Positions 1-64,000 of a stretch of DNA of 64,000 bases are shown here, piece after piece (position 1 is the first letter of the stretch; the number at the start of each line of letters is the position of its first letter). Under the pieces are notes generated by a model that saw nothing but the letters and a program-made list of their open reading frames with translations, did not search any database and was not told where the DNA came from. Location of the stretch: NCBI GenBank assembly GCA_024275635.1, contig JAJRYT010000085.1, positions 1 to 64,000 on the forward strand, given 5' to 3'. The stretch comes from Chloroflexota bacterium (GTDB lineage: Bacteria > Chloroflexota > Anaerolineae > Promineifilales > Promineifilaceae). A program made the position numbers and the translations under genes.

Positions 1-147
1 GTCAATGCAACTTTACTCGAGTACGAATATTTGAACATCGCATAAAAAGAGTGACATGCAAATATTATTTGAATACAAACCCACGCGGTCGAGTACGGTT
101 TGGAAGCAATCTGTTAGGAATGTACAAAGTCGAGCTAAGTAACGCAC

Positions 148-184
148 GGGCATTGGATGAACAGACCATCCAATGCCCTTTTTT
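148..184 (+). terminator. Rho-independent terminator upstream of clpB
   Basis: A 12-bp inverted repeat (GGGCATTGGATG / CATCCAATGCCC) with a 7-nt loop is followed by six T residues. It probably ends a transcript that enters from the left edge. The remaining bases before clpB (1-307) hold no convincing gene or RNA. Confidence 0.8.
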
Positions 185-307
185 ATTGCCAACGACTTCA
201 TACATAGTTCTGATAATGGTCTTATTTGATTCTGATACGGCCGTATACAATTATTATGTACAGCTTTCTACAATAACAAACCAGGTCACCCTGGAGGAAT
301 TGACATT

Positions 308-2927
308 ATGAGATTAGACAAATTTACCCAAAAAGCACAAGAAGCCGTTCTGGAGAGCCAACACCTGGCTGAACAGTACCAACACCCGGCGGTTGAGCCA
401 GAACATTTGCTTAAGGCTTTGGTTGAGCAGGAAGGGGGCGTCGTTCCCTCCGTCATTAAGCGCATCGGCGGCGATACCGCCATGCTGCAACAAAGCATCG
501 AGCAGGCGTTGGCGCAGATGCCCCGCGCCACCGGCAGCAGCGTCCAGGTGGGGATGAGCCGCGACCTGAGCGCCGTCCTCAACGAGGCGCAGACCATCGC
601 CGGGCACATGAAGGATGATTACACTTCCACCGAGCATCTGCTGATGGCGATGGCCCAACCGAAAGCGCCGGGGCGGGTACGCGATCTGCTGGCGCGGCAC
701 GGGGTGGATTACAACAGCATCATGCAGGCGTTGGCCGCCGTGCGCGGCAGCCAGCGGGTCACCAGCCAGAACCCGGAGTCGCAGTACGAGGCGTTGGTCA
801 AGTACGGCCGTGACCTCACCCAGGAAGCGCGCAAAGGCAAACTCGACCCGGTGATTGGCCGCGACGAAGAAATCCGGCGCGTCATCCAGATTCTCAGCCG
901 CCGCACCAAAAACAACCCCGTCCTCATCGGCGAACCAGGCGTGGGCAAGACAGCCATCGCCGAAGGGCTGGCGCAGCGCATTATCAACGGTGACGTGCCG
1001 TTGGGCTTGAAAGAGAAGCGGATCGTCGCCCTCGATTTGGGCGCGCTGGTGGCCGGGGCCAAATATCGCGGCGAATTTGAAGAGCGGCTCAAGGCTATCC
1101 TCAAGGAAATCCAGGAATCCGACGGCCAGATCATCCTTTTCATTGACGAGATGCATACGCTGGTCGGAGCCGGTTCGGCCGAAGGCAGCATGGACGCCAG
1201 CAACATGCTCAAACCGATGCTGGCGCGGGGCGAACTGCACGCCATCGGCGCCACGACGCTGGACGAGTACCGCAAGTACATCGAAAAAGACGCGGCGCTG
1301 GAACGCCGCTTCCAGCCCGTTTTTGTGGACGAGCCGAGCGTGGAGGACAGTATCTCCATTTTGCGCGGCTTGAAGGAACGGTACGAGGTGCATCACGGCG
1401 TCCGCATTCAGGACAGCGCCGTCATCGCCGCCGCCACCCTCAGCCATCGCTACATCAGCGACCGCTTCCTGCCGGACAAGGCGATTGATTTGGTGGATGA
1501 GGCCGCCAGCCGCCTGCGCATGGAGATTGACAGCAAACCGGCGGAACTGGACGAGGTGGATCGCCAGATCATGCAGTTAGAGATTGAGCGGGAGGCGTTG
1601 AAGAAGGAAAAGGACAAGGCCAGCAAGGCGCGGCTGAAGAAGCTGGAGCAGGAACTGGCCGACCTGAAAGAGCAAAGTACCCAGCTTTCGGCGCGCTGGC
1701 AGGCGGAGAAGGAGGCCATCCAGAAAATCCGCACCATCAAAGAGCAGATGGATGGGGTGAACGTCCAGATCGAACAGGCGCAGCGAGCGATGAATTACCA
1801 GAACGGCCGAATTGCAGTACGGCCGTCTCCACGAGCTAGAACAGCAGTTAAAGGAAGCGGAAGCGCAGTTGCAGCGGATGCAGGCCGACGGGGCCATGCT
1901 CAAAGAGGAAGTGGACGCCGAAGACATCGCCGCCATCGTCAGCAAATGGACGGGCATCCCTGTCAGCAAGCTGCTGGAAGGGGAGATGGAGAAGCTGGTT
2001 CACATGGAAGATCGGCTGCATACCCGCGTGGTGGGGCAGGACGAAGCCATCGCTGCTGTGGCTGCCGCCGTGCGCCGCAGCCGCGCCGGGCTGCAAGACG
2101 CCAACCGGCCCATCGGCTCCTTCCTCTTCCTGGGACCGACGGGCGTGGGCAAGACGGAATTGGCCCGCGCGCTGGCCGAGTTCTTGTTTGATGACGAGCA
2201 CAACATGGTGCGCATTGACATGAGTGAGTACCAGGAGCGGCACACGGTGGCCCGGCTCATCGGCGCGCCGCCGGGATACGTGGGCTACGACGAAGGCGGC
2301 CAGCTGACGGAAGCGGTGCGGCGACGGCCGTACTCCGTCGTCCTCTTCGACGAAATCGAGAAGGCGCACTCGGAAGTGTTTAACGTCTTCCTGCAACTGC
2401 TGGATGACGGCCGTCTCACCGATGGGCAGGGCCGTACTGTGGATTTCCGCAACACTGTCGTCATCATGACCAGCAACATCGGCAGCCAATACATCATGGA
2501 CGTGACCGATGGGGAAGTGATGCGGCAGCGGGTGATGGAAGCGCTGCGGGCGCACTTCCGGCCGGAGTTCTTGAACCGGGTGGATGAAATCGTCCTCTTC
2601 CACCGGCTGGAGCGGGAACATCTGCGCCACATCCTGGAGATTCAACTGGGGTACGTGCGCCGTCTGCTGGGTAAGCGGAACGTCAGCATCACCCTGACGG
2701 AGGCCGCCGCCGACCGGCTTGTCACCGAAGGGTATGACCCGGCGTATGGGGCACGGCCGCTCAAGCGGGTCATCCAGCGGCAGTTGGTGGATCCGCTGGC
2801 GTTGAAGTTGATCCAGGGCGAGGTGCGGGACGGCGATCACGTGGTCGTGGACGCGGCCGGGGATGAATTGACGTTTGAGGTGGTGGAAACGGCCGTTGCC
2901 GACGAAGCTCTGGAGCCGGTAATGTAA
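308..2927 (+). CDS. clpB: ATP-dependent disaggregase ClpB, with a frameshift in the middle domain
   Basis: This is the Hsp100 chaperone that, with DnaK, pulls proteins out of aggregates in the cytoplasm. The N-terminal Clp repeats (residues ~1-145) lead into the first AAA+ module with Walker A GEPGVGKT (~208) and Walker B FIDEMH. The coiled-coil M domain follows, then the second AAA+ module with [20 protein letters not shown] and the sensor stretch MTSNIGSQ. The reading frame changes near 1802-1810: the first frame reads MNYQN then nonsense and ends at 2191. The second frame resumes at once with [13 protein letters not shown], the normal ClpB continuation. Comparing with the family's usual spacing suggests two missing bases (or one extra). 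ATG 308 has a GGAGG ribosome site at 292-296. No CIRCE element was seen upstream. Confidence 0.93.
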
Positions 2928-2935
2928 CAACAACA

Positions 2936-2962
2936 CCCCCGGAGGTTGGGAACCTCCGGGGG
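2936..2962 (+). terminator. GC-rich hairpin between clpB and the thioredoxin gene
   Basis: CCCCCGGAGGTT pairs perfectly with AACCTCCGGGGG around a GGG loop. There is no T-run, so it may be an mRNA-stabilising or attenuating hairpin rather than a full terminator. The ribosome site of the next gene (AGGAG) follows within a few bases. Confidence 0.5.
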
Positions 2963-2978
2963 GCTTAGGAGATCTCAC

Positions 2979-3743
2979 ATGGGACAAATTATCAACGTCA
3001 ACACACACAACTTTCAACAACAAGTGATCGCCCGCTCGCAGCAACAGCCGGTGGTCGTAGACTTTTGGGCGCCCTGGTGCGGGCCGTGCCGCATGTTGGG
3101 GCCGGCGCTGGAGCGATTGGCGGCCGATCCGGCCGCCGGCTTTGTGCTGGCCAAGGTGAATGTGGATCAGAATCCGCAATTGAGCCAGCAGTTTGGCGTA
3201 CAGGGGATTCCGGCGGTGAAGGCGTTTGTGCAGGGCCGGGTGGTGGACGGCTTTGTGGGCGCGCAGCCGGAGCCGATGGTGCGCCAGTTTATCCAACGGG
3301 CGCTGGCGCAGGCGCCGCGAAAGGGGACGGCGACACGGCCGTCTCCCACCCACATCCCCGCCGATGTGCAAGAACGGCTGGACGCGGCGCGGCAACGGCT
3401 GCGGCAGGGCAAGGGCTGCCGGGCGCAGGAATTGTTGACCAATTTCCCGCCCTCCCTGCAAGCGGCGGAGGCGTCTGCGCTACTGCCGGTGGCCCGGTTT
3501 ATGTGTGCGCCGGAGGGAATGGCACAGCCGGCAGGCCGCGCCGACCTGGCAAATCTGTACCGGCAGGCAGCGTCGGCGCTGCAAAAGCGTGATCCGCTGT
3601 CGGCGCTGTACCAACTGCTGATGGCGTATCACCAAGAAGCAGCGGGGCGACGGCCGCAGGTGAAGCTGTTGGCGGAAGGGGTGATGGCGTTGTATGGGGA
3701 GGTGAATACGGCCGTTTACCAATACCAAACGCAGTTCGGATAA
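2979..3743 (+). CDS. Thioredoxin with C-terminal helical extension (YbbN/CnoX-like)
   Basis: Residues 1-~105 form a thioredoxin domain with the active site WCGPC (in [10 protein letters not shown]) and the cis-proline segment GIPAVKAF. A ~145-residue Ala/Leu/Arg-rich helical tail follows, as in YbbN/CnoX proteins, which combine a thioredoxin fold with TPR-like helices and hand oxidised clients to chaperones. It lies 51 bp after clpB on the same strand, which fits a proteostasis role. ATG 2979 is chosen because AGGAG sits at 2967-2971; an upstream TTG at 2946 lies inside the hairpin. Unlike E. coli YbbN, it keeps both active-site cysteines, so it may still act as a reductant. It ends 21 bp from the convergent next gene. 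Confidence 0.85.
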
Positions 3744-3764
3744 CTGTCACAACTGCGCCTGACT

Positions 3765-5708
3765 TCACAATTGATCAGCTGAACTGATAATCTCTACAAG
3801 GCTCGGCCCATCATGAGCCAAAGCCTGTTCCAGCGCCGGGCGCAGTCCCGCCGCCTGTGTCACTCGTATGCCCAGACCGCCGCAGTTTTGGGCGTACTCG
3901 GCAAAATTGGGGTTGTGCAGGCTCGTTTGCCAGACGTGGTAATTGCCCCCCCGCTGCTCCCGGCTGATTTTGGCCAGCTCGGAATTATTGAGCAGAACCA
4001 GGGTGATGGGCATGTGGTATTTAACGGCCGTCGTGAACTCCGCCAGATACTGCCCAAAACCGCCATCCCCAGCCACAGCGATGATTTTGCGGTCGGGCAC
4101 GGCCGTCCACGCCCCCATCGCCGCCGGAAAAGCAAAGCCAATCGAACCGAGATAGCCGGACATGAGGACGTGCTGCCGCTTGGCCTCAAAATACATGCCG
4201 AAAGCATACGTGTTGTTGCCCACGTCCACGGCGATGACCGCGTCTTCCGGCGTCACTTCGCTCATCACCTGGAAAATGAAGGCATTGGGAACCCGGCCGC
4301 TCGGCCCGTAGCTGGCGGCCCGTTTCTGCTTCTCCACCCGCCAGCACGCCCACAGCCGGGCGACATATTTGCGCCCTTCCGGGCGGCTTTGCGGCGAAAT
4401 CCGGGCCATCATTTGCGCGGCCGTCGCCCCAATTTCACCCCACAGCGGCAGGGTGACTTCGTGGAACTTGCCCAACATCATGCGGTCGAAGTCCACCTGG
4501 ATGATGGGGCGTTTGGTCGTGATGCTGGTATGGTTGCTGAAGCTGGCCCCGAAGACGAGCAGCAGGTCGGAGCGGTTCATGGTGGCGCTGGCGACGGGTG
4601 TGCCGGAGCGGCCCAGGACGCCGCAGGCTAGTGGGTGACTGTCGGGAATGGTTCCTTTAGCTTTGAAAGTGGTGATGATGGGGGCGTCCAGTTTTTCGGC
4701 CAGGGCGATGATTTGGTCGGCGAACGGCCGTGCCCCATTGCCCACGATAATCCCCGGCCGCTCCGCCTGTTCGATCATTTCGATGGCCCGCTCCAGGTCG
4801 GCGGCGGGCGGGATGATTTGGGGATGGGCAATACGGCCGTCCCTCGGCTTCGGTTTCGCTTTGTCACAGGCGGGCATATTTTGCACCTCGTCCGGGAAGA
4901 TGAGATGCCCCACATCCCGCTTGACGATGGCGTGCTTTAGCGCCAGAGCCATCAACTCTGTGGCATTTTCCTGACGCAGCACCGTTTGGCTCCAGGCTGC
5001 CACTGCCTCAAACGCCTTGTCCAATGGTACTTCCTGGAACGCGCCGGGGCCGAGCACCTGGGTATTCACCTGTCCCGTCAGCGCCAGGATAGGAACCCGA
5101 TCCACTTTGGCGTCCCACAGGCCGGTGAGCAGGTTGGTGGCTCCCGGCCCGGCGATGGCGAAGCAGGCCGCCGGTTTGCCGGTTAGCTTGGCATAGGCGC
5201 TGGCGGCAAAAGCCCCGGCCCCCTCATGGCGGATGCCGATGTAGCGCAGTTTGCCCGCCTTCTCCGCCTTGTAAAAAGCGTCGGCCAGCCCCAGGTTGGA
5301 ATGCCCCACCATGCCGAAGACGGTGTCTACCCCCCAATCGATCATCACCGCCACCATCTGATCCATCAGCGTTGGCTCATGCACCGGCTCGCGCACGCCG
5401 ACGTAGACGCCGTCCTGGCGCACTTCCACCGGGTAGCAGGGAACAGGCGGGTCGTTGTAGTCGGGTGGGGTGGCGCCGCTGTGCGGGTCGTACTCCCAGG
5501 CATGCCAGGGGCAGACGAGGTAACCATCCTGGATGAAGCCGTCGCCCAGCGGCCCGCCCTGGTGGGCGCATTTGTTGCTGATGGCCCCGTACCCTTTTTC
5601 GGTACGGGTAAGGCAGATGGTGTGATGGCCGGCCTGGACGGTGGTGACGCGCCCTTCGGCCAGCATGTCGGCCTCGCCGACGCGAAACCAGGTGATGGGT
5701 TGAGTCAT
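3765..5708 (-). CDS. Rieske [2Fe-2S] domain fused to a thiamine-diphosphate enzyme (pyruvate oxidase/acetolactate synthase-like)
   Basis: Residues 1-~108 are a Rieske domain with the cluster ligands C47-x-H49 (CAHQGG) and C66-x2-H69 (CPWHAW). From ~115 to the end is the three-domain ThDP fold shared by pyruvate oxidase, acetolactate synthase and related carboligases. It shows the Glu of the activation motif in GIRHEGAGAFAAS, the GPGATN turn and the Mg/ThDP motif GDGGFGQYLAEF...LLNN near 547-575. The reaction cannot be fixed from sequence. The attached cluster suggests electrons from a 2-keto acid are passed on, or that the ThDP domain is redox-coupled. ATG 5708 has a good AGGAG upstream. It stands alone between a convergent gene and a repeat array. 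Confidence 0.85.
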   Translation of the reverse strand: MTQPITWFRVGEADMLAEGRVTTVQAGHHTICLTRTEKGYGAISNKCAHQGGPLGDGFIQDGYLVCPWHAWEYDPHSGATPPDYNDPPVPCYPVEVRQDGVYVGVREPVHEPTLMDQMVAVMIDWGVDTVFGMVGHSNLGLADAFYKAEKAGKLRYIGIRHEGAGAFAASAYAKLTGKPAACFAIAGPGATNLLTGLWDAKVDRVPILALTGQVNTQVLGPGAFQEVPLDKAFEAVAAWSQTVLRQENATELMALALKHAIVKRDVGHLIFPDEVQNMPACDKAKPKPRDGRIAHPQIIPPAADLERAIEMIEQAERPGIIVGNGARPFADQIIALAEKLDAPIITTFKAKGTIPDSHPLACGVLGRSGTPVASATMNRSDLLLVFGASFSNHTSITTKRPIIQVDFDRMMLGKFHEVTLPLWGEIGATAAQMMARISPQSRPEGRKYVARLWACWRVEKQKRAASYGPSGRVPNAFIFQVMSEVTPEDAVIAVDVGNNTYAFGMYFEAKRQHVLMSGYLGSIGFAFPAAMGAWTAVPDRKIIAVAGDGGFGQYLAEFTTAVKYHMPITLVLLNNSELAKISREQRGGNYHVWQTSLHNPNFAEYAQNCGGLGIRVTQAAGLRPALEQALAHDGPSLVEIISSADQL

Positions 5709-5731
5709 GGAGGTCTCCTGTGGGATGGTTA

Positions 5732-5931
5732 TCCGTAAACCGTGTTCCGTAGTCCGTATACCGTAGTCCGTATTCCGTAGTCCGTATTCCGTAGTCCGTA
5801 GTCCGTATACCGTAGTCCGTATTCCGTAGTCCGTATTCCGTAGTCCGTATTCCGTAGTCCGTAGTCCGTAGTCCGTAGTCCGTAAACCGTGTTCCGTATG
5901 CCGTCACGGACTACGGTATACGGAACACGGT
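5732..5931. repeat. Heptamer tandem repeat array (CCGTAGT/CCGTATT/CCGTATA)
   Basis: About 200 bp of 7-bp words CCGTANN in tandem, ending in an inverted copy (ACGGACTACGGTATACGG) that could fold back on the array. The chance ORF across it encodes monotonous TDYG repeats and is not a gene. Between the array and the restriction gene (5932-6040) nothing else convincing was seen. Confidence 0.9.
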
Positions 5932-6040
5932 TCTATGGGGTAGATTAGCGGAAACGGCCGTTTTATACAAACTTATGAGTCAATCTCAAAGGGAGTACAA
6001 TGGATAAAAGCGAGGTAGCCTATGCCGGTTTTATTGGTTG

Positions 6041-6877
6041 TCAGGCGGCTAAATCGAAGGGCAAATCAGCAATATCCCGCAGACGATTCCCTTCAACCAT
6101 GATCGCCAGCAGTTCAATAACGGCCTCATTCTGCACCGCTGCGGCCGTCTCCAGCAGCTCATTCAACGCAAAATGGTACACGCAATCAATATCGCCCGTG
6201 CCTAATGCCAGCGAGGAAATGCGGGTGGGCATCGGTTCCGCAGTGACCATTGCAATATGCGGCGTATGCCCTTTCCGGTTGCGAATCAAATTCAAACCCT
6301 CGATGCGCGCATTTTGGGAGCGGTCGCTGCGTAGGGTAAGTTTGCATGAGATACTGGCATGTAAAATGGGTAATATGGTTGCGGTATTCTCTGCCCTGAA
6401 TGGAGTAAGGAAAGGTAAACAGTCGGGCTTGACTACCGTTTGTCGGGTATTGATCTCGTTGTCTGAAACGGGGATTCGTCCCACCACAATGTCCGGTTTT
6501 GCCACATAATCCCCCAACGCTGCATGCAATTGCTTATGGGAACGAACCAAGTCTGCCACTTCCGCCAGATGAGCGTATTGAGCGATGTTGCCTTGAACCG
6601 AAATTTGCCAGTTCCCGGGACGCAAGTGCGCCAATACCTGAAAAGCGGATTCCAGAAACCTTTTAGTGAGTGATTCGAAGTTTTTTCCGGCCGTTTGACC
6701 CTTCAAATCAGAATCGCCTAATGGTTTGCCGATACGCTCGATGATTCCCCGTGAAAGTTCTGCACTGAGATGACTGCTGACATCAGCAATGCTTGGTTTA
6801 TTGCCTGATTTCCAGTACAAAACCTGACGACAAACGTCTTGATGATATTTCTGGCGTAAAGAGACAATAATCGTCAT
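6041..6877 (-). CDS. Type II restriction endonuclease, NgoMIV family
   Basis: The whole 278-residue protein follows the NgoMIV pattern. This includes LRPGNWQ, the segment around D129 (KPDIVV), and ISCKLTLRSDRSQNAR with catalytic K179. The end reads VVTAEPMPT-like, ALGTGDIDCVYHFAL and LRDIADLPFDL. NgoMIV cuts G^CCGGC as a tetramer using an Asp and a Cys-Lys pair, and both active-site segments are present here. The same GCCGGC target is therefore predicted, though not shown. Length is close to NgoMIV. The gene starts 14 bp after the methyltransferase gene and is likely co-transcribed with it. Confidence 0.88.
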   Translation of the reverse strand: MTIIVSLRQKYHQDVCRQVLYWKSGNKPSIADVSSHLSAELSRGIIERIGKPLGDSDLKGQTAGKNFESLTKRFLESAFQVLAHLRPGNWQISVQGNIAQYAHLAEVADLVRSHKQLHAALGDYVAKPDIVVGRIPVSDNEINTRQTVVKPDCLPFLTPFRAENTATILPILHASISCKLTLRSDRSQNARIEGLNLIRNRKGHTPHIAMVTAEPMPTRISSLALGTGDIDCVYHFALNELLETAAAVQNEAVIELLAIMVEGNRLRDIADLPFDLAA

Positions 6878-6891
6878 ATGGCTGTCCTGGT

Positions 6892-8304
6892 TTAATGAGG
6901 TTTATAAAATCCAATCACGTATTCCTCGTGCATCCGTTGTTGGATTTGGGAACTCTTGTTTACCCGGTGTCCGGCTGGCATCATGCGCCGGTTGCGATCC
7001 AGGTGGCGCACACCGATTTTGGGAACCTCGAATCCGATCTCCTGACCAATGTGGGCCAGACAATTGGCTGTTTGCGTGTCCATGCCACGCATAACGGAAC
7101 TGCCGACGACGACGACGGCCGTTTTCCCCGGCTTGAGTACGCGATACATCTCCGTTAATGTTCGGGTCATCTCGGAATAATATCGCTTAAGAACCTGCCC
7201 CTTACGTTCATCCAAAGCTGAAATTTGCCTGACCACCCCTTCCGTAAAAGAGGGCAATGGTTCAAATTGAAAGTTGGCAAGAGACTCGCCGCCGATGTAC
7301 TTTTGGCGTTTTTTTCCTAATTCGTCAATCGGGTATCCCAGCCAGACCAGAGAGAATTTATGCGCTCTCATGTAGTCAATGGCATTTGAGGCGTAGGGCG
7401 GCGAGGTCACGATGAGGTCTATGGCATCATCTTCTAGGGGCAATTGTTGGGCGTTACCAGATTCGATAAGGGGCGAAATGCCGTTTTCTGGCGGGCGATA
7501 AATACCCTTTATATTTTTCTGTAATCGTTTCTCAAATTCACCGATAGCAGGACGCACTGTTTTGGAAATATACTTTTGGCGAGAGTTGGCCGGGTCTAAA
7601 AATTCCTGGCCGATGGTGATTCTCCTTTGTTCATCGTAAATGATTTTGGCACGGTGGGGGCGGGTGTGGGCCAGGTCAAGGGCTAATGAGACGCCGCCGG
7701 TTTTGGTGATGATGGTGGCGGAAAAGGTGAGTAAAAAGAAGTCTCTGAGAGTCTCATCTAGTATTGTTTCGATGGACTGCAACAAGGCCAGCAATTCCAA
7801 TTGGGTCTGAGGCGTAAACCAGTAGTTGATGAATTGAAGGCTGGCTTCATCCCATCGCTGCTCGAACTGCTGTTTGAGGCGTCTGGCTTGATTTCGAACG
7901 GCGTCCTGGGCGCTTACCAGGATGTGATGACCTGTTTTATCAACCTCTTGTTTGTTCAAGCGAGATACTTTGACGCGGTTGAGCAAGAGGGCCAGCGGAT
8001 CAATGTCGAAGGCGATGCCTTGACGCCCGGTCAGGTACGCTTCTAGAGTGGTTGTGCCGGAGCCGGCCATTGGGTCGAGTACGGTCTCGCCGGGACGAGT
8101 GAGGGCTTGAATGAATTTTCGGGGCAGCTGCGGCGGATATTTGGCCGGAAATGAGTGGAAGTTGTGGGAGGCGTAGGCGCTGTCCTCGCCATGGAAATCA
8201 AGGTTTTGGGAGAGTACGGCCGTCAACCGTTCACAATAACTCCCTTCAATACCCGCCTCTCGATTTTGTGGTAAAAAAGGTAAGGATGATTGGGAAAAAG
8301 TCAT
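6892..8304 (-). CDS. DNA methyltransferase (amino-methylating, probably N4-cytosine) of the restriction-modification pair
   Basis: The SAM-binding motif DPMAGSGTT lies near residue 60-70 and the catalytic motif TSPPYAS near 280, the order of amino-group methyltransferases. The SPPY form favours N4-methylcytosine. It should protect the site cut by the adjacent NgoMIV-like enzyme, whereas classical NgoMIV is paired with a C5 methyltransferase. ATG 8304 is preferred: AAAGG sits 8 nt upstream. An alternative ATG at 8334 overlaps a TATAAT box (8338-8333 on this strand) that is probably the promoter. The C-terminal ~30 residues (RRMMPAGHRV...EEYVIGFYK) resemble other methyltransferases of this type. 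Confidence 0.88.
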   Translation of the reverse strand: MTFSQSSLPFLPQNREAGIEGSYCERLTAVLSQNLDFHGEDSAYASHNFHSFPAKYPPQLPRKFIQALTRPGETVLDPMAGSGTTTLEAYLTGRQGIAFDIDPLALLLNRVKVSRLNKQEVDKTGHHILVSAQDAVRNQARRLKQQFEQRWDEASLQFINYWFTPQTQLELLALLQSIETILDETLRDFFLLTFSATIITKTGGVSLALDLAHTRPHRAKIIYDEQRRITIGQEFLDPANSRQKYISKTVRPAIGEFEKRLQKNIKGIYRPPENGISPLIESGNAQQLPLEDDAIDLIVTSPPYASNAIDYMRAHKFSLVWLGYPIDELGKKRQKYIGGESLANFQFEPLPSFTEGVVRQISALDERKGQVLKRYYSEMTRTLTEMYRVLKPGKTAVVVVGSSVMRGMDTQTANCLAHIGQEIGFEVPKIGVRHLDRNRRMMPAGHRVNKSSQIQQRMHEEYVIGFYKPH

Positions 8305-8332
8305 AAACAAAGCCTTTCGCTTGATACACGGC

Positions 8333-8338
8333 ATTATA
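8333..8338 (-). promoter_or_regulatory. Promoter -10 (TATAAT) for the restriction-modification operon
   Basis: A perfect TATAAT on the minus strand lies 28 bp before the chosen methyltransferase start. No good -35 box is visible at normal spacing. Confidence 0.5.
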
Positions 8339-8403
8339 GCATAGTCCCAAACAAACCGTTATTGGCTGATAACTTGCGAAAATAGACAACGGATAACCAA
8401 ACT

Positions 8404-9258
8404 ATGACTCGATTTCAGCTTTTCGCCCTCACCCCAAATAGCCCTAAACCGCTCTCCGTTCCGCCGGACGCCTGCGTCTTTGCCGATTTGTACGCCGGGC
8501 TGGCGATGGGCGTCTACTCCGTCTGGCGCACCTTTGACCACAACAAGTTTTTGCGCCTGGAAGCGCACCTGGCCCGCACCCGCCGTTCGATGGCGGCGCT
8601 GGGCTGGGAGTTTGTGTTGGACGAAACGGCCGTGCGCCAAGCCATCCACACCATCTGTACCCAGTCCCCGTTCCCGGAGATGCGGGTTCGGCTGGATGTG
8701 CTGGCGGAACCAGCACGGCCGTTAGCTACAGAAAGCCGCGTCCTCCTGGCGCTCATGCCCTTCACCCCGCCGCCGCCGGAGATGTACGAGGCGGGAGTCC
8801 GGCTGGACTTTGCTCCCCAGCTTCATCGGGACCGGCCGGAAGTGAAGACGGCCGATTTCGCCGTCAAGCGGCAGGCGTTGGTCGGGGATGCTTACGAACA
8901 CCTGCTTTTAGACGAGGCGGGGCATATTTTGGAAGGAACCGGCTCCAACTTCTACGGCGTGCGCAGCGGTGCGGTGTGGACGGCGGGGGAGGGGGTTCTG
9001 GGCGGCATCACCCGGCAAATCATTCTGTCACTTTTGCCCCCACTAGGCATCCCCCTGCGCCTGGAGCCAGTGCATCGTGACCATTTGCCTCTGCTTGATG
9101 AGGCGGCGATGAGCAGTTCTTCCCGTGCTCTGATCCCGGTGGTGGAAGTGGCCGGGCAAAAGATTGGAGACGGTCGGCCCGGCCCCATCTCCCGGCGAAT
9201 TTTAGCGGCTTACAATGCGTATGTAGCGGGGGCGGTGCGAACGGCCGTTCCCGACTAA
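8404..9258 (+). CDS. Class IV aminotransferase (branched-chain aminotransferase / aminodeoxychorismate lyase family)
   Basis: PLP enzyme of fold type IV, 284 residues, close to the family's usual 280-300. The PLP lysine lies in the VKTADFAVKRQAL segment. It is followed by LLLDEAGHILEGTGSNFYGV, where the E-G-x-x-S-N region binds the cofactor, and by LGGITRQIIL. The end carries SSSSRALIPVVEV and GPISRRI. The family includes IlvE, D-amino acid transaminases and PabC, and sequence alone does not separate them well; IlvE-like is my first guess. No strong ribosome site precedes ATG 8404. It is divergent from the methyltransferase gene. Confidence 0.85.
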   Translation: MTRFQLFALTPNSPKPLSVPPDACVFADLYAGLAMGVYSVWRTFDHNKFLRLEAHLARTRRSMAALGWEFVLDETAVRQAIHTICTQSPFPEMRVRLDVLAEPARPLATESRVLLALMPFTPPPPEMYEAGVRLDFAPQLHRDRPEVKTADFAVKRQALVGDAYEHLLLDEAGHILEGTGSNFYGVRSGAVWTAGEGVLGGITRQIILSLLPPLGIPLRLEPVHRDHLPLLDEAAMSSSSRALIPVVEVAGQKIGDGRPGPISRRILAAYNAYVAGAVRTAVPD

Positions 9259-9291
9259 GGCGACGTTCGTCATTAACTTAACAATTTGGTT

Positions 9292-9412
9292 GTCCGTAGT
9301 CCGTTATCCGTAGTCCGTAATCCGTAGTCCGTAATCCGGTACCCGTTATCCGTTATCCCGACGGAATACGGAATACGGAACACGGAACACGGAACACGGA
9401 ACACGGAACACG
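9292..9412. repeat. Heptamer tandem repeat (CCGTAGT/CCGTAAT, then inverted CGGAACA)
   Basis: Direct CCGTANT words run from 9292 to ~9356, followed by the inverted words ACGGAATACGG and CGGAACA to 9412. It is the same family as at 5732, and the two halves can pair. Confidence 0.85.
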
Positions 9413-9433
9413 AGCTTACCCTTCTGTTTGAAA

Positions 9434-9462
9434 TTGGCAAAACCCAACAACCATGTTACCAT
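9434..9462 (+). promoter_or_regulatory. Predicted promoter of the pyr leader
   Basis: TTGGCA (9434-9439) and TACCAT (9457-9462) are separated by exactly 17 bp. The pair lies 40 bp before the leader ORF and matches sigma-70 consensus at 5/6 and 4/6 positions. Confidence 0.45.
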
Positions 9463-9501
9463 TGAATCCCGGTGCGAACACGCCATAAGAGGAGTAAACT
9501 T

Positions 9502-9582
9502 ATGAGGCTCAACATCGCCTGGAAAAGAGTGATCCAACAATATAAAACGATGATTGCAGGTATTGTACCTGATTATTATTAA
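9502..9582 (+). CDS. 26-residue leader-like small ORF before the pyr operon
   Basis: ATG 9502 is preceded by AAGAGGAG at ideal spacing, one of the best ribosome sites in the window. The ORF encodes MRLNIAWKRVIQQY followed by KTMIAGIVPDYY and stops at 9580-9582. The stop lies one base before a rho-independent terminator. The layout of promoter, leader peptide, terminator, then pyrC-pyrB resembles the pyrBI attenuator of enteric bacteria, where coupled translation lets polymerase pass the terminator when UTP is low. It may instead be an independent small protein; no similarity is recognised. Confidence 0.6.
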   Translation: MRLNIAWKRVIQQYKTMIAGIVPDYY

Positions 9583-9583
9583 T

Positions 9584-9615
9584 GGCCTGATCCTTTTGGA
9601 TCGGGCTTTTTTTTT
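9584..9615 (+). terminator. Rho-independent terminator, putative pyr attenuator
   Basis: GCCTGATCC pairs with GGATCGGGC (one G-T/bulge position) around a TTTT loop and is followed by nine T residues. It lies between the leader ORF and pyrC. Confidence 0.8.
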
Positions 9616-9690
9616 GCCTGAGGGACTGTCAGGTAGTCGAATAGTCATGCCGGCTGCGAGACTACAAGACTGCCCAACTACAAGACCAAT

Positions 9691-10749
9691 ATGAACTTAC
9701 CTGGACTGATTGACGTACATACCCACCTGCGCGTGCCGGGCGGGGAACATAAGGAAGATTTTGCCACGGGAACGGCCGCTGCCCTGGCCGGCGGCATCAC
9801 GATGGTATTGGGAATGCCCAATACCTCGCCGCCGCTGTCCACGCCGGAGGCGCTGGAAGCGGCGCGCGCCCAGGCGCAGGCGGACGCCCGCTGTGATGTG
9901 GGTCTGTTCGCCGGCGCCAGCCCGGAGCAAATCGCATATCTGCCTGAACTGGCGCGTCATGCCATCGCGCTAAAAATCTATCTCAACGACACCTTTGGCC
10001 CGCTGCGAGTGGAAGATGTGCCTACGCTGCGGGCCTGCTTCCAAACCTGGCCCCGCCACAAAATGATCGCCATGCACGCGGAGAAGCAAAGCGTGGCCGT
10101 GGGAATTGGCCTGGCGGCAGCCTATGATCGTCCTGTTCACTTTTGCCACATCAGCCGCCGCGAGGAGATCGAACTGATCGCCGACGCCAAAATGCGCGGC
10201 CTGCCAGTGACGTGCGAAGTGACGCCGCATCACTTGTTCCTGACAGAGGCGGATGCGGTTCGATTAGGCCCATTGGGCGATATGCGCCCGGTGTTAGGCA
10301 CGGCAGATGATGTTGCCGCGTTATGGGAGCGCCTGAATGATACGATTGACTGCATTGCGACGGATCACGCGCCGCATACGTTGGCCGAAAAACATTCGGC
10401 CAACGCGCCGCCCGGTGTGCCTGGTTTGGAGACATCGCTGGCGTTGATGTTGACGGCCGTTACCCAAAACCGCCTTACCCTCGCCCGCCTCATCGAACTG
10501 ATGCATACCAATCCCCGGCGAATCTACAACCTGCCCGAACAGCCGGACACGCAAGTCGAAGTGGAGATGATGCCAACCGCCATCAACCAGGAAATAATGC
10601 ACAGCAAATGCGGCTGGACGCCTTTCGCCGGGATGACGGTCAACGGGCGGGTGCGGCGCGTCGCCTTGCGCGGCGCGGTTGTGTATGAAGATGGCGAGGT
10701 ATTGGCTGCGCCCGGCAGCGGGCGGGTTATTTCGATGAGTGATGAGTGA
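9691..10749 (+). CDS. pyrC: Dihydroorotase
   Basis: Zinc amidohydrolase that closes carbamoyl-aspartate to dihydroorotate in pyrimidine synthesis. The first metal motif HTHLR is at the N-terminus (DVHTHLRVPGG). The carboxylated lysine is expected in AIALKIYLND, later ligands lie in FCHISRREE and TCEVTPHH, and the catalytic Asp in CIATDHAPH. At 352 residues it is shorter than type I enzymes (~425) and lacks their leading N-terminal strand domain. No Shine-Dalgarno is visible at ATG 9691. pyrB follows after 22 bp, so the two form an operon in the unusual order C-B. Confidence 0.93.
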   Translation: MNLPGLIDVHTHLRVPGGEHKEDFATGTAAALAGGITMVLGMPNTSPPLSTPEALEAARAQAQADARCDVGLFAGASPEQIAYLPELARHAIALKIYLNDTFGPLRVEDVPTLRACFQTWPRHKMIAMHAEKQSVAVGIGLAAAYDRPVHFCHISRREEIELIADAKMRGLPVTCEVTPHHLFLTEADAVRLGPLGDMRPVLGTADDVAALWERLNDTIDCIATDHAPHTLAEKHSANAPPGVPGLETSLALMLTAVTQNRLTLARLIELMHTNPRRIYNLPEQPDTQVEVEMMPTAINQEIMHSKCGWTPFAGMTVNGRVRRVALRGAVVYEDGEVLAAPGSGRVISMSDE

Positions 10750-10771
10750 TGAGTAATCAGGAGAAAGTATT

Positions 10772-11767
10772 ATGGATATAACAACGTTAACCCCTTTATT
10801 CAATTTTGACGAGATGGCAGGCGCTGCCCAAAATAGTAATGGCTTGACCGGGCGGGACATTTTATCAGTCGCCCAATTTGACCGGGAAATGCTGTCGTAC
10901 ATCTTTGCCCGGGGCCGGGAAATGCGCGAAATGGTTCAGCGCGTCGGCGGCGTGGATATGCTGAAGGGCTACGTGCTGGCCTGCCTGTTTTATGAACCCA
11001 GCACACGCACCAGTTCCTCGTTTATTGCCGCGATGGAACGGCTGGGCGGCAGCGTCATTCCCATCACCTCCGGCGTGAAGTTTAGCTCAGTCAGCAAAGG
11101 CGAAACGCTGGCCGATACGGTACGCACATTAGAACAATATGCCGATGCGATTGTCCTGCGCCACCCGGAAATCGGCGCCGCGCAAAAAGCGGCCGATTAT
11201 GCCAGCGTGCCGGTTCTGAATGCCGGCGACGGCGCGGGCGAGCATCCGACACAAGCGCTGTTGGATTTGTTTACGATTCGTGAAGAGTTGGGCCGGGTGG
11301 ATGGGTTGAATGTGGCAATGGTGGGAGATTTGAGATACGGCCGTACCGTCCACTCCCTCACCAAACTACTGCTCCGATACGACGTCAGTCTGCGCTTTGT
11401 CTCCCCCGAAATCTTGCGCCTGCCCCTCAACATCATGAACAAAGTCATTGACGCCAGCGTGGACGTGCGCGAAACCCATGAAGTCGCCGACGTCATTGAA
11501 AACGCCGACGTTTTGTATGTGACTCGCGTCCAAAAAGAACGTTTCTCCGACCTGGCGCAGTACGAAGGGGTAAAAGACCATTACGTCATCACGCCAGATC
11601 TGATGGAAAAAGCCAAAAACAAAATGGTGGTCATGCACCCACTGCCGCGTGTGGGTGAAATTCACTACTCGGTAGACAACGACCCACGCGCCGCTTACTT
11701 CCGCCAGGTAAAAAATGGAATGTTCATTCGAATGGCGCTGTTAGCGGCCGTTTTAGGCAAAGCTTAA
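10772..11767 (+). CDS. pyrB: Aspartate carbamoyltransferase, catalytic subunit
   Basis: Condenses carbamoyl phosphate with aspartate. The carbamoyl-phosphate loop reads STRTSSSF, a variant of the usual STRTRx[11 protein letters not shown] and HPLPRVGEI are also present. The ~35 residues before the core ([10 protein letters not shown]...) are longer than in E. coli PyrB. No PyrI regulatory subunit is next to it. CAGGAG precedes ATG 10772. A short GATGAGT repeat lies in the gap after pyrC. A long hairpin 6 bp downstream ends the operon. Confidence 0.94.
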
Positions 11768-11772
11768 ACACA

Positions 11773-11817
11773 GTTGATTTTCCCGGAAACTAACTGGCAG
11801 TTTCCGGGAAAATCAAC
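11773..11817. terminator. Long perfect hairpin between convergent pyrB and ccdA
   Basis: A 19-bp perfect stem begins GTTGATTTTCCCGG and has a 7-nt loop. It sits between two convergent genes and can serve both strands as terminator, using the A/T-rich stem ends in place of a long T-run. Confidence 0.75.
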
Positions 11818-11819
11818 AC

Positions 11820-12484
11820 TCATAACTGCGGTAATAAGTCAGCATAAACGCCAAACAAGCCAATCGCTACCAATAACGCGCCAGAAACCCGAGTCAACAA
11901 ACTATAATTCCGCGTCATCCAGCCGGTAAAACGGCGCTGAAACGGCGCCGCCAGGAAGGGCAGCAGCGCCAACGGCCAACCAAAGCCCAGGCCAAACACA
12001 AAGAAAAGGCCAGACTGCTGCTCAGCGCGGCAAAACTGCCCGCGCCCAGCAAAAAAGCGCTCAAAATAACTGGCCCGGCACAAGGCAGCGTCATCGGCCC
12101 CAACAACAAACCATACACATATGCTCCCACGTAAGGGTTACGTAAAGCCGGGGACTGCACCTGCGCTAACCGATTAAACGGGTTCCGTCCGAATAACATC
12201 AGCACACCCAGCAAGATAATGAGCGCATAAATCAGCGGCAGTAAGATGGGCAAAATCGCGCCAAATGATTGCTGGAGCAGGTATAAGATTCCGCCAATGA
12301 TTGTCATCAGGGTCAACACACCGGCCAGAACCAGTAAGCCCAGCCAGCGGGTAGCATTTTGTGCTCGTTCATTGGTAGCATTGCCCGCCAGGAAAGCAAC
12401 CAAACCCGGGTAAAGCGGCAAAATACAGACGTTAGTCAGAATGGCGCTGTTGCCTAAAACAAACGCTTCTACTAGTTCGCTCAT
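11820..12484 (-). CDS. ccdA: Cytochrome c biogenesis / thiol-disulfide membrane protein CcdA, frameshifted
   Basis: CcdA carries electrons across the membrane to periplasmic thioredoxin-like proteins through two transmembrane cysteines. Both are visible: LTNVCILPLYPGL near the N-terminus and LPCAGPVILSAF in the middle. Several hydrophobic helices surround them. The frame breaks near 12003-12008. The first frame goes astray after SSSLAF, and the other frame continues with FFVFGLGFGWPLALLPFL to the end at 11820. One missing T (A on the plus strand) in the TTTTCTTT stretch would repair it, so this may be a sequencing slip. It starts 3 bp after the thioredoxin-like lipoprotein gene. Confidence 0.85.
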
Positions 12485-12487
12485 TGT

Positions 12488-13225
12488 TTAGCCTCGCACC
12501 GCTTCTAGCTGCTGCAAAATCTGATCGACTGACTCAATGCCAGTCACCAGGTCAGTAAACGACCCATCAGGGCGAATGACAAAGTGGGGCGTGGAGGGGG
12601 CGCTGGTGATGCTGCGGCCAAAGGCGGTCGCTAATTCTTGCAGCAGTTCCGGGGTCATCACGGCGAAAGTCCAATCATAACCATAATCACTTTGATATTG
12701 GGCTAATTCGTCGTCGCTAATGTTAGTCTCTAAACTTAACCCGATGAAAACCACGTTGTCATCGCCGATTTGGGCGCGGGCGTCGCGGACGTTGCCTAAT
12801 TGGCGGCGGCAGTTGGTACACCAGGTCGCCATTGGTTCAACAAAGACGGCCTTCCCGGCAAAATCGGCCAGGGTGAATGCTTCGCCAGTGCGGGCGTCGG
12901 TCAATGGTATTTGCTGCCAGGCGGATAGTTCAGTATCAACGGTCATCGCCTCGTCTTCCTGGCTTGCTATCGTCCCATCACTTCCGGCTATATTGTCGTG
13001 GTTGTCTGAGGACATCATTTCGTCGCCATCGCCCATAGCAGCATCAGTCATGTTGTCTTCTTTCTCTTCCATCATGGCTTCGTCATCAGGATTGGACATG
13101 ACATCGGCCGGTTGACCTGCTGCACCGTTTACAGCGACGACAGCCTGTTCTGCCTGAGTACTCGTGCAAGCCGTCAGGATAAACAGCCCGATGAAAGCGA
13201 TGATCATGTAATTGAATTTTTTCAT
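12488..13225 (-). CDS. Thioredoxin-like lipoprotein (TlpA/ResA type)
   Basis: A lipoprotein signal with lipobox LTAC at residues ~17-20 precedes a ~90-residue linker rich in Asp, Glu and Met (repeats such as DDEAMMEEKED). The redox domain carries MATWCTNCRRQL, a CxxC active site in the TlpA/ResA position. It should work outside the membrane, reducing apocytochrome or other disulfides with electrons from the adjacent CcdA. The Met-rich acidic linker could bind metal, but this is speculation. Confidence 0.85.
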   Translation of the reverse strand: MKKFNYMIIAFIGLFILTACTSTQAEQAVVAVNGAAGQPADVMSNPDDEAMMEEKEDNMTDAAMGDGDEMMSSDNHDNIAGSDGTIASQEDEAMTVDTELSAWQQIPLTDARTGEAFTLADFAGKAVFVEPMATWCTNCRRQLGNVRDARAQIGDDNVVFIGLSLETNISDDELAQYQSDYGYDWTFAVMTPELLQELATAFGRSITSAPSTPHFVIRPDGSFTDLVTGIESVDQILQQLEAVRG

Positions 13226-13410
13226 TCTACTCTACTCCTTGCTTGATTTGAATTAAGGTACGTGGGAAATAGCTTCCGCACGTTGATTCAGCCGGCATTG
13301 CGCCGCGCGAAGAGTAGTATAAGCAGAATGTATTACTGGAAAATGTGGGAAAGATTACGTGAATATTACAAAATGTCTTTAGATAGGCCCTGACTATAAA
13401 ACAATCCCTA

Positions 13411-13437
13411 TTGCCAACTGCCCCGCTCTGGTATAAT
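13411..13437 (+). promoter_or_regulatory. Predicted promoter for the adenylate cyclase gene
   Basis: TTGCCA (13411-13416) and a perfect TATAAT (13432-13437) are separated by 15 bp, slightly short. The rest of the 360-bp gap 13226-13585 shows no convincing gene. Confidence 0.45.
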
Positions 13438-13585
13438 CTAAACGAAATATACTTGTTAGGATAATAACGAAACAGCCTGGCAGGTAGTTGCAGTGCTATC
13501 ATAACTGCCTGTGGGGCGGCCGTTTTCCTGATGTACATAGATTTCTGCGCATCAGGCATTGTAAGTCAGCAGCGAGGGTAACCCT

Positions 13586-15316
13586 TTGGACAATCCATCT
13601 ACCACTCAAATCCAAACCAACTTGAAAGAACTACGCCAACTCATTGACCAATTAGGCGGTACGGTAGACCGGCAGCAGCAAACGCTCATCATGACCCGCG
13701 CCGACTTAAATAAACAGGCAGCCGACCAAACAAGCGATGAACTGGCTCGTCTGCTCGTTTACGTCCGGCGTAATATCGAAGATTTAGAACGGCGCGTCAA
13801 AGCTGAAGAGAAAGAACGCGCCCAACTCAACGCGCTGCAGGAAGTAGGCGCTGCCATCAACTCATCTCTCGATCTCACTCAAGTACTCAGCTTCGTGATG
13901 GACGCCATTATTCGGCTGACCAAAGCCGAGCGGGCGATGCTCCTCCTTACCGACCAGGAAACAGAGCAGATGGAAGTCCAGGTAGCCCGCAATATGGATA
14001 AGGAGACCATTGAGAAATCGGCTTCTTTTGAAATTAGCCGCAGCATTGTGAAAACTGTCGCTGAAACCGGCGCGCCGGTTGTCACGATGAATGCTCAATC
14101 TGACCCGCGATTTGCGGCGCAAGAAAGTATTATTAGCTATAATCTGCGCTCCATCTTATGCGTGCCGCTCAAACATAAAGAAAGTATTATCGGGGTTATT
14201 TACGCTGATAATCGGGTTGCCTCTGGACTCTTTGTTGACGCCGATCGGGATTTGCTTGCCGCTTTCGGCAACCAGGCCGCCATTGCCATTGAGAACGCGC
14301 GCCTTTTCCGTGAAACCCGCGAACAAAAAGAACTGCTTGACAATGTATTTGCTTCCATCGCCAGCGGCGTGATGACGGTTGATCCAGACGATCAAATTGC
14401 CCTTTACAACCAGGCTGCTGAACGCATATTGGGCGTACCGGCCGATTCAGTTATGAGTCATTCCTATCAAACTGTATTGGAGATGCTGGGCCTTCCCGTC
14501 GCCCCAATGGTGGGCGAAGTCAGAGCTAATGGCAATACACAAAATCGTGAAATGGATATTGTTATTAGCAAACGGCCGGGACTGACTACCCTCAATATGA
14601 CATTCTCTCCGCTCCGATCTGAAGAAGTACAGGAGACTTTGGGTGTGGCAATGGTACTTGACGACGTTTCCGAGAAAAAACGGCTGGAAAGCGTGCGCCG
14701 GTATCTCCCCCCGGCGTTGGTGGATCAGGTGCGCGACCTGGATGCGGCGCAACGGCCGCAGCGGCGCGATGTGACTGTATTTTTTGCCGATGTACGCGGG
14801 TTCAGTACGTTTAGCGAAAACCTTGACCCGGAGAAGCTGATTCAAATCATCAATGGCTATTTTACGCTGGCCGTACAGGGCATTACGCATTACCAGGGGC
14901 TGACGGATAAATTCATGGGAGATGCGGTGATGGCTTTATTCAACACGCCGCTCAATCCGCAGGAAGACCATATTGAGCGTTGTGTACGCACGGCGCTAAT
15001 GATAAAGGAAAAAATGCTGGCCTACCATGCCAATTTGCCTGAGGAACGGCGTCTGCATTTTGGTACGGGTATTCATACGGGCGAAGCAGTTATTGGCAAT
15101 GTAGGCAGCCATTTGCGTAAAGATTATTCGGCAATCGGTGATGCCGTGAATATGGCTAAACGGGTACAAGAGTCGGCCAAACCCGGTCAGATTCTTATTA
15201 GTGAAGATGCTTATCGGCAGGTGAAGGATTGGGTTGTGGTATCGCCGCTGCCACCCATGCGGGTAAAGGGCCGGCAAGCATTGGAACAGATTTATGAGCT
15301 GTTAGGTACAAAATAA
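13586..15316 (+). CDS. GAF-PAS class III adenylate cyclase
   Basis: 576 residues: an N-terminal coiled coil (~1-80), a GAF domain (~80-240), a PAS domain (~250-365) and a class III cyclase domain (~380-575). The metal-binding segment is FFADVRGFSTFS. TDKFMGDAVMALF supplies the Lys, and DYSAIGDAVNMAKRVQ the Asp, that select ATP, so cAMP rather than cGMP is predicted. The protein looks cytoplasmic. Translation starts at TTG 13586, preceded by GAGGG; no ATG is well placed. Confidence 0.85.
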   Translation: MDNPSTTQIQTNLKELRQLIDQLGGTVDRQQQTLIMTRADLNKQAADQTSDELARLLVYVRRNIEDLERRVKAEEKERAQLNALQEVGAAINSSLDLTQVLSFVMDAIIRLTKAERAMLLLTDQETEQMEVQVARNMDKETIEKSASFEISRSIVKTVAETGAPVVTMNAQSDPRFAAQESIISYNLRSILCVPLKHKESIIGVIYADNRVASGLFVDADRDLLAAFGNQAAIAIENARLFRETREQKELLDNVFASIASGVMTVDPDDQIALYNQAAERILGVPADSVMSHSYQTVLEMLGLPVAPMVGEVRANGNTQNREMDIVISKRPGLTTLNMTFSPLRSEEVQETLGVAMVLDDVSEKKRLESVRRYLPPALVDQVRDLDAAQRPQRRDVTVFFADVRGFSTFSENLDPEKLIQIINGYFTLAVQGITHYQGLTDKFMGDAVMALFNTPLNPQEDHIERCVRTALMIKEKMLAYHANLPEERRLHFGTGIHTGEAVIGNVGSHLRKDYSAIGDAVNMAKRVQESAKPGQILISEDAYRQVKDWVVVSPLPPMRVKGRQALEQIYELLGTK

Positions 15317-15360
15317 CGGCCGTTTCCCAACGACCTTTTCCCCATCTACCTTTGATTGTA

Positions 15361-15391
15361 TAGGACGCTTATTAAATCGTCCTATTTTTTT
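15361..15391 (+). terminator. Rho-independent terminator after the cyclase gene
   Basis: TAGGACG and CGTCCTA form a 7-bp stem followed by seven T residues. Confidence 0.85.
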
Positions 15392-15407
15392 GCGCATATC
15401 TACTATC

Positions 15408-15436
15408 TTGACGCTCTATTGGGCCTATGGTAGACT
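15408..15436 (+). promoter_or_regulatory. Predicted sigma-70 promoter for the LysM lipoprotein gene
   Basis: TTGACG (15408-15413) and TAGACT (15431-15436) have the ideal 17-bp spacing, directly after the preceding terminator. Confidence 0.6.
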
Positions 15437-15521
15437 ACATTATGTTGACTTGGCAGTTACGGCCGTCCACCCAACTATTGAATCTATGAAAACGCCCTTG
15501 ATTTGAAATAAGGAGGCCATT

Positions 15522-16196
15522 GTGAAACACTTACCTTTCACTCGCCATTGGTTGGTTTTTACTATCATTTTTTTATTGGCTTTATCTGCTTGCGAACGTC
15601 CTGTCCCCAGGGAGAACACACCCTAATCGCCCGATGCAGCGCCAACAACCGAGGTGATCATCATTCCCACCGCACCGCCAGTAGTAGACACCGCCGCGAC
15701 CGCCGCGGCAATTGATGCCGGCGGAACCGGCGATGCAACGACAGATACGTCAGCCGGGGATACCGCTGATTCCACCAACACAACAGATACGCCAGCTGAG
15801 ACACCGGCCGCAACGCCACCGGAACAAGCGACTATAGAAGCAGGCGGACCGGTTACCCACGTGGTAAAAACTGGGGAAACACTAGGCGAAATCGCACAGT
15901 TATATAATGTTTCCATTGAAGAAATCGCTGCTGCCAATGGCATTACGAATTTTGATTCGTTAGATGTCGGTCAAGAACTGATCATTCAGACTGGCGCTGC
16001 CAACAGTGGAGACAATGGAAACGCCAATACGCCCCCCGGCGCTGGCGAGCAAGTACATATCGTCCAGGCGGGGGACAATCTGTTCCGGATTGGCTTGCGT
16101 TATGGCTTCACGGCCGAAGAATTGGCCGCATACAATAACATCTCTAATGTAGCCCGCATTGATGTAGGACAAGTTATCAAGATTCCGCCGAAGTAG
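15522..16196 (+). pseudogene. LysM-domain lipoprotein interrupted by an in-frame TAA
   Basis: GTG 15522 has a perfect AAGGAGG. It opens a lipoprotein signal (MKHLPFTRHWLVF..., lipobox LSAC) that stops at TAA 15624-15626 after only 34 residues. The same frame continues without another stop through a Thr/Ala/Pro-rich linker and two LysM domains. These are HVVKTGETLGEIAQLYNVS and VHIVQAGDNLFRIGLRYG, each ending in a DVGQ segment. Without the stop this would be an ordinary surface-anchored peptidoglycan-binding lipoprotein of 224 codons. It is a recent nonsense mutation, a sequencing error, or a read-through or restart case; GTG 15651 is a possible restart. Confidence 0.75.
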
Positions 16197-16220
16197 TAAC
16201 GCTCAGAGATATTCCCATTG

Positions 16221-16321
16221 GTAACCGTTCAGCCGCCAACAGACTTTTGAAGTTTTGCAGTCGAGTACACAACCACACATAGCGCCAAAACTTCAAAAGT
16301 CTCCAGGGGGGAGTGAACGCT
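16221..16321. mobile_element. MITE-like element, copy 1
   Basis: About 100 bp with imperfect terminal inverted repeats (TAACCGTTCAG / CTGAACGCTTA-like) and an internal inverted repeat AGACTTTTGAAGTTTTG / CAAAACTTCAAAAGTCT. It is almost identical to the copy at 17449. ATTCCCATTG flanks it on both sides (16211-16220 and 16323-16332), which looks like a target-site duplication. It carries no gene. Confidence 0.8.
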
Positions 16322-16329
16322 TATTCCCA

Positions 16330-16866
16330 TTGAGTGACAAACAGTCTGATATTATTTGGCAGAAGGACGGTTCATGGCGATTACGGGTGGAAACGGTCGT
16401 TTTACCCAACACCCCGCCATTTGAACGCGCCTATATCGAACATCCCGGCGCAGTGGCGCTAATTCCGCTGCGACAGACTGGCGGCGAGCCGGAGATATTG
16501 ATGCTGCGCCAATACCGGCGCGCTTTAGACCAGATCATTTTGGAACTCCCGGCCGGCACACGCGGCTGGGAGGAGGATTGGCTGGCCTGCGCCCAACGCG
16601 AATTACAGGAAGAGACCGGCTTTCGAGCTAAATCGCTCACTTTTCTGGGGGAGGTTTGGCCAGCCCCCGGCGTGTCCAACGAGTTGATGCGGCTCTATCT
16701 GGCGACAGAACTGCAGCCTGATCCTTTGCCGCAGGATGTGGATGAAGAAATCGAACTCCAGCCGATGCGCCTATCTGAACTGGCGGCGATGGCGCGTGAC
16801 GGCCGTATCCGCGATGCCAAGAGCATCATCGGCATTTTACGCACAATCGAATACCTCCAACAGTAA
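16330..16866 (+). CDS. NUDIX hydrolase (ADP-ribose pyrophosphatase-like)
   Basis: The Nudix box is complete: GTRGWEEDWLACAQRELQEE followed by TGF, fitting G-x5-E-x7-REUxEExGU. It follows EHPGAVALIPL and LRQYRRALDQIILELPAG, typical of ADP-ribose and related nucleoside-diphosphate sugar pyrophosphatases. TTG 16330 is proposed as start because it gives 178 residues and conserved-looking sequence. The open frame continues upstream to 16255, but that part is MITE sequence. The element may have displaced the original upstream region, and no good ribosome site is visible for TTG 16330. Confidence 0.82.
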   Translation: MSDKQSDIIWQKDGSWRLRVETVVLPNTPPFERAYIEHPGAVALIPLRQTGGEPEILMLRQYRRALDQIILELPAGTRGWEEDWLACAQRELQEETGFRAKSLTFLGEVWPAPGVSNELMRLYLATELQPDPLPQDVDEEIELQPMRLSELAAMARDGRIRDAKSIIGILRTIEYLQQ

Positions 16867-16932
16867 TGGTACAGGGTAATCATTCACTCCCCAGTCTCTA
16901 GCCCCAAGAAGTCAATTTTAGACGTTAACTTT

Positions 16933-16960
16933 TTGCCTTCCCCTCTCTACTCGCTATAAT
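16933..16960 (+). promoter_or_regulatory. Promoter of the Fur-family gene
   Basis: TTGCCT (16933-16938) and a perfect TATAAT (16955-16960) are 16 bp apart. Confidence 0.6.
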
Positions 16961-16972
16961 ACGTTCTCCTTT

Positions 16973-16990
16973 ATTGCGAATAATTGCAAT
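16973..16990. promoter_or_regulatory. Palindromic operator candidate for the Fur-family regulator
   Basis: ATTGC-N8-GCAAT (ATTGCGAATAATTGCAAT) lies just downstream of the expected transcription start and before ATG 17013. This placement suits autorepression by the metal-sensing regulator. Confidence 0.4.
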
Positions 16991-17012
16991 AACATCATTT
17001 TGTAATAATACT

Positions 17013-17447
17013 ATGACGCATCATACACTTGATTACAAACAACGCCTCCATAAACAAGGTTGCCGCCTGACGCCGCAGCGTCAAATCATCCTGGACACTA
17101 TTTGCGCGATGGACGGCCATGCTACCGCCAATGAAATCTATGCCCGCGTTCATGCCGATATGCCAGCCATCAACCGGGCCACTGTATACCGGACGCTCGC
17201 CTTTTTTTGTGATCTACAGGTACTCGGCTCCGGCAAGATTGACGGCAAAACGATATACGAAATCGCCGCCCCTACCCCGCATCACCATCTAGTTTGCCGC
17301 CAATGCGGGCAAGTAGACACACTAGACAACCTCCATTTTGAACAACTAACCGGGCATTTGATTGCTGAACATAACTTCCAGCCTGATATCAACCATTTAA
17401 CAATTTCTGGTCTCTGCGCGAACTGTCAGCAAGGGAACAAAGCGTAG
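17013..17447 (+). CDS. Fur-family metal-responsive repressor
   Basis: 144 residues. The winged-helix N-terminus includes GCRLTPQRQIILDTI and NRATVYRTLAFF (recognition helix). The metal region has HHHLVCRQCG and a final LCANCQQ, giving two CxxC pairs for structural zinc. Fur paralogues sense Fe, Zn, Ni, Mn or peroxide. The nickel/cobalt ECF transporter just downstream makes a Nur- or Zur-like role plausible but not proven. ATG 17013 is chosen; the open frame upstream of it covers the operator. Confidence 0.85.
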   Translation: MTHHTLDYKQRLHKQGCRLTPQRQIILDTICAMDGHATANEIYARVHADMPAINRATVYRTLAFFCDLQVLGSGKIDGKTIYEIAAPTPHHHLVCRQCGQVDTLDNLHFEQLTGHLIAEHNFQPDINHLTISGLCANCQQGNKA

Positions 17448-17448
17448 C

Positions 17449-17551
17449 GTAACCGTTCAGCCGCCAACAGACTTTTGAAGTTTTGCAGTCGAGTACACAA
17501 CCACACATAGCGTCAAAACTTCAAAAGTCTCCGGGGGGAGTGAATGCTTAC
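17449..17551. mobile_element. MITE-like element, copy 2
   Basis: Near-identical to copy 1, with the same inverted repeat AGACTTTTGAAG / CTTCAAAAGTCT and the same ends. AGCGTAGC flanks it on both sides (17441-17448 and 17552-17559), an apparent 8-bp target duplication. It begins immediately after the Fur-family stop codon, separating this gene from the transporter genes. Confidence 0.8.
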
Positions 17552-17642
17552 AGCGTAGCAAAATAACAGAGTGGCCGTGCGACAAAGCGCCGAACAACCT
17601 GGCAACCTCGCCACTCCGTGCCTACTTTCAAAGGAACATGTC

Positions 17643-18599
17643 ATGTTTTTCGCTTCAATTCAAACTTTACACATTCCTGATGGTTTTTTAAGCCTGTTCA
17701 TCGCCGGCCTTTGTTGGGTAGTCGCTATCGGATTTATTCTACTGGCTATACGAAGGTCGCAGCGATCTTTTGATGAGCGGCTGGTTCCATTGGCTGGCAT
17801 GATGGCGGCGTTCATCTTTGCCGGGCAAATGATCAATTTTCCGGTCGCTGGCGGCACGTCCGGCCATTTTATTGGGGCCGCGCTGGCGGCGGTAGCGCTT
17901 GGCCCCTGGCTAGGCATATTGGTGATGACGGCCGTTATCGCCCTCCAGGCCCTCCTCTTTCAAGACGGTGGGCTGGTCGTCATGGGCGCCAATATTCTGG
18001 TCATGGGCATAACCCCCGCTCTGATCAGTTATGGGTTATACCGCGCCGTCAGCCATCGCCCCCGCCGGGTGCAGATGATAACCATTGCCGCGTCCGCCTG
18101 GCTCTCCATCATGGGCGCAGCGCTGGTAACGGCGCTGCTGCTTGGCTTTAGCGGCACATCCAGCTTTCGGGTAGCCGTCCCGGCGCTGTTGGGCGTTCAT
18201 GCCCTCATCGGCATCGGCGAAGCGCTCATCACAGCGGCGGCGCTGAACCTGATCATGAAAACCCGGCCCCAATTATTGCAATCCAGCGCGGCAGTGGGCG
18301 GGCGCGGCTGGATTGCCAGCGGCGTTGCCCTCACGCTGTTAGTCATTCTGCTGGCCCCCTTTGCTTCCCGCTTCCCGGATGGTTTGGAATGGGTGGCGGC
18401 GGAAAATGGGTTTCTGGACACGGCCGTTACCGCCCCCTTCCAACTTTTGCCCGGCTACACCATCCCCATCCTGGGCGCAGGCAGCCTCTCCACCATCGTC
18501 GCCAGCCTGATCGGGGCGCTGCTCGCGGCCGCCATCATGATCATCCTGGCGCGGCTCATTCACGGGCGGCAAGCAAAGATGAAGAGACTACGAGACTAG
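17643..18599 (+). CDS. cbiM: ECF-type nickel/cobalt transporter, CbiM with fused PDGLE (CbiN/NikN-like) domain
   Basis: The substrate-binding membrane component. The N-terminus reads FFASIQTLHIPDGFLS, the CbiM signature in which the His near the start binds Ni or Co. About seven hydrophobic segments follow, with AGQMINFPVAGGTSGHFIGA typical of the family. The C-terminal third carries FASRFPDGLEWVA, the PDGLE domain that other systems encode separately as CbiN/NikN. ATG 17643 is chosen from the family start; CAAAGGAAC lies just upstream. The stop codon lies inside a GACTAGA repeat. CbiQ and CbiO follow. Confidence 0.88.
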   Translation: MFFASIQTLHIPDGFLSLFIAGLCWVVAIGFILLAIRRSQRSFDERLVPLAGMMAAFIFAGQMINFPVAGGTSGHFIGAALAAVALGPWLGILVMTAVIALQALLFQDGGLVVMGANILVMGITPALISYGLYRAVSHRPRRVQMITIAASAWLSIMGAALVTALLLGFSGTSSFRVAVPALLGVHALIGIGEALITAAALNLIMKTRPQLLQSSAAVGGRGWIASGVALTLLVILLAPFASRFPDGLEWVAAENGFLDTAVTAPFQLLPGYTIPILGAGSLSTIVASLIGALLAAAIMIILARLIHGRQAKMKRLRD

Positions 18600-18634
18600 A
18601 GACTACGAGACTGGAGACTACGAGACTGGAGACT
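18585..18634. repeat. GAGACTA/GAGACTG short tandem repeat
   Basis: Seven- to eight-base words GACTACGA, GACTAGA and GACTGGA repeat between cbiM and cbiQ. The repeat includes the last codons and the TAG stop of cbiM. Confidence 0.8.
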
Positions 18635-18639
18635 ATCCT

Positions 18640-19434
18640 TTGCACGTCAGCGCCTTTGACCGTTACCAACATCAACACAGCCGCGTTCACCGGCTTGACC
18701 CCCGCGCCAAAGTCTTGATGACCCTGTTTTTCATCCTCTCTAACGCGCTGCTGCCAGATGGGGCGTGGGCCGCTTTTCTGGCAGCCTGGGGATTGGCGCT
18801 GCTGGCCGGAAGCGTGGCCCAACTGCCGCCAGGCTACCTGTTCAAACGGTCATTTATCGCTCTGCCTTTTGCGCTGGCGGCGGTGACGGTGTTGTTTACT
18901 GTGCCGGGCGCGGCCGTTCTCACCTTCCCTCTCTTTTCCCGTACCATCGCCATCTCCGACGCCGGACTGGCGCGCTTTGCCAGCATCGTTATACGAAGCT
19001 GGCTTTCCGTCCAGGGGGCCATTTGGCTAACAGCAACCACGCAGTTCCCCGACTTGATGCACGCCCTGCGCCATCTGCGCGTCCCGCGCCTGCTCATCGC
19101 CATTATCAGCTTCATGTACCGCTACCTGTTTGTTTTAGCCGATGAGGCCACCCGCCTGCTGCGCGCCCGTGAAGCCCGCAGCGCCGCGCCGGTGAGCGGC
19201 AAAAGCGGTGGCTCCATTCTCTGGCGAGCCAAAGTCGCTGGCGGAATGGTGGGTCAGCTTTTTTTACGCAGTCTTGAACGCAGTGAGCGGGTGTATAATG
19301 CGATGTTGGCGCGGGGCTACCGCGGCCAACTGCTGACGATGAATCCGCATGTGATGATGAAGCGTGATTGGCAGGAGTTGGGAACGGCCGTCATCCTCAT
19401 CGCGTTGGTGCAAGTTATAGGACGCCTGTTTTGA
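18640..19434 (+). CDS. cbiQ: ECF transporter transmembrane component CbiQ
   Basis: 264 residues with five or so hydrophobic segments and the coupling-helix region typical of CbiQ: LDPRAKVLMTLFFI near the start and AREARSAAP...AMLARGYRG near the end. The latter holds the Ala-Arg-Gly coupling motif that contacts the ATPase. Start is TTG 18640, directly after the tandem repeat. It works with CbiM and CbiO to import nickel or cobalt. Confidence 0.87.
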   Translation: MHVSAFDRYQHQHSRVHRLDPRAKVLMTLFFILSNALLPDGAWAAFLAAWGLALLAGSVAQLPPGYLFKRSFIALPFALAAVTVLFTVPGAAVLTFPLFSRTIAISDAGLARFASIVIRSWLSVQGAIWLTATTQFPDLMHALRHLRVPRLLIAIISFMYRYLFVLADEATRLLRAREARSAAPVSGKSGGSILWRAKVAGGMVGQLFLRSLERSERVYNAMLARGYRGQLLTMNPHVMMKRDWQELGTAVILIALVQVIGRLF

Positions 19435-19488
19435 GACTAGAGACTAAAGACTAGAGACTAAAGACTAGAGACTAGAGACTGGGGACTA
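19434..19488. repeat. GACTAGA/GACTAAA short tandem repeat
   Basis: Seven-base words GACTAGA and GACTAAA repeat right after the cbiQ stop and before cbiO; same family as 18585. Confidence 0.85.
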
Positions 19489-19495
19489 CACATCT

Positions 19496-20263
19496 ATGCC
19501 CATCATTCATCAAACCGGCGCGCAAGAACAACGACAAACGGACAACCGCGCCGGGCTATCCACGTTGCTCGTGGAACGACTGAGCTTTAGCTATCGTGAC
19601 GGCTTCCAAGCCCTCAAAGAAGTGTCGTTGCAGATCGCGCCCGGCGAAAAAGTAGCTCTGGTGGGGCCAAACGGGGCAGGCAAGAGTACGCTCATGCTGC
19701 ACCTCAACGGTCTGCTCCAGGGAAACGGCGTCATCGAAATTGCCGGATTACCGGTCGTCAAAGAAAATCTGCCCGTCATTCGGGGCAAAGTGGGCATGGT
19801 TTTCCAAAACCCGGATGATCAGCTTTTCTCGCCTACTGTTTTTGAAGATGTGGCTTTTGGCCCGCTGCACATGGGTTTGCCAGAGGCAGAAATCCGGCAG
19901 CAGGTGACACAGGCATTATCGCAGGTAGGGATGGGTGGATTTGAAGACCGCCTCTCGCATCACTTGAGCCTGGGCCAGAAGAAGCGGGTTGCCATTGCCA
20001 CTGTCCTTTCCATGAACCCGGAAATCCTGGCGCTGGATGAGCCATCGGCCGGATTGGATCCGCGCGCTCGCTGGTCGCTCATTAATTTGCTGCGCGAACT
20101 GCCGCTAACGATGTTGGTTTCCAGTCACGATATGCTCATGGTACGCGAATTATTCCCGCGTATCATCATCATGGATGAAGGGCGCGTAGCGGCGGATGGG
20201 GAAACGGCCGTTCTCCTTGCCGACGCTGCCCTGTTAGAAACGCATGGGTTGGAACGGCCGTAA
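19496..20263 (+). CDS. cbiO: ECF transporter ATPase CbiO
   Basis: ABC ATPase with Walker A GPNGAGKST, Q-loop FQNPDDQLF (typical of ECF ATPases), signature LSLGQKKRVAIA, Walker B ILALDEPSAGLD and H-loop SSHD. An extra ~25-residue polar N-terminus precedes the core. A single ATPase with CbiM and CbiQ forms a complete group I ECF importer. Confidence 0.9.
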   Translation: MPIIHQTGAQEQRQTDNRAGLSTLLVERLSFSYRDGFQALKEVSLQIAPGEKVALVGPNGAGKSTLMLHLNGLLQGNGVIEIAGLPVVKENLPVIRGKVGMVFQNPDDQLFSPTVFEDVAFGPLHMGLPEAEIRQQVTQALSQVGMGGFEDRLSHHLSLGQKKRVAIATVLSMNPEILALDEPSAGLDPRARWSLINLLRELPLTMLVSSHDMLMVRELFPRIIIMDEGRVAADGETAVLLADAALLETHGLERP

Positions 20264-20347
20264 CCATCCGCACAGCATTCCCCACAAAAACACAAATTGC
20301 CAGCCCAATCTCGCGCCCGGAACAACTTATCCCGTCGCCTGGTGTGC

Positions 20348-20353
20348 TATAAT
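20348..20353 (+). promoter_or_regulatory. Promoter -10 box before the first hybrid kinase
   Basis: A perfect TATAAT lies 79 bp before the ATG; the -35 region is poor. Confidence 0.35.
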
Positions 20354-20432
20354 GTTGCCGAACTGCGAATAAGCGGCTTGTGAAGAATAGCACGTGTAAA
20401 AACGGCCGTTTTACAAATTCTAGAGTTGAACA

Positions 20433-23327
20433 ATGAACAAAAACAAAAAAAGCCAGGCGCTCGCGCCAGCAAACCTGGACGAGCAGGATGCTTTAGGCCA
20501 CAGCGCCCGTATGGTTGACATTACCGGGCGCAGACAGATGGAAGAACGGCTCTCCCGGCTAAATGCCTGTTTCTTGGGTTTCGGCCCGGATCCAATGGCT
20601 AACATCAACCAGTTAACCGGGCTGTGCGGCGAGCTTTTGGACGCCGACTGTGCCTTGTACAATCGTCTCTATGAGGGAATGTTGTGTTCCTGGGGGCAGT
20701 GGCAAACGCCGCCGGACTATAATCCGGTAGACAACCCGGAAGGCCACATCTGTTATGACGTGATACAGCAGCCTCAAGACGCAGTGATGATAATTCGCAA
20801 CCTACCGGCAACGGATTATGCGGAAACAAACCCCAATGTAAAGCTGTTAAGTTTACAAACCTATATGGGCAAGACGGTTCGATTAGAGGGAATAGCCGTT
20901 GGCTCGTTGTGCGTCATGTACCAGCGAGATTTTGTTGCCAGCGACAATGATCTACAATTGATGACCCTCATCAGCGGCGCTATCGCCATTGAGGAAAGAC
21001 GCAGACAGGCGGAAGTATCATTAAAAGAGGCGCATGAATATCTCAAGGCCACGCTGGACGCTTTGCCTGACCTTTTATTTGAGGTGGATCGAGACGGCCG
21101 TTTTTATGATTATCACACCGCGCAGGTTGAGGCGCTTTACGTCCCGCCCGATGAATTTCTGGGCAAAACAGTCGTCGAAGCGCTGCCGACGGATGCCGCC
21201 GGTATCATCATGGCAACCATTGAACAGGCCGCTGCCGACGGCCGTTGTACCAGCCCAGTTTACGCCCTCGACCTGCCTGCCGGGCGGCGCTGGTATGAAG
21301 TATCCATCGCTGTTAAAGGGGATTCAACGGGGGAAGACGGCCGTTTCATCGCCCTCGCCCGCGACGTCACCAAACGGATGCGGGTAGAAGAGATAGAAAC
21401 TCGTCTGGGACGCATACTCGAAGAATCCTTGAACGAGATTTACATCTTCGACGCTGAAACCCTCCAATTCATTCAGGTAAACCAGGGCGGGCGCGAAAAT
21501 CTGGGTTATACCATGGCGGAGCTTGAGAAATTGACCCCGCTGGATATAAAACCAGAGCTTACGCCTGAGACTTTTGCCGCATTGATCAAACCCCTTCAAA
21601 TCGGCGAGAAAAAGAAGATTCAGTTTACGACTGTCCACCAGCGGAAGGATAGGTCTTTGTATCCTGTCGAGGTACATCTTCAGCTTTTAACGGTTGAATT
21701 CATGCCCGTGTTCGTGGCCATTATCCTCGACATTACCGAGCGCAAGCAGGCCGAGACAGCGCTGCAGAAGAGTAAGCGCTTATTTGCAGCCGTGACTGAA
21801 CAATCGAGCGAAGGCATCGGCGTAGCAAACACCGCGGGGAATTATGTGCTCGTTAATGCAGCCTTTTGTAACATGACCGGATATACCCGAGATGAGCTAC
21901 TGTCCATGAACGTGCGCGACCTGGTTCCGGATGAAACTGAACTTGAGTTATTCCCACAGCTTGTTAACGGGCAAAGCGGTAAGCGCATCCTACAATTACA
22001 ACGCCAAGATGGCTCACGTTTTTTTGCCGATATCAGCGGCGCTCCCATTGAAACAGAAGACGAACAACTTGTTCTGGGCGTGATACGCGACATCACTGAC
22101 CAGGTGCGCGCAGAGAAAGCATTACATGAGAGTAACAAAAGCCTGCGGTCGGCCCTGGCTGACCTGAAAGAGGCGCAAGCGCAAATGGTGCAACAGGAAC
22201 GGCTGGCGGCTGTGGGCCAACTGGCGGCCGGCATCGCTCACGATTTTAACAACTTGATGGCGGCCATCATCCTTTACGCCGACCTGATGCTGACCTCATC
22301 CGCTTTATCGCCCAAGGATCAGGAGCGGGTGTCGTTGATGCGCCGGCAGGGGCGGCGCGCCGCCCTGCTGACGCAACAAATCCTGGATTTCAGCCGCAAA
22401 TCGGTCATGCAGCGCGAAATTCTGAATTTGCCCTTGTTTTTGCAGGAATTACACCGGCTGTTCATCCGTACCCTGCCCGAAAATATTCAGCTTTCCTGGC
22501 ACAGCCAGGTAGAAACGTGCCCGGTCAGCGCCGACCCAACCCGTTTGCAACAAGCGATCATGAATCTGGTTATCAACGCACGGGACGCGATGCCGCAGGG
22601 AGGCAAGCTCTACATCGAGTTAGCGCAAATAGAAGTAACGGAGGGGGGGGAACGGCCGTATCCCCAACTAACCCCCGGCCAATGGGCGCAGTTAAGCGTC
22701 GCCGACAGCGGCAGCGGCATTCCCGAAGATGTTTTAGAGCATATCTTCGAGCCTTTCTTCACAACCAGAGCGCCCCTGGGCAGCGGGCTGGGATTATCCC
22801 AGGTTTTCGGCATCATCCGCCAGCATGACGGCTATATTGACGTGGCCACACGGGAAGGCGCAGGGGCTGCCTTCACTCTTTATTTGCCCATGCTGGCGTC
22901 AACCCAACCAGCCGCATTGTCAGAACAGCCAAAAACAGTGGCGCTTGGCCGGCAGGAAACGATACTCATCGTGGAAGATGATCGGCTTGTTCGCAAGTCC
23001 TTGCTGGAAGCGCTGGCCGCACTCAATTACCGGCCGTTCAGCGCCGCCAACGGCCTGGAGGCGCTGGCATTTTGCCGGGAGCCGGAAAACAATGTGAACC
23101 TGGTAATCACCGACTTGATCATGCCGGAGATGGGGGGGGAGGCGCTGTTAAACAAACTGCAAGAACTGGCCCCGACCATGCCGGTCATCATCATGACCGG
23201 CTATCTACTAGAAAGCCGGGGCACAGAATTATTATCGGCCGGGGCGGCCGGCTGGCTGGAAAAGCCGGTAAACCTGCTGCATTTGAGCCAGGAATTAGCG
23301 CGGGTATTGGCGGCAAAACGGCCGTAA
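20433..23327 (+). CDS. Hybrid histidine kinase: GAF, three PAS, HisKA, HATPase, receiver
   Basis: 964 residues without an obvious membrane segment. A GAF-like domain (~35-195) is followed by three PAS domains (~205-580). The dimerisation/phosphoacceptor helix reads [15 protein letters not shown] with the His near 603, then comes the ATPase with N box [11 protein letters not shown] and [13 protein letters not shown]-terminal receiver has its phospho-acceptor Asp in [12 protein letters not shown] (~890). This is a cytoplasmic sensor of unknown signal. No DNA-binding output domain is present, so a phosphorelay partner is needed. It is first of three tandem paralogues. Confidence 0.88.
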
Positions 23328-23348
23328 TCAGCGTCATCAGGAGCAAGC

Positions 23349-26297
23349 ATGACCATTCACCAAAGCCAAACGAATGACAATGATGACAAAGTTCCTGTAC
23401 CAAACATAAATAATATCTCCATCCGGTACAAAATCTTGCTCGTCTGCGCCTTGACTCTGGCAGCGGTGGGCCTGGTCACTTTCAGCGTCAACCTGCGGGG
23501 AATGGAAGACGCCGCCGACCAAAAGCTGCTGGCTACCGCTCAGGCTTTCTTTCAACAAATTGTCATCACCCGGCGCTGGGTTGCTCAACACGGCGGCGTC
23601 TATGTGGTCAAATCACCGGGCGTAGAAACGAACCCCTATCTGCTGGAAATCCCCGATCTGGTCGTGGACATCACCGATGCCCAGGGGCAAACCTATACGC
23701 TGCGTAACCCGGCCCTGGTAACGCGGGAACTCTCCGAAATCGCAGAACAAGATGGTATTTTCCAATTCCATATCACCAGTCTCAACCTACTAAATCCCAA
23801 CAACGCTCCGGATGCGTTTGAAACCGAAGCGTTACAGGCATTTGAAACCGGCGCGGACGAAGTGTGGCGGTATGAAGGCGCAGGCAGCGGTCGCCGCCTG
23901 CGCTACATGGCCCCGCTTTATGTGGAGAAAAGCTGCTTGCGCTGCCACGGCGATCAAGGGTATAGCGTCGGCCAGGTGCGGGGCGGGATTAGCGTCACCG
24001 TGCCGGCCCTGGCCTCGCCCGCCTCAACGTATCTTATTCAGATCGGCATTTGGACATTGGGAACGCTCATCGTGTTGGGCATCCTGTACTGGGCGTTGAA
24101 CATCATCATTATTCGGCCCATCGAACGCCTGCGACTGGCTACTGAAGCAATTGCCGCCGGCAATTACGAAAACAGTCTGCCCCCAGCGTCCAATGACGAG
24201 ATCGGCGATCTGGCACAAGCATATGAACGGATGCGCTCCCAGGTGCGCCAATACACGCGCTCTTTGGAGGAGATGGTAGCCCAACGCACGGCCGATTTAT
24301 CGCAGTCGGAAGAAAAATACCGCAGTTTGGTGGAGCAGTCTGGCGAAGCAATTGTGTTGGTTGATAACCAGGGTTTGATCGTTGAGTGGAATCAGCAGGC
24401 GGTACAAACCTTTGGGCGGAGCCGAGAAGCCGCGCTTGGTCAACAACTTTCGGAAATTATGCTTCAAATGATGCCTGGGGAGAGACGGGCGGCAGCGGCA
24501 CGGCAGCAGCTTGAGAGCCAGCTCTCTGAATTTTTCAGGACGCAACAGGCCCCCTGGTTAAACAAAAGGGTTGAGATTGCCGTTGAGCGCCCCGATGGCA
24601 CGCCGGGCGTTTTGCAGGCGATGGTGTTTCCCATCCAATCAAAGAGTGGCTTCATGGCGGGCAGTATTTTGCGCGACATCACTGAACAAAAGGCAGCGGA
24701 AACGGCCGTACAGGCGGCTGAACAACGTTTCCGAACGCTTTTTAATGAAGCGCCGGTGATGTATGTGGTCACCAAGAATCAGGCCGGCGTCCCCTTTGTC
24801 GCCAACTGTAACCGCTTGTTTCTGGATACGTTGGGGTATCGCCGGGAGGAGGTCGTGGGACGGCCGTTAGCCGATTTCTATGCGCCCGAATCACAAGACG
24901 CCTTGCTCGCTGGCGGCGGGTATGATCGGGCGCTGACCGGCCAGTTCGACACAGAAGGGCGCAAACTTTTAACGCGGGACGGCCGTGTCATCGAAACATT
25001 ACTGCAAGCCGCGCCGGAGACCGACCCGGCCGGCAACTTGTTCGGCACACGCGCCATGTTCGTAGACGTCACCAAGCAAGTCAAAGCCGAGGAAGCGCTG
25101 CGCGACAGCAACATTTACCTGGAAAAAGTATTGGCCGAGCTAAAGGAAACGCAGGCGCAGATGGTACAGCAAGAACGGCTGGCGGCCGTCGGCCAACTGG
25201 CCGCCGGCATCGCCCATGATTTCAATAACCTGATGGCTACCGTTATCCTCTATTCCGAGTTGATGATGTACGGGTCAAATCTGACGCCGGCCGATCAGGA
25301 GCGCGTGGCCACGATTCGCCAACAAGGGGAACGTGCGGCCAATTTGACTCAGCAAATTCTTGATTTCAGCCGTAAATCTATCATGAAGCGGCAGACCCTG
25401 GATTTACGGCCGTTTCTGAAGGAAATGACAAAATTGTTAGGGCGAACTCTGCCAGAAAACATCCGCTTATCTTTAGACAGCCAGGCCGATGAATATATTG
25501 TCCACGCCGACCCCACTCGTTTCCAACAGGTGATCATAAATCTGGTGATTAACGCGCGGGATGCGATGCCGACCGGGGGCCAATTGCGGTTGGCATTGGC
25601 GCGGGTGCAGGTGAATGAAGTCGGGGGTGGGAAACGGCCGTTACCCACCCTGGAGCCAGGCAGTTGGATACAAATAACCGTTGCCGACACCGGCACAGGC
25701 ATCCCCCCCGACAGCTTACCCCATATCTTCGAACCCTTCTTCACCACCAAATTACCGCAAGGCAGCGGGCTGGGGTTGTCTCAAGTATACGGCATTGTCA
25801 AACAGCATAACGGCGAGATAAACGTAACCACACAAATAGGCCAGGGAACAACATTTACCATCTATTTGCCAGCCCTGACAACGCCGCAATCAACCACAAA
25901 AGACAGCCAATGGTCTCAACTGACCCAGGGTCGGGGAGAAACAATTTTAGTCGCTGAAGATGATACCAATTTGCGCCAGGCGCTCATAGATACGTTGCAA
26001 GCGTTAAGTTATCATGTCCTCAGTGCAGCCAACGGTCAGGAAGCGATAAACATTTGCCGCCAACACAGCAGCACAATTTCCCTAATCATCACCGATCTGG
26101 TCATGCCGGAAATGGGTGGAACTACTCTATTAAAGACAGTACGGGAAATTAACCCGGTCATCAAATCAATCATCATTACCGGATACCCGACCAAGAGCTT
26201 AAACATAGAATTACAATCAGCCGGGACCGTCGGTTGGCTGCAAAAACCGTTAAATATGGAACAACTCAGCCAGATGGTTGCCAATGCACTACAATAA
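23349..26297 (+). CDS. Hybrid histidine kinase with periplasmic Tll0287-like heme-binding sensor domain
   Basis: 982 residues. One membrane helix near residues 22-45 and another at ~231-255 bracket an external domain. That domain ends with the heme c motif CLRCH (~196-200), as in DUF3365/Tll0287 sensors. HAMP (~255-305), two PAS domains, a HisKA helix with [12 protein letters not shown] (His ~622), the ATPase domain and a C-terminal receiver (ITDLVMPEMGG) follow. A bound heme would let it sense redox state or a small gas. It starts 21 bp after the previous kinase, with which it shares the catalytic core. Confidence 0.87.
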   Translation: MTIHQSQTNDNDDKVPVPNINNISIRYKILLVCALTLAAVGLVTFSVNLRGMEDAADQKLLATAQAFFQQIVITRRWVAQHGGVYVVKSPGVETNPYLLEIPDLVVDITDAQGQTYTLRNPALVTRELSEIAEQDGIFQFHITSLNLLNPNNAPDAFETEALQAFETGADEVWRYEGAGSGRRLRYMAPLYVEKSCLRCHGDQGYSVGQVRGGISVTVPALASPASTYLIQIGIWTLGTLIVLGILYWALNIIIIRPIERLRLATEAIAAGNYENSLPPASNDEIGDLAQAYERMRSQVRQYTRSLEEMVAQRTADLSQSEEKYRSLVEQSGEAIVLVDNQGLIVEWNQQAVQTFGRSREAALGQQLSEIMLQMMPGERRAAAARQQLESQLSEFFRTQQAPWLNKRVEIAVERPDGTPGVLQAMVFPIQSKSGFMAGSILRDITEQKAAETAVQAAEQRFRTLFNEAPVMYVVTKNQAGVPFVANCNRLFLDTLGYRREEVVGRPLADFYAPESQDALLAGGGYDRALTGQFDTEGRKLLTRDGRVIETLLQAAPETDPAGNLFGTRAMFVDVTKQVKAEEALRDSNIYLEKVLAELKETQAQMVQQERLAAVGQLAAGIAHDFNNLMATVILYSELMMYGSNLTPADQERVATIRQQGERAANLTQQILDFSRKSIMKRQTLDLRPFLKEMTKLLGRTLPENIRLSLDSQADEYIVHADPTRFQQVIINLVINARDAMPTGGQLRLALARVQVNEVGGGKRPLPTLEPGSWIQITVADTGTGIPPDSLPHIFEPFFTTKLPQGSGLGLSQVYGIVKQHNGEINVTTQIGQGTTFTIYLPALTTPQSTTKDSQWSQLTQGRGETILVAEDDTNLRQALIDTLQALSYHVLSAANGQEAINICRQHSSTISLIITDLVMPEMGGTTLLKTVREINPVIKSIIITGYPTKSLNIELQSAGTVGWLQKPLNMEQLSQMVANALQ

Positions 26298-26437
26298 ATC
26301 AGTCGCCTTTTTCACAGACTCGCTGTGCAGTGACTACAAACAACTTATCAACCGCAGCCGCAAGCTGCCAGCTTGCCAGCGCAAACCAGCAGTTTTCGCC
26401 TACGATTCCTGACATCTCTTTCGCAGGCTTACTATTA

Positions 26438-26530
26438 CCCGTATTCGGTAACCCGTATACCGTATTCCGATAGCTCTACCTCTGGAAAACCCGTCGGATA
26501 ACGTGATACGGACTTCGGGTTACGGATACT
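26438..26530. repeat. Degenerate CCGTATT-type repeat
   Basis: CCGTATTCGG, CCGTATACCGTATTCCG and inverted ATACGGA, TACGGAT words flank a short spacer, so the two sides are complementary. Confidence 0.65.
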
Positions 26531-26537
26531 ATGGGCA

Positions 26538-26655
26538 CGTTCGTTTATAACTTTGGCGTTTGAAAAATTGCAACCAGGTAATTGGTAACCGGTAATTACC
26601 CAATTACTCAGTTACCAATTACCAGCAAACTGCAAAGTTAATTTTGAACGAACCC
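26538..26655. repeat. Long intergenic repeat, copy A (GGTAATTACC family)
   Basis: About 118 bp running from CGTTCGTTTATAACTTTGG to TTTTGAACGAACCCT, with GGTAATTGG and CCAATTACC words in the middle. The reverse complement of the same sequence occurs at 50481-50613. Confidence 0.85.
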
Positions 26656-26724
26656 TATGCAGTTACCGCTATGCCAGGAAGCAGCGATCCGGTACAATCC
26701 GACAGACGTTAAGAAAAACATTCT

Positions 26725-26825
26725 CCTCGTTCCCGCGTGGAACGGGGAATGCCTGCTTGCACGTTCCGCGTTCTGCTCAATGCAGAGCCTCTAACAAGTC
26801 GTTCTACGCAGAGTATGGAACGAGG
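26725..26825. repeat. REP-like element (CTCGTTCC ... GGAACGAG)
   Basis: CCTCGTTCC (26725-26733) and GGAACGAGG (26817-26825) bound ~100 bp with inner pairs such as CTCAATGCAGAG. It resembles intergenic CTCGTTCCCACG-type repeats known from many bacterial genomes. Chance ORFs across it were rejected. Confidence 0.6.
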
Positions 26826-26842
26826 GAGTCGAACGCTTACAA

Positions 26843-26856
26843 TTACAATATTGTAA
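26843..26856. promoter_or_regulatory. Perfect 14-bp palindrome TTACAATATTGTAA
   Basis: It lies 13 bp before the third kinase's ATG, close enough to act as an operator or to overlap the promoter. No matching regulator is identified. Confidence 0.35.
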
Positions 26857-26869
26857 CTGAAAACAGATA

Positions 26870-29121
26870 ATGGATGATTCGCGTAAATCGAAAGCACAAC
26901 TGATTGCAGAATTACAAGCGCTACGTAAGCAGGTCGCATCTTCGTCTGGCAAGGCGGCGGCAAACCAAATCCCAGTTAGCCGGCAGCAAAGCAAAGACCG
27001 CTATCGCATCGTCTCCGAACTCACCTCAGATTATGCATTTGCTTACCGCGTAGAGCCGGGCGGGGAGATGGTCCGTGAATGGGTCACCGGCGCGCTTCTC
27101 AAAATATCAGGCTTCACGGCCGAAGATCTGGAAACGCGCGGCGGCTGGCCCAGCATGATCCACCCCGATGATTTAATGATTCCATTAGGCCAATTCAAAA
27201 CAATTATGCAGGGACAGCCAGATACAGTTGAATACCGCATCATCACCAAAAGCGGCGCTGTACGCTGGACACGGGATTATGCTCGACCGGAATGGGACGA
27301 ACAACAACAGCGGGTCACCCACATTTATGGCGCGATCCAGGACATCACCGAACGTAAACTGGCCGAACAAGCGTTAGAAAACAAAAACCACCAGCTAGAA
27401 CTGCTGCTGCAGATAGCCCAACGCCTGACTGCCAGCCTCGATAGCCAGGAAGTATTAACGCGCGTAGGTGTTGACGCTAAGCAAGTACTAACATCGCATG
27501 GCTGTTCCATTTACCTCCTGGAACCTGGCGGCCAAACATTACTTCCTGTCGTTGCCCTTGACCCGCTCTACGGTGAGGAATTGTTACACACCCCGCTTAC
27601 CGTTGAAGGCAGCTTTACTGGCCAGGCAGTCCAGTCCAGACAAAGTTTGATCTTCAATGACGCCGAAACGTATGATATCGGCCAGCAAATTCCAGGAACG
27701 CCCAATGAGCATGAACATATTATTAATGCCCCGTTTATTGCCGGAGAAAAGTGCTAGGCGCGATGTGTCTCAACCGGCTGCAAACAGGCTATGATGAAAC
27801 CGATCGGACACTGGCCGAAATGTTTGCCGCCTACGCCACGATTGCGTTAAAGAACGCGCAGGCCTATGATGGCTTGCAACAAGAAATTCAAAAGCGCGGC
27901 AAGGTCGAGGAATCACTGCGGTCAACGAACCGCGATCTGGCAGCCGCGCTGGATGAACTGCGCAATACGCAAGCGCAGTTAATTCAACAGGAACGATTAG
28001 CGGCTGTAGGGCAACTGGCAGCCGGCATTGCCCACGACTTTAATAATATCATGGCCGCCATTCTCCTTTATGCCGAGCTGCTGCTCCGAATGCCTGACCT
28101 GGCGCCTCAAAGCCGAAAAAAGATAAATGTCATCCACCACCAAGGGAAACGCGCCGCTGACCTGACTCAACAGATTCTGGATTTTGGCCGTAAATCTATC
28201 ATGAAGCGGCAGTCTCTGGATATATACGCTTTCTTATCTGAAATGGTTGAATTGCTAAAACGCACGTTGCCAGAAGCTATCCAGCTTACTCTGGGCGGTG
28301 AAGGAAGCGCCTGCCTGGTTGACGCCGACCCCACCCGGTTACAACAGGTGATCATGAATTTGGCAATCAATGCGCGGGGAGCGATGCCGGATGGCGGGAG
28401 TCTACATTTTGCCATTAAGCGGATACAGGTGGCGCCGGACGGGAAACGGCCGTTACCCACACTGACGCCAGGCGACTGGGTGCAAGTAACCGTTACCGAC
28501 ACCGGCGCAGGCATCCCCGCCGACGTCTTACCGCATATTTTTGAACCCTTCTTCACCACTCGGCTGCCTCACGGCAGCGGACTGGGGTTGTCCCAGGTAT
28601 ATGGCATTATCAAACAACACGGCGGGGAAATAGACGTGGTTACAGAAGTTGGGAAGGGGACAACCTTCTGCCTTTATCTGCCCGCCCTGACAGTATCACA
28701 ACCTACAACCCCGGAAAATCATTTGTCTCAGTTAACGCCAGGGCAGGCCGAAACTATTCTGGTTGTCGAAGACGACGCCACGTTGCGTGCAGCGCTAAAG
28801 CAATCCCTGGAATCATTAGGCTATCATATTTTAGATGCCGCTAACGGTGAAGAAGCATTGGCGTGCTTCCGGCAAGACAATGACCGAATTACACTTGTAT
28901 TAACCGATATCGTCATGCCTAAAATGGGTGGCGCTGCGCTGCTCAATAAATTGCAAGCCATAAAACCGGCGCTAAAAGCTGTCGTTATGACTGGTTACCC
29001 GGCGGCGGAAATAAAGGCCGACCTGCAATCAGTTAATGTGATGGGATGGCTGCAAAAACCTGTCAATCTACAGCGCCTCGGCAAGATAGTCGCGCAAGTA
29101 ATCGGTAATTCCCCTCATTGA
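26870..29121 (+). CDS. Hybrid histidine kinase (PAS, GAF, HisKA, HATPase, receiver), frameshifted in the GAF domain
   Basis: An N-terminal PAS/PAC domain (~45-165) is followed by a GAF domain whose frame breaks at 27747-27750. The first frame reads APFIAGEKC and stops at 27757, while the next continues as VLGAMCLNRLQTGYDETD. One extra A in the AAAA tract would restore GEKVLGAM. The second part has the core [12 protein letters not shown], the ATPase with NLAINARGAMP, and a receiver with LTDIVMPKMGG. It is the third tandem paralogue of this kinase family. If the frameshift is real, the 456-codon downstream part could still be a kinase without its sensors. Confidence 0.84.
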
Positions 29122-29197
29122 AATGCTTTGACTGGGAATAACTACGAATCCTCCCGGAGGTTAGCCTGACGAAACCAATATCATTGACTTCCATACT

Positions 29198-29929
29198 ATG
29201 ATTATAACCATTCTTGCTCTCTCGTTTTTCCTTATCGCTTCCTTATATGCCTCGGTTGGATTTGGCGGTGGGTCAGGCTATTTAGCGGCTATGTCCTTCG
29301 TCGGTGTTTCGCCAGAAATTATGAAACCCACGGCTCTAACCTTAAATATCCTCGTGGCTTCCATTGGCCTTGTAAAATTTTATCGCGCCGGTCATTTTTC
29401 GTGGCGACTGTTCTGGCCCATCGCCGCCATGTCTATCCCGTTTGCTTTTCTCGGTGGTCGGGCCACGATACCGAAAGCGATTTATCAGCCCCTGGTCGGG
29501 TTGATCTTGTTATATGCGGCCTATCGCCTGGTTCGATCCACAAAACCGGGGGCGCTGCCGTCGGTACGGCCGTTACCCATCTGGGTCGCTCTACTGGCCG
29601 GAGCCGTGATCGGCTGGCTCTCCGGATTAGTGGGCATAGGCGGCGGCATCTTCATAAGCCCGCTAATATTGCTGGCCGGATGGGCCGGCACACGCGAAAC
29701 TCTGGGCATCTCAGCCGCCTTCGTGTTGGTTAATTCGATAGCCGGTTTATTGGGCATTTTATCCCTGGTAAAAACTTTGCCATCCGGCATTCCGATCTGG
29801 GTGGTCGCCGCAGTAATGGGCGGCTGGATTGGCGCAGAATATGGCAGCAAACGGCTGAGTCCTGTTTTGCTGCGACAACTGCTCGCCGTTGTCCTGGCCG
29901 TTGCCGGGCTAAAAATGTTATTCGGGTAA
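29198..29929 (+). CDS. TauE/SafE-family membrane permease
   Basis: 243 residues with about eight hydrophobic helices. The repeated family signature is visible as SVGFGGGSGYLA in the first half and LVGIGGGIFISPLILL in the second. Family members export or import sulfite, sulfoacetate and similar organosulfur anions across the inner membrane; the substrate here is unknown. No operon partner is obvious, as the upstream kinase and the downstream repeat are separate. Confidence 0.87.
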   Translation: MIITILALSFFLIASLYASVGFGGGSGYLAAMSFVGVSPEIMKPTALTLNILVASIGLVKFYRAGHFSWRLFWPIAAMSIPFAFLGGRATIPKAIYQPLVGLILLYAAYRLVRSTKPGALPSVRPLPIWVALLAGAVIGWLSGLVGIGGGIFISPLILLAGWAGTRETLGISAAFVLVNSIAGLLGILSLVKTLPSGIPIWVVAAVMGGWIGAEYGSKRLSPVLLRQLLAVVLAVAGLKMLFG

Positions 29930-29948
29930 GCATAGTCAAATATCATCT

Positions 29949-30040
29949 GTGTAGGAGCGCGATCTTGCACTCGCCCGGTCAAGGGCGGACACATAGGCAT
30001 ACAACGGCGCTCCGCAGAATGCGGGCTTGGCTACAAACAT
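29949..30040. repeat. Imperfect inverted-repeat intergenic element
   Basis: GGAGCGC (29954-29960) pairs with GCGCTCC (30007-30013) around a smaller GCCCGGTCAAGGGC hairpin. It has the look of a dispersed intergenic repeat, but no second copy lies in the window. Confidence 0.4.
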
Positions 30041-30056
30041 ATTAGGAGTAAAAATC

Positions 30057-30971
30057 ATGACCTCAAATAATCAACATTGGACAGCTAAAAACATGCCTGA
30101 TCAGACGGGCAAAATTGCCATTGTTACCGGAGCCAACAGCGGCATCGGTTACGAGACGGCGCGGGCGCTGGCCCACAAGGGGGCGACTACGATTTTGGCC
30201 TGCCGCAATCAACAGAAAGGGGAAACGGCCGTCAATCAAATCAAAGCCGAAAATCCTCAGGGAACGGCCGAGTTAATGCTGCTTGACCTGGCAGACCTGG
30301 CCTCCGTCCGCCGCTTTGCCGCTGAATTCGCCAACCGTTACGATCGGTTAGACTTGCTCATCAACAATGCTGGCGTCATGACACCCCCGTTCGGCAAAAC
30401 AACCGACAACTTTGAACTACAATTTGGCATCAATCACCTGGGTCATTTTGCGCTCACCGGGCAGTTGTTCGACCTGATTCTGCGTACACCTCGGTCACGC
30501 ATTGTCAACATCAGCAGCCTAATGCACCGGCGCGGCGCAATCAATTTTGACGACTTAAACAGCGAGCGGGGTTACAATCGGCCGGCGGCTTACGGCCAGA
30601 GCAAGCTGGCGAATCTGTTGTTTACCTATGAACTACAGCGCAAATTACAAGCTGCTGGGCAAGAAGCCATCGCGGCGGCGGCGCACCCCGGCTGGACAGC
30701 CACGAATTTGCAGCAATATTCCGGCGTCTTCAACTTTTTGAATCGTTTTCTTGCCCAATCGCCGGAAATGGGCGCGCTGCCCACGCTTTATGCAGCAGCG
30801 GCAGAAGAGGTACACGGCGGTGATTATTATGGCCCCAGCCAACGGTTTGAATCAGTCGGCTACCCCAAGAAAGTAAAATCAAACGGCCGTTCCCACGACG
30901 AAGCCGTCGCCGCCAAACTTTGGGTCGTCTCCGAAAAATTGACCGGCGTTGTTTACAACTTTACCCGTTAG
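30057..30971 (+). CDS. Short-chain dehydrogenase/reductase (retinol dehydrogenase-like)
   Basis: 304 residues. The nucleotide motif TGANSGIGYE is near the N-terminus, NNAGVM in the middle, a catalytic Ser in NISSLMHRRG and the pair YGQSKLANL. The size and QLFDLILRTPRSRIVNISS style fit the SDR subgroup of WWOX/retinol dehydrogenase-like proteins, which are often NADP-dependent. The substrate is unknown. ATG 30057 is preceded by TTAGGAG. The next gene begins 3 bp after its stop. Confidence 0.87.
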   Translation: MTSNNQHWTAKNMPDQTGKIAIVTGANSGIGYETARALAHKGATTILACRNQQKGETAVNQIKAENPQGTAELMLLDLADLASVRRFAAEFANRYDRLDLLINNAGVMTPPFGKTTDNFELQFGINHLGHFALTGQLFDLILRTPRSRIVNISSLMHRRGAINFDDLNSERGYNRPAAYGQSKLANLLFTYELQRKLQAAGQEAIAAAAHPGWTATNLQQYSGVFNFLNRFLAQSPEMGALPTLYAAAAEEVHGGDYYGPSQRFESVGYPKKVKSNGRSHDEAVAAKLWVVSEKLTGVVYNFTR

Positions 30972-30973
30972 CC

Positions 30974-31669
30974 ATGGTCATGACTACCCGGCTCATTATC
31001 ACGTTGGCGCTGGTGGATTTGATTTTGATAACGGCCGTTTACTTGATCAAAATGCGCTACCAGATCATCGAAAAATATATGATTCAGCCCCAGTATGAAC
31101 GCAAATTCTCCATCTTTGAGGCCCAACCGATTCAAAACAATGACATCGTCTTCCTGGGGGACAGTCTGACCGATTTTTTCCCGCTGGACGAAATGTTTCC
31201 CCAGTCGCCCGTCAAAAACCGGGGCATCAGCGGCGACACAACACACGGCGTCCTCAAGCGGCTGCGCCAGGTAACCGAGGGCCAGCCACGCCAGATCTTT
31301 TTGATGATCGGAACCAATGACCTCGGTTTTGGCTACAGCCAGGAACACATTTTGACCAACTACAACAAAATTCTGGCCCGCATCAAACAGGAAACGCCGG
31401 GCACGCAAGTCTTCGTGCAAAGCCTCCTCCCGCGCCACAAAAAATTTGCCGGGGACATTCACGCCATCAACCGGGAAATCGAAAGGTTAGCCTACAGCTA
31501 CGATTATCCCTTCATTGATTTATTTCCAGACTTTGCTGATGCACAAGGCGGTCTCCGGTCAGAATTTACCAACGACAAGCTGCATCTTCTGCACGCCGGG
31601 TATGAAACGTGGCAGGCGCACATTGCGGCCTCTGTGTATGACGAATCCTCCTCTGATCGCACACAGTGA
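30974..31669 (+). CDS. Membrane-anchored SGNH/GDSL hydrolase
   Basis: An N-terminal helix (~residues 6-25) anchors a ~205-residue SGNH domain. Block I is FLGDSLTDFF (Ser nucleophile), block II has the Gly in NRGISGDT, block III is IGTNDLGFG (Asn) and block V is DKLHLLHAGY (Asp...His). The length and motifs resemble acyl-esterase/PAF-acetylhydrolase-like GDSL enzymes that work on lipids or cell-wall sugars. It may be translationally coupled to the SDR gene upstream. Confidence 0.87.
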   Translation: MVMTTRLIITLALVDLILITAVYLIKMRYQIIEKYMIQPQYERKFSIFEAQPIQNNDIVFLGDSLTDFFPLDEMFPQSPVKNRGISGDTTHGVLKRLRQVTEGQPRQIFLMIGTNDLGFGYSQEHILTNYNKILARIKQETPGTQVFVQSLLPRHKKFAGDIHAINREIERLAYSYDYPFIDLFPDFADAQGGLRSEFTNDKLHLLHAGYETWQAHIAASVYDESSSDRTQ

Positions 31670-31795
31670 TCATGATTGCTTGTCGTAGTTTAGAAACGGC
31701 CGTAATTTTAACATAATTCATAGAGTGGCATTAGCTCAAACGCGCTGCGCTCAAGCCGCTTTTACAAAAATGAGGGAGATAATTCCCCCAAATTC

Positions 31796-31830
31796 AAGCC
31801 CTGATTGCTGAGCAATCAGGGCTTCTTTTT
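31796..31830 (+). terminator. Rho-independent terminator
   Basis: AAGCCCTGATTGC and GCAATCAGGGCTT form a 13-bp perfect stem with a TGA loop, followed by CTTTTT. Confidence 0.9.
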
Positions 31831-31854
31831 GTTTTAACCGCAACCTCAAAGCAC

Positions 31855-31896
31855 CTTCACAATTTCTAAACAACTCCTTCACTCCCCCTTCAAAAG
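31855..31896 (+). promoter_or_regulatory. Phased CTTCA direct repeats before the MacA-like operon (putative response-regulator operator)
   Basis: CTTCA occurs at 31855, 31877 and 31888, spaced 22 and 11 bp, i.e. on one DNA face. A gap-free match to 37238-37279 keeps 27 of 42 bases including all three repeats. OmpR-type regulators bind such 11-bp-phased repeats. Confidence 0.6.
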
Positions 31897-31976
31897 CCTC
31901 TTCTAAACTAAGCGCGTTGCTAAGAAAAACGACAATTATTGTAAATCAAACGAAACCAGGCACAAGAGAGGAAGTT

Positions 31977-33524
31977 ATGCTTCACAAAAAAGGAATTTGG
32001 ATCGCACTCATTATCATCATCATCGCTGGCGGCGGTGGTTACACTTATTACAACAACGTTTACCGGCCGTCGCAAGTCACAGATGAACCGGCTATTCAGA
32101 CGGCAAAAGTCCGCACCGGCGACATCATCGTCTCCGCCGGCGGCGCGGGCGCTGTCATTCCAGCCACCGAGATTGACCTCGGCTTCCGCGCGGGCGGGGC
32201 ATTGGTTGAAGTCGCCGTGCAAGTGGGCGATAAAGTTCAGGCGGGCGATGTCTTGGCCCAACTAGACGACACGGACGCCCGCAAAGCGGTGGCTTTGGCT
32301 GAAATCCAGGTCGCTCAGGCGGCGTTGCAAGGGGATCCCAACGCGCTAACCAACAACATCTCTGGCGAGATTGCTGTGTCCCAAGTTGAAATCAACTTAA
32401 TTTCGGCGCAGGCCAAGCTGGACGAGCTGCTCGACTGGCAGCCGGACGCCGATGCCATTGCCCTGGCCGAAGCCAATCTGGCGGCAGCCCAGGCTAATTA
32501 TGATACGGCCGTCAACAAAGACGCCGCCGCCGGCAACAGCGTCACCTCAGCGCGCGTTAATTTGGAGCAGGCGCAATCCTCTTTGGCCGACGCCCAGGCG
32601 GCTTACAACGTCGCTTTTGACCCTGGACGCGACTGGGAACTGAACGATCCCCGCCGGGCAACGGCGCTGGAAAACGAGCGCGACGCCGCTATTCGCAACC
32701 TGGAAAAGGCGCAAGGCGCGCTAGAAATCGCTCAGGCCAACTACTACCTGGCCGTTGGCAATGTAAATAATGACAGCGCCGCCAGTGTCCAGGCTTCGCT
32801 CGTCAATGCCGAACAGTCATTGGTCAAGGCGCAAACCGGTCCTATCGACGCTGAAATTGAAGCGGCGCAGTTGCAGGTGCAACAAGCTCAAATTGGCATG
32901 GCGCAAGCGGCGTTATCGCTGACTCAGGCGCAAATCAATCTGGAAGCGGCGCAGGAAGCGTTGACGCAGACAGCATTGGTCACGCCGGTTGATGGCGTCG
33001 TCGTCGCGGTGAATGCCCAGCCGGGCGAAAGCGTCGGCGCTACCCCGTTCATCACCATTGCCGACTTAACGCAGCCGCTGCTGGAAGTGTATGTGGATGA
33101 GACGGACCTGGACAAAATTGGTCTTGATTATGAGGTAGAAGTGGTGTTTGACGCGCTGCCGGACGACGTTTTTATGGGTCATGTCGTGCAGATTGATCCG
33201 AAGTTGACAATGGTGGATGGGGTAACGGCCGTGCGCGGGCTAGTCCTCCTCGATCCTGAATCCTTCAGCAAACCGCAAACCTTGCCGGCCGGTCTGAACG
33301 CGGCCGTCGAAATCATCGGCGGAAGGGCGGAAGGAGCGCTGCTGGTTCCTGTGGAAGCGTTACGCGAACTCGCTCCCGGCCAATACGCCGTCTTCGTCAT
33401 GGAAAACGACGAACCCGTCCTGCGCGTCGTCGAAGTCGGGTTGATTGATTTCACCTCGGCCGAGATTATCAGCGGCCTGGAACGGGGCGATGTGGTTAGC
33501 ACGGGTATTGTAGACACGGAGTAG
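31977..33524 (+). CDS. Periplasmic adaptor of a MacAB-like efflux/export system (HlyD/RND adaptor family)
   Basis: 515 residues: one N-terminal membrane helix (~8-25), a barrel-sandwich half (VQVGDKVQAGDVLAQLD), and a long Ala/Gln/Glu-rich coiled coil (~110-330). The second sandwich half reads TPVDGVVVAVNAQPGESV and a beta-barrel/C-terminal domain follows. It would bridge the permease to the cell exterior. AGAGAGGAAG precedes ATG 31977, preferred over an earlier TTG-like start. ATPase and permease genes follow, and an operator-like repeat lies upstream. Confidence 0.87.
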   Translation: MLHKKGIWIALIIIIIAGGGGYTYYNNVYRPSQVTDEPAIQTAKVRTGDIIVSAGGAGAVIPATEIDLGFRAGGALVEVAVQVGDKVQAGDVLAQLDDTDARKAVALAEIQVAQAALQGDPNALTNNISGEIAVSQVEINLISAQAKLDELLDWQPDADAIALAEANLAAAQANYDTAVNKDAAAGNSVTSARVNLEQAQSSLADAQAAYNVAFDPGRDWELNDPRRATALENERDAAIRNLEKAQGALEIAQANYYLAVGNVNNDSAASVQASLVNAEQSLVKAQTGPIDAEIEAAQLQVQQAQIGMAQAALSLTQAQINLEAAQEALTQTALVTPVDGVVVAVNAQPGESVGATPFITIADLTQPLLEVYVDETDLDKIGLDYEVEVVFDALPDDVFMGHVVQIDPKLTMVDGVTAVRGLVLLDPESFSKPQTLPAGLNAAVEIIGGRAEGALLVPVEALRELAPGQYAVFVMENDEPVLRVVEVGLIDFTSAEIISGLERGDVVSTGIVDTE

Positions 33525-33545
33525 GCCGGTAAACAATAATCAGTG

Positions 33546-33622
33546 ATCGGATTACGGATTACGGATTACGGATTACGGATTACGGAATACGGATTACGGA
33601 ATACGGAATACCGAACACAGGT
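33546..33622. repeat. GGATTAC/GGAATAC heptamer repeat
   Basis: About eleven 7-bp words GGATTAC or GGAATAC in tandem between the adaptor and ATPase genes, the complement of the CCGTAAT family. Confidence 0.88.
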
Positions 33623-33629
33623 AAAACAC

Positions 33630-34364
33630 ATGAACCAACAACCAATCATCCAAACGGCCGATTTACGCAAAATATACGGCATGGGCGACATCGCTGTCGC
33701 CGCCCTGGATGGCGTCAGCGTCCGTATTGACCCCGGCGAATTCGTCTCCATCATGGGGCCGTCCGGGTCGGGCAAAAGTACGCTGATGAACATTCTGGGC
33801 TGTCTCGACCGCCCTACCGAAGGCCAATACATTCTGGCCGGGGAAGATGTCTCCAACTTGGACAAGGAACAGTTAGCCGCCATTCGCAATCGGAAACTGG
33901 GCTTCATCTTCCAATCGTACAACCTGCTCTCGCGCACAACGGCGCTCAAAAATGTGATGCTGCCGCTGCTATACGACCAGGACAATCACCGCTCCAATGA
34001 AGAGCGGGAGGAAATGGCGCGGGCGGCGCTGGCCTCGGTTGGGTTGGCCGACCGCGTTAACCATCAGCCAAACGAACTATCGGGCGGACAGAAACAGCGG
34101 GTGGCGATTGCCCGCGCCCTCATTAACAATCCGGCGCTGCTTTTGGCTGACGAGCCAACCGGCAACCTGGACAGTAAATCGAGCTATGAAATCATGGATT
34201 TGCTGCACGACCTGCACGACCGGGGCAACACCATCGTCATGGTGACGCATGAGCCGGACATTGCCAAGCATACGCAGCGCGTCATTTGCGTGCGCGATGG
34301 CCAGGTGGAATCGGACGGCCGTGATGGAGCCAACAACTGCGCCCAACCGGGGGCTGGAGACTAG
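33630..34364 (+). CDS. ABC transporter ATPase (MacB/LolD type)
   Basis: Walker [11 protein letters not shown]-loop FIFQSYNLL, signature [15 protein letters not shown], Walker [13 protein letters not shown] and H-loop VTHE are all present. The type matches ATPases of MacB/LolCDE/FtsE-like exporters that power mechanotransmission. ATG 33630 is chosen because the upstream open frame is only repeat sequence. The stop codon (TAG) falls in the next repeat. It pairs with the permease at 34483. Confidence 0.9.
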
Positions 34365-34459
34365 GGACTAGGGATTGGAGATTAAGAGACTAGGAGACTG
34401 GAGACTAAGAGGCTGTCTCAAGTCTCCAATCTCCAATCCCCAATCTCAAATCCCCAACT
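34356..34459. repeat. GACTAGG/GGAGATT direct and inverted repeat
   Basis: GAGACTA and GAGATTA words on the left face the complementary words TCTCCAATC and CCCAATCTC on the right. The ATPase stop codon lies in the left part. Confidence 0.8.
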
Positions 34460-34482
34460 ATCCCTCTTCAAGGAAAGATGAA

Positions 34483-35703
<1,221 letters not shown>

Positions 35704-35707
35704 TTCG

Positions 35708-35775
35708 AAATGATGAACGCGGAATGATGAATGCGGAACGACTTATTCATCATTCCGCGTTCATCATTCATAATT
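35708..35775. repeat. Inverted repeat ATGATGAACGCGGAATGATGAAT
   Basis: A ~23-bp arm and its complement (ATTCATCATTCCGCG...) surround a short loop, directly after the permease gene. It could act as a transcript end or stabiliser. Confidence 0.7.
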
Positions 35776-35794
35776 TTCTTGAGGAGTTATTACG

Positions 35795-36472
35795 ATGACA
35801 AAGATAACGATTTTCTTGATGAGTTTGATACTACTATTGACTTTAGCAGCGTGTGGCGGAACGGCCGAGGATGTGAGTACGGATACGGCTGTTGTGGCGG
35901 ATACGATTGATACGGCCGTATCGACAACTGAAGATGATGCGCCCGCCGCTGACGTGGCCGAGGCAAAAACAGAGACAGAGATGGGAACAGAAACGGCCGT
36001 CGCCCTGACCGAAGATTATGCCGAAGATGCCCTGCCCATTCGCACCCAACTGCTCATCGGCACGCTTAAACTGGAAGGCGCCGACCTGGCCGTAACGCCG
36101 GAGCAAGCGTCGGAACTGCTGGTCTTGTGGCAGGCGTCCAGCGCCCTTTCACGCAGCGGCACCGGGGCCACAGAAGAGGTAACGGCCATCCTGAACCAAA
36201 TCGAAGGCGCGATGACGCCGCAACAAATTACGGCCATCGCCGAGATGCAATTAACGCGGGAAAACATTCAAACGATGGCTCAGGAATTGGGCATCTCATC
36301 CGGCGGAGACGGCACAGGCCCTGGCGGCGCCAATCGCGGCCAGGGGCAGAATATGACGGAAGAGGAAAAGGCTGCCCGTGAAGCCGAACGAGTTGAACGC
36401 GCGTCTAACGGGGCCAGCAATGCGCTGCTAGACATGCTGATCGAGATATTAACCAGCCGGAGCCAACAATAA
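35795..36472 (+). CDS. Lipoprotein of unknown function, paralogue 1
   Basis: 225 residues with signal and lipobox LAAC (residues ~17-20), a Thr/Asp/Ala-rich linker, and a mostly helical region. The core PIRTQLLIGTLKLEGADLAVTPEQA...LLVLWQA, with AMTPQQITAIAEMQL later, recurs in the next gene. The C-terminus LLDMLIEILTSR is also shared. The Spy/CpxP-like look (short helices, TPEQ and QI motifs) and position beside an exporter and two-component system suggest an envelope-stress or metal-related role; this is inference only. TTGAGGAG-like sequence precedes ATG 35795. Confidence 0.8.
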   Translation: MTKITIFLMSLILLLTLAACGGTAEDVSTDTAVVADTIDTAVSTTEDDAPAADVAEAKTETEMGTETAVALTEDYAEDALPIRTQLLIGTLKLEGADLAVTPEQASELLVLWQASSALSRSGTGATEEVTAILNQIEGAMTPQQITAIAEMQLTRENIQTMAQELGISSGGDGTGPGGANRGQGQNMTEEEKAAREAERVERASNGASNALLDMLIEILTSRSQQ

Positions 36473-36484
36473 AAAGTAATGTTT

Positions 36485-36519
36485 TAGAAATCCGATCTCT
36501 CGAAGAAATCGGATTTCTA
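36485..36519. terminator. Hairpin between the two lipoprotein genes
   Basis: AGAAATCCGAT and ATCGGATTTCT form an 11-bp stem. There is no long T-run, so read-through into the second lipoprotein gene is likely. Confidence 0.45.
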
Positions 36520-36534
36520 GCGGAGACCAAACTA

Positions 36535-37131
36535 ATGAAATCGCAAAAATATTTGAGTTTAATTTTGATCGTTTTGGCGCTGGCGTTAGCCGCCTGCGGC
36601 GGGACGGATGAGACGGATATGGCGGCAGGGAATGAAAGCGGCGGGGAAACGGCCGTTGCCACCCTCGCCGAAGAGTACGACGACGCCCTGACCATCCGCA
36701 ACCAGCTCCTGCTGGGCATCATACGCCTGGAAGGAACCGAGCAAGCTGTCTACAGCGAGCAAACCGCCGAATTGACAACCCTGTGGCAAGCCTTCGCCGC
36801 CCTTAGCGACAGCGGCACGGCCGCCCCCGAAGAAACCGAAGCCATCCAAAACCAAATCATCGCCGCGCTAACGGCCGAACAAGTCAGCGCCATCGCCGCG
36901 ATGCGGTTGACCAACGTCAAATTGCAAGAATTTTACGTCGAAACGGGTATCAGCGAGGTGAAAACCCCTGAACCCGGCGTAACGCCGCAAAGCCAACGGA
37001 TGAGCGACTTGCCGCCAGAAGACCGGGAAGCAACCCGCGCCGCCAGCGGAGAAGAGGCCGGCTCAGGCGGCGACGACAAGAGCGATGCCCTGCTGGACAT
37101 GACGCTGGCATTGTTAGCTGGAAAGCAATAG
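36535..37131 (+). CDS. Lipoprotein of unknown function, paralogue 2
   Basis: 198 residues, lipobox LAAC. The core TIRNQLLLGIIRLEGTEQAVYSEQT...LTTLWQAFAAL and the end ALLDMTLALLAG match paralogue 1, so the pair arose by tandem duplication. The Glu/Thr linker is shorter. It lacks recognised domains. The pair lies between a MacAB-like exporter and an OmpR/kinase pair. Confidence 0.8.
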   Translation: MKSQKYLSLILIVLALALAACGGTDETDMAAGNESGGETAVATLAEEYDDALTIRNQLLLGIIRLEGTEQAVYSEQTAELTTLWQAFAALSDSGTAAPEETEAIQNQIIAALTAEQVSAIAAMRLTNVKLQEFYVETGISEVKTPEPGVTPQSQRMSDLPPEDREATRAASGEEAGSGGDDKSDALLDMTLALLAGKQ

Positions 37132-37237
37132 TTAACCAGACCTTCAATAAGCTGGATTAATTGTAAATGGCGTGGTTTGTGAAAACTGCGCCATCTTTGT
37201 TTCCCGCCTCCCGCTACTTGCGTAGTCCGGACGACTT

Positions 37238-37279
37238 CTTCATAATTACGCTACTTCATCTTCACAATCCCTTCATACA
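37238..37279 (+). promoter_or_regulatory. Phased CTTCA direct repeats before the response-regulator operon
   Basis: CTTCA at 37238, 37260 and 37271, with the same 22/11 spacing as at 31855. This suggests the regulator controls itself and the exporter operon. Confidence 0.6.
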
Positions 37280-37325
37280 TTCGTTGTATTCTCGTCATTA
37301 ATCACAAACTCAAACTGAGGCGCTT

Positions 37326-38009
37326 ATGTCTAAAATAATTTTAGTCGTTGACGACGAAGAGAGGCTGGTTTCTCTGGTTAAAGCCTACCTGGAACGCGAA
37401 GGCTTCCGCGTGGTAACGGCCAAAGACGGCCGTCAAGCCCTATTCGTTGCCCGCGCAGAAAAACCCGATCTGATCATCCTCGATTTAATGATGCCGGAGT
37501 TGGACGGCTACGAATTTTTGCGCATCCACCATAAAGAACGGGAAACACCCATCATTATGCTCACGGCTAAAGTAGACGACGACGACAAAGTGCTGGGTCT
37601 CGAACTAGGGGCCGATGATTATGTGACCAAGCCTTTCAGTCCCCGGGAATTGATGGCCCGTGTGCGGGCTGTGCTGCGTCGTTCGGGACAAACAGCGCCA
37701 CATGCCGAGGTGTTGCGCGTGGCCGATATTACCCTGGATCGGGAACAGCATTTTGTCACTGTTGGCAACCAGACTATAGATTTGACGCCATCAGAGTTTG
37801 ACCTGTTGGCCGCGTTAATGGCTTCGCCCGGCCGCGCATTCTCGCGGTATGATTTGCTAGACCATATTCAAGGCGCGGTCTACGAAGGCTACGAACGCAC
37901 AGTAGATGTCCATATCAAGAACCTGCGTAAGAAAATGGAACCCAATCCACGCCAGCCGCGCTACATTGAAACGGTTTATGGCGTCGGCTATCGGTTTGCG
38001 CCGGAATGA
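37326..38009 (+). CDS. OmpR/PhoB-family response regulator
   Basis: Receiver (~1-118) with acidic pocket DDEE near residue 10, phospho-acceptor Asp in IILDLMMPELDGYE and the Lys of VTKPFSPREL. A winged-helix C-terminus (~130-227) has RTVDVHIKNLRKKMEPN and ETVYGVGYRF. It should bind the CTTCA-type repeats upstream. The partner kinase follows after 69 bp. Confidence 0.92.
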   Translation: MSKIILVVDDEERLVSLVKAYLEREGFRVVTAKDGRQALFVARAEKPDLIILDLMMPELDGYEFLRIHHKERETPIIMLTAKVDDDDKVLGLELGADDYVTKPFSPRELMARVRAVLRRSGQTAPHAEVLRVADITLDREQHFVTVGNQTIDLTPSEFDLLAALMASPGRAFSRYDLLDHIQGAVYEGYERTVDVHIKNLRKKMEPNPRQPRYIETVYGVGYRFAPE

Positions 38010-38078
38010 GGGAGAAGGCAGTAAAGTGACAATTAACTCGATACTCGTAAACTTGCAGACTTACTAATCCAATACAAA

Positions 38079-39422
38079 ATGCGATCTTTAGCTCTTAAAC
38101 TGGTTCTTTCTTTCCTGGCAATTAGCCTGATTGGCACAGGTTTGGTGGCCGTATTGGCCGGTCAGGCAACGGCCAACGAGTTTGGTCATTACACAGCCCG
38201 GCAAAATCAGGCGGCTATTTTGGCCGAACTGGCAGATTATTATGAACAGCATGGCAGTTGGGAAGGGGTGGAAACGGCCGTTTCCTTTCGCAGCGGCAAC
38301 GGTCGCGGGCAAGGCGGCGGCGTAGCCCTGGCCGACACATCCGGGCAGATTGTCCTGGGCGGCATCGGCTACCGGCCAGGCCGCCAGTTAGCCGATGACA
38401 CTCTGGCGCGGGGCGTACCCATCACCGTAAACAGCATACAGGTCGGCACGCTGCTGGCTGGAAACGAAGCTGCCGGGGGCAAAATGGGGCAGGCCGAAGC
38501 CGAATTTCTGACCCAGGTGAATCAGGCGTTGACTTTGGCGGCTGGGGGGGCGACGGCCGTTGCCCTCCTCCTCGCCATTTTCCTGGCTCGCACCCTCACC
38601 CGCCCCCTGCGCGAATTAACAACCGCTACCCGCGCCGTCGCCAAAGGGGATCTGGAGCAGCAGGTAGCCGTCCGCTCCCAGGATGAGTTAGGCGAACTGG
38701 CCGCCTCCTTCAACCAGATGAGCGCTGACCTTACCCATGCCCGCGATTTGCGCCGCCAGATGACGGCCGACATCGCCCACGATTTGCGTACCCCCATCAG
38801 CGTCATCCTGGGTCACGCCGAAGCGTTGGAAGACGGCGTTTTCCCCCCCACGCCAGAAAACATCCACATCATCCACGACGAAGCGCAGCGGCTCAACCGG
38901 TTAGTCGCCGACTTACGCACCCTGTCGCTGGCCGAAGCGGGCGAGCTGCCGCTGGTGAAACGGCCGTCCAACCTGGCCGTCCTGCTGCAAGACACAATCA
39001 GCGCCCACACCCCCCAGGCCCAACGGCAAGACGTTGCCCTGCGGATAGACATCCCCTCTAAATTGCCAGAAGTTGACCTGGACGCCTACCGAATAGCGCA
39101 AGTGTTAGGCAATTTGGCGAGCAATGCGCTGCGCCACACGCCCGCCGGCGGTTCCATCACACTGGGCGCGCGGGAAATGAACGGCCGTATTCAATTGCAG
39201 GTGCAAGATTCCGGGACCGGCATTACGCCGGAAGATTTGCCCCACATCTTCGACCGCTTCTACCGGGCCGACAAATCGCGGCGGCGGGAGGAACAAAGCG
39301 GCTCCGGCCTGGGACTGGCAATTGCTAAATCAATTGTAGAAGGGCATAACGGCCGTATCTGGGCAGACAGCCAGTTAAACCAGGGGACAACCTTCTTTAT
39401 CGAACTGGAGTCTGAAGAATGA
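38079..39422 (+). CDS. Membrane sensor histidine kinase (HAMP, HisKA, HATPase)
   Basis: 447 residues: helix 1 (~8-30), an external domain of ~120 residues, helix 2 (~150-175), HAMP (~175-228), then phosphoacceptor MTADIAHDLRTPISVIL. The ATPase has NLASNALRHTPAGG, DSGTGITPEDLPHIFDRFYR and GSGLGLAIA. It is the cognate kinase of the adjacent OmpR-type regulator. The ORF ends 6 bp from the convergent small protein gene. Confidence 0.91.
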   Translation: MRSLALKLVLSFLAISLIGTGLVAVLAGQATANEFGHYTARQNQAAILAELADYYEQHGSWEGVETAVSFRSGNGRGQGGGVALADTSGQIVLGGIGYRPGRQLADDTLARGVPITVNSIQVGTLLAGNEAAGGKMGQAEAEFLTQVNQALTLAAGGATAVALLLAIFLARTLTRPLRELTTATRAVAKGDLEQQVAVRSQDELGELAASFNQMSADLTHARDLRRQMTADIAHDLRTPISVILGHAEALEDGVFPPTPENIHIIHDEAQRLNRLVADLRTLSLAEAGELPLVKRPSNLAVLLQDTISAHTPQAQRQDVALRIDIPSKLPEVDLDAYRIAQVLGNLASNALRHTPAGGSITLGAREMNGRIQLQVQDSGTGITPEDLPHIFDRFYRADKSRRREEQSGSGLGLAIAKSIVEGHNGRIWADSQLNQGTTFFIELESEE

Positions 39423-39428
39423 CGGCCG

Positions 39429-39644
39429 TCACCCCTCTCGTACAGTGTGTTGATGCAGCGTCGGCGTTGGATAGGCATACACGTCCAACTCATCTGCCAG
39501 CCCGCCCCGGTTAATCCAGCGCAAGGTCAGCCCCACCGACAGCACAATCCCGCCTCCTAAAACCAACACAATCACGCTGCCAATTCCCGGCGAGTTAATC
39601 AGCCGGTAAAGAAATGTGAACAAAGCTGTATCTGGAAAATTCAT
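39429..39644 (-). CDS. Small single-helix membrane protein of redox module 1
   Basis: 71 residues with one hydrophobic helix (~25-42). The segment NSPGIGSVIVLVLGGG, then LTLRWINRGG, matches NTPGIGGLMVMSVIT, then FFLTRWVIQGG, of the 58-residue protein at 60312-60488. Both follow an NrfD gene as the last part of a molybdopterin/ferredoxin/NrfD set, so this is probably an accessory subunit. No named family is recognised. GAGGAA precedes ATG 39644. Confidence 0.72.
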   Translation of the reverse strand: MNFPDTALFTFLYRLINSPGIGSVIVLVLGGGIVLSVGLTLRWINRGGLADELDVYAYPTPTLHQHTVREG

Positions 39645-39660
39645 GGGTATTCCTCTGTTC

Positions 39661-39703
39661 AGTATTCAGCGAGCAGTGAAACTGAACACTGAACACTGCT
39701 TAC
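39661..39703. repeat. ACTGAACACTGAACACTG short repeat
   Basis: AACACTG words repeat between NrfD and the small membrane protein gene; a related AACTGAA motif appears at 46018. Confidence 0.6.
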
Positions 39704-39705
39704 TT

Positions 39706-41256
39706 TCAATCCCCCGCCCCGCGTAGTGACCGCCGCGCCCTGGATGGCTCCGGCAGGGGGATGTGTACCTTCGCCCGCTCCGCTTCAATCACCCGCCCTT
39801 CCATCACCTCCCACACCGAAACGGCCGGGAACAGCTTGAGGAAAACGGTGAACAGGAAGATGAACAGGGCGAAGGAAGCGGCCGTAATAGCGTATTCCGT
39901 CATCGTTGGCTGGTAAGTGGCGTAATCCACCAGGTAGGGATGCGTCATCGTCGGGGCGATTATGTTCCACCGCTCCAGCCACATGCCCACCAGGACGAAT
40001 ATGGCGGCCAGCGCCGTCGCCCCGACCGGGCGCGTCTTGAACCAGGCGGCCACGCCCATCCCGGCCAGGAACAGGGAGAGGGCCAACGCGCCGATGACCA
40101 CCGGCAGGGAAGCGAACATGGGCAGGCGTCCGGCCAGGGAGAGGGCAGACAGAAGGGCAATGACGGCCGTTCCCCACGACGCCAGCGGATGAAACAGTCC
40201 CTTCTTCACCGCCCGCGCCGGCAGCAGCAGCGGGGCCACCATGATCCAGAACGCCATCACCATCAGCGCCACCATCGTCCAGAAGCCGGGCGCAAATTCG
40301 CCCCACAGCTTGCTGGCCAGCACCGGAAACTCATTCGCCTCCTGCCCAGCGGCCAGCGTCAGGTATTCGGCATAGGTGAAATACATCCAGACCGCGTTCA
40401 TGACGATGAAGAGCAGGCCCAGATTGCGGTATTGGCGGCCGGTGATGTAATCTTCCAGCCCCATCACCCGGCGGACGACGGTCATCGCCACGAACAGAGC
40501 GCCGATGCCGGAAAAGATGGCGCCGACGACGAAGTAGGGGCCGAAAATGGTGGAGTGCCAGCCCGGCTGCACCGTCGTCGCCAGAATCCAGGAGATGATG
40601 GTATGGACGGAGACGGCGATGGGGATGATGAGCACAGCCATAACGGCAATCGCTTTTTCCAGGCGCAGCCACTGCTGCCGGTTGCCGCGCCAGCCGATGG
40701 CCAGCAAGGTGTACAGCCGCTTTTGCCAGCGACGGCCGTTTTCCGGGAAGTGGTCGCGCAGCAGGGCGGCGTCGGGGATGAGGGGCAGGTACAGGTAGGT
40801 GAGCGATCCCAGCAAATAGGCGGTCACAGAGATGGCGTCCCACAACAGCGGCGATTGCAAACGGCCGTAACGAAACACGTAGAAAAACCGCTCCGGTCGG
40901 CCCATGTCTATGACGATTTGCAGCGAACCGACAATGAGGGCAACGGCCGTGATCGCTTCCGCCACCCGCGTAATGGATCGCCGCCACTCTGCCCCCGTCA
41001 CCCGTAAAATCGCCGAAATCAGCGTCCCGGCGTGGCTGATGCCGATGAAAAAGACGAAGTTGACCATGTAAACGCCCCAGAACACCGGCCTTTGCATCCC
41101 CGTCTCCCCCAGGCCAAAGAGTACCTGACGGCCGTACATGAACGCTCCCCAGCCCATCACCGCCAACAGCAGCAGAATAAACCCCCAAAACCGGGGCGAC
41201 GCCGTAAACAACGGCTCCAGTAGTTTTGCCTTATCCTTCTCATCAACTTTGAGCAT
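39706..41256 (-). CDS. NrfD/PsrC-type membrane subunit, module 1
   Basis: 516 residues with about ten membrane helices, longer than the ~450-residue paralogue at 60607. Typical segments are PVFWGVYMVNFVFFIGISHA, YGRLQSPLLWDAISVTAYL and PGWHSTIFGPYFVVGA. Members exchange electrons with quinones, or act in alternative complex III and polysulfide or tetrathionate reductases. ATG 41256 has CGAGGA at good spacing; a TTG at 41262 is an alternative. It lies between the ferredoxin and small-subunit genes. Confidence 0.9.
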   Translation of the reverse strand: MLKVDEKDKAKLLEPLFTASPRFWGFILLLLAVMGWGAFMYGRQVLFGLGETGMQRPVFWGVYMVNFVFFIGISHAGTLISAILRVTGAEWRRSITRVAEAITAVALIVGSLQIVIDMGRPERFFYVFRYGRLQSPLLWDAISVTAYLLGSLTYLYLPLIPDAALLRDHFPENGRRWQKRLYTLLAIGWRGNRQQWLRLEKAIAVMAVLIIPIAVSVHTIISWILATTVQPGWHSTIFGPYFVVGAIFSGIGALFVAMTVVRRVMGLEDYITGRQYRNLGLLFIVMNAVWMYFTYAEYLTLAAGQEANEFPVLASKLWGEFAPGFWTMVALMVMAFWIMVAPLLLPARAVKKGLFHPLASWGTAVIALLSALSLAGRLPMFASLPVVIGALALSLFLAGMGVAAWFKTRPVGATALAAIFVLVGMWLERWNIIAPTMTHPYLVDYATYQPTMTEYAITAASFALFIFLFTVFLKLFPAVSVWEVMEGRVIEAERAKVHIPLPEPSRARRSLRGAGD

Positions 41257-41267
41257 CACCAATTCCT

Positions 41268-41325
41268 CGATATAGTGCGTATTACGTAATACGCACTACG
41301 CACTACGCACTACGCCCAACACATC
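41268..41325. repeat. CGCACTA short tandem repeat
   Basis: CGTATTACGTAATACG palindrome followed by CGCACTACGCACTACG words, between ferredoxin and NrfD genes. Confidence 0.75.
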
Positions 41326-42052
41326 ACCCTTCCCGCAAATAAATCACCTTTGGCCGCGTGCCCACATCCTCCAGCAGGCGGAAGGCGCGCGGGTTTTGCG
41401 ACAGCATTGCTACCGTACTGTCCGGATCATCCAGGTCGCCAAAATAACGCGCTTTGGCCGTACAGGTTTGCACGCAGGCAGGCACATACTCATCCGGGCG
41501 GAAATCGCGCCCCTCCGCCGCTGCCCGATCCTGGGCCGCATAAAGCCGCTGGATGCAGAAGGTACACTTTTCCACCACCCCCCGGAGACGAACGGCCGGC
41601 CCTTCCAAATCATCTCTTCCCACCACCCGATCCGGGTTCAGGCAGCGCGCCATTTCAGGCGACCAGTAGGGATCGTGCCAGTTGAAGTAACGCGCCCCAT
41701 ACGGGCAGGCGACTGTGCAAAAGCGGCAGCCGATACAGCGGGCGTAATTTTGGCGCACCGTCCCATTCTCATCCTGGAAAGTGCCCTGGACGGGGCAGAC
41801 CTTGACACAGGGCGGGTTTTCACAGTGCATACACGGCCGTGGCAGATAGCGGGTGCGTACATGCGGATACGCGCCCGCCTCTTCCGTTCCGTTAACCGGA
41901 TTGGGAAACACATCATTCCAGCGGATCGCCCGCCCCATCGCCGCTTCCTCCGGCGAAATGGCCGGTGTGTTGTTTTCGTGGCGGCAGGCGATACTGCACC
42001 CCTGGCAAGCGACGCATTTATCTAAATCAACAATCATGGCCCACTTTGTCAT
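41324..42052 (-). CDS. Four-cluster [4Fe-4S] ferredoxin subunit, module 1
   Basis: 242 residues with cysteine groups CVACQGCSIACRHEN, CMHCENPPCVKVCP, CIGCRFCTVACPYG and CTFCIQRL...CVQTC. This matches PsrB/PhsB/TtrB/NrfC electron-transfer subunits. It carries electrons between the molybdopterin subunit and NrfD. No signal peptide is visible; it would travel with the Tat-signal-bearing catalytic subunit. GAGG precedes ATG 42052. It is nearly collinear with the module 2 copy at 61962. Confidence 0.92.
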   Translation of the reverse strand: MTKWAMIVDLDKCVACQGCSIACRHENNTPAISPEEAAMGRAIRWNDVFPNPVNGTEEAGAYPHVRTRYLPRPCMHCENPPCVKVCPVQGTFQDENGTVRQNYARCIGCRFCTVACPYGARYFNWHDPYWSPEMARCLNPDRVVGRDDLEGPAVRLRGVVEKCTFCIQRLYAAQDRAAAEGRDFRPDEYVPACVQTCTAKARYFGDLDDPDSTVAMLSQNPRAFRLLEDVGTRPKVIYLREG

Positions 42053-42069
42053 GGTTTGCCTCGTTACTT

Positions 42070-42137
42070 GTTATCCGTATTCCTCCGCATTCCGTGTTCC
42101 GTTTACGGATTACGATTCACGGCTTACGGAATATACC
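42070..42137. repeat. CCGTATT/CCGTGTT heptamer repeat with inverted part
   Basis: CCGTATT, CCGCATT and CCGTGTT words followed by inverted ACGGATTACG and ACGGAAT. It covers the end of the molybdopterin gene. Confidence 0.7.
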
Positions 42138-44503
42138 TTCACCCGCGTATTCGTCATCGCCGCCAGACCGGTGAACGGTTCACTGGCCGGATTCATGATG
42201 GACATCCCATTAACGCCGCGATTGCGGGCGAAACGGCCGACGGCCGTATGCCCCATGTTGTGCGGCAAATTGACCACGTCCAGGCGCAGGGCTGGAACCA
42301 ATTTCAACGTCGTTTGCAGCTTGCCAAACGGGCTTTCCACAACGACCGTCTGACCATCCGCCAGCCCCATCTCCCGCGCCGTCTCCGGGTTCATCTCCAG
42401 CCAGCTCGTCCACGTCTCCCGCACCGTCATGCCGCTGATCTCCTGCATGGATGGTAGATTGGCGTTGTAGCTGTGCGCCCCCAGGCTCATCAGCGTCACC
42501 ACATTCAGCAGGAATGGGTACGCGGCTTCCTCCCCGGCATAGACAACATCCTCATGATGGGGCAAGTAAAGGGCGTCGCCGGAAACGGCCGTCTCCCACT
42601 CCTGGCTCCGCTCCGAGAGATGACAGAACAATTCACGGCTGAAGAAATCGAAACGGCCGTCCCGCGCCGCCAGACGCCGATCCTTGCCTACCACCTCATT
42701 GATCCAGCGCGCGCTGCCCCGGCGGGCAAAGCGGTAGCCCGGCGTCAGCCACACCCCCAGCTCCGCCAGCGTCTCCCAATCCGTGCCCACGTTTTGCAGC
42801 CGGTCTTGCAACAGTTCCTTGAATGACCCCCAAGGAAACGCTGCCGCCACCGGGTCGCCCATCGCCTGGGCCACCTTCAGCAAAAAGTCGCCGGTAGGCA
42901 TCGTGTCATACAGCGGCTCCACTACCGGCTGGCGCAAAGCCGCGCCGGGATACCCCAGCCCTTCCATGTAATCATCCTGCCACCGCTCCAAAAACGTCGG
43001 TTCCGGCAGCGCCAGGTCGGCGTATTGGGCCGATTCGTCCATGAACGCAGCAAAAGAGACGATGAAGGGGATTTTCTCGAAGGCGCGGATGAACTTCTCG
43101 CCGCCGGGCGTTTCATAAACCGGGTTGGCGTCGTAGAGGAACAGCGCTTCAACCGGGTAGCCGTCCAGCACCCGGTCGGCGGCGGCCTGGTAAGCGTGGC
43201 GGGCCAGGGGGAAATGGGTTCCCGCGCCGTCTAATCGCTCGGCTTGACGGCCGTTCTCCGCCACCGGGTCGTCCGGCAGCTCAGGCCAGGGCGGGCAGGG
43301 CGGGTAGCGCTGGGTCAGCGCCCCGCCGGGAACCTCCAGGCTGCCCACCAGCGCGTTTAGACAGTGAACGGCCGTCGCCGCCGCCAGCCCGTTCAGACTG
43401 CCGTTCAGCAGGCCGCCCTTCCCCGGCAAAATCGCCACCGCTGGCGGGTTCCCGGCAAATTCGCCCGCCAGCCGGCCAATCGTCGTCGCCGGCACGCCGG
43501 TGATTTGCTCCACCCGGCGCGGATCGTAATTCTCCAGCACAAAATTCTTGAACCCCTTGCGCGTCTTCCCCTGGTCATCCTTAAAATCTTCAAAACCAAA
43601 GGCGTAATTGTGGACGAAATCAGAATCAAACTGGCCCGTTTTGATGATGACGTTAGCCATCGCCAGCGCCAGCGCGCCATCCGTCCCCGGCGCGATGGGG
43701 ATCCACTCGTCCGCTTTGGCCCCGGTGATCCCCTGGCGCGGGTCAATGTGAACCAGTTTGCCCCGGTTGGCCCGGCCGCGGCGCAGGTAGCCGTACCCGG
43801 CGATGGTCCGCTGCGGATTGCGCCCCGCTTCCAGCAAACTGGCGCCAAAGCTGAGGACGTAGCTGCTGTTTTCCAGGTCGTAAACGGGCAGATCGTACAC
43901 GCCCTGGGTGAACAGATTGGCGAGTTTGGCCGCTTCGATGTTCAAACTGTCGTGGGAGATGGCGTTGGGGGAACCGACGGCCGTCATAAACCGCTCCAAA
44001 AAGCCGCGCATCTGCCCCCGCGTCTCCCCGTACAGCAGCGCCGCCCGCTCCGGACGCCCGGCCGCCCGCAAATTCCCCAATTTCTCAGCCACCAATCTCA
44101 CGGCTTCATCCCAGCCAATCGCTTCCCATTCCCCCGCGCCCCGCGCCCCAACCCGCCGCATCGGCCCGGTAAGCCGGTCGGGGTTGTAGAGCAATTCCGG
44201 CGCCGCCTGCCCTTTGTGGCACAACGCGCCCAGGTTTACCGGGTGCATGGGGCTGCCTTCCACTTTGACCAGGTTGCCGTCCACAATCCGGGCCAACATG
44301 CCGCAGCCGCTGGGGCAAAGGGCGCAGACGGTGGGGATGATCTGGCTGTTCCCACTGGTTTCCAGGCGGGCGGGCAGGGTGATGGGATTGGGTACGGCCG
44401 TCATCTTGTACACCAGCCGCGGCGCAGAAATCATCGCCGCCGACCCGGCCACCCCGGCCGACAGGCGCAAAAATTTCCGGCGTGAAATCGTTTCGTTTAT
44501 CAT
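42110..44503 (-). CDS. Molybdopterin oxidoreductase catalytic subunit, module 1 (Psr/Phs/Ttr-like)
   Basis: 797 residues. A Tat signal (SRRKFLRLSAG) is followed by a [4Fe-4S] motif, CALCPSGCGM then CHKG. The molybdopterin-binding domains follow (GETRGQMRGFLERFM, LSFGASLLEAGRNPQR, HIDPRQGITGAKADEWIPI, GKGGLL, LPEPTFLERWQDDY, RRGSARWINE). At the usual Mo-ligand site the sequence reads ISHDSLNIEAA, with no obvious Cys; the true ligand is unclear. The start is ATG 44503 (GGAGGG upstream). It overlaps the cytochrome stop by one base (TGATG), implying translational coupling. The substrate is unknown. Confidence 0.88.
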   Translation of the reverse strand: MINETISRRKFLRLSAGVAGSAAMISAPRLVYKMTAVPNPITLPARLETSGNSQIIPTVCALCPSGCGMLARIVDGNLVKVEGSPMHPVNLGALCHKGQAAPELLYNPDRLTGPMRRVGARGAGEWEAIGWDEAVRLVAEKLGNLRAAGRPERAALLYGETRGQMRGFLERFMTAVGSPNAISHDSLNIEAAKLANLFTQGVYDLPVYDLENSSYVLSFGASLLEAGRNPQRTIAGYGYLRRGRANRGKLVHIDPRQGITGAKADEWIPIAPGTDGALALAMANVIIKTGQFDSDFVHNYAFGFEDFKDDQGKTRKGFKNFVLENYDPRRVEQITGVPATTIGRLAGEFAGNPPAVAILPGKGGLLNGSLNGLAAATAVHCLNALVGSLEVPGGALTQRYPPCPPWPELPDDPVAENGRQAERLDGAGTHFPLARHAYQAAADRVLDGYPVEALFLYDANPVYETPGGEKFIRAFEKIPFIVSFAAFMDESAQYADLALPEPTFLERWQDDYMEGLGYPGAALRQPVVEPLYDTMPTGDFLLKVAQAMGDPVAAAFPWGSFKELLQDRLQNVGTDWETLAELGVWLTPGYRFARRGSARWINEVVGKDRRLAARDGRFDFFSRELFCHLSERSQEWETAVSGDALYLPHHEDVVYAGEEAAYPFLLNVVTLMSLGAHSYNANLPSMQEISGMTVRETWTSWLEMNPETAREMGLADGQTVVVESPFGKLQTTLKLVPALRLDVVNLPHNMGHTAVGRFARNRGVNGMSIMNPASEPFTGLAAMTNTRVKVYSVSRES

Positions 44504-45102
44504 CAATTCCCTCCACACCGCGGCGCATCCGGCGACGGGTTACAACCGAATTCGGCCGGGGGCAGCGGGTAGCTCATCGGCGGTGGCTCCAGTTCCCCAG
44601 AGGCGATCCCAGCGGTAAACGCCACCAACGCTTCCAACTGCTCGTCCGTGAACTGCCCTTCAAAGGGGGGCATCCCGCTCCGCTCCCGGCCGCGCAGGAT
44701 GGTGGAGCGGATTTTAGACTGACGCAGGCCGGTTCCAGTGATTGCTGTGCCGAACAGTCCTTCGCCCGCCACGCCATGACAGCCAGCGCAGGCGATGTCG
44801 TACAGTTCCGCCCCATCTGCCACGCCGGGCGCGGCCAGGATGTTGCCCAACTGCGGCAGTTGATCCGGCCGGCCTCGCGCCGCCCACAGCAGCCCGCGTA
44901 GGGTGCGCGGCCCGCCGCCGCCGGGATTGACGTGGCAGGTTCCGCACGCCTCGCCGGTGCGAGCGGCGTATTCGGGCAGGGCGTGAACGGACTGGCTGTT
45001 AGCAGTCAGTTTGACGGCCACAATCAGCGCGACCAACAATCCGGCCAGTCCAACCCACTGTCCTATTTTTCGAATGCTGACTTTGTTCATGGCGCATTTC
45101 AC
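44503..45102 (-). CDS. Diheme cytochrome c, module 1
   Basis: 199 residues with one N-terminal helix (~12-32) serving as signal or anchor. Two heme motifs are present: CGTCH, and CAGCH in IACAGCHGVAGEG. A Met ligand is likely in SGMPPFEGQ. The second half has the normal class I cytochrome c shape. It probably passes electrons to or from the molybdopterin complex, whose gene it overlaps. An alternative start at 45090 is possible. Confidence 0.87.
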   Translation of the reverse strand: MKCAMNKVSIRKIGQWVGLAGLLVALIVAVKLTANSQSVHALPEYAARTGEACGTCHVNPGGGGPRTLRGLLWAARGRPDQLPQLGNILAAPGVADGAELYDIACAGCHGVAGEGLFGTAITGTGLRQSKIRSTILRGRERSGMPPFEGQFTDEQLEALVAFTAGIASGELEPPPMSYPLPPAEFGCNPSPDAPRCGGN

Positions 45103-45164
45103 TCAGGGAATGGGCGGGACATGAGCCGCCCATTCCAGATTGACTGGCTTGTGCGATTTTCTGG

Positions 45165-45215
45165 ATGTCCGTGTTCCATATTCCGTGTTCGGATTACGGT
45201 TTACGGTTTACGTTC
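45165..45215. repeat. CCGTGTT and CGGTTTA word repeat
   Basis: CCGTGTTCCATATTCCGTGTTCGG followed by inverted ATTACGGTTTACGG, between the slipin and cytochrome genes. Confidence 0.65.
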
Positions 45216-45989
45216 CTATGCGTGCCCGTTGGTGGCGATGGCTTTAACGGCCGTACTCGTCACTTCGCGCACAATATCCATTGGAATCGGCAGGATGGTT
45301 GCGTTTTGCTCACTGGCCATCTCCACCAGAGATTGCAAATACCGCAGTTGGAGACTGGCCGGGGAAGCCGCCAGCGTATCGCCCGCTTCCGCCAGCGATT
45401 TAGCCGCCAGCCGTTCGCCGTCGGCGTGAATGATCTTGGCCCGCTTTTCCCGCTCCGCTTCCGCCTGCCGGGCCATCGCCCGCTGCATACTGGAAGGCAA
45501 GAGGACATCCTTCACTTCCACGATGCTCACTTCCACGCCCCACGGTTCCGTGTGCTCATCAATAATCTTGCTCAGCCGATCATTCACCCGGTCGCGGTGC
45601 GCCAGCAGTTCATCCAGGTCGGACTGGCCCAAAACGCTGCGTAGCGTCGTTAGCGCAAACTGGCCGGTAGCTTTGATATAGTTTTTTACTGTGATAGTGG
45701 CATCCGAGGCGTTGACGACGCGGCAGTACACCACCGCATCCACTTCTACCGTCACATTATCGCGCGTAATCACTTCTTGCGGCTCCACTACAAGCGTCTC
45801 TACCCGCATATCCATTTTGATCATGCGGTCAATATAAGGGATGATGAAATTCAGCCCCGGGCCCCGCTCGCCGACGAGTTTACCAAAGCGGAACACGACC
45901 CCTTTTTCGTACTGCCACACGACCTTCACCGCGGGAACGACGATGAGCAAGGCTACAACAAGTCCACCAACGATAGTCCAGGTATTCAT
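45216..45989 (-). CDS. Slipin/stomatin-like SPFH protein
   Basis: 257 residues: one N-terminal helix (~5-25), the SPFH/band-7 domain (EKGVVFRFGKLVGERGPGLNF, VTVEVDAVVYCRVVN, LRSVLGQSDLDELL), then a charged coiled coil (ARQAEAEREKRAKII). It is a membrane scaffold that often accompanies membrane enzymes. AGGAGAG precedes ATG 45989. A link with the redox module downstream is only positional. Confidence 0.9.
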   Translation of the reverse strand: MNTWTIVGGLVVALLIVVPAVKVVWQYEKGVVFRFGKLVGERGPGLNFIIPYIDRMIKMDMRVETLVVEPQEVITRDNVTVEVDAVVYCRVVNASDATITVKNYIKATGQFALTTLRSVLGQSDLDELLAHRDRVNDRLSKIIDEHTEPWGVEVSIVEVKDVLLPSSMQRAMARQAEAEREKRAKIIHADGERLAAKSLAEAGDTLAASPASLQLRYLQSLVEMASEQNATILPIPMDIVREVTSTAVKAIATNGHA

Positions 45990-46017
45990 GAGTTTACTCT
46001 CCTTATTATTTTCGCGC

Positions 46018-46068
46018 CCAGTTTTCAGTGGACAGTCACTGAATATGGAATACTGAAAACTGTTTACA
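46018..46068. repeat. CAGTTTTCAGTGGACAGTCACTGAA-like inverted repeat
   Basis: CAGTTTTCAGT and its complement ACTGAAAACTG face each other around a TGAATATGGAATA loop. With the terminator below it fills the slipin/ferredoxin divergent gap (45990-46300). Confidence 0.6.
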
Positions 46069-46148
46069 GATTATTTTTCATATGCTTACATGGTAATAAA
46101 TCGCCGGGAAGTTGGGAATCGCAGGATTTGCCAGATTAATATAAAAAA

Positions 46149-46172
46149 ACGCCAACTTTGCTGGCGTTTTTT
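46149..46172. terminator. Bidirectional rho-independent terminator
   Basis: AAAAAACGCCA and TGGCGTTTTTT pair around CTTTGC, with A-run and T-run on either side. Confidence 0.75.
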
Positions 46173-46300
46173 GCGATTGGAGACTGACATACGCTTTTGA
46201 AATACCAATAGGAATTTTAGCCTAATTCTCAAAAAACAATTGCCAAATGGCGTTTTCAGGAGTAAAGTTTTTAATTAATCGTTTCCAGGAGAAAATGCTT

Positions 46301-46567
46301 ATGAGCCTTCAGCAGATGTTCAGACGAGAAGCGTCCAAACGCATGGCGCTTTCAGCCGGTATCGTCGCACCCGATTCGGCCCGCTGCGTGCAGTGCGGGA
46401 TATGCACCTATAACTGTCCAATTGGCATTGATGTACGCCGACATGTCTGGCAGGAACAGACCGTGTCAGACAGTCATTGTTTAACCTGTGGCGAGTGTAT
46501 CACACGTTGCCCGCGCGGGGTGTTGAGTTTTCAGCGCGCTAATTTGGAAGCTGAGGCGGCAAAATGA
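46301..46567 (+). CDS. Two-cluster [4Fe-4S] ferredoxin (HdrC-like)
   Basis: 88 residues with two clear motifs, CVQCGICTYNCPIG and CLTCGECITRCPRG, as in the iron-sulfur half of HdrC-type proteins. It probably links the FAD oxidoreductase (overlapping by 4 bp, ATGA) to another carrier. ATG 46301 gives CAGGAG nine bases upstream; an ATG at 46295 would be too close. It is the first gene of the multiheme cluster. Confidence 0.85.
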   Translation: MSLQQMFRREASKRMALSAGIVAPDSARCVQCGICTYNCPIGIDVRRHVWQEQTVSDSHCLTCGECITRCPRGVLSFQRANLEAEAAK

Positions 46568-47874
46568 AGTATGTGATCATTGGTTCCGGCGTAGCAGGGG
46601 TAGCAGCAGCGGAAGCCATTCGCAGTCAGAATACCGCTGGAGAGATTGTCTTGATCGGCGACGACCCGCACGGTTATTATTCGCGTCCGGGACTGGCTTA
46701 TTATTTGAGCAGCGAACTGCCAGATAAACAGTTATTTTCCCACACCAAAGAGGATTTCCGCAAACTGCATTTGCATCGTATCAAGGGGCAGGTCACGCAA
46801 ATCAACCCGGTACAGCATCAAATAGAGGTGACGCCTAACGGCCGTTTACATTACGATCGCCTGCTGCTGGCCGTTGGCTCCACGGCCGTTCGCCTGAAAA
46901 CGCCAGGGGCTGACCTGAAAGGGGTCGTCAAGCTGGATCATTTAGAAGACGCCCGTCAAATCGTGAAACTGGCGCGCAAGGCGAAAACGGCCGTCGTCAT
47001 CGGCGGCGGCATCACAGCCCTGGAACTGGTCGAAGGATTAACGGCCCGGGGGGTCAAAGTACATTACTTCCTGCGCGGCGACCGGTACTGGAAAAATGTC
47101 CTCGATGAAGAAGAATCACGCATCATCTTACAGCATTTGCAAGATGACGGCGTCAAGATTCATCTTCACACAGAAGACGTCGAAATCCTGGGGAAAAAGG
47201 GGCGCGTTGTTGGCGTTCGCACCAAAGACGGCCGGACCATAAAGTGTGGAATGGTTGCCTTTGCCATCGGCATACGCCCCCGCATCGAACTGGCGCAGGC
47301 GGCCGGACTCAAAGTTGATCGCGGCGTTTTAGTCAACAGATATTTACAAACCAGCGCCAAAGATATTTACGCCGCCGGCGACGTAGCGCAAGTGTACGAT
47401 CCACTTTCCGGACAATTTGTGTTAGATAGTCTTTGGGGGCCGGCGCGTGAGCAAGGGCGAACGGCCGGGTTAAACATGACAGGTCAACAGACAACCTACG
47501 TCAAATCAGCCCCCTTCAACGTCACCCGGCTGGCCGGATTAACCACAACCATCATCGGAACTGTCGGTCACGGCCAGGACGAAGACCTGGTGGGTATTGC
47601 TCGCGGCGACAGTGAAACCTGGCGGCAAATGCCAGACGCTCTCATCGCTCAATCCGGATTTGATGTAAACCGGCTGCGCTTAATGATTGGCGAGAAGCGG
47701 CTGCTGGGCGCCATTGTCATGGGTGACCAGACGCTCTCAACGCCATTGCAAAAAATGATTACTGATGGGGTAGATATTACGTCCATTCGCGCTAACTTAT
47801 TGCAATCAGATGCACCCATCGCCGACATCATTGCTGATTATTGGACAGAATGGAGGGTACAACATGCGTCGTAA
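46564..47874 (+). CDS. FAD-dependent pyridine-nucleotide oxidoreductase
   Basis: 436 residues with GSGVAGVAAAEAIR at the N-terminus (FAD), a second Rossmann motif VVIGGGITALELVEGL (NAD(P)H) and AAGDVAQVYDP (FAD ribityl). It belongs to the rubredoxin/ferredoxin reductase and NirB-like branch; no redox-active CxxC of disulfide reductases is present. It likely reduces the overlapping ferredoxin or the next membrane protein with NAD(P)H. The cluster context points to electron export. Confidence 0.88.
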   Translation: MKYVIIGSGVAGVAAAEAIRSQNTAGEIVLIGDDPHGYYSRPGLAYYLSSELPDKQLFSHTKEDFRKLHLHRIKGQVTQINPVQHQIEVTPNGRLHYDRLLLAVGSTAVRLKTPGADLKGVVKLDHLEDARQIVKLARKAKTAVVIGGGITALELVEGLTARGVKVHYFLRGDRYWKNVLDEEESRIILQHLQDDGVKIHLHTEDVEILGKKGRVVGVRTKDGRTIKCGMVAFAIGIRPRIELAQAAGLKVDRGVLVNRYLQTSAKDIYAAGDVAQVYDPLSGQFVLDSLWGPAREQGRTAGLNMTGQQTTYVKSAPFNVTRLAGLTTTIIGTVGHGQDEDLVGIARGDSETWRQMPDALIAQSGFDVNRLRLMIGEKRLLGAIVMGDQTLSTPLQKMITDGVDITSIRANLLQSDAPIADIIADYWTEWRVQHAS

Positions 47875-48685
47875 CCGCAGTATCGAGCTTTGGCTGGCGC
47901 TGCTAGCCATGATAGGCATCACGGCCGTTTACGCGTTTGTCGTCGCATCCACGAACGAAATCCCGGCCGCCGGCGAATTCTTTGGTCATAGCCTGGGTGT
48001 TTTTGGCTTTTTGTTGATGCTGATGACAGAAACGCTTTACAGCTTGCGCAAGCGCCGCCGCCGCGCCAGTTGGGGAAAAATGTCCGCTTGGCTCAAATTC
48101 CATATTTTCACCGGCCTGGTCGGGCCATTCATGGTTTTATTGCACAGCTCCTGGAAGTTCAACGGGCTGGCCGGAGCGGCGCTGCTGCTGACGATCATCG
48201 TGGTACTCAGCGGGATTGTGGGGCGGTATATTTATACGGCCGTTCCCCGCACAGTAGATGGCGCCGCTGTCGAAGCGGTCGAACTGGAACGACAAATCGC
48301 CGCCACCGACGCTCAGATTCAAACATACATGGCCTCTCGCCCGCAAACATCCACCGCCCTGGCGCAGCGGCTGGCCGCCCTGCCCGACGTCTCCCAGGCC
48401 GGCATCACGGCCGTGCTGGGACGAGCGCTCATCGAATGGGAATACCGCCGCGCCTGGAAACGAGAAAGCAGCCACGCCGACGCCCAGGTACGCGAACAAA
48501 TGAAACAAATCGAAGAAATGCTCCACCGCCAACAACTGCTCAAACGTCAGGTTTCCTCACTCGCCATGGCCCGCCGCCTGTTAGCCGTCTGGCACACCGT
48601 ACACATTCCCATCGGCATGGCTTTATTCACCGCTGCCTTCATCCACCTGGCCGGCGCCTTGTATTTTGCTACCTTCTTGCGCTAA
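47864..48685 (+). CDS. Multi-helix membrane protein with conserved-looking histidines (cytochrome b-like)
   Basis: 273 residues, about five membrane helices with a ~100-residue soluble loop (~130-235) of coiled-coil character. Membrane histidines occur at residues 42 (GHSLG), 80 (LKFHIFTG), 94 (LLHSSW) and 244, 247, 261 (WHTVHIPIG...AFIHLAG), a layout that suits heme b binding or ferric-reductase-like electron transfer. It overlaps the FAD gene by 11 bp and precedes the 23-heme cytochrome. The family is not recognised with certainty. Confidence 0.75.
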   Translation: MRRNRSIELWLALLAMIGITAVYAFVVASTNEIPAAGEFFGHSLGVFGFLLMLMTETLYSLRKRRRRASWGKMSAWLKFHIFTGLVGPFMVLLHSSWKFNGLAGAALLLTIIVVLSGIVGRYIYTAVPRTVDGAAVEAVELERQIAATDAQIQTYMASRPQTSTALAQRLAALPDVSQAGITAVLGRALIEWEYRRAWKRESSHADAQVREQMKQIEEMLHRQQLLKRQVSSLAMARRLLAVWHTVHIPIGMALFTAAFIHLAGALYFATFLR

Positions 48686-48703
48686 CGAAACGGGGGAAGA
48701 AAG

Positions 48704-50482
48704 ATGAAAAAGAAACCGCTCGGTTGTCTGACTGCAAATGGATTGATTGCTTTTGTGATTACTTTACTGCTGATTGGCGGCGGCGCTTCAATCAACGGCG
48801 GCAAAATGTTCGCGCCCGGCAAATTAAACGCCCAGACTGGTGAATCGTTGGGCGGCGTTACTTCCCATGCAGATTTAAGCGCAGAGTGCGACGCCTGCCA
48901 CGCCGCGCCCTGGGGCGCCGACAAAATGGGAGATCGCTGCATGGCCTGCCATACAGAAATCAGCGCCCAGTTGCAAAACGTCTCCAGTCTGCATGGTTCA
49001 TTAATGCAAGATGTTCCTGACTTACAATGCCGCGCCTGTCACCCTGAACACCGGGGACCAGATGCATCGCTGGTGGAGATGGACCCGGCCACCTTCCCGC
49101 ATGACGCAGTCGGGTTTGCTTTGACAGCCCACGCTCAAAAAACTGATGGAACTGCTTTCGCCTGCGGCGACTGCCATCTACAAAATGTGGCTTCATTTGA
49201 AGCCGCCGTTTGCGCCGACTGCCACCAGCAAATAGACAGCGCCTTCACCGAAGCGCATACGGCCGCTTACGGCAGCGACTGCCTGGCCTGCCATGACGGC
49301 GTCGAAACGTACGGCGCCAATTTCGACCACAACCAGGCCGCCTTCCAACTTGTTGGCAAACACGCCGCTGTCAACTGCGCCGACTGCCATACCAACGCCC
49401 ACGCCATTGATGATTTCAAGAACACAGCGACGGAATGTGCGGCCTGCCATCAAAAAGACGACCCTCACAACGGCAACTTTGGTGATGATTGTTCCGTCTG
49501 CCATACCCCGGAAGACTGGGAAGCCACCAGCTTTGACCATAATTTGCTGGCCTTTAAGCTGGAAGGGAAACACGGCCGTGTCGAGTGCGAACAATGCCAC
49601 ATCAACAACACCTTCAAAGGCACGCCCACCGACTGCTACGCCTGCCACCAGAAAGACGACCAACACAACGGTCAGTTCGGCACAGATTGCGCCGCCTGCC
49701 ATACCCCATCAGATTGGGACAACGTCAGCTTTGATCATAATTCGTTCGCCTTCCCGCTGGAAGGGAAGCACGCCCGTGCAGAATGCGACGAATGCCACAC
49801 CAACAACACCTTCAAAGGCACGCCCACCGACTGCTACGCCTGCCACCAGAAAGACGACCAACACAACGGTCAGTTCGGCACAGATTGCGCCGCCTGTCAC
49901 AATTCGTCTGACTGGGATAACGTCAGCTTTGACCACAATTCCTTCGCCTTCAAGTTGGAAGGCAAACATGCCCGCGTAGAATGCGAAAAGTGCCATGTGA
50001 ACAACACTTTCCAGGGCACGCCGACCGACTGCTATGCCTGCCATCAAAAAGACGACAACCATAACGGGCAGTTCGGCACAGAGTGCGGCGCCTGCCATAC
50101 GCCGGCAAGCTGGGAGGATGCCACCTTTGATCACAGCCTGGCCGCTTTCCCGTTGACCGGCGCCCATGTGAATGTGCGCTGCGAAAAGTGCCACGTGAAC
50201 AACACCTTTGCCGGAACGCCGTCCCAATGTGTCGCCTGCCACGCCGACCCGGCTTTCCACGCCGGGGCATTCGGTGCGGACTGCGCTTCCTGCCATTCCA
50301 CATCAGGCTGGCGGCCGGCGGAATATCGCGGCTCGCACCCCGGCATTGCCGACGAGGGTGGGTTTGGTATTCGTCATGGAAACACAACCTGCCGCACCTG
50401 CCACACGAACACGGTGCGCGACTATACCTGTCTGGCCTGTCACAGCAACAACCAGGGCGGCGAAGGCGGCGGCGATGATTAG
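48704..50482 (+). CDS. 23-CxxCH multiheme cytochrome c
   Basis: 592 residues with one N-terminal helix (~12-28) and 23 CxxCH motifs counted directly (e.g. CDACH, CMACH, CRACH, CYACH, CAACH). The middle is a 66-residue repeat with three CxxCH per unit, at DNA level ~198 bp, built on INNTFKGTPTDCYACHQKDD and related lines. Such proteins form electron wires on or beyond the membrane. As last gene of the ferredoxin/FAD/membrane-protein cluster it could be the outer end of the path. The N-terminus has no lipobox. The TAG stop overlaps the repeat at 50481. Confidence 0.9.
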   Translation: MKKKPLGCLTANGLIAFVITLLLIGGGASINGGKMFAPGKLNAQTGESLGGVTSHADLSAECDACHAAPWGADKMGDRCMACHTEISAQLQNVSSLHGSLMQDVPDLQCRACHPEHRGPDASLVEMDPATFPHDAVGFALTAHAQKTDGTAFACGDCHLQNVASFEAAVCADCHQQIDSAFTEAHTAAYGSDCLACHDGVETYGANFDHNQAAFQLVGKHAAVNCADCHTNAHAIDDFKNTATECAACHQKDDPHNGNFGDDCSVCHTPEDWEATSFDHNLLAFKLEGKHGRVECEQCHINNTFKGTPTDCYACHQKDDQHNGQFGTDCAACHTPSDWDNVSFDHNSFAFPLEGKHARAECDECHTNNTFKGTPTDCYACHQKDDQHNGQFGTDCAACHNSSDWDNVSFDHNSFAFKLEGKHARVECEKCHVNNTFQGTPTDCYACHQKDDNHNGQFGTECGACHTPASWEDATFDHSLAAFPLTGAHVNVRCEKCHVNNTFAGTPSQCVACHADPAFHAGAFGADCASCHSTSGWRPAEYRGSHPGIADEGGFGIRHGNTTCRTCHTNTVRDYTCLACHSNNQGGEGGGDD

Positions 50483-50613
50483 GGTTCGTTCAAAATTAAC
50501 TTTGCAGTTTGCTGGTAATTGGTAATTGGTAATTGGTAATTGAGTAATTGGGTAATTACCAGTTACCAATTACCTGGTTACAATTTTTCAAACGCCAAAG
50601 TTATAAACGAACG
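50481..50613. repeat. Long intergenic repeat, copy B (inverted relative to 26538)
   Basis: Reverse complement of copy A with a few extra GGTAATT words. It starts inside the stop codon of the multiheme cytochrome gene. Confidence 0.85.
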
Positions 50614-50686
50614 CGCCCTTAGCGAGAAGCTCAGGAATCTGGCGCTTTATACGAATCCAGACGGGCTGGAATAAACAACCAAAAAA

Positions 50687-50721
50687 GACGCCGATTGTGC
50701 TAACCAATCGGCGTCTTTTTT
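50687..50721. terminator. Bidirectional rho-independent terminator
   Basis: GACGCCGATTG and CAATCGGCGTC form an 11-bp stem flanked by AAAAAA and TTTTTT, between convergent genes. Confidence 0.88.
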
Positions 50722-50811
50722 GTTTTGCTGGCCCACCAAACGGCGCTGGTGAAAACAGCCGTACTCTCAACGTCGCCCAACGCCAGGAAAAGGCAGGTTA
50801 ACCGCCGGTTG

Positions 50812-52932
50812 TCAGGGAATAGAAACCATCATTCGCTGCTTCGATAATCCAGTCGGCCAGCGACGCAGTAGCTGGCGTCCTGTTTCGACTTCTCTGGTTG
50901 GTACAGCGGCAGAGGGAACGGCCGTACCCGTTTGACCGCTTCCACCCGCAACAAGAGGCAGGTAAACGACGTGATTGACAGTAACAGTAGTCACGGCCGT
51001 ATCCGACCGATGCAGCCCGTCAGTGATAGCCAGAGTGAAGGTGAGGACGCCGGCGGCGCTGGGGGCGGTAAAGGCGGTGCGGCTGAGCGTAGGCGTAAAC
51101 GTAACGGCCGTCCCCCCGGTTTGCGTCCAGACATAAATCAAACCATCGCCAATCGCATCGGTAGAAGCTGCGCCGTCAAGGAGCGTCGTATTCCCCGGGT
51201 TGACCGTTTGCGGCGCGCCCGCGTCGGCAGTCGGGAGCAAGCGATAGGAACAGCCCGCCGGCGCGCTGGTCTTGAAACCGCTGTAATCCGCGCTGCTGCT
51301 GACAGAATCGCCACTGCCGGGGCCGTCGCCGGCCGGGCCGTCGGCCGCGCCCCACCAATTATCGACCGCCTGTTTACCGGTGTTATAAACGGCGACAGAT
51401 GTGTCGCTGTTATTGACAATGCAGCTGTTCCCGATTTGTAACTGCCCGTAAATTGAAAATATGCCGCCGCCCCGGCCGTTGGCGGTCATCGTGCGGTTAT
51501 CCAGCAGTTGGATGCCGCTGAATACGGCCTGTCCGTTGTTGAGATAGAGACCGCCGCCATCCAAATGGGCCGTGTTGTCGCGCACCTGGCCATTGGTCAT
51601 CGTGAGAACCGCCGTCGGGTATTGCAGGAAGAGACCGCCGCCAGCCCCTAATTGGGCGCTGTTGCTCAAAATTTGGGTATTGGAAAGAACGGCCGTACTC
51701 TCTTTCATAAAAATGCCGCCGCCGCTGTACGCGGCGCTGTTCTCGTCCAGCGTGGTATTGGCGGCGGTGAAGACGGCCGTGCTGGCAAACAGGTACGCTC
51801 CACCGCCGTACTGGGCGGTATTACTAACGACTTGCGCGTTGGTCAGCGCCGCGCTTCCCTGGTTGACGAACAGGCCGCCGCCATTAATGGCGTTATTATG
51901 GCGGATTTGTCCCCCGGAAAAATTAACTGCGCCGTTGTGCGCATCCAGGCCGCCGCCGCTTTGCGCCGCGTTGTTCCCGCTCAGCGTGACGTCGGTGGCG
52001 GTGAGAACTGCCGTTGGTTGATTGGTGCGGATGCCGGCGCCGTAAAGGGCGGTATTGCTGATAATTTGCGTATCCGTGAGAACGGCCGTGCCCGATTCCA
52101 CGAACAAACCGCCGCCGCTGCTCCCGTCATTCCCGCGCAGGACGCCGCCGTTGATTTGCAAACGGGAAGTAAGCTTCCATACAAAAATGCCGCCGCCGCT
52201 GCCACTGGCGGCAGCGCTGTTGCTGATGATTTGCGTACCGCTGATGGTCACTGTGCCCGTTCCAATTCCCAGCCCGCCGCCGGAGACGTCGGCCGTGTTG
52301 CTGAGTATTTGTCCATTGGTGATAACGGCCTGCCCGCCGCCGTCCACATACAGGCCGCCGCCGCGGCTGTTCACGGCCATATTGGCAAACAGAGTCACAT
52401 CCGTTAAGGCCAGAAAACCCACATCCAAAATGCCACCGCCGAAATCACTGACACGGCCGTACCGCACCGTCACATTCTGCAAATCCAGGCCGCCAAAAAC
52501 GTGAAAAATACGGTCAATGCCGTTAGACGCATCCGTCCCCGCCTGAATAATCGAACCGGCGGCGTCGCCGACAATCAGCACATCCGCGGTAGCCGCAATA
52601 TCCAGGTCGCCGGTCGCGTTATTATCTTCCCCGGAACCGGCCAACGTCAGCGTCAAGCTGCCCGCCGGTAAAACGAGGCGGTACGGCGTAGGCGCATTGG
52701 CATTGGCAGCGCTGATCGCCCCGCGCAAACTGCAATCGTCGGCAGCGGCGGTACACTGCTGATAAGCTGCGCTGTTAGAATCAATCAGAGTGTCCACGTG
52801 CAGCGTGATGTACAGAGACGACGGCTCGGCGGCGGCCGGCAGCGTTAACAGTAAAACCGCCGTCCCAATGCCCAAAAACAGAACGGCAGCTAACAAAAAA
52901 GTGCGCTGAAAGATGCGATGAGTGATGAACAT
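50812..52932 (-). CDS. Secreted right-handed beta-helix protein with PKD-like domain
   Basis: 706 residues: signal peptide (~1-36), a CSLRGAISAAN motif (CSLREAI-type), then many ~35-residue beta-helix turns. The turns carry motifs such as GGGLYVDGG and ITNGQILSNTA, the style of polymorphic outer-surface repeat proteins. A PKD-like domain (~560-650: TADAGAPQTVNPGNTTLLDGAAS) and VVYLPLVAGG come last. VYLPLV-type ends are common in Chloroflexota surface proteins. The final ~40 residues after this motif look untypical. AGGAG precedes ATG 52932. Confidence 0.85.
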   Translation of the reverse strand: MFITHRIFQRTFLLAAVLFLGIGTAVLLLTLPAAAEPSSLYITLHVDTLIDSNSAAYQQCTAAADDCSLRGAISAANANAPTPYRLVLPAGSLTLTLAGSGEDNNATGDLDIAATADVLIVGDAAGSIIQAGTDASNGIDRIFHVFGGLDLQNVTVRYGRVSDFGGGILDVGFLALTDVTLFANMAVNSRGGGLYVDGGGQAVITNGQILSNTADVSGGGLGIGTGTVTISGTQIISNSAAASGSGGGIFVWKLTSRLQINGGVLRGNDGSSGGGLFVESGTAVLTDTQIISNTALYGAGIRTNQPTAVLTATDVTLSGNNAAQSGGGLDAHNGAVNFSGGQIRHNNAINGGGLFVNQGSAALTNAQVVSNTAQYGGGAYLFASTAVFTAANTTLDENSAAYSGGGIFMKESTAVLSNTQILSNSAQLGAGGGLFLQYPTAVLTMTNGQVRDNTAHLDGGGLYLNNGQAVFSGIQLLDNRTMTANGRGGGIFSIYGQLQIGNSCIVNNSDTSVAVYNTGKQAVDNWWGAADGPAGDGPGSGDSVSSSADYSGFKTSAPAGCSYRLLPTADAGAPQTVNPGNTTLLDGAASTDAIGDGLIYVWTQTGGTAVTFTPTLSRTAFTAPSAAGVLTFTLAITDGLHRSDTAVTTVTVNHVVYLPLVAGGSGQTGTAVPSAAVPTREVETGRQLLRRWPTGLSKQRMMVSIP

Positions 52933-52941
52933 AAAAAACTC

Positions 52942-53418
52942 CTACTTCTTCACAATCGTGTGCATAATCTGGACGGCATACGCCAGCGATACCAGCCCGC
53001 AAACCAGGCTGACAATGCCAATCGCCATCATATAGGGGCCAACAGCGGCATTGACCGCGCCCTCGGTCAGACCGGCCTGCACGGCGCGTCCCCCGACAAT
53101 ACCGGCGGCAATCATAAACACGCCGTTGAGAATCACCGTCACCAGGTCAATCCAGAAAATCCAATTGACCATATTCGGCCAGGAAAGCGGCTTGCCGCTG
53201 ATTTTGGGAACCATGTGATAAAACACGCCCATCATCCCCATTCCCAGCCAGCCCAGCGTGCCAATGTGGACGTGCGCGCCGATGATGATGCCGGCCGGGC
53301 CAAGCTGCAGAAAGTTATGTACCGGCTGCTGTGCCTGAATCGCGCCTTGCAGCGTGACCCAGATGAAGAAAAAGGCAGACGCCAGAAAAAAACGGGAAAT
53401 ACTTTTAGACTCGGACAT
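52942..53418 (-). CDS. Short protein resembling part of a cbb3/NOR-type oxidase subunit I
   Basis: 158 residues and about four membrane helices. The segment IIIGAHVHIGTLGWLGMGMM, followed by GVFYHMVPKISGK, resembles part of heme-copper oxidase subunit I. It lacks the length and the full ligand set of a working oxidase (usual length ~450). Related short proteins may be stand-alone heme-binding membrane proteins. Either ATG 53421 or 53418 can be used; AAAGGAG suits 53418. The beta-helix gene follows by 9 bp. Confidence 0.7.
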   Translation of the reverse strand: MSESKSISRFFLASAFFFIWVTLQGAIQAQQPVHNFLQLGPAGIIIGAHVHIGTLGWLGMGMMGVFYHMVPKISGKPLSWPNMVNWIFWIDLVTVILNGVFMIAAGIVGGRAVQAGLTEGAVNAAVGPYMMAIGIVSLVCGLVSLAYAVQIMHTIVKK

Positions 53419-53466
53419 CATTTTCTCCTTTAAATCGAAGCGCGGGCATCTTGCCCGCCCTCTGCG

Positions 53467-53679
53467 CTAAACCAAAGAACCACTGTTATGTTCGGCGGAT
53501 GACGGCGTGGATTCCATGGAATCTGCCAGCCAATTGTAAAGACTTTCCAGGGTCACAAACCCACACTGTTTACCGTCGGGGATTTCCTCCAGCAAGAAGT
53601 GATGCGGGCTGTGCGCCGTTTCCTGCCAGATGCGCAGGATGTAAGCCTGATAGCGGTAATAGCCTGGTTTTTCGTTCAT
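53467..53679 (-). CDS. Small protein of unknown function beside the BTAD regulator
   Basis: 70 residues from ATG 53679: MNEKPGYYRYQAYILRIW, then QETAHSPHHFLLEEIPDG and GFVTLESLYNWLADS. The YQAYILRIW...GF.TLESL pattern resembles small proteins I associate with Chloroflexota genomes, often near large TPR/BTAD regulators (from memory, not searched). No strong ribosome site. It lies divergent to the BTAD gene. Confidence 0.55.
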   Translation of the reverse strand: MNEKPGYYRYQAYILRIWQETAHSPHHFLLEEIPDGKQCGFVTLESLYNWLADSMESTPSSAEHNSGSLV

Positions 53680-53829
53680 GGACTGCGTGAAGCGCGGTGA
53701 AAAGCGCGCACATTGTACGCGCTTATCCTTTTGCCGAATTTTGCCCCCATCATAAACAGGAAACGTCACGAAAACGTAACGACGGATGAGGACAAGCGGG
53801 CTGCTCACGCACCCAAAGGGGCTGTTACG

Positions 53830-53860
53830 TTGACCCAAAACGGCCGTTACCCGCTATAAT
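53830..53860 (+). promoter_or_regulatory. Promoter of the BTAD regulator; transcript likely leaderless
   Basis: TTGACC (53830-53835) and TATAAT (53855-53860) are 19 bp apart. ATG 53867 begins six bases after the -10 box, so the mRNA would start at or near the start codon. Confidence 0.55.
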
Positions 53861-53866
53861 CCCGTC

Positions 53867-56800
53867 ATGTCTCAACTGCGGTTAGCTTTTCTAGGCTCTT
53901 TTCAAGCGGCGTGGGCCGGCGAGCCGTTGATCGGCTTTCGTTCGGACAAGACGCGGGCGCTGCTGGCTTACCTGGCAGTCATGGCGGAACGACCGCAGCG
54001 GCGGGAACATCTGGCGGCGCTGTTGTGGGGGGAACAGGCGGCGGCGCGGGCCAGTTTGCGCATGGCACTGTCTAATTTGCGTCAGGTGTTGGCGGCGGTC
54101 TCTCTTAACGGCGTTCACCCGCTCACCATCACCCGGCAAACGGCCGTCTTCCATCTCGCCGACCAGGTGTGGCTGGATACCGGGCAGTTCGACAGCCTCA
54201 TCCGCCAATGCCAAACCCACCCCCATGACGCCATCGCTCACTGTCTCGCCTGTCTGCCCCGTCTGCGGCAGGCGGCGGCGCTTTATCGCGGCGATTTTCT
54301 GGCCGGACTGACCCTGGCCGGCAGCCCCGCTTTCGCCGAGTGGCAGCGAATGGAGCAGGAAAGGCGTCACCAGCAGGCGTTAGCCGCTTTGGCCGCCCTG
54401 ACCGCCCATCATTTACAGATCAATAAGTACGACACGGCCATTTCTCATGCCCGTCGTCAATTATCCCTGTCCCCCTGGCTAGAATCGGCGCACCGTCAAT
54501 TGATGCAGGCGTTGGCTCAAAGCGGTCAGCGGGCGGCGGCGCTGGCCCAATTCGAGAGCTGCCGCCAGGTTTTAGCCGATGAATTGGGGTCGGAACCGGA
54601 GCCGGAAACCAGAGCGTTATACCAGCAAATCAAAGACGGCCGTTTCGCCCCCCATCACACGCCCCCGGCCGCCGCTCCGGCCGTGCCGCCGCACAACCTG
54701 CCCCTCGCCGCCACCCCCTTCATTGGCCGGGCGGCCGAACTGGCGCAGCTGCAGGAGCGCTTGCTAGACCCGGATTACCGCCTCATCACCCTGACAGGCG
54801 AAGGGGGCGTGGGCAAAACCCGCCTGGCGCTGGCCGCCGCCCGGCAAACGCTGACCTACTTCCCCGACGGCGCCTGGTTTGTCCCCCTGGCCGATCTGGA
54901 GGGCGCGGCCAACCCGGCCGATGCCATTGCCGCCGCCATCGCCAACACGCTGGACATGACCGGCAGCGCCGCCGCTGCCGCGCCGCTGCCCCATTATCTG
55001 CGGCACAAGCGTCTGCTGCTCATCCTGGACAATCTGGAACATCTGATCGCTGAAGAGAGCGTATCGCTGCTGTTGGCAGTTCTAACCCGCGCCCCCGGCG
55101 TCACTTTGCTTGTTACTTCCCGGGCGCGGCTGAACGCGCAGGCGGAATGGCCGCTGCGTTTGCACGGCCTGCCTGTCCCCCCAAACGGGGCTGAGGCTGC
55201 CGATGCGTATGCCGGTACGGCGCTGTTTGCGGAACGGGCCGGGCGCGCCTTCGCCGGATTTCGGCTGGATGAGACCAATCGGCTGTGTGTGGCCGAAATT
55301 TGCCGCCTGGTAGCCGGGCTGCCTTTGGCGATTGAACTGGCCGCCGCCTGGACATCCCATTACACCTGCGCCGAGATCGCTCAGGCGGTGCGGCAAAATC
55401 TCGATTTTCTGGCGGTAAACCGGGCTGATTTACCGCCTCGTCACCGCAGTCTGCGCGCCGCCATCACCCATTCCTGGGCGCTGCTGCCAGCGGCGGAACA
55501 GGCGGCGCTGGCTAAATTGGCGGTGTTTCGACGCAGTTTTAGCCGTGCCGCCGCCGCCGAAGTCTCCGGGGTGTCGCTGCCGCAGTTGGCGGCGCTGGTG
55601 GATAAGTCGCTGCTGCGGGTGGAACGGACGGAGGGGCAGGCGCGTTACGGCCGTCACCCCCTCATCGCCCAATTTGCCCGGCAAAAATTGGCGGCTCTGC
55701 CCCAGGCGGCAGTGGAATCGGCGCTAGAAGCGCACGCCCGCTATTACGGCCGTTTGCTCCAGGCGCAGGCGGCGGATTTGATGGGCGGCCAACCGGCGGC
55801 AGCGCTGGCTGTCATTCGCCCGGAGCTGGCCAATATCCGCCAGGCGTGGCTTTGGGCGGCGCGGCAGGGGGAAACGGCCGTGATCAACCAGATGGCCGAC
55901 CCTGTTTTGCAGGCGTTTGACCTGATGGGGCTGTACCGGGAAACAGCCCGCCTGGCCGCCGCCGGTGAAGCGTTGGCCGCCGCCGATTTATCCCGCCCCG
56001 CCGACGCTTTGGCCTTGGGGCGCGTTTGGGGCATGGCCGCCGCCGCTCATTTTCGCCTGGGCGATTATGAAATGGCGCAAAAGCAAAGCCGCCGCGCCCT
56101 GGAGCAGCTCGCCCCCTTTCAGCCGCACATCGCTTACGCTCACGCCCTTGTCTACGCCGGATGCGCCGCCTTTGGTCTGGGGCGGCTGGACGAGGTAGGA
56201 CAACATTGGCGTGCCGCCGCCGCCGCTTATGCTGCGGTTTCTTCGCGTTGGGGAGAGGCGATATCCTGTTCTAATCTGGCGGAACTGCTACTGACGCAGG
56301 GGCGCGCGAAAGAGGCGCGTGAGTTTGCCCAACAAGGACACAGGCTGGCGCAGGAGATGGGCAATCGGGAGATAGAGGGGAATACGTTGGGCTGTCTGGC
56401 AGCGTTGGCGGCGGGGGACGGCCGTTTTGCCGAAGCGATGCGGTTGGGCCGGCAGGCGGTGGCCTGTCACCGGCAAACGGGCAATGAAGCGCATCTGGCA
56501 AATGCGCTGGCCAGTCTGGCGCAGGCGGCGCTGGGGCGGCAGATGCTGACCGAGGCGCGAGCGTATCTGACGGAAAGCGTGACACTGCTGCGGCGGTGCG
56601 GCAATCATTTTTATCTGGTGAACCGGCTGCTGGAGTTGGGGCGGGCGGCGTTGGCGCAAGCGGATGTGGCGGCGGCGACGGCGGCGGCGGAAGAGGCGCT
56701 GCAAGAGGCGGCGGCGGCGCAGGCAGGGGAATTGATCTGCCGGGCGGCTCTTTTTTTAGCGGAACTGCGCCAACGGCAGGAACGGCCGGCGGCGGCGGTG

Positions 56801-56953
56801 CAGTTGGCGGCGTTTGTGTTGGGGCAAACGGCCGTGTCGGCGGGGATGAAGGCCGAAGCGGAATCAATTTTGGCGGAGGCCGACGGCGCGCTTTCTCCAG
56901 CTGATTTTGAGGCAGCGCAGCGCGCTGGCAGCAGGGGGCATCTTCCGGTGTGA
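53867..56953 (+). CDS. BTAD (SARP-like)-NACHT/ATPase-TPR regulator
   Basis: 1028 residues. A small winged helix and BTAD domain (~1-250: ALLAYLAVMAERPQRREHLA, SLRMALSNLRQ) come first. The STAND-type ATPase (~270-560) has Walker A GEGGVGKT and LLLILDNLEHLI (Walker B), followed by winged-helix-like RHRSLRAAITHSW and C-terminal TPR repeats (~620-1010, e.g. AYAHALVYAGCAAFGLG). No LuxR output domain is seen. These proteins are large signal-integrating transcription regulators. G+C-rich, Ala-rich composition, probably normal for the genome. Confidence 0.88.
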   Translation: MSQLRLAFLGSFQAAWAGEPLIGFRSDKTRALLAYLAVMAERPQRREHLAALLWGEQAAARASLRMALSNLRQVLAAVSLNGVHPLTITRQTAVFHLADQVWLDTGQFDSLIRQCQTHPHDAIAHCLACLPRLRQAAALYRGDFLAGLTLAGSPAFAEWQRMEQERRHQQALAALAALTAHHLQINKYDTAISHARRQLSLSPWLESAHRQLMQALAQSGQRAAALAQFESCRQVLADELGSEPEPETRALYQQIKDGRFAPHHTPPAAAPAVPPHNLPLAATPFIGRAAELAQLQERLLDPDYRLITLTGEGGVGKTRLALAAARQTLTYFPDGAWFVPLADLEGAANPADAIAAAIANTLDMTGSAAAAAPLPHYLRHKRLLLILDNLEHLIAEESVSLLLAVLTRAPGVTLLVTSRARLNAQAEWPLRLHGLPVPPNGAEAADAYAGTALFAERAGRAFAGFRLDETNRLCVAEICRLVAGLPLAIELAAAWTSHYTCAEIAQAVRQNLDFLAVNRADLPPRHRSLRAAITHSWALLPAAEQAALAKLAVFRRSFSRAAAAEVSGVSLPQLAALVDKSLLRVERTEGQARYGRHPLIAQFARQKLAALPQAAVESALEAHARYYGRLLQAQAADLMGGQPAAALAVIRPELANIRQAWLWAARQGETAVINQMADPVLQAFDLMGLYRETARLAAAGEALAAADLSRPADALALGRVWGMAAAAHFRLGDYEMAQKQSRRALEQLAPFQPHIAYAHALVYAGCAAFGLGRLDEVGQHWRAAAAAYAAVSSRWGEAISCSNLAELLLTQGRAKEAREFAQQGHRLAQEMGNREIEGNTLGCLAALAAGDGRFAEAMRLGRQAVACHRQTGNEAHLANALASLAQAALGRQMLTEARAYLTESVTLLRRCGNHFYLVNRLLELGRAALAQADVAAATAAAEEALQEAAAAQAGELICRAALFLAELRQRQERPAAAVQLAAFVLGQTAVSAGMKAEAESILAEADGALSPADFEAAQRAGSRGHLPV

Positions 56954-56987
56954 AACTGCTACGGCAAGTCAATTTTACAAAATTGAC

Positions 56988-57635
56988 CTACAGCAGGCCG
57001 CGGCGGCGGGCGTATTGGATGAGTTCGTGGCGGCTGGAGAGGCCCAGCTTTTGCATCAGGTTGGTGCGGTGGGTGTGGACGGTGCTGGCGCTGATGACCA
57101 GTTTGTCGGCGATTTCTTTGTTGCTGTAGCCCTGGGCTAAAAGCTGGAGGATTTCGTTTTCACGGGGACTGAGTTGGGGGTCTACGGCCGTTTCCCCGCC
57201 CCCCTTCAAATTCACGTAATCCCGCACCCGCTTCTGAGCCATCGTCGGATACAGAAATACCTCCCCCCGCGCCACTACCCGGACGGCATGAATCAAATCG
57301 CTCGTCTCCGCCCCCTTGAGAAGGTAGCCAGACGCTCCCTTTTTGAGCATCTCAAAAAAATACTCCTCCGAGCGGTGCATCGTCAGCACCAACACATTGA
57401 TGTCCGGCCATTGGGATTTGATGCGGCTAGTTGCTTCCAAGCCGTCTACATCCGGCATACCGATATCCATCAACACCACATCCGGCTTCAACTCTTTGGC
57501 AAGGGCGATTGCCTGCGCCCCGTCCACCGCTTCGCCAATAACGGCGATGTCCGGCTCCGCTTCCAGTAACATGCGCACGCCGGAACGGACAATGGTGTGG
57601 TCGTCAGCGATGAGAACGCGAATTGTTTTGCTCAT
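56988..57635 (-). CDS. NarL/FixJ-family response regulator, module 2
   Basis: 215 residues. Receiver with acidic DDH near residue 11, phospho-acceptor in VVLMDIGMPDVDG and Lys in YLLKGAE. LuxR-type HTH (~150-212): LSPRENEILQLLAQGYSNKE then STVHTHRTNLMQKL. The partner kinase lies directly upstream (67 bp). Confidence 0.92.
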   Translation of the reverse strand: MSKTIRVLIADDHTIVRSGVRMLLEAEPDIAVIGEAVDGAQAIALAKELKPDVVLMDIGMPDVDGLEATSRIKSQWPDINVLVLTMHRSEEYFFEMLKKGASGYLLKGAETSDLIHAVRVVARGEVFLYPTMAQKRVRDYVNLKGGGETAVDPQLSPRENEILQLLAQGYSNKEIADKLVISASTVHTHRTNLMQKLGLSSRHELIQYARRRGLL

Positions 57636-57647
57636 AATCTCAAAGAG

Positions 57648-57712
57648 GATTGAAGATTAATGATTAAAGATTAGGGCTGCTCAATCATCAATCTTCAATC
57701 TTTAATCATTTA
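57648..57712. repeat. GATTAAAGATT / AATCTTTAATC repeat
   Basis: GATTAATGATTAAAGATTA faces TCAATCATTTATTT-like and CAATCTTTAATCATT words in the regulator/kinase gap. Confidence 0.65.
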
Positions 57713-59219
57713 TTTCCAACGGTATCCGAATGCACACACATGTCCCGCCGCCATACTGGGACTCAATCTTCAATTCACCACCGAATTGGGCGACGCGCTC
57801 TTTCATTCCCAGCAGGCCCAAGCCGCGCGGTTTGTCGCCGCCGGTCAGGTGGCTGTCATCGGGGTTGAAGCCACGGCCGTCATCCTCAATCCGCCCTTGA
57901 AACCAGCCATCTCGCCGGGCCAGCCGGAAGCGGACGTTTTTGGCGCTGGCGTGGCGGATGACGTTGTGCAGCGATTCCTGGAACATGCGATAGAGGGCAG
58001 TTTCCATTTCCGGGGGTAGACGGCCGTCGAACTCCGCCGCGTTCATCTTAAACTGAATCCCCGTATTCGCCAGCATGCGCTCGGCGTGGGCGCGCAGGGC
58101 GGCCACCAACCCCAGGTCATCGAGGGCGGACGGCCGTATCGCCAGGATCATATCATACATGCTGTCTGTCGTAGCGGTGATAAGCGACTTCATCTGCGCC
58201 AATTGGGCGCTGGCGGGATCGTCCTCCAGCGCGATAAACCGCTGCAGTACCTCTGCCTGCAAGGCCAGCCCACCCATCGCCTGCCCCAGTTCGTCATGAA
58301 TTTCTCGCGCCAGTCGTTTGCGTTCATCCTCCTGGGCCGTGATCAACCGCGCCAAAAGCTGGCCGCGCAGGGCGCTTTGGCGGCGCAGATCTTCCGAGAG
58401 GGCGCGGTTTTCCGATTCCTCCATCTCCACCCGCTGTCCCATCTCATTAAATGCATCCACCAACTGGCCGATTTCATCCGGGTCGCCGCCAGAGAGGCGC
58501 AAATCGTGCCGTCCCCGGCCAAAGCCGGCCAACGCCTGGCCCAACAGCTTGATGCGCTTCAGCACCAACTGGTTCAGCGCCAGGTTAACCACAACCACAG
58601 TGACGATAACTGCACTCGCCAACCAGAGCAGGTTTTCCCAAAAGTCTGCCTGAAGCGCAGCCTCCAGTTCCGCCATCGGGGTGTCGGTGAGCAGTAAGGC
58701 CAGCGGTTCTTCTCCCTCCGTTTTATGGCATTCGGCGCATTCCAGACTGTTTTCCATGGGAACCATGCTGCGGAAAACGCGCTCGCCGCTGTCCAGGATT
58801 ACCACGATGCTGCCTGGACGTTCCTCTTCTTCCAGGCGGTGGCAGGGCTGGCAGTCGGGGTCATCGTTGGATAATTCCTGACCGACCCCCTCGCCGTTAG
58901 GGGCAAAGATGACGTTACCTTCAGTATCCAGCAAGTAGAGGACATGGAACTGACCGGTTTTGCCAATGGCGTCCAGCAGGGACTGGGCCGACTCGAAATG
59001 GGATTCCAGGATTTCGTGGCGGAGGGACTCCTCAATGACGATGGTAAAGTTGGCGTCAATCAGGGAGGCGCTGTCTAAGACGATCGTGCGATGGCGTATC
59101 AACTGCACGGCCGTAATCCCCCCCAAAATCAGTAGTAGGGGTAAAACAATGCCCAGTGTCACTTTGGCCTGAACGCTGCTGCGAATCACGACAAAGCGAC
59201 CGTGTTCCTCCCTTCTCAT
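57702..59219 (-). CDS. NarX-type histidine kinase with two CxxCH motifs in its sensor domain
   Basis: 505 residues: first helix (~18-40), a periplasmic domain containing CQPCH and CAECH, second helix (~205-230), HAMP (~230-285), then HisKA_3-type EIHDELGQAMGGLALQAEVL and the short ATPase with GLGLLGMKERV. The two heme c motifs are in the external domain, so redox or gas sensing through bound hemes is likely. ATG 59219 is preferred because the upstream open frame is repeat sequence. The NarL-type regulator follows. Confidence 0.88.
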   Translation of the reverse strand: MRREEHGRFVVIRSSVQAKVTLGIVLPLLLILGGITAVQLIRHRTIVLDSASLIDANFTIVIEESLRHEILESHFESAQSLLDAIGKTGQFHVLYLLDTEGNVIFAPNGEGVGQELSNDDPDCQPCHRLEEEERPGSIVVILDSGERVFRSMVPMENSLECAECHKTEGEEPLALLLTDTPMAELEAALQADFWENLLWLASAVIVTVVVVNLALNQLVLKRIKLLGQALAGFGRGRHDLRLSGGDPDEIGQLVDAFNEMGQRVEMEESENRALSEDLRRQSALRGQLLARLITAQEDERKRLAREIHDELGQAMGGLALQAEVLQRFIALEDDPASAQLAQMKSLITATTDSMYDMILAIRPSALDDLGLVAALRAHAERMLANTGIQFKMNAAEFDGRLPPEMETALYRMFQESLHNVIRHASAKNVRFRLARRDGWFQGRIEDDGRGFNPDDSHLTGGDKPRGLGLLGMKERVAQFGGELKIESQYGGGTCVCIRIPLEIND

Positions 59220-59225
59220 GGTAAT

Positions 59226-59310
59226 CCGTCCTAGTAATTTGGTAATTTGGTAATTCGTAATTAGTTTACCACACACTACCATCCGCCAATTACCAATTAC
59301 CCTTACCCTT
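59226..59310. repeat. GGTAATT tandem and inverted repeat
   Basis: GGTAATTTGGTAATTTGG words on the left and CCAATTACCAATTACC on the right, related to the long repeats at 26538 and 50481. Confidence 0.75.
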
Positions 59311-59314
59311 TTCC

Positions 59315-60307
59315 CTACCGGCAGTCGAGGCAGTAATCTAACCAGGCCGGATGTTCGCCCAGACGGGAGACGACGGCCGTTACCTCCGCTTCGCTCACGG
59401 TTGGTTCGCCGCATTGGGGGCAAATGGCGCGAGGCGATTCGCGCAGGATGAGGAGCGGCGCTGTCGCCGGCTCACCCTGCAAATCCAGCGCCTTTTCTTC
59501 GCACACACGCTCGCATTTGTGGCAGTAAATACAAAGCGCCGGATTCAGCGCCAGCCGGGTTGCCTGCTTATCTTCTTGCATCAGCAGGGCATGGGTAGGG
59601 CAAACCTGGACGCAAAAACTGCACAGCGTACATAATTCCAGGTCAATGACGCGGGGCAGGCCGCTTTGTTTAGGGGCAATATGCTTCTGCTGCCGCGGCG
59701 GATTAAGCGCGGCGGCCAGCATGTAGCCAACGGCCGTCCACGCCGGCTCGTCCGAGTGCGCCAGACGTCGAGCCACCTGTGGCAGCCATTTCCCAGCATG
59801 GTCTTTTAGGAAGCGACGCCGGACAGTGCGCCACTGATGGGACTGTCCGGCGTCTTCCTCTTCCCGTTCTGCCAAAAATGACAAAAACTCCAATTCAACG
59901 GCTGCGTAATCCGGCAGTTCCGCTCCAGCCGTTTCCAGCCCCGCTTCCTGGTAAAGCGCCTGCAGCGCAAAGGTCTGCGGCCCCAGGAAACGGCCGTTCA
60001 TGACCTGTGATTCATACATCATAACTGGAGCCAGACGGCCGTTACCCGACAGCAGCTTTTCATAAATCAACTGGCGGACGGTGGGCGAGCGCCTCGTCAC
60101 TTGGGCCAGCCGTTCCACTGCCCGGCTCATCGTCGGCCATTCAAACCGGGACGCCAGACGGCTGGCCGCTTCCCAAAGCGGCCATTCCCGTCCCGGCTGA
60201 CCCAGCCAGTCGGGCAGGAATTTATCGGCGGCCAGCGCCTCAGCCAGTCCGGCATACAAATCGGCCAGCGCCAGTAAATCTTCTCGCTGCTGTCGGGTCA
60301 TATTCAT
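59315..60307 (-). CDS. TorD/DmsD-like chaperone fused to a two-cluster ferredoxin
   Basis: 330 residues. The helical N-terminal ~200 residues resemble TorD/NarJ-type maturation chaperones (LADLYAGLAEAL...EFLSFLAE). The C-terminus has CTLCSFCVQVCPTHAL and CIYCHKCERVCEEKAL, two [4Fe-4S] motifs, then a zinc-like pair CPQCG...CLDCR. It would assist cofactor loading of the module 2 molybdopterin enzyme. The order of chaperone and ferredoxin in one chain is unusual. Starts 4 bp after the small membrane protein. Confidence 0.75.
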   Translation of the reverse strand: MNMTRQQREDLLALADLYAGLAEALAADKFLPDWLGQPGREWPLWEAASRLASRFEWPTMSRAVERLAQVTRRSPTVRQLIYEKLLSGNGRLAPVMMYESQVMNGRFLGPQTFALQALYQEAGLETAGAELPDYAAVELEFLSFLAEREEEDAGQSHQWRTVRRRFLKDHAGKWLPQVARRLAHSDEPAWTAVGYMLAAALNPPRQQKHIAPKQSGLPRVIDLELCTLCSFCVQVCPTHALLMQEDKQATRLALNPALCIYCHKCERVCEEKALDLQGEPATAPLLILRESPRAICPQCGEPTVSEAEVTAVVSRLGEHPAWLDYCLDCR

Positions 60308-60311
60308 CAGA

Positions 60312-60488
60312 TTACTGGATGCGGCGGCGGCGCTGACGGCCGTTTTCGCTTTCCTCCTTTCCCCCCTGGATAACCCAGCGGGTCAGGAAAAAGTAAACCA
60401 CCGAAGCAATTGTAATAACCGACATGACCATGAGGCCGCCGATGCCGGGCGTATTTACAAAAGCGTGTGCTAATTCGCCGAATGACAT
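60312..60488 (-). CDS. Small single-helix membrane protein of redox module 2
   Basis: 58 residues: MSFGELAHAFVNTPGIGG, then LMVMSVITIASVVYFF (helix), LTRWVIQGGKEES and an Arg-rich tail. AAGGAG lies at ideal spacing before ATG 60488. It matches the 71-residue protein of module 1 and sits at the same place, after NrfD. Function unknown; likely a small subunit that stabilises NrfD. Confidence 0.75.
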   Translation of the reverse strand: MSFGELAHAFVNTPGIGGLMVMSVITIASVVYFFLTRWVIQGGKEESENGRQRRRRIQ

Positions 60489-60499
60489 TGTTTTTCTCC

Positions 60500-60606
60500 T
60501 TGTCCGTATTTCGTATTCCGTATTCCGTATTCCGTATTCCGTGTTCCGTGTTCCGTTTACGGATAACGGCTTACGGATAACGGCTTACGGCTTACGGCTT
60601 ACGGTT
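60500..60606. repeat. CCGTATT/CCGTGTT heptamer repeat with inverted CGGCTTA copies
   Basis: Six or more CCGTATT/CCGTGTT words then ACGGATAACGGCTTACGG words, between the NrfD and small-protein genes. Confidence 0.85.
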
Positions 60607-61959
60607 CTACACCTGCGCCGTCCGTTCGCCAAAGCGACGCGGCTCAGGCCGTTCCGGTTCTGGTTCGTGTTCCAAAGAATCCACCGTCTCCCATAATGGA
60701 ATGATGGGGAATAACCGGGTAAAGATAGCGTACAACAGGCCCATGCCGCTGAACAGCGCGGCCGTGATCAGCCACTCTGTCCAGGTGGGACGATAGCTGC
60801 CCTGCACCAGTTCGTACAGTAGCCGGGGGCGCGTTTCGGTGGGGATAATCACCACGTACCGCTCCATCCACATGCCGATATTGATAAGCACTCCCGCCGT
60901 CACCATCCAGGGAATACTGTCCTTGGCCCTGAAGATGAAGATGAACAGGGGGATGAAGAAGACCAAAATCGTCATCCCCCAAAAGATGAGATAGAAATCC
61001 CCGGTAAACTTCTGCCAGAACACTTCCATCTCTTCCGGCAGGCTGCCGTAGTAAGTGGTCAGGAATTCGGCGATCATCATGTACAACCAACCCAGGGTGA
61101 AGGTGATGAGCAGCTTACGCAGGGAGTTGAACAAACCGATGGGTAAGGCGTCTTCCAGATGGTACAGTTTCCGCAAAATCGCTAAGACAATCACGACGGC
61201 CGCTGTGCCGGAGAAGATTGCGCCCAGCAAGAAGAATGGCCCGATTAAGGCGGTGTGCCAGCCAGGTTGGATGGTCATGCCAAACACCCAGGAGACAACA
61301 GTATGAACAGTGATAACGATCATAGTCATCAAAATCGCCATCGCATCCAGCACCCGCTCCAGGCGGTGATACTGATGGGAATCCCCTGTCCAGCCTAACG
61401 CCAGGATTTCATACATGCGGTGTTTCCAGGGGGGGACGTCGGTCAGCCGGTCCCGGCAGAGGGCAATGTCGGGAATGAGGGAAAGATAGAAGAAAACAAT
61501 GCTGGAAAGCAGGTAGAGGGAAACGGCCGTAAAGTCCCACAACAGCGGCGATTGGAAACGGCCGTACCGGATCATATTCAACACCCGGTCCGGACGGCCC
61601 ATATCAATCACAATACAGGCCACGCCAAACGGCAGGCTAAACAGCGTAATCGCCTCCGCCGCCCGCGTCAGCGGCTTGCGAAAATCTGCCCCCGTCACCC
61701 GCAAAATTGCCGAGATAAACGTGCCGGAGTGCGCCAGGCCAATAAAAAATACAAAATTGGTGATGTATACGCCCCAATAAACCGGGCGGTTCATTCCCGT
61801 CACGCCCAGACCCAGCACAAACTGACGCGCCCAGGCAGCGATCCCGGCCAGCAGGATTGACGCCAGGACGATCCAGAGAATCCGGTCGCGGCCAACCCCC
61901 TGTTTGACCGGCGCCAGAATAATTTGTTCATGTTCATTTTTAGGATGCCATGTAGCCAT
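60607..61959 (-). CDS. NrfD/PsrC-type membrane subunit, module 2
   Basis: 450 residues, about eight to nine helices, with PVYWGVYITNFVFFIGLAHS, YGRFQSPLLWDFTAVSLYL and PGWHTALIGPFFLLGA, matching module 1. The long C-terminal extension of the module 1 protein is missing. GAGGTT overlaps the end of the ferredoxin gene just before ATG 61959. Quinone-side subunit of the complex. Confidence 0.9.
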   Translation of the reverse strand: MATWHPKNEHEQIILAPVKQGVGRDRILWIVLASILLAGIAAWARQFVLGLGVTGMNRPVYWGVYITNFVFFIGLAHSGTFISAILRVTGADFRKPLTRAAEAITLFSLPFGVACIVIDMGRPDRVLNMIRYGRFQSPLLWDFTAVSLYLLSSIVFFYLSLIPDIALCRDRLTDVPPWKHRMYEILALGWTGDSHQYHRLERVLDAMAILMTMIVITVHTVVSWVFGMTIQPGWHTALIGPFFLLGAIFSGTAAVVIVLAILRKLYHLEDALPIGLFNSLRKLLITFTLGWLYMMIAEFLTTYYGSLPEEMEVFWQKFTGDFYLIFWGMTILVFFIPLFIFIFRAKDSIPWMVTAGVLINIGMWMERYVVIIPTETRPRLLYELVQGSYRPTWTEWLITAALFSGMGLLYAIFTRLFPIIPLWETVDSLEHEPEPERPEPRRFGERTAQV

Positions 61960-61961
61960 GA

Positions 61962-62678
61962 TTAACCTTCCTCCAAATAAATTGTCTTAGGACGGGTGCC
62001 CGCTTCTTCCAGCAAACGGAAAGCGCGCCGTTCCTGGGACAACTGGGAAACGATTGAATTGGGGTCTTCCAGGTCGCCAAAGAAGCGGGCCTTACCAGTG
62101 CAGGTTTGCACACAAGCTGGGACGTATTCGCCAGAACGAATTTCGCGCCCTTCCGCTTCGGCGCGGGCGCGGGCCTTATGCAGACGGTGGATGCAATAAG
62201 TGCATTTTTCTACCACGCCGCGCGGCCGGATCGCTGGCCCTTCCAGATCGCCGTTGCCCATAACCCGATCCGGATTCAGGTGCTGTTCCAGCCCTTCTTC
62301 CCAGGAGGGAGCATACCAGTTAAAGTAGCGCACGCCGTAGGGGCAGGCAACGGTGCAGAAGCGGCAGCCGATGCAGCGGGCGTAGTTTTGGTGAACGATG
62401 CCTTCGTCCCCGATGAATGTGGCCTGCACCGGGCAGACCTTGACGCAGGGTGGGTTTTCGCAGTGCATACACGGCCGTGTCAAAAACCGCGACTGTTCAC
62501 TGGCGATATCCCCTTCCTCAGCCCGTAGCGGGAACACTTCGTTCCACAACATTTCCCGGCCAAGTTCCGCCTCTTCCGGTGAAACAATAGGTGTGTTATT
62601 TTCAAAGCGGCAGGCGATGCTGCATCCTTGACAGGCCACACACTTGTCTAAGTCTATAACCATTGACCATCTTGCCAT
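61962..62678 (-). CDS. Four-cluster [4Fe-4S] ferredoxin subunit, module 2
   Basis: 238 residues with CVACQGCSIACRFEN, CMHCENPPCVKVCP, CIGCRFCTVACPYG and CTYCIHRL...CVQTC groups. It is nearly collinear with the module 1 ferredoxin, including the central LNPDRVMGNGDLEGPAIRPR region. GAGG precedes ATG 62678. Transfers electrons between the molybdopterin and NrfD subunits. Confidence 0.92.
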   Translation of the reverse strand: MARWSMVIDLDKCVACQGCSIACRFENNTPIVSPEEAELGREMLWNEVFPLRAEEGDIASEQSRFLTRPCMHCENPPCVKVCPVQATFIGDEGIVHQNYARCIGCRFCTVACPYGVRYFNWYAPSWEEGLEQHLNPDRVMGNGDLEGPAIRPRGVVEKCTYCIHRLHKARARAEAEGREIRSGEYVPACVQTCTGKARFFGDLEDPNSIVSQLSQERRAFRLLEEAGTRPKTIYLEEG

Positions 62679-62689
62679 GATATTCCTCG

Positions 62690-62795
62690 TTATTCGTATT
62701 CCGTATTCCGTATTCCGTATTCCGTGTTCCGTGTTCCGTGTTCCGTGTTCCGTGTTCCGTGTTCCGATTACGGCTTACAGCTTACGGATTACGGC
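62690..62795. repeat. CCGTATT/CCGTGTT heptamer repeat
   Basis: About ten tandem CCGTATT or CCGTGTT words with inverted ACGGCTTAC words at the right end, between the molybdopterin and ferredoxin genes. Confidence 0.88.
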
Positions 62796-64000
62796 TACGC
62801 CGCATATACCTTCACACGGGTATTAGTGAAGGAGGCCAGGCCGGTAAACAACTCGCTGGCCGGATTCATGATTTCCAGGCCGTTCACGCCGCGATCTTTG
62901 GCCCAACGGCCGATCGCTTTGTGTCCCTGATTATGAGGCAGGGCAACCACGTCCCGGTGGATATTTTTGACCAGCCGCAGTTTGGTCTGAACCTTGCCGA
63001 AAGGGCTTTCTACCCAGACCTGCTGTTTATTTTGCAAGCCCAGTTCGGCGGCCGTTTCCGGGTTCATTTCCACCCAACTGCCCCAGCGCTCGCCGACCAC
63101 CATGCCGCTGATTTCTTGCAGCGTGGGTAGGTTGGCATTGTAGCTGTGCGGCCCCAGGCTCATCAATGTGACTACGTTGAGAACAAAGGGGAATTCCTTT
63201 TCGCCGCCCTCATAGATCACATCTTCCTGGTGGGGCAAATAAAGCGCGTCGCCGCTGGCGCCCGGATTCAGGGCGGCCAGTTCGTCGTCGCTCAGGTCGC
63301 CCAGGATACAGCTTAGTTCACGGCTGAAGAAGTCGAAACGGCCGTCACGCGGCGCCCGTCTCCGGTCCGCGCCAACCACCTCGTTAATCCACTTCTCACT
63401 ACCGCGGCGGGCAAAACGGTAACCCGGCGTAATCCAGACGCCTAGCTCCGTCAGCGTCTCCCAATCCGTACCCACATTTTGCAGCCGGTCTTTCAGCAGC
63501 GCTTCAAATGAATCCCAGGGCATCGCCTGCGCCACCGGGCCGCCCATCTTTTGGGCTACCTGGAGCAAGAAATCACCTGTGTTCATCGTGTCGTGCAGCG
63601 GCTCCAACACCGGCTGGCGTAAAGCCACACCGGGGTAACCCAGCCCTTCAATGTAATCATCCTGCCACCGTTCCAGGAACGTCGGTTCCGGCAGCGCCAG
63701 GTCAGCGTACTCGGCCGATTCATCCATAAAGGTGGCGAATGATACGATAAACGGAATTTTCTCAAATGCCTGGATGAATTTTTGACCGCCCGGTGTTTCA
63801 TAAACCGGGTTGGCGTCATAGAGAAACATCGCTTCTACCGGGTAGCCATCCAGCGCCCGGTCAGCGACGGCCTGGTAAGCGTAACGACCAACAGGGAATA
63901 CAGTTCCCGCGCCATCTATCCGTTCCGCCTCGCGTCCCGCTTCGGCCGCCGAATCAGCCGGTAGTTCCGGCCAGTCCGGGCAGTCCGGGTAACGCTGTAT
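62795..64000 (-). CDS. Molybdopterin oxidoreductase catalytic subunit, module 2 (5' end outside the window)
   Basis: The C-terminal ~400 residues are in the window and match module 1 closely: LYDANPVYETPGG, LPEPTFLERWQDDYIEGL, RRGSEKWINEVVG, MSLGPHSYNANLP and WVEMNPETAAELGL. The frame stays open to the right edge (…VGRYAYQAVADRALDGYP before the first in-window Met at 63829), so the N-terminus with Tat signal and cluster motif is not visible. It carries the catalytic Mo site of the second complex. The partners follow in order. Confidence 0.9.
   Translation of the reverse strand: MQRYPDCPDWPELPADSAAEAGREAERIDGAGTVFPVGRYAYQAVADRALDGYPVEAMFLYDANPVYETPGGQKFIQAFEKIPFIVSFATFMDESAEYADLALPEPTFLERWQDDYIEGLGYPGVALRQPVLEPLHDTMNTGDFLLQVAQKMGGPVAQAMPWDSFEALLKDRLQNVGTDWETLTELGVWITPGYRFARRGSEKWINEVVGADRRRAPRDGRFDFFSRELSCILGDLSDDELAALNPGASGDALYLPHQEDVIYEGGEKEFPFVLNVVTLMSLGPHSYNANLPTLQEISGMVVGERWGSWVEMNPETAAELGLQNKQQVWVESPFGKVQTKLRLVKNIHRDVVALPHNQGHKAIGRWAKDRGVNGLEIMNPASELFTGLASFTNTRVKVYAA

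Follow-up and report, generated by a model that had tools for sequence, protein, structure and literature searches.

Two MITE copies with IS66-type ends in a Chloroflexota genome, and unrelated palindromic cores within the same end frame

Two repeats of about 100 bp in a 64,000-nucleotide stretch of a Chloroflexota draft genome (contig JAJRYT010000085.1; hereafter the window) are, very probably, copies of a non-autonomous MITE that has IS66-type ends, is mobilised by an IS66 transposase and carries a hairpin cassette as its core. In genomes of several phyla, one IS66-type end frame carries about 20 unrelated, mostly palindromic cores.

Two copies in the window and their relatives in the genome

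Copy 1 (positions 16221 to 16324, plus strand, 104 bp) is located between a LysM-type ORF, whose stop codon ends at 16196, and a NUDIX-type ORF, and copy 2 (17449 to 17551, plus strand, 103 bp) follows a Fur-like ORF (16974 to 17447); these ORF names are presumptive, being read from the translations without a database search. The copies are 98% identical across an ungapped stretch of 90 bp, confirming the sequence-only reading of the window, which had described two near-identical units of about 100 bp. Both have inverted ends (GTAACCGTTCAG.. and GTAAGCGTTCAC..) and the layout GTAACCGTTCAGCCGCCAAC, a 17-bp arm, a 28-bp loop, the complementary arm and CC(A)GGGGGGAGTGAACGCTTAC, with small differences. 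The arms form a perfect 17-bp inverted repeat (AGACTTTTGAAGTTTTG and CAAAACTTCAAAAGTCT), the right arm being the exact complement of the left at 16286 to 16302 (minus strand) and 16241 to 16257 (plus strand) in copy 1, and at 17514 to 17530 (minus strand) and 17469 to 17485 (plus strand) in copy 2. By eye, an imperfect palindrome can be made out within each arm, and the arms stand in inverted orientation to each other. The inverted ends and strong internal hairpin of the earlier description are thereby borne out, the fold of copy 2 scoring a z of -4.2 as DNA and -5.6 as RNA against shuffled sequence. The arm motif occurs four times in the window versus 0.15 expected; this excess and the fold scores exclude a chance origin of the repeats.

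An exact 8-bp direct repeat flanks each copy (strand not assigned): TCCCATTG at 16213 to 16220 and 16325 to 16332 for copy 1, and AGCGTAGC at 17441 to 17448 and 17552 to 17559 for copy 2, the left repeat of copy 2 taking in the Fur-like ORF's stop codon, which stays intact. The presence of flanking repeats had been recognised from the sequence alone, but the 10-bp length proposed then is replaced by 8 bp: the longer version, ATTCCCATTG, was rejected as the 8 bp plus a chance AT, a match that arises only through the T, in place of C, with which copy 1 ends. Neither copy contains a transposase ORF, and in their short length, terminal inverted repeats and lack of a transposase gene both have the features of a MITE. 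A lone relic end, GTAATCATTCACTCCCC, lies at 16876 to 16892 (plus strand); inspection by eye revealed neither a partner end nor a duplication for it. Copy 2 had no match at E 1e-5 in either a phage or a plasmid collection.

The window's own draft assembly (5.7 Mb in 253 contigs, 93.65% complete) was searched for further copies with different duplications, a check suggested by the sequence-only reading. An initial search scored 40 copies among 63 candidates, and the set was completed by means of an end pattern (55 matches) and an arm pattern (50 and 51 matches), giving at least 47 two-ended and 5 partial copies, a total that may still be low. With the partial copies left out of the count, an exact 8-bp duplication flanks 33 of the 47 and a duplication with seven of eight bases matching flanks another 8; at the ends as called, the other 6 have no clear duplication of 8 bp (6 or fewer bases matching), one of them (C92) having a 9-bp match instead and another matching at six of eight bases. 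In a control that set the left flank of one copy against the right flank of another, 2162 pairings gave no exact match and two matches of seven in eight. The duplications mostly differ between copies, as is characteristic of a MITE present in multiple copies.

Copy lengths are mainly 103 to 105 bp. Three copies of 79 bp and two of 86 bp have lost loop sequence and kept the stem, save for one damaged arm (C99). The mean pairwise identity of copies is 97%, and 11 of 40 full-length copies equal the consensus exactly; this high similarity suggests a fairly recent burst of the MITE and, by implication, recent activity. Three copies in this genome (G000 C17:18419, C91:55477 and C243:2269) share an altered end, GTACGCG, despite having exact or near-exact duplications, and the end mutation may therefore be passed on by transposition.

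Among the 39 of 47 copies with sufficient flank for the comparison, 32 lie outside crude ORFs, versus 14% of random positions, and the insertion sites are AT-rich (39% versus 53% G+C). Empty regions were sought in two congeners, the region of copy 1 being aligned in G002 and that of copy 2 in G001. The LysM gene neighbours the NUDIX gene in G002, where the copy 1 element is absent, and the Fur-like gene and the next gene are adjacent in G001, where the copy 2 element is absent. These relatives thus offer empty sites at the level of the region, the identity being about 72-76%, a divergence at which the exact target base is not recognisable. In G002, the locus orthologous to window positions 16200-16340 (L299) contains a different small hairpin and a T run, terminator-like by eye. 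The sequence-only reading had made its MITE-like element with target duplications depend on further copies and on empty sites in relatives, and it is supported by the 47 copies and the element-free congener regions.

IS66-type ends and the source of transposase

As described in the available parts of two papers, IS66 is marked by inverted repeats starting with GTAAGCG and by 8-bp repeats (PMC11946415), and Pseudomonas IS66 elements have the ends GTAAGCGTCCGG and GTAACCGTCCGG (PMC12888890). The MITE ends, GTAASCGTTCA-, and the 8-bp duplications are those of IS66, combining a GTAA(G/C)CG start with a duplication of the same length. The MITE is like the single-transposase type of IS66 (PF03050) in its GTAAGCG/GTAACCG-type terminal inverted repeats and 8-bp target duplications; unlike IS66, it is without a transposase gene, has an unrelated interior and is about 100 bp long, compared with 1.5-1.7 kb.

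A scan of public genomes for GTAASCGTTCACYCCCC returned at least 116 stretches. Desulfobacter vibrioformis has a 1645-bp element with GTAACCGTTCACTCCCCC ends, an exact 8-bp duplication and a single long ORF, the protein of which is a PF03050 transposase (E 6e-32). Within the window's own family, PF03050 is present in 21 of 52 genomes; two of the family (G064 and G006) contain 1558-bp IS66 elements with GTAACCGTTCAG ends and exact 8-bp duplications, and two (G028 and G061) contain complete IS66 elements with matching ends and no duplications, G028 harbouring MITEs with an AGACTT core in the same genome. A 1678-bp IS66 element in G011 has GTAATCGTTCACATCCCCC ends and no duplication, and G033 has an IS66 with a GTAATCATTCACTCCCCC left end only; their transposases are 52% and 40% identical, respectively, to that of D. 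vibrioformis. Several IS66 copies with matching ends (L305, L306 and L407) are without duplications. The ends of these IS66 elements resemble both ends of the MITE without matching them exactly.

In the window's own 5.7-Mb draft genome, searches with PF03050 and two transposase protein queries found no IS66 transposase. The earlier observation that no transposase lies nearby consequently extends to all 253 contigs, and its proposal to match the ends to transposases of the same genome succeeded only in part: none was found there, and the matching IS66 ends are those of related genomes. An IS66 partner with matching ends, which would be supporting evidence and not strictly defining if it shared the genome of the MITE, occurs in other genomes only. 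The donor may be missing, lost or within the unassembled part of the draft, its expected form being an intact IS66 bounded by GTAACCGTTCA/GTAAGCGTTCAC. In another genome (G023), contigs C101, C14 and C114 (L318, L325 and L329) stop within the initial portion of an IS66 transposase, the pattern to be expected if multi-copy IS66 disrupts assembly. Two apparent larger elements, of 2701 bp (L158) and 3950 bp (L157), were rejected as separate ends around ordinary genes with no duplications across them; the right end of the 3950-bp unit belongs to a 103-bp element.

Judged from these sequences, the MITE would be mobilised by an IS66 transposase. A DDE transposase of the IS66 family, provided in trans, would recognise ends of the form GTAASCGTTCA-, pair them and, on what is known of the family, excise or copy the unit; the hairpin may help ends that are just 100 bp apart to meet. 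The unit of about 100 bp would then enter AT-rich intergenic DNA, where a stagger of 8 bp would give rise to the 8-bp target duplications.

Conservation of the hairpin stem

In the hairpin stems, 1 of 1560 cells is substituted, compared to 102 of 3110 elsewhere in the element (76 of 2102 in the left end and loop, 26 of 1008 in the right end). This count covers 46 of the 47 two-ended copies, which were chosen by end pattern with at most three substitutions allowed per arm; the partial copies, one of which (C73) has a single arm substitution, were left out. For substitutions private to one copy, the numbers are 1 of 1560 in the stem versus 28 of 3110 elsewhere (Fisher p 2e-4, such p-values being indicative only because related copies do not contribute independent cells and because of the ceiling on arm substitutions). 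The difference holds for both base classes, with variation in 0 of 10 G/C columns of the stem versus 30 of 41 elsewhere, and in 1 of 24 A/T columns versus 15 of 29. Were the hairpin a passive spacer, it would not be expected to be better preserved than the ends. The stem appears to be under constraint, which points to a need for the hairpin; selection during transposition, retention by the host or quasi-palindrome correction could be the cause.

In the last case, the perfect stem would stem from template switching between the arms during replication and not from selection. Correction would account for there being just one stem substitution among the 46 copies, and in several palindromes of other genomes the central triplet of the arm differs on both sides together. 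However, correction should fix about half of changes into both arms, so matched changes are expected, and no copy in this genome has a matched change in both arms. It is a possible explanation of the stem, although not the one that we would favour.

Less likely still is that the host keeps the copies as RNA or DNA hairpins acting as a terminator, an mRNA stabiliser or a protein-binding site. The intergenic placement would agree with such a role, as would the conservation of the stem among private substitutions too, but no terminator-like site was called at copy 1 or copy 2, and both sites are without the element in the aligned congener. A search of the region against Rfam likewise returned no family above threshold; the lone weak match, to an miRNA, scored 20.8 bits against a threshold of 50 and was dismissed as chance.

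Different cores between the same ends

The end motif was found in 12 of 59 genomes of relatives. Framed elements were collected from locus L076 onward as units of less than 260 bp with both ends and at least seven of eight duplicated bases, resulting in 66 distinct elements, 11 of them from the window's genome, whose cores fall into 20 clusters when linked by two or more shared 11-mers. Two-ended elements come from what we take, from the record names, to be Chloroflexota, Pseudomonadota, Desulfobacterota and Nitrospirota, and single ends are more widespread; other end types are under-represented because the search motif is C-rich. The cores of the 66 elements have a median fold z of -4.85, with 83% below -2, compared to a median of 0.07 and 8% below -2 for 131 control stretches of flank. 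Cluster medians are at or below -2 in 17 of the 20, the exceptions being L179/L193, L279/L291 and L162. The Sedimenticola elements L179:5180-5320 and L193:5458-5549 share one core, with an extra stretch inside the hairpin of one of them. In Candidatus Methylumidiphilus, a hairpin with other ends is nested within an IS66-framed MITE (L244:1187-1428).

Some of these palindromes also occur outside the frame. The palindrome GTTCCCACG..CGTGGGAA was found in 6 of 9 genomes searched; of the 30 loci inspected, 21 are unframed, 5 have both IS66-type ends and 4 have one end (the end search tolerated up to 2 mismatches, and a few one-sided calls may be chance). None of its four loci in the window's own genome is framed, and partly decayed framed relatives are present there too (L068 and L070). 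For the Candidatus Methylumidiphilus core GCGGGCGTCTCGCCCGC, 25 of 30 loci, taken from 96 matches, are framed on both sides, 3 on one side and 2 on neither. The MITE's own AGACTT core, searched as a degenerate palindrome pattern with at most 30 bases between the halves, was located at 15 places in 8 of 52 genomes; by eye, 7 have an IS66-type end at either side, 1 has a single end and 7 have no recognised ends, one of the last group being at a contig edge and some being related in the outer bases only. Free palindromes of the form AGACTT-NNN-AAGTTT..AAACTT-N'N'N'-AAGTCT, the central triplet altered on both sides, occur in several genera of the family (L283-L286, L289 and L290). The presence of the same palindromes both free and framed suggests that hairpin repeats exist independently and were caught between IS66 ends. 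The interior of the MITE would accordingly be a hairpin cassette and not a shortened IS66, most likely captured from free-standing palindromic repeats; for the window's MITE itself, capture of its own core from a free hairpin repeat is probable, with less certainty than capture in general.

A classical origin, in which internal deletion of one IS66 left the hairpin behind and the other cores are independent deletion derivatives, would be in keeping with the IS66-like ends and with the IS-derived MITEs of other bacteria described in the available portions of the literature. It is nonetheless disfavoured by a comparison with seven IS66 elements, in which the window MITE's own core had no match at E<=1 and the other cores had no convincing match, the best being at E 0.05. 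Moreover, about 20 unrelated and mostly palindromic cores are unexpected from random deletions, and one core family also occurs free, leaving internal deletion an improbable source.

The MITE's core is similar to REPINs, the REP doublets associated with RAYTs, in being an inverted pair of short palindromes; the MITE differs in being bounded by IS66-type ends and 8-bp duplications (PMC3733652, as far as its text was available). That a RAYT (tyrosine/HUH) transposase moves the pair of imperfectly palindromic arms, the outer ends being incidental, is very improbable given the exact 8-bp duplications right outside the GTAA ends in 33 of 47 copies, which are typical of a DDE enzyme, and the recurrence of the same ends around unrelated cores.

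Other known elements, as portrayed in the accessible sections of the respective papers, share some features with the MITE assigned here to IS66. Like MITEPsy1 (PMC3189936) and MITECca01 (PMC9769881), it is small and non-coding, has inverted ends with many copies or duplications and is of a kind thought to be mobilised in trans. MITEPsy1 is, however, listed as 'IS5?' with 4-nt duplications and MITECca01 is assigned to IS982, whereas the present element has IS66 ends and interchangeable hairpin cores. TIMEs, Tn3-derived mini elements that form mosaics, are likewise non-autonomous ends with different interiors, but they have Tn3 ends, 5-bp duplications and gene modules instead of hairpin repeats as interiors (PMC4133298). 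MITEs, IS66 and, from the TIMEs in the part of that paper available, MITE-like ends with varying interiors are hence already known; the available text of open-licence papers described neither MITEs with IS66 ends nor an exchange of hairpin cores within an IS66 frame.

A more general and distinctly speculative proposal, in our estimation doubtful, is that IS66-type ends are a general vehicle for hairpins, in which a palindromic core is needed and any free palindrome that is caught would become a new mobile family. The core may then join ends about 100 bp apart via a cruciform or single-strand folding. The findings present a case of a mobile element whose stem is preserved far better than the ends that its transposase would recognise. 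They would also link the abundant, unexplained hairpin repeats found in environmental bacteria with a named transposase family and provide a testable rule, namely that IS66 ends plus a hairpin move. If the vehicle proposal is true, IS66 transposases would be behind the spread of many of the anonymous hairpin repeats that occupy intergenic DNA in environmental bacteria.

Follow-up and report, generated by a model that had tools for sequence, protein, structure and literature searches.

A conserved Chloroflexota operon for a putative electron path from NAD(P)H to a 23-heme cytochrome

Gene organization and the redox proteins

The window analysed here is a 64,000-nt stretch of a Chloroflexota contig (JAJRYT010000085.1, positions 1 to 64,000). 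Four genes on its forward strand, at 46301-50482, form a translationally coupled operon (Table 1). The fd and fdr genes overlap by 4 nt and fdr and mp by 11 nt, and mp and cyt are separated by an 18-nt gap containing the motif GGGGGAAG. The four overlapping or closely spaced genes described in an earlier sequence-only reading were thus all found at this place and strand. The fd reading frame is open from an ATG at 46247; the ATG at 46301 is the best-supported start, since AGGAG (46287-46291) stands 9 nt before it. By consensus scan, a strong stem-loop followed by a T tail lies 3' of the operon.

Table 1. Features of the operon and its surroundings (positions in the window).
Feature	Position	Strand	Description
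fd	46301..46567	+	Ferredoxin, two [4Fe-4S] motifs, CVQCGICTYNCP and CLTCGECITRCPRG
fdr	46564..47874	+	Pyr_redox_2-type FAD/NAD(P)H oxidoreductase, NirB/AorC/PadH-like; lacks redox-active CxxxxC
fdr Arg171 codon	47074..47076	+	Invariant in 97/97 homologues; end of beta-2, NAD(P) domain
mp	47864..48685	+	Five-helix membrane protein, predicted diheme b core (model)
mp H42	47987..47989	+	Invariant; start of helix 2 near outer face
mp H80 (48101-48103), H94 (48143-48145)	48101..48145	+	Helix 3 (H73-94); invariant 54/54; predicted inner/outer heme ligands
mp insertion, residues about 131-240	48254..48583	+	Predicted cytosolic helical coiled coil (H131-157, H160-172, H187-203, H207 onward)
mp H247 (48602-48604), H261 (48644-48646)	48602..48646	+	Last helix (H207-271); invariant; predicted to pair with H80 and H94
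cyt	48704..50482	+	23-heme c-type cytochrome, single N-terminal membrane anchor
Five c7-like triheme units	49337..50338	+	Residues 212-545, hemes 7-21; heme spacing 32-16-18 repeated
198-bp tandem DNA repeat	49442..50115	+	3.4 copies, encoding triheme units (TRF)
Terminator-like element	50680..50722	+ and other strand	18-bp stem, T tail; consensus scan only

The fd protein carries two C..C..C...C clusters (2x[4Fe-4S]), the motifs of which are conserved in an alignment with 90 homologues. Its neighbor fdr matches Pyr_redox_2 (PF07992, 7e-54), and the GxGxxG, YSRPGLAY, GGGxT and AAGD motifs are conserved in a 97-row alignment, from which a conserved CxxxxC is absent. With two Rossmann domains, FAD and NAD(P) motifs and no disulfide centre, fdr belongs to the ferredoxin/NAD(P) reductase class of this family, and Pfam gave no FAD_binding_6 or NAD_binding_1 match in it. 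It scores 171 bits against the PadH model, below the NCBIfam cut-off of 475, and no separate AorC model is among the 25 NCBIfam matches listed for it. The nearest solved relative is 8c0z_E, by molecule name a ferredoxin:NADH oxidoreductase-like subunit of aldehyde oxidoreductase. Like the AorC and PadH NAD+ reductase subunits, fdr is of a flavoprotein family that exchanges electrons between NAD(H) and clusters of the ferredoxin type, but the operon has no aldehyde or phenylglyoxylate enzyme and fdr lacks the ribose-site Glu. Alignment to AorC and Nox places this Glu of NADH-linked relatives one residue before the Arg171 position, and the invariant Arg in place of the NADH-type pattern hints at NADPH as the cofactor.

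Exactly 23 CXXCH motifs were counted in the 592 aa of cyt, the number given by the sequence-only reading, as compared with 0.29 on average and at most 3 in shuffles of the same composition. The protein matches Cytochrome_C7 (PF14522, 1.3e-24) and Cytochrom_c3_2 (PF14537, 3.8e-20), both above cut-offs, and its repeated CXXCH units thus place it with the c7/c3 multiheme cytochromes. The first of the triheme units is 70 aa long, and the other four follow a strict 66-aa period with 47-86% mutual amino acid identity. A phmmer search of cyt against PDB sequences returned nothing meaningful. All 61 cytochromes adjacent to mp genes have an N-terminal anchor with the heme domains after it, and none of the 61, cyt included, has a hydrophobic segment after the first heme.

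Histidines and predicted fold of the membrane protein

The mp protein has eight His in 273 aa, five of them invariant in 54/54 aligned homologues. The earlier label "histidine-rich" is thus loose wording; the invariance of these five weighs more. Four form two pairs, H80/H94 and H247/H261, each 14 residues apart and on parallel helices, and H244, close to H247, is present in 50/54 homologues. The fifth invariant residue, H42, may serve as a third ligand, a quinone site or a docking site. The cytochrome b561 superfamily has quinone-reactive members; given these and H42, mp may contain a quinone site. No conserved cysteine pair was found in the alignment. The AF2 model of mp has a pLDDT of 87, and an RKR following helix 2 suggests by the positive-inside rule that the coiled-coil insertion lies inside and the C-terminus outside.

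No Pfam or NCBIfam match to mp was found at E 1e-3. Among the 54 family members, 29 match cytochrome b561 (PF01292) weakly at E up to 1, the best at 1.9e-6, and ten each weakly match Ferric_reduct and DUF4405; the mp of the window reaches 11.8 bits against PF01292, under the Pfam gathering score of 30.1. Searches of mp with phmmer and hmmsearch against PDB sequences also gave nothing meaningful. When the whole-length model was compared with the PDB by Foldseek and VIA, the matches were swamped by coiled coils, and a 184-aa homologue in which the insertion is missing was therefore modelled. Its top VIA match is superoxide oxidase 5oc0 over 131 residues at an rmsd of 3.1 A and Z 10.6, with a Foldseek E above 0.8; VIA Z values of 8-10.6 are in the range reachable by helical bundles without kinship. 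Other leading VIA matches of this homologue are the designed diheme protein 4D2, cytochrome b6, STEAP2, the S. pneumoniae NADPH oxidase, b561, Dcytb and HyaC. Foldseek found nothing under E 0.001 for either model.

From these models mp is predicted to be a diheme b protein, with H80/H247 holding an inner and H94/H261 an outer heme. With regard to the heme ligand pairs asked for by the sequence-only reading, mp has conserved candidate His pairs and the coiled-coil-free homologue a predicted diheme b-like fold; the pairing itself is a prediction. The invariant His and the predicted fold led us to reject a pure coiled-coil or transport protein. As a small diheme b helical bundle, mp would resemble superoxide oxidase, cytochrome b561 and HyaC (5oc0, 4o6y, 4gd3; PF01292); however, these trade electrons with quinone, ascorbate or hydrogenase, whereas mp contains an inserted coiled coil and is encoded beside nicotinamide reductases.

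Conservation and distribution of the gene set

The proposed check of co-occurrence across genomes came out in favor of the set. For 44 GTDB loci, 3.5 kb or more of sequence is available on either side of mp; in 42 of these, fd, fdr and a multiheme cytochrome all lie within 3.5 kb of it. In relatives the full set was found at 14/16 loci, the remaining two being near contig ends. This recurrence across loci and genomes rules out a local oddity of one MAG. The partner cytochromes have 10-30 hemes and are encoded upstream rather than downstream at some loci. Trees display two clades, each with its own gene order, and this genome carries one copy from each. Pairwise distances among the set members correlate at 0.76-0.84 (shuffled maximum 0.15), which together with the conserved neighborhood denotes co-inheritance, not physical contact.

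Departures from the full set were also found. One locus (L051) has mp without fd, fdr or a multiheme cytochrome, and a distant subfamily has an fdr-fd-mp trio with no multiheme cytochrome within 13-18 kb around. At another locus (L163) a distant mp homologue lies between a FAD_binding_6/NAD_binding_1/Fer2 protein and an anchored 7-heme cytochrome; only here does a separate FNR-type protein stand beside an mp homologue. This arrangement suggests that the membrane part also receives electrons from another, unrelated NAD(P)H reductase, and the reductase swap together with the cytochrome-less trio supports mp as a reductase-fed membrane wire. In this genome, other multiheme cytochromes (C113, C117 and C131) are located without fd, fdr or mp. 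The cytochrome type is therefore not exclusive to the set, and the expectation that it would be missing elsewhere without its partners did not hold, while the fd-fdr-mp trio is specific.

Carriers are mostly Anaerolineae and also include Chloroflexales ('Ca. Chloroploca', 'Ca. Oscillochloris' and 'Ca. Viridilinea'), so far almost only in Chloroflexota. Actinomycetota were rejected as another phylum of carriers. A strong match came from one MAG contig (L045), and just two others of 246 Actinomycetota genomes gave weak, partial matches, so that this contig is likely mis-binned.

Proposed electron path and alternative readings

The anatomy of the operon, the phylum-wide set, the invariant ligand-like His and the predicted diheme b fold of the homologue lend good support to the conduit interpretation of the sequence-only reading. 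The electron flow, its direction and the acceptor would be as follows. In the cytoplasm fdr would oxidize NAD(P)H, probably NADPH, and deliver single electrons to the pair of [4Fe-4S] clusters in fd. From fd, in a putative complex with a heme-loaded mp, they would enter the inner heme b (H80/H247), cross the membrane to the outer heme b (H94/H261) and continue to the first hemes of the membrane-anchored cyt. Its c7-type triheme stack would lead them across the cell wall; a mineral, a humic substance, a partner cell or a soluble oxidant are candidates for the acceptor outside. Since no proton-pumping part is present and the electron would move down the membrane potential, the module would be a valve for redox disposal or extracellular reduction, not a coupling site. 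We regard such an outward transmembrane NAD(P)H:multiheme-cytochrome oxidoreductase, bypassing the quinone pool, as the probable function. The absence of Foldseek matches, the L051 locus and the upstream cytochromes at some loci count against it. The chances are about even for a wider proposal, in which NADPH directly charges surface multiheme wires, independently of quinones, by way of a flavoprotein and a ferredoxin that are split into two proteins and a diheme b protein whose family is undescribed, with exchangeable modules, two unrelated input reductases and 9-30-heme outputs, almost only in Chloroflexota so far.

The NOX/FRE/STEAP proteins (S. pneumoniae NOX 8qt6, STEAP2 7tai) offer a route like the proposed one, from NAD(P)H through FAD and membrane b heme(s) to an extracellular acceptor. 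They hold two bis-His b hemes between two membrane helices with His about 13-14 apart, a spacing that the predicted ligand pairs of mp, 14 apart, would fit, and their fold is among the best structural matches of the 184-aa homologue. However, they have a fused FNR domain and reduce O2 or Fe3+ directly, whereas here a Pyr_redox_2 fdr, a 2[4Fe-4S] fd and mp are separately encoded and the proposed output is a multiheme c cytochrome.

The known cytoplasmic-membrane EET gates CymA, CbcL/MtrH/MtoC and ImcH are quinol-linked (PMC6295460), and both the weak PF01292 kinship of mp and its invariant H42, which has no assigned role, would suit a quinone-linked complex. The mp protein would then be a b561/CbcL-like menaquinol:cytochrome c oxidoreductase, or act in reverse, with fd and fdr feeding, draining or conditionally reducing the complex. 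We consider this unlikely, as fd and fdr are conserved as strongly as the cytochrome, the distant subfamily drops the cytochrome yet retains fdr-fd-mp, and an FNR/2Fe-2S reductase replaces fd and fdr at L163. The commonest partner of mp is thus a nicotinamide reductase, for which a pure quinol oxidase would have no use. The CbcL/MtrH/MtoC proteins, with as many as 23 reported heme motifs (PMC6295460), combine, as predicted for mp and cyt, a multiheme c cytochrome with a b-type membrane domain, but they are quinol oxidases with both parts in one polypeptide; in the window operon and related loci b and c are in separate genes, and the operon also encodes an NAD(P)H reductase and a ferredoxin. 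The NapC/NirT-type domain of CymA and ImcH had no Pfam or NCBIfam match in any of the four proteins. Unlike in the Mtr/Pcc porin-cytochrome conduits, no match to a beta-barrel porin was found among the four genes or the scanned neighbors.

Electrons might also flow inward, from Fe(II), sulfide, a partner cell or a cathode through the cytochrome, and the module would then supply biosynthesis with reduced ferredoxin or NAD(P)H, e.g. in phototrophic Chloroflexales. Members of this order carry the set, and the nearest solved relative of fdr belongs to an aldehyde oxidoreductase, an enzyme which reduces NAD+. This direction is improbable: from most external donors NAD(P)+ should lie uphill in potential and against the membrane potential, the operon is without a bifurcating or ion-driven part, and the non-phototrophic Anaerolineae form most carriers.

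The diheme membrane protein MsrQ receives electrons from a cytosolic flavin reductase and passes them to an extracytoplasmic redox protein. This precedent and the trio without a nearby cytochrome would accord with a transmembrane delivery of reductant to maturation or repair systems outside the cytoplasm, as in MsrQ/MsrP or the thiol reduction of cytochrome c maturation, the multiheme cytochrome being a client and not a wire; this is very improbable, because outside that one subfamily a cytochrome of 9-30 hemes adjoins mp at nearly all loci, the other multiheme cytochrome genes of this genome lie apart from the trio, mp is without a conserved cysteine pair and no Ccd/Dsb-type gene was seen in the loci inspected. 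The MsrPQ output is a molybdoenzyme, unlike the 9-30-heme cytochromes here, whose reductase and ferredoxin are in the operon.

No description of the four-gene set, of the Chloroploca/Oscillochloris multiheme cytochromes or of NAD(P)H-linked or quinone-independent multiheme conduits was found in the searchable open-access literature, and as far as this literature goes the system is indeed unnamed. Very large multiheme cytochromes of varying heme number, with no porin partner found, were reported in Anaerolineales on bioanodes (PMC7399161); the cytochromes here are similar in these respects, but in the accessible part of that report the bioanode cytochromes are described without a reductase, ferredoxin or membrane gate. 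A Chloroflexota isolate can both deliver current to electrodes and draw it from them (PMC5808234). The outward NAD(P)H-linked module is a concrete candidate gate from metabolism to large multiheme cytochromes in cells that lack the outer membrane of Gram-negative bacteria, beginning at NAD(P)H and not at menaquinol, in many Anaerolineae and phototrophic Chloroflexales. If this function is correct, it would provide a compact four-gene part linking NADPH to an electrode, and the 9-30 hemes in otherwise similar loci would form a natural series for wire length.

The operon and its conservation

The sequence-only reading had placed a four-gene candidate electron conduit in this region, ending in a 23-heme cytochrome. 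All four genes lie there on the plus strand, overlapping or nearly so, and encode a two-[4Fe-4S] ferredoxin (fd), an FAD/NAD(P)H flavoprotein (fdr), a five-helix membrane protein (mp) and an anchored multiheme cytochrome (MHC) of the c type (cyt). The heme number is borne out by 23 CXXCH motifs, with an average of 0.29 in composition-matched shuffles. Five triheme units span hemes 7-21; four of these keep to a strict 66-aa period, which appears at the DNA level as a 198-bp tandem repeat.

Features of the operon and its surroundings
Feature	Position	Strand	Match or content
fd	46301-46567	+	Pfam Fer4 dicluster
fdr	46564-47874	+	Pfam Pyr_redox_2
mp	47864-48685	+	no Pfam or NCBIfam match at E 1e-3
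cyt	48704-50482	+	Pfam Cytochrome_C7/c3
Heptamer repeat	50513-50557		TGGTAAT, 6 tandem copies, just 3' of cyt
Hairpin 3' of operon	50680-50722		strong, terminator-like (consensus scan only)
Qrc-like operon	39706-45102	-	NrfD-type membrane protein, QrcC-like 4Fe-4S protein, QrcB-like molybdopterin-fold protein, small c-type cytochrome
Second Qrc-like cluster	60607-64000	-	continues to ~65.8 kb of contig

The mp gene is present in 15 of 59 genomes comprising this genome and its relatives, with a second copy in this genome on contig C50. With more flanking sequence, mp at each of these hits adjoins an MHC of 9-23 hemes, and fd and fdr lie next to them, or about 5.5 kb off in one case, unless the contig ends. 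A scan of GTDB genomes gave 169 relatives, 80 of which were kept, Chloroflexota nearly throughout. Forty-four of these loci extend 3.5 kb or more to each side of mp, and 42 of them carry fd, fdr and an MHC of at least 7 hemes on the same strand within 3.5 kb of mp, so that the gene set proposed from sequence does co-occur across genomes. The two exceptions are L104, with fd and fdr about 5.5 kb away, and L051, where mp stands alone as checked by tblastn. The L051 gene (9001-9819) is intact, and the 9 kb to each side of it hold no ferredoxin, flavoprotein or MHC. Counted on the largest partner MHC at each GTDB locus, heme numbers run from 10 to 30. Of 400 genomes sampled across the phylum, 61 match mp, among them carriers of a distant subfamily taken up below.

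Elsewhere in this genome, MHC loci on contigs C113, C117 and C131 lack fd, fdr and mp. The C113 locus (L165:2946-10627) clusters four MHC genes of 6-16 hemes, at least three with a GPHGxYxATTDACAGCHR-like start; response regulators are nearby, and it has no relation to the mp module.

Predicted properties of the proteins

The AF2 model of mp (pLDDT 87) shows four helices, a long helical insertion and a last membrane helix; the insertion is absent or shortened in many members. H42, H80, H94, H247 and H261 are invariant in 54 homologues, and H244 is kept in 50. H80/H94 and H247/H261 are each 14 residues apart; given the RKR that follows helix 2, the positive-inside rule would orient the helices of both pairs from inside to outside. 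A 184-aa member was also modelled (pLDDT 87), and its best structural match was E. coli superoxide oxidase (Z 10.6, 3.1 A over 131), a Z score attainable by helical bundles without kinship. The other best matches were the designed diheme 4D2, cytochrome b6, STEAP2, the NADPH oxidase of S. pneumoniae, cytochrome b561, Dcytb and HyaC. Foldseek gave no significant match for the full-length or 184-aa model, and weak Pfam matches of members are to b561, Ferric_reduct and DUF4405. Because so many heme b membrane proteins rank at the top, together with the invariant His pairs and the weak Pfam matches, mp is best read as a putative diheme b protein.

The nearest solved relative of fdr is 8c0z_E, an NADH-linked aldehyde oxidoreductase subunit of the AorC type. 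Two dinucleotide folds are present, and the homologue alignment contains no disulfide centre. The ribose-binding site has Glu in 8c0z_E and Nox; the fdr family has Leu/Met/Ile/Val, rarely Gln, followed by Arg in 97 of 97. The missing Glu and invariant Arg suggest NADPH as the cofactor.

Each of the 61 mp-adjacent cytochromes has a single anchor at the N-terminus with no hydrophobic stretch after it, and their hemes are therefore probably outside the cell, tethered to the membrane. A short LGC or SC motif recurs in eight window-group sequences (48704-48760 and orthologues). The motif, whose conserved Cys lies on the anchor's cytoplasmic side, does not resemble a lipobox.

Evolution and modularity

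Across 82 loci, the pairwise distances computed for fd, fdr and mp show correlations of 0.76-0.84 (best of 500 shuffles, 0.15), which establishes that the genes are inherited together but not that their products touch. The tree from the concatenated sequences splits into two main groups with different gene orders. The copy in the window falls in the first, fd-fdr-mp-MHC with MHC upstream in some; the C50 copy falls in the second, mostly mp-MHC-fd-fdr-MHC or MHC-mp-fd-fdr. Within the fd-fdr-mp-MHC kind, some members of Chloroflexales (Chloroploca, Oscillochloris, Viridilinea) group as a supported clade with 15-18 hemes, and 9 of 28 good genomes of their family carry the set.

The distant subfamily, from large-genome Chloroflexota, keeps fdr-fd-mp with no MHC in the surrounding 13-18 kb. 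In these trios (L145-L152) a long C-terminal tail is frequent on fdr, and L151 carries a fusion of the Fe-S protein with cyclic-nucleotide-binding domains. At L163:6152-9697 a distant mp homologue is flanked by a FAD_binding_6/NAD_binding_1/Fer2 protein and a 7-heme cytochrome, both anchored; thus a second, unrelated NAD(P)H reductase can occupy the mp input. This swap is the strongest argument that mp is fed by cytosolic NAD(P)H reductases, with the MHC as outlet.

Proposed electron path and neighbouring clusters

Electrons would pass from NAD(P)H through FAD of fdr to the 2[4Fe-4S] clusters of fd, then to the inner and outer heme b of mp, and onward through the N-terminal MHC hemes and the triheme array to an external acceptor. 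Since they would travel down the membrane potential, the module should be a route for disposal or for reduction outside the cell and not an energy-coupling site. The genes, their motifs and conservation and the predicted fold are observed; which cofactors are bound, the order and direction of transfer and the acceptor are inferred.

The module resembles a split NADPH oxidase or an MsrQ-type relay, but its output is an MHC. It falls outside NOX/FRE in having no fused FNR domain, outside CbcL in having separate genes, and outside CymA/ImcH in having no NapC/NirT domain. Known gates of extracellular electron transfer are quinol-linked (PMC6295460). From Chloroflexota, papers describe large MHCs (PMC7399161) and current in both directions (PMC5808234); the open-access PMC text consulted gives no account of the mp gate, which may be described elsewhere.

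Two Qrc-like clusters lie to either side of the operon. Proteins of the first score under the QrcB/QrcC cut-offs. The second, whose B and C subunits are 76% and 68% identical to those of the first, adjoins a NarJ/ferredoxin-like chaperone and a two-component system.
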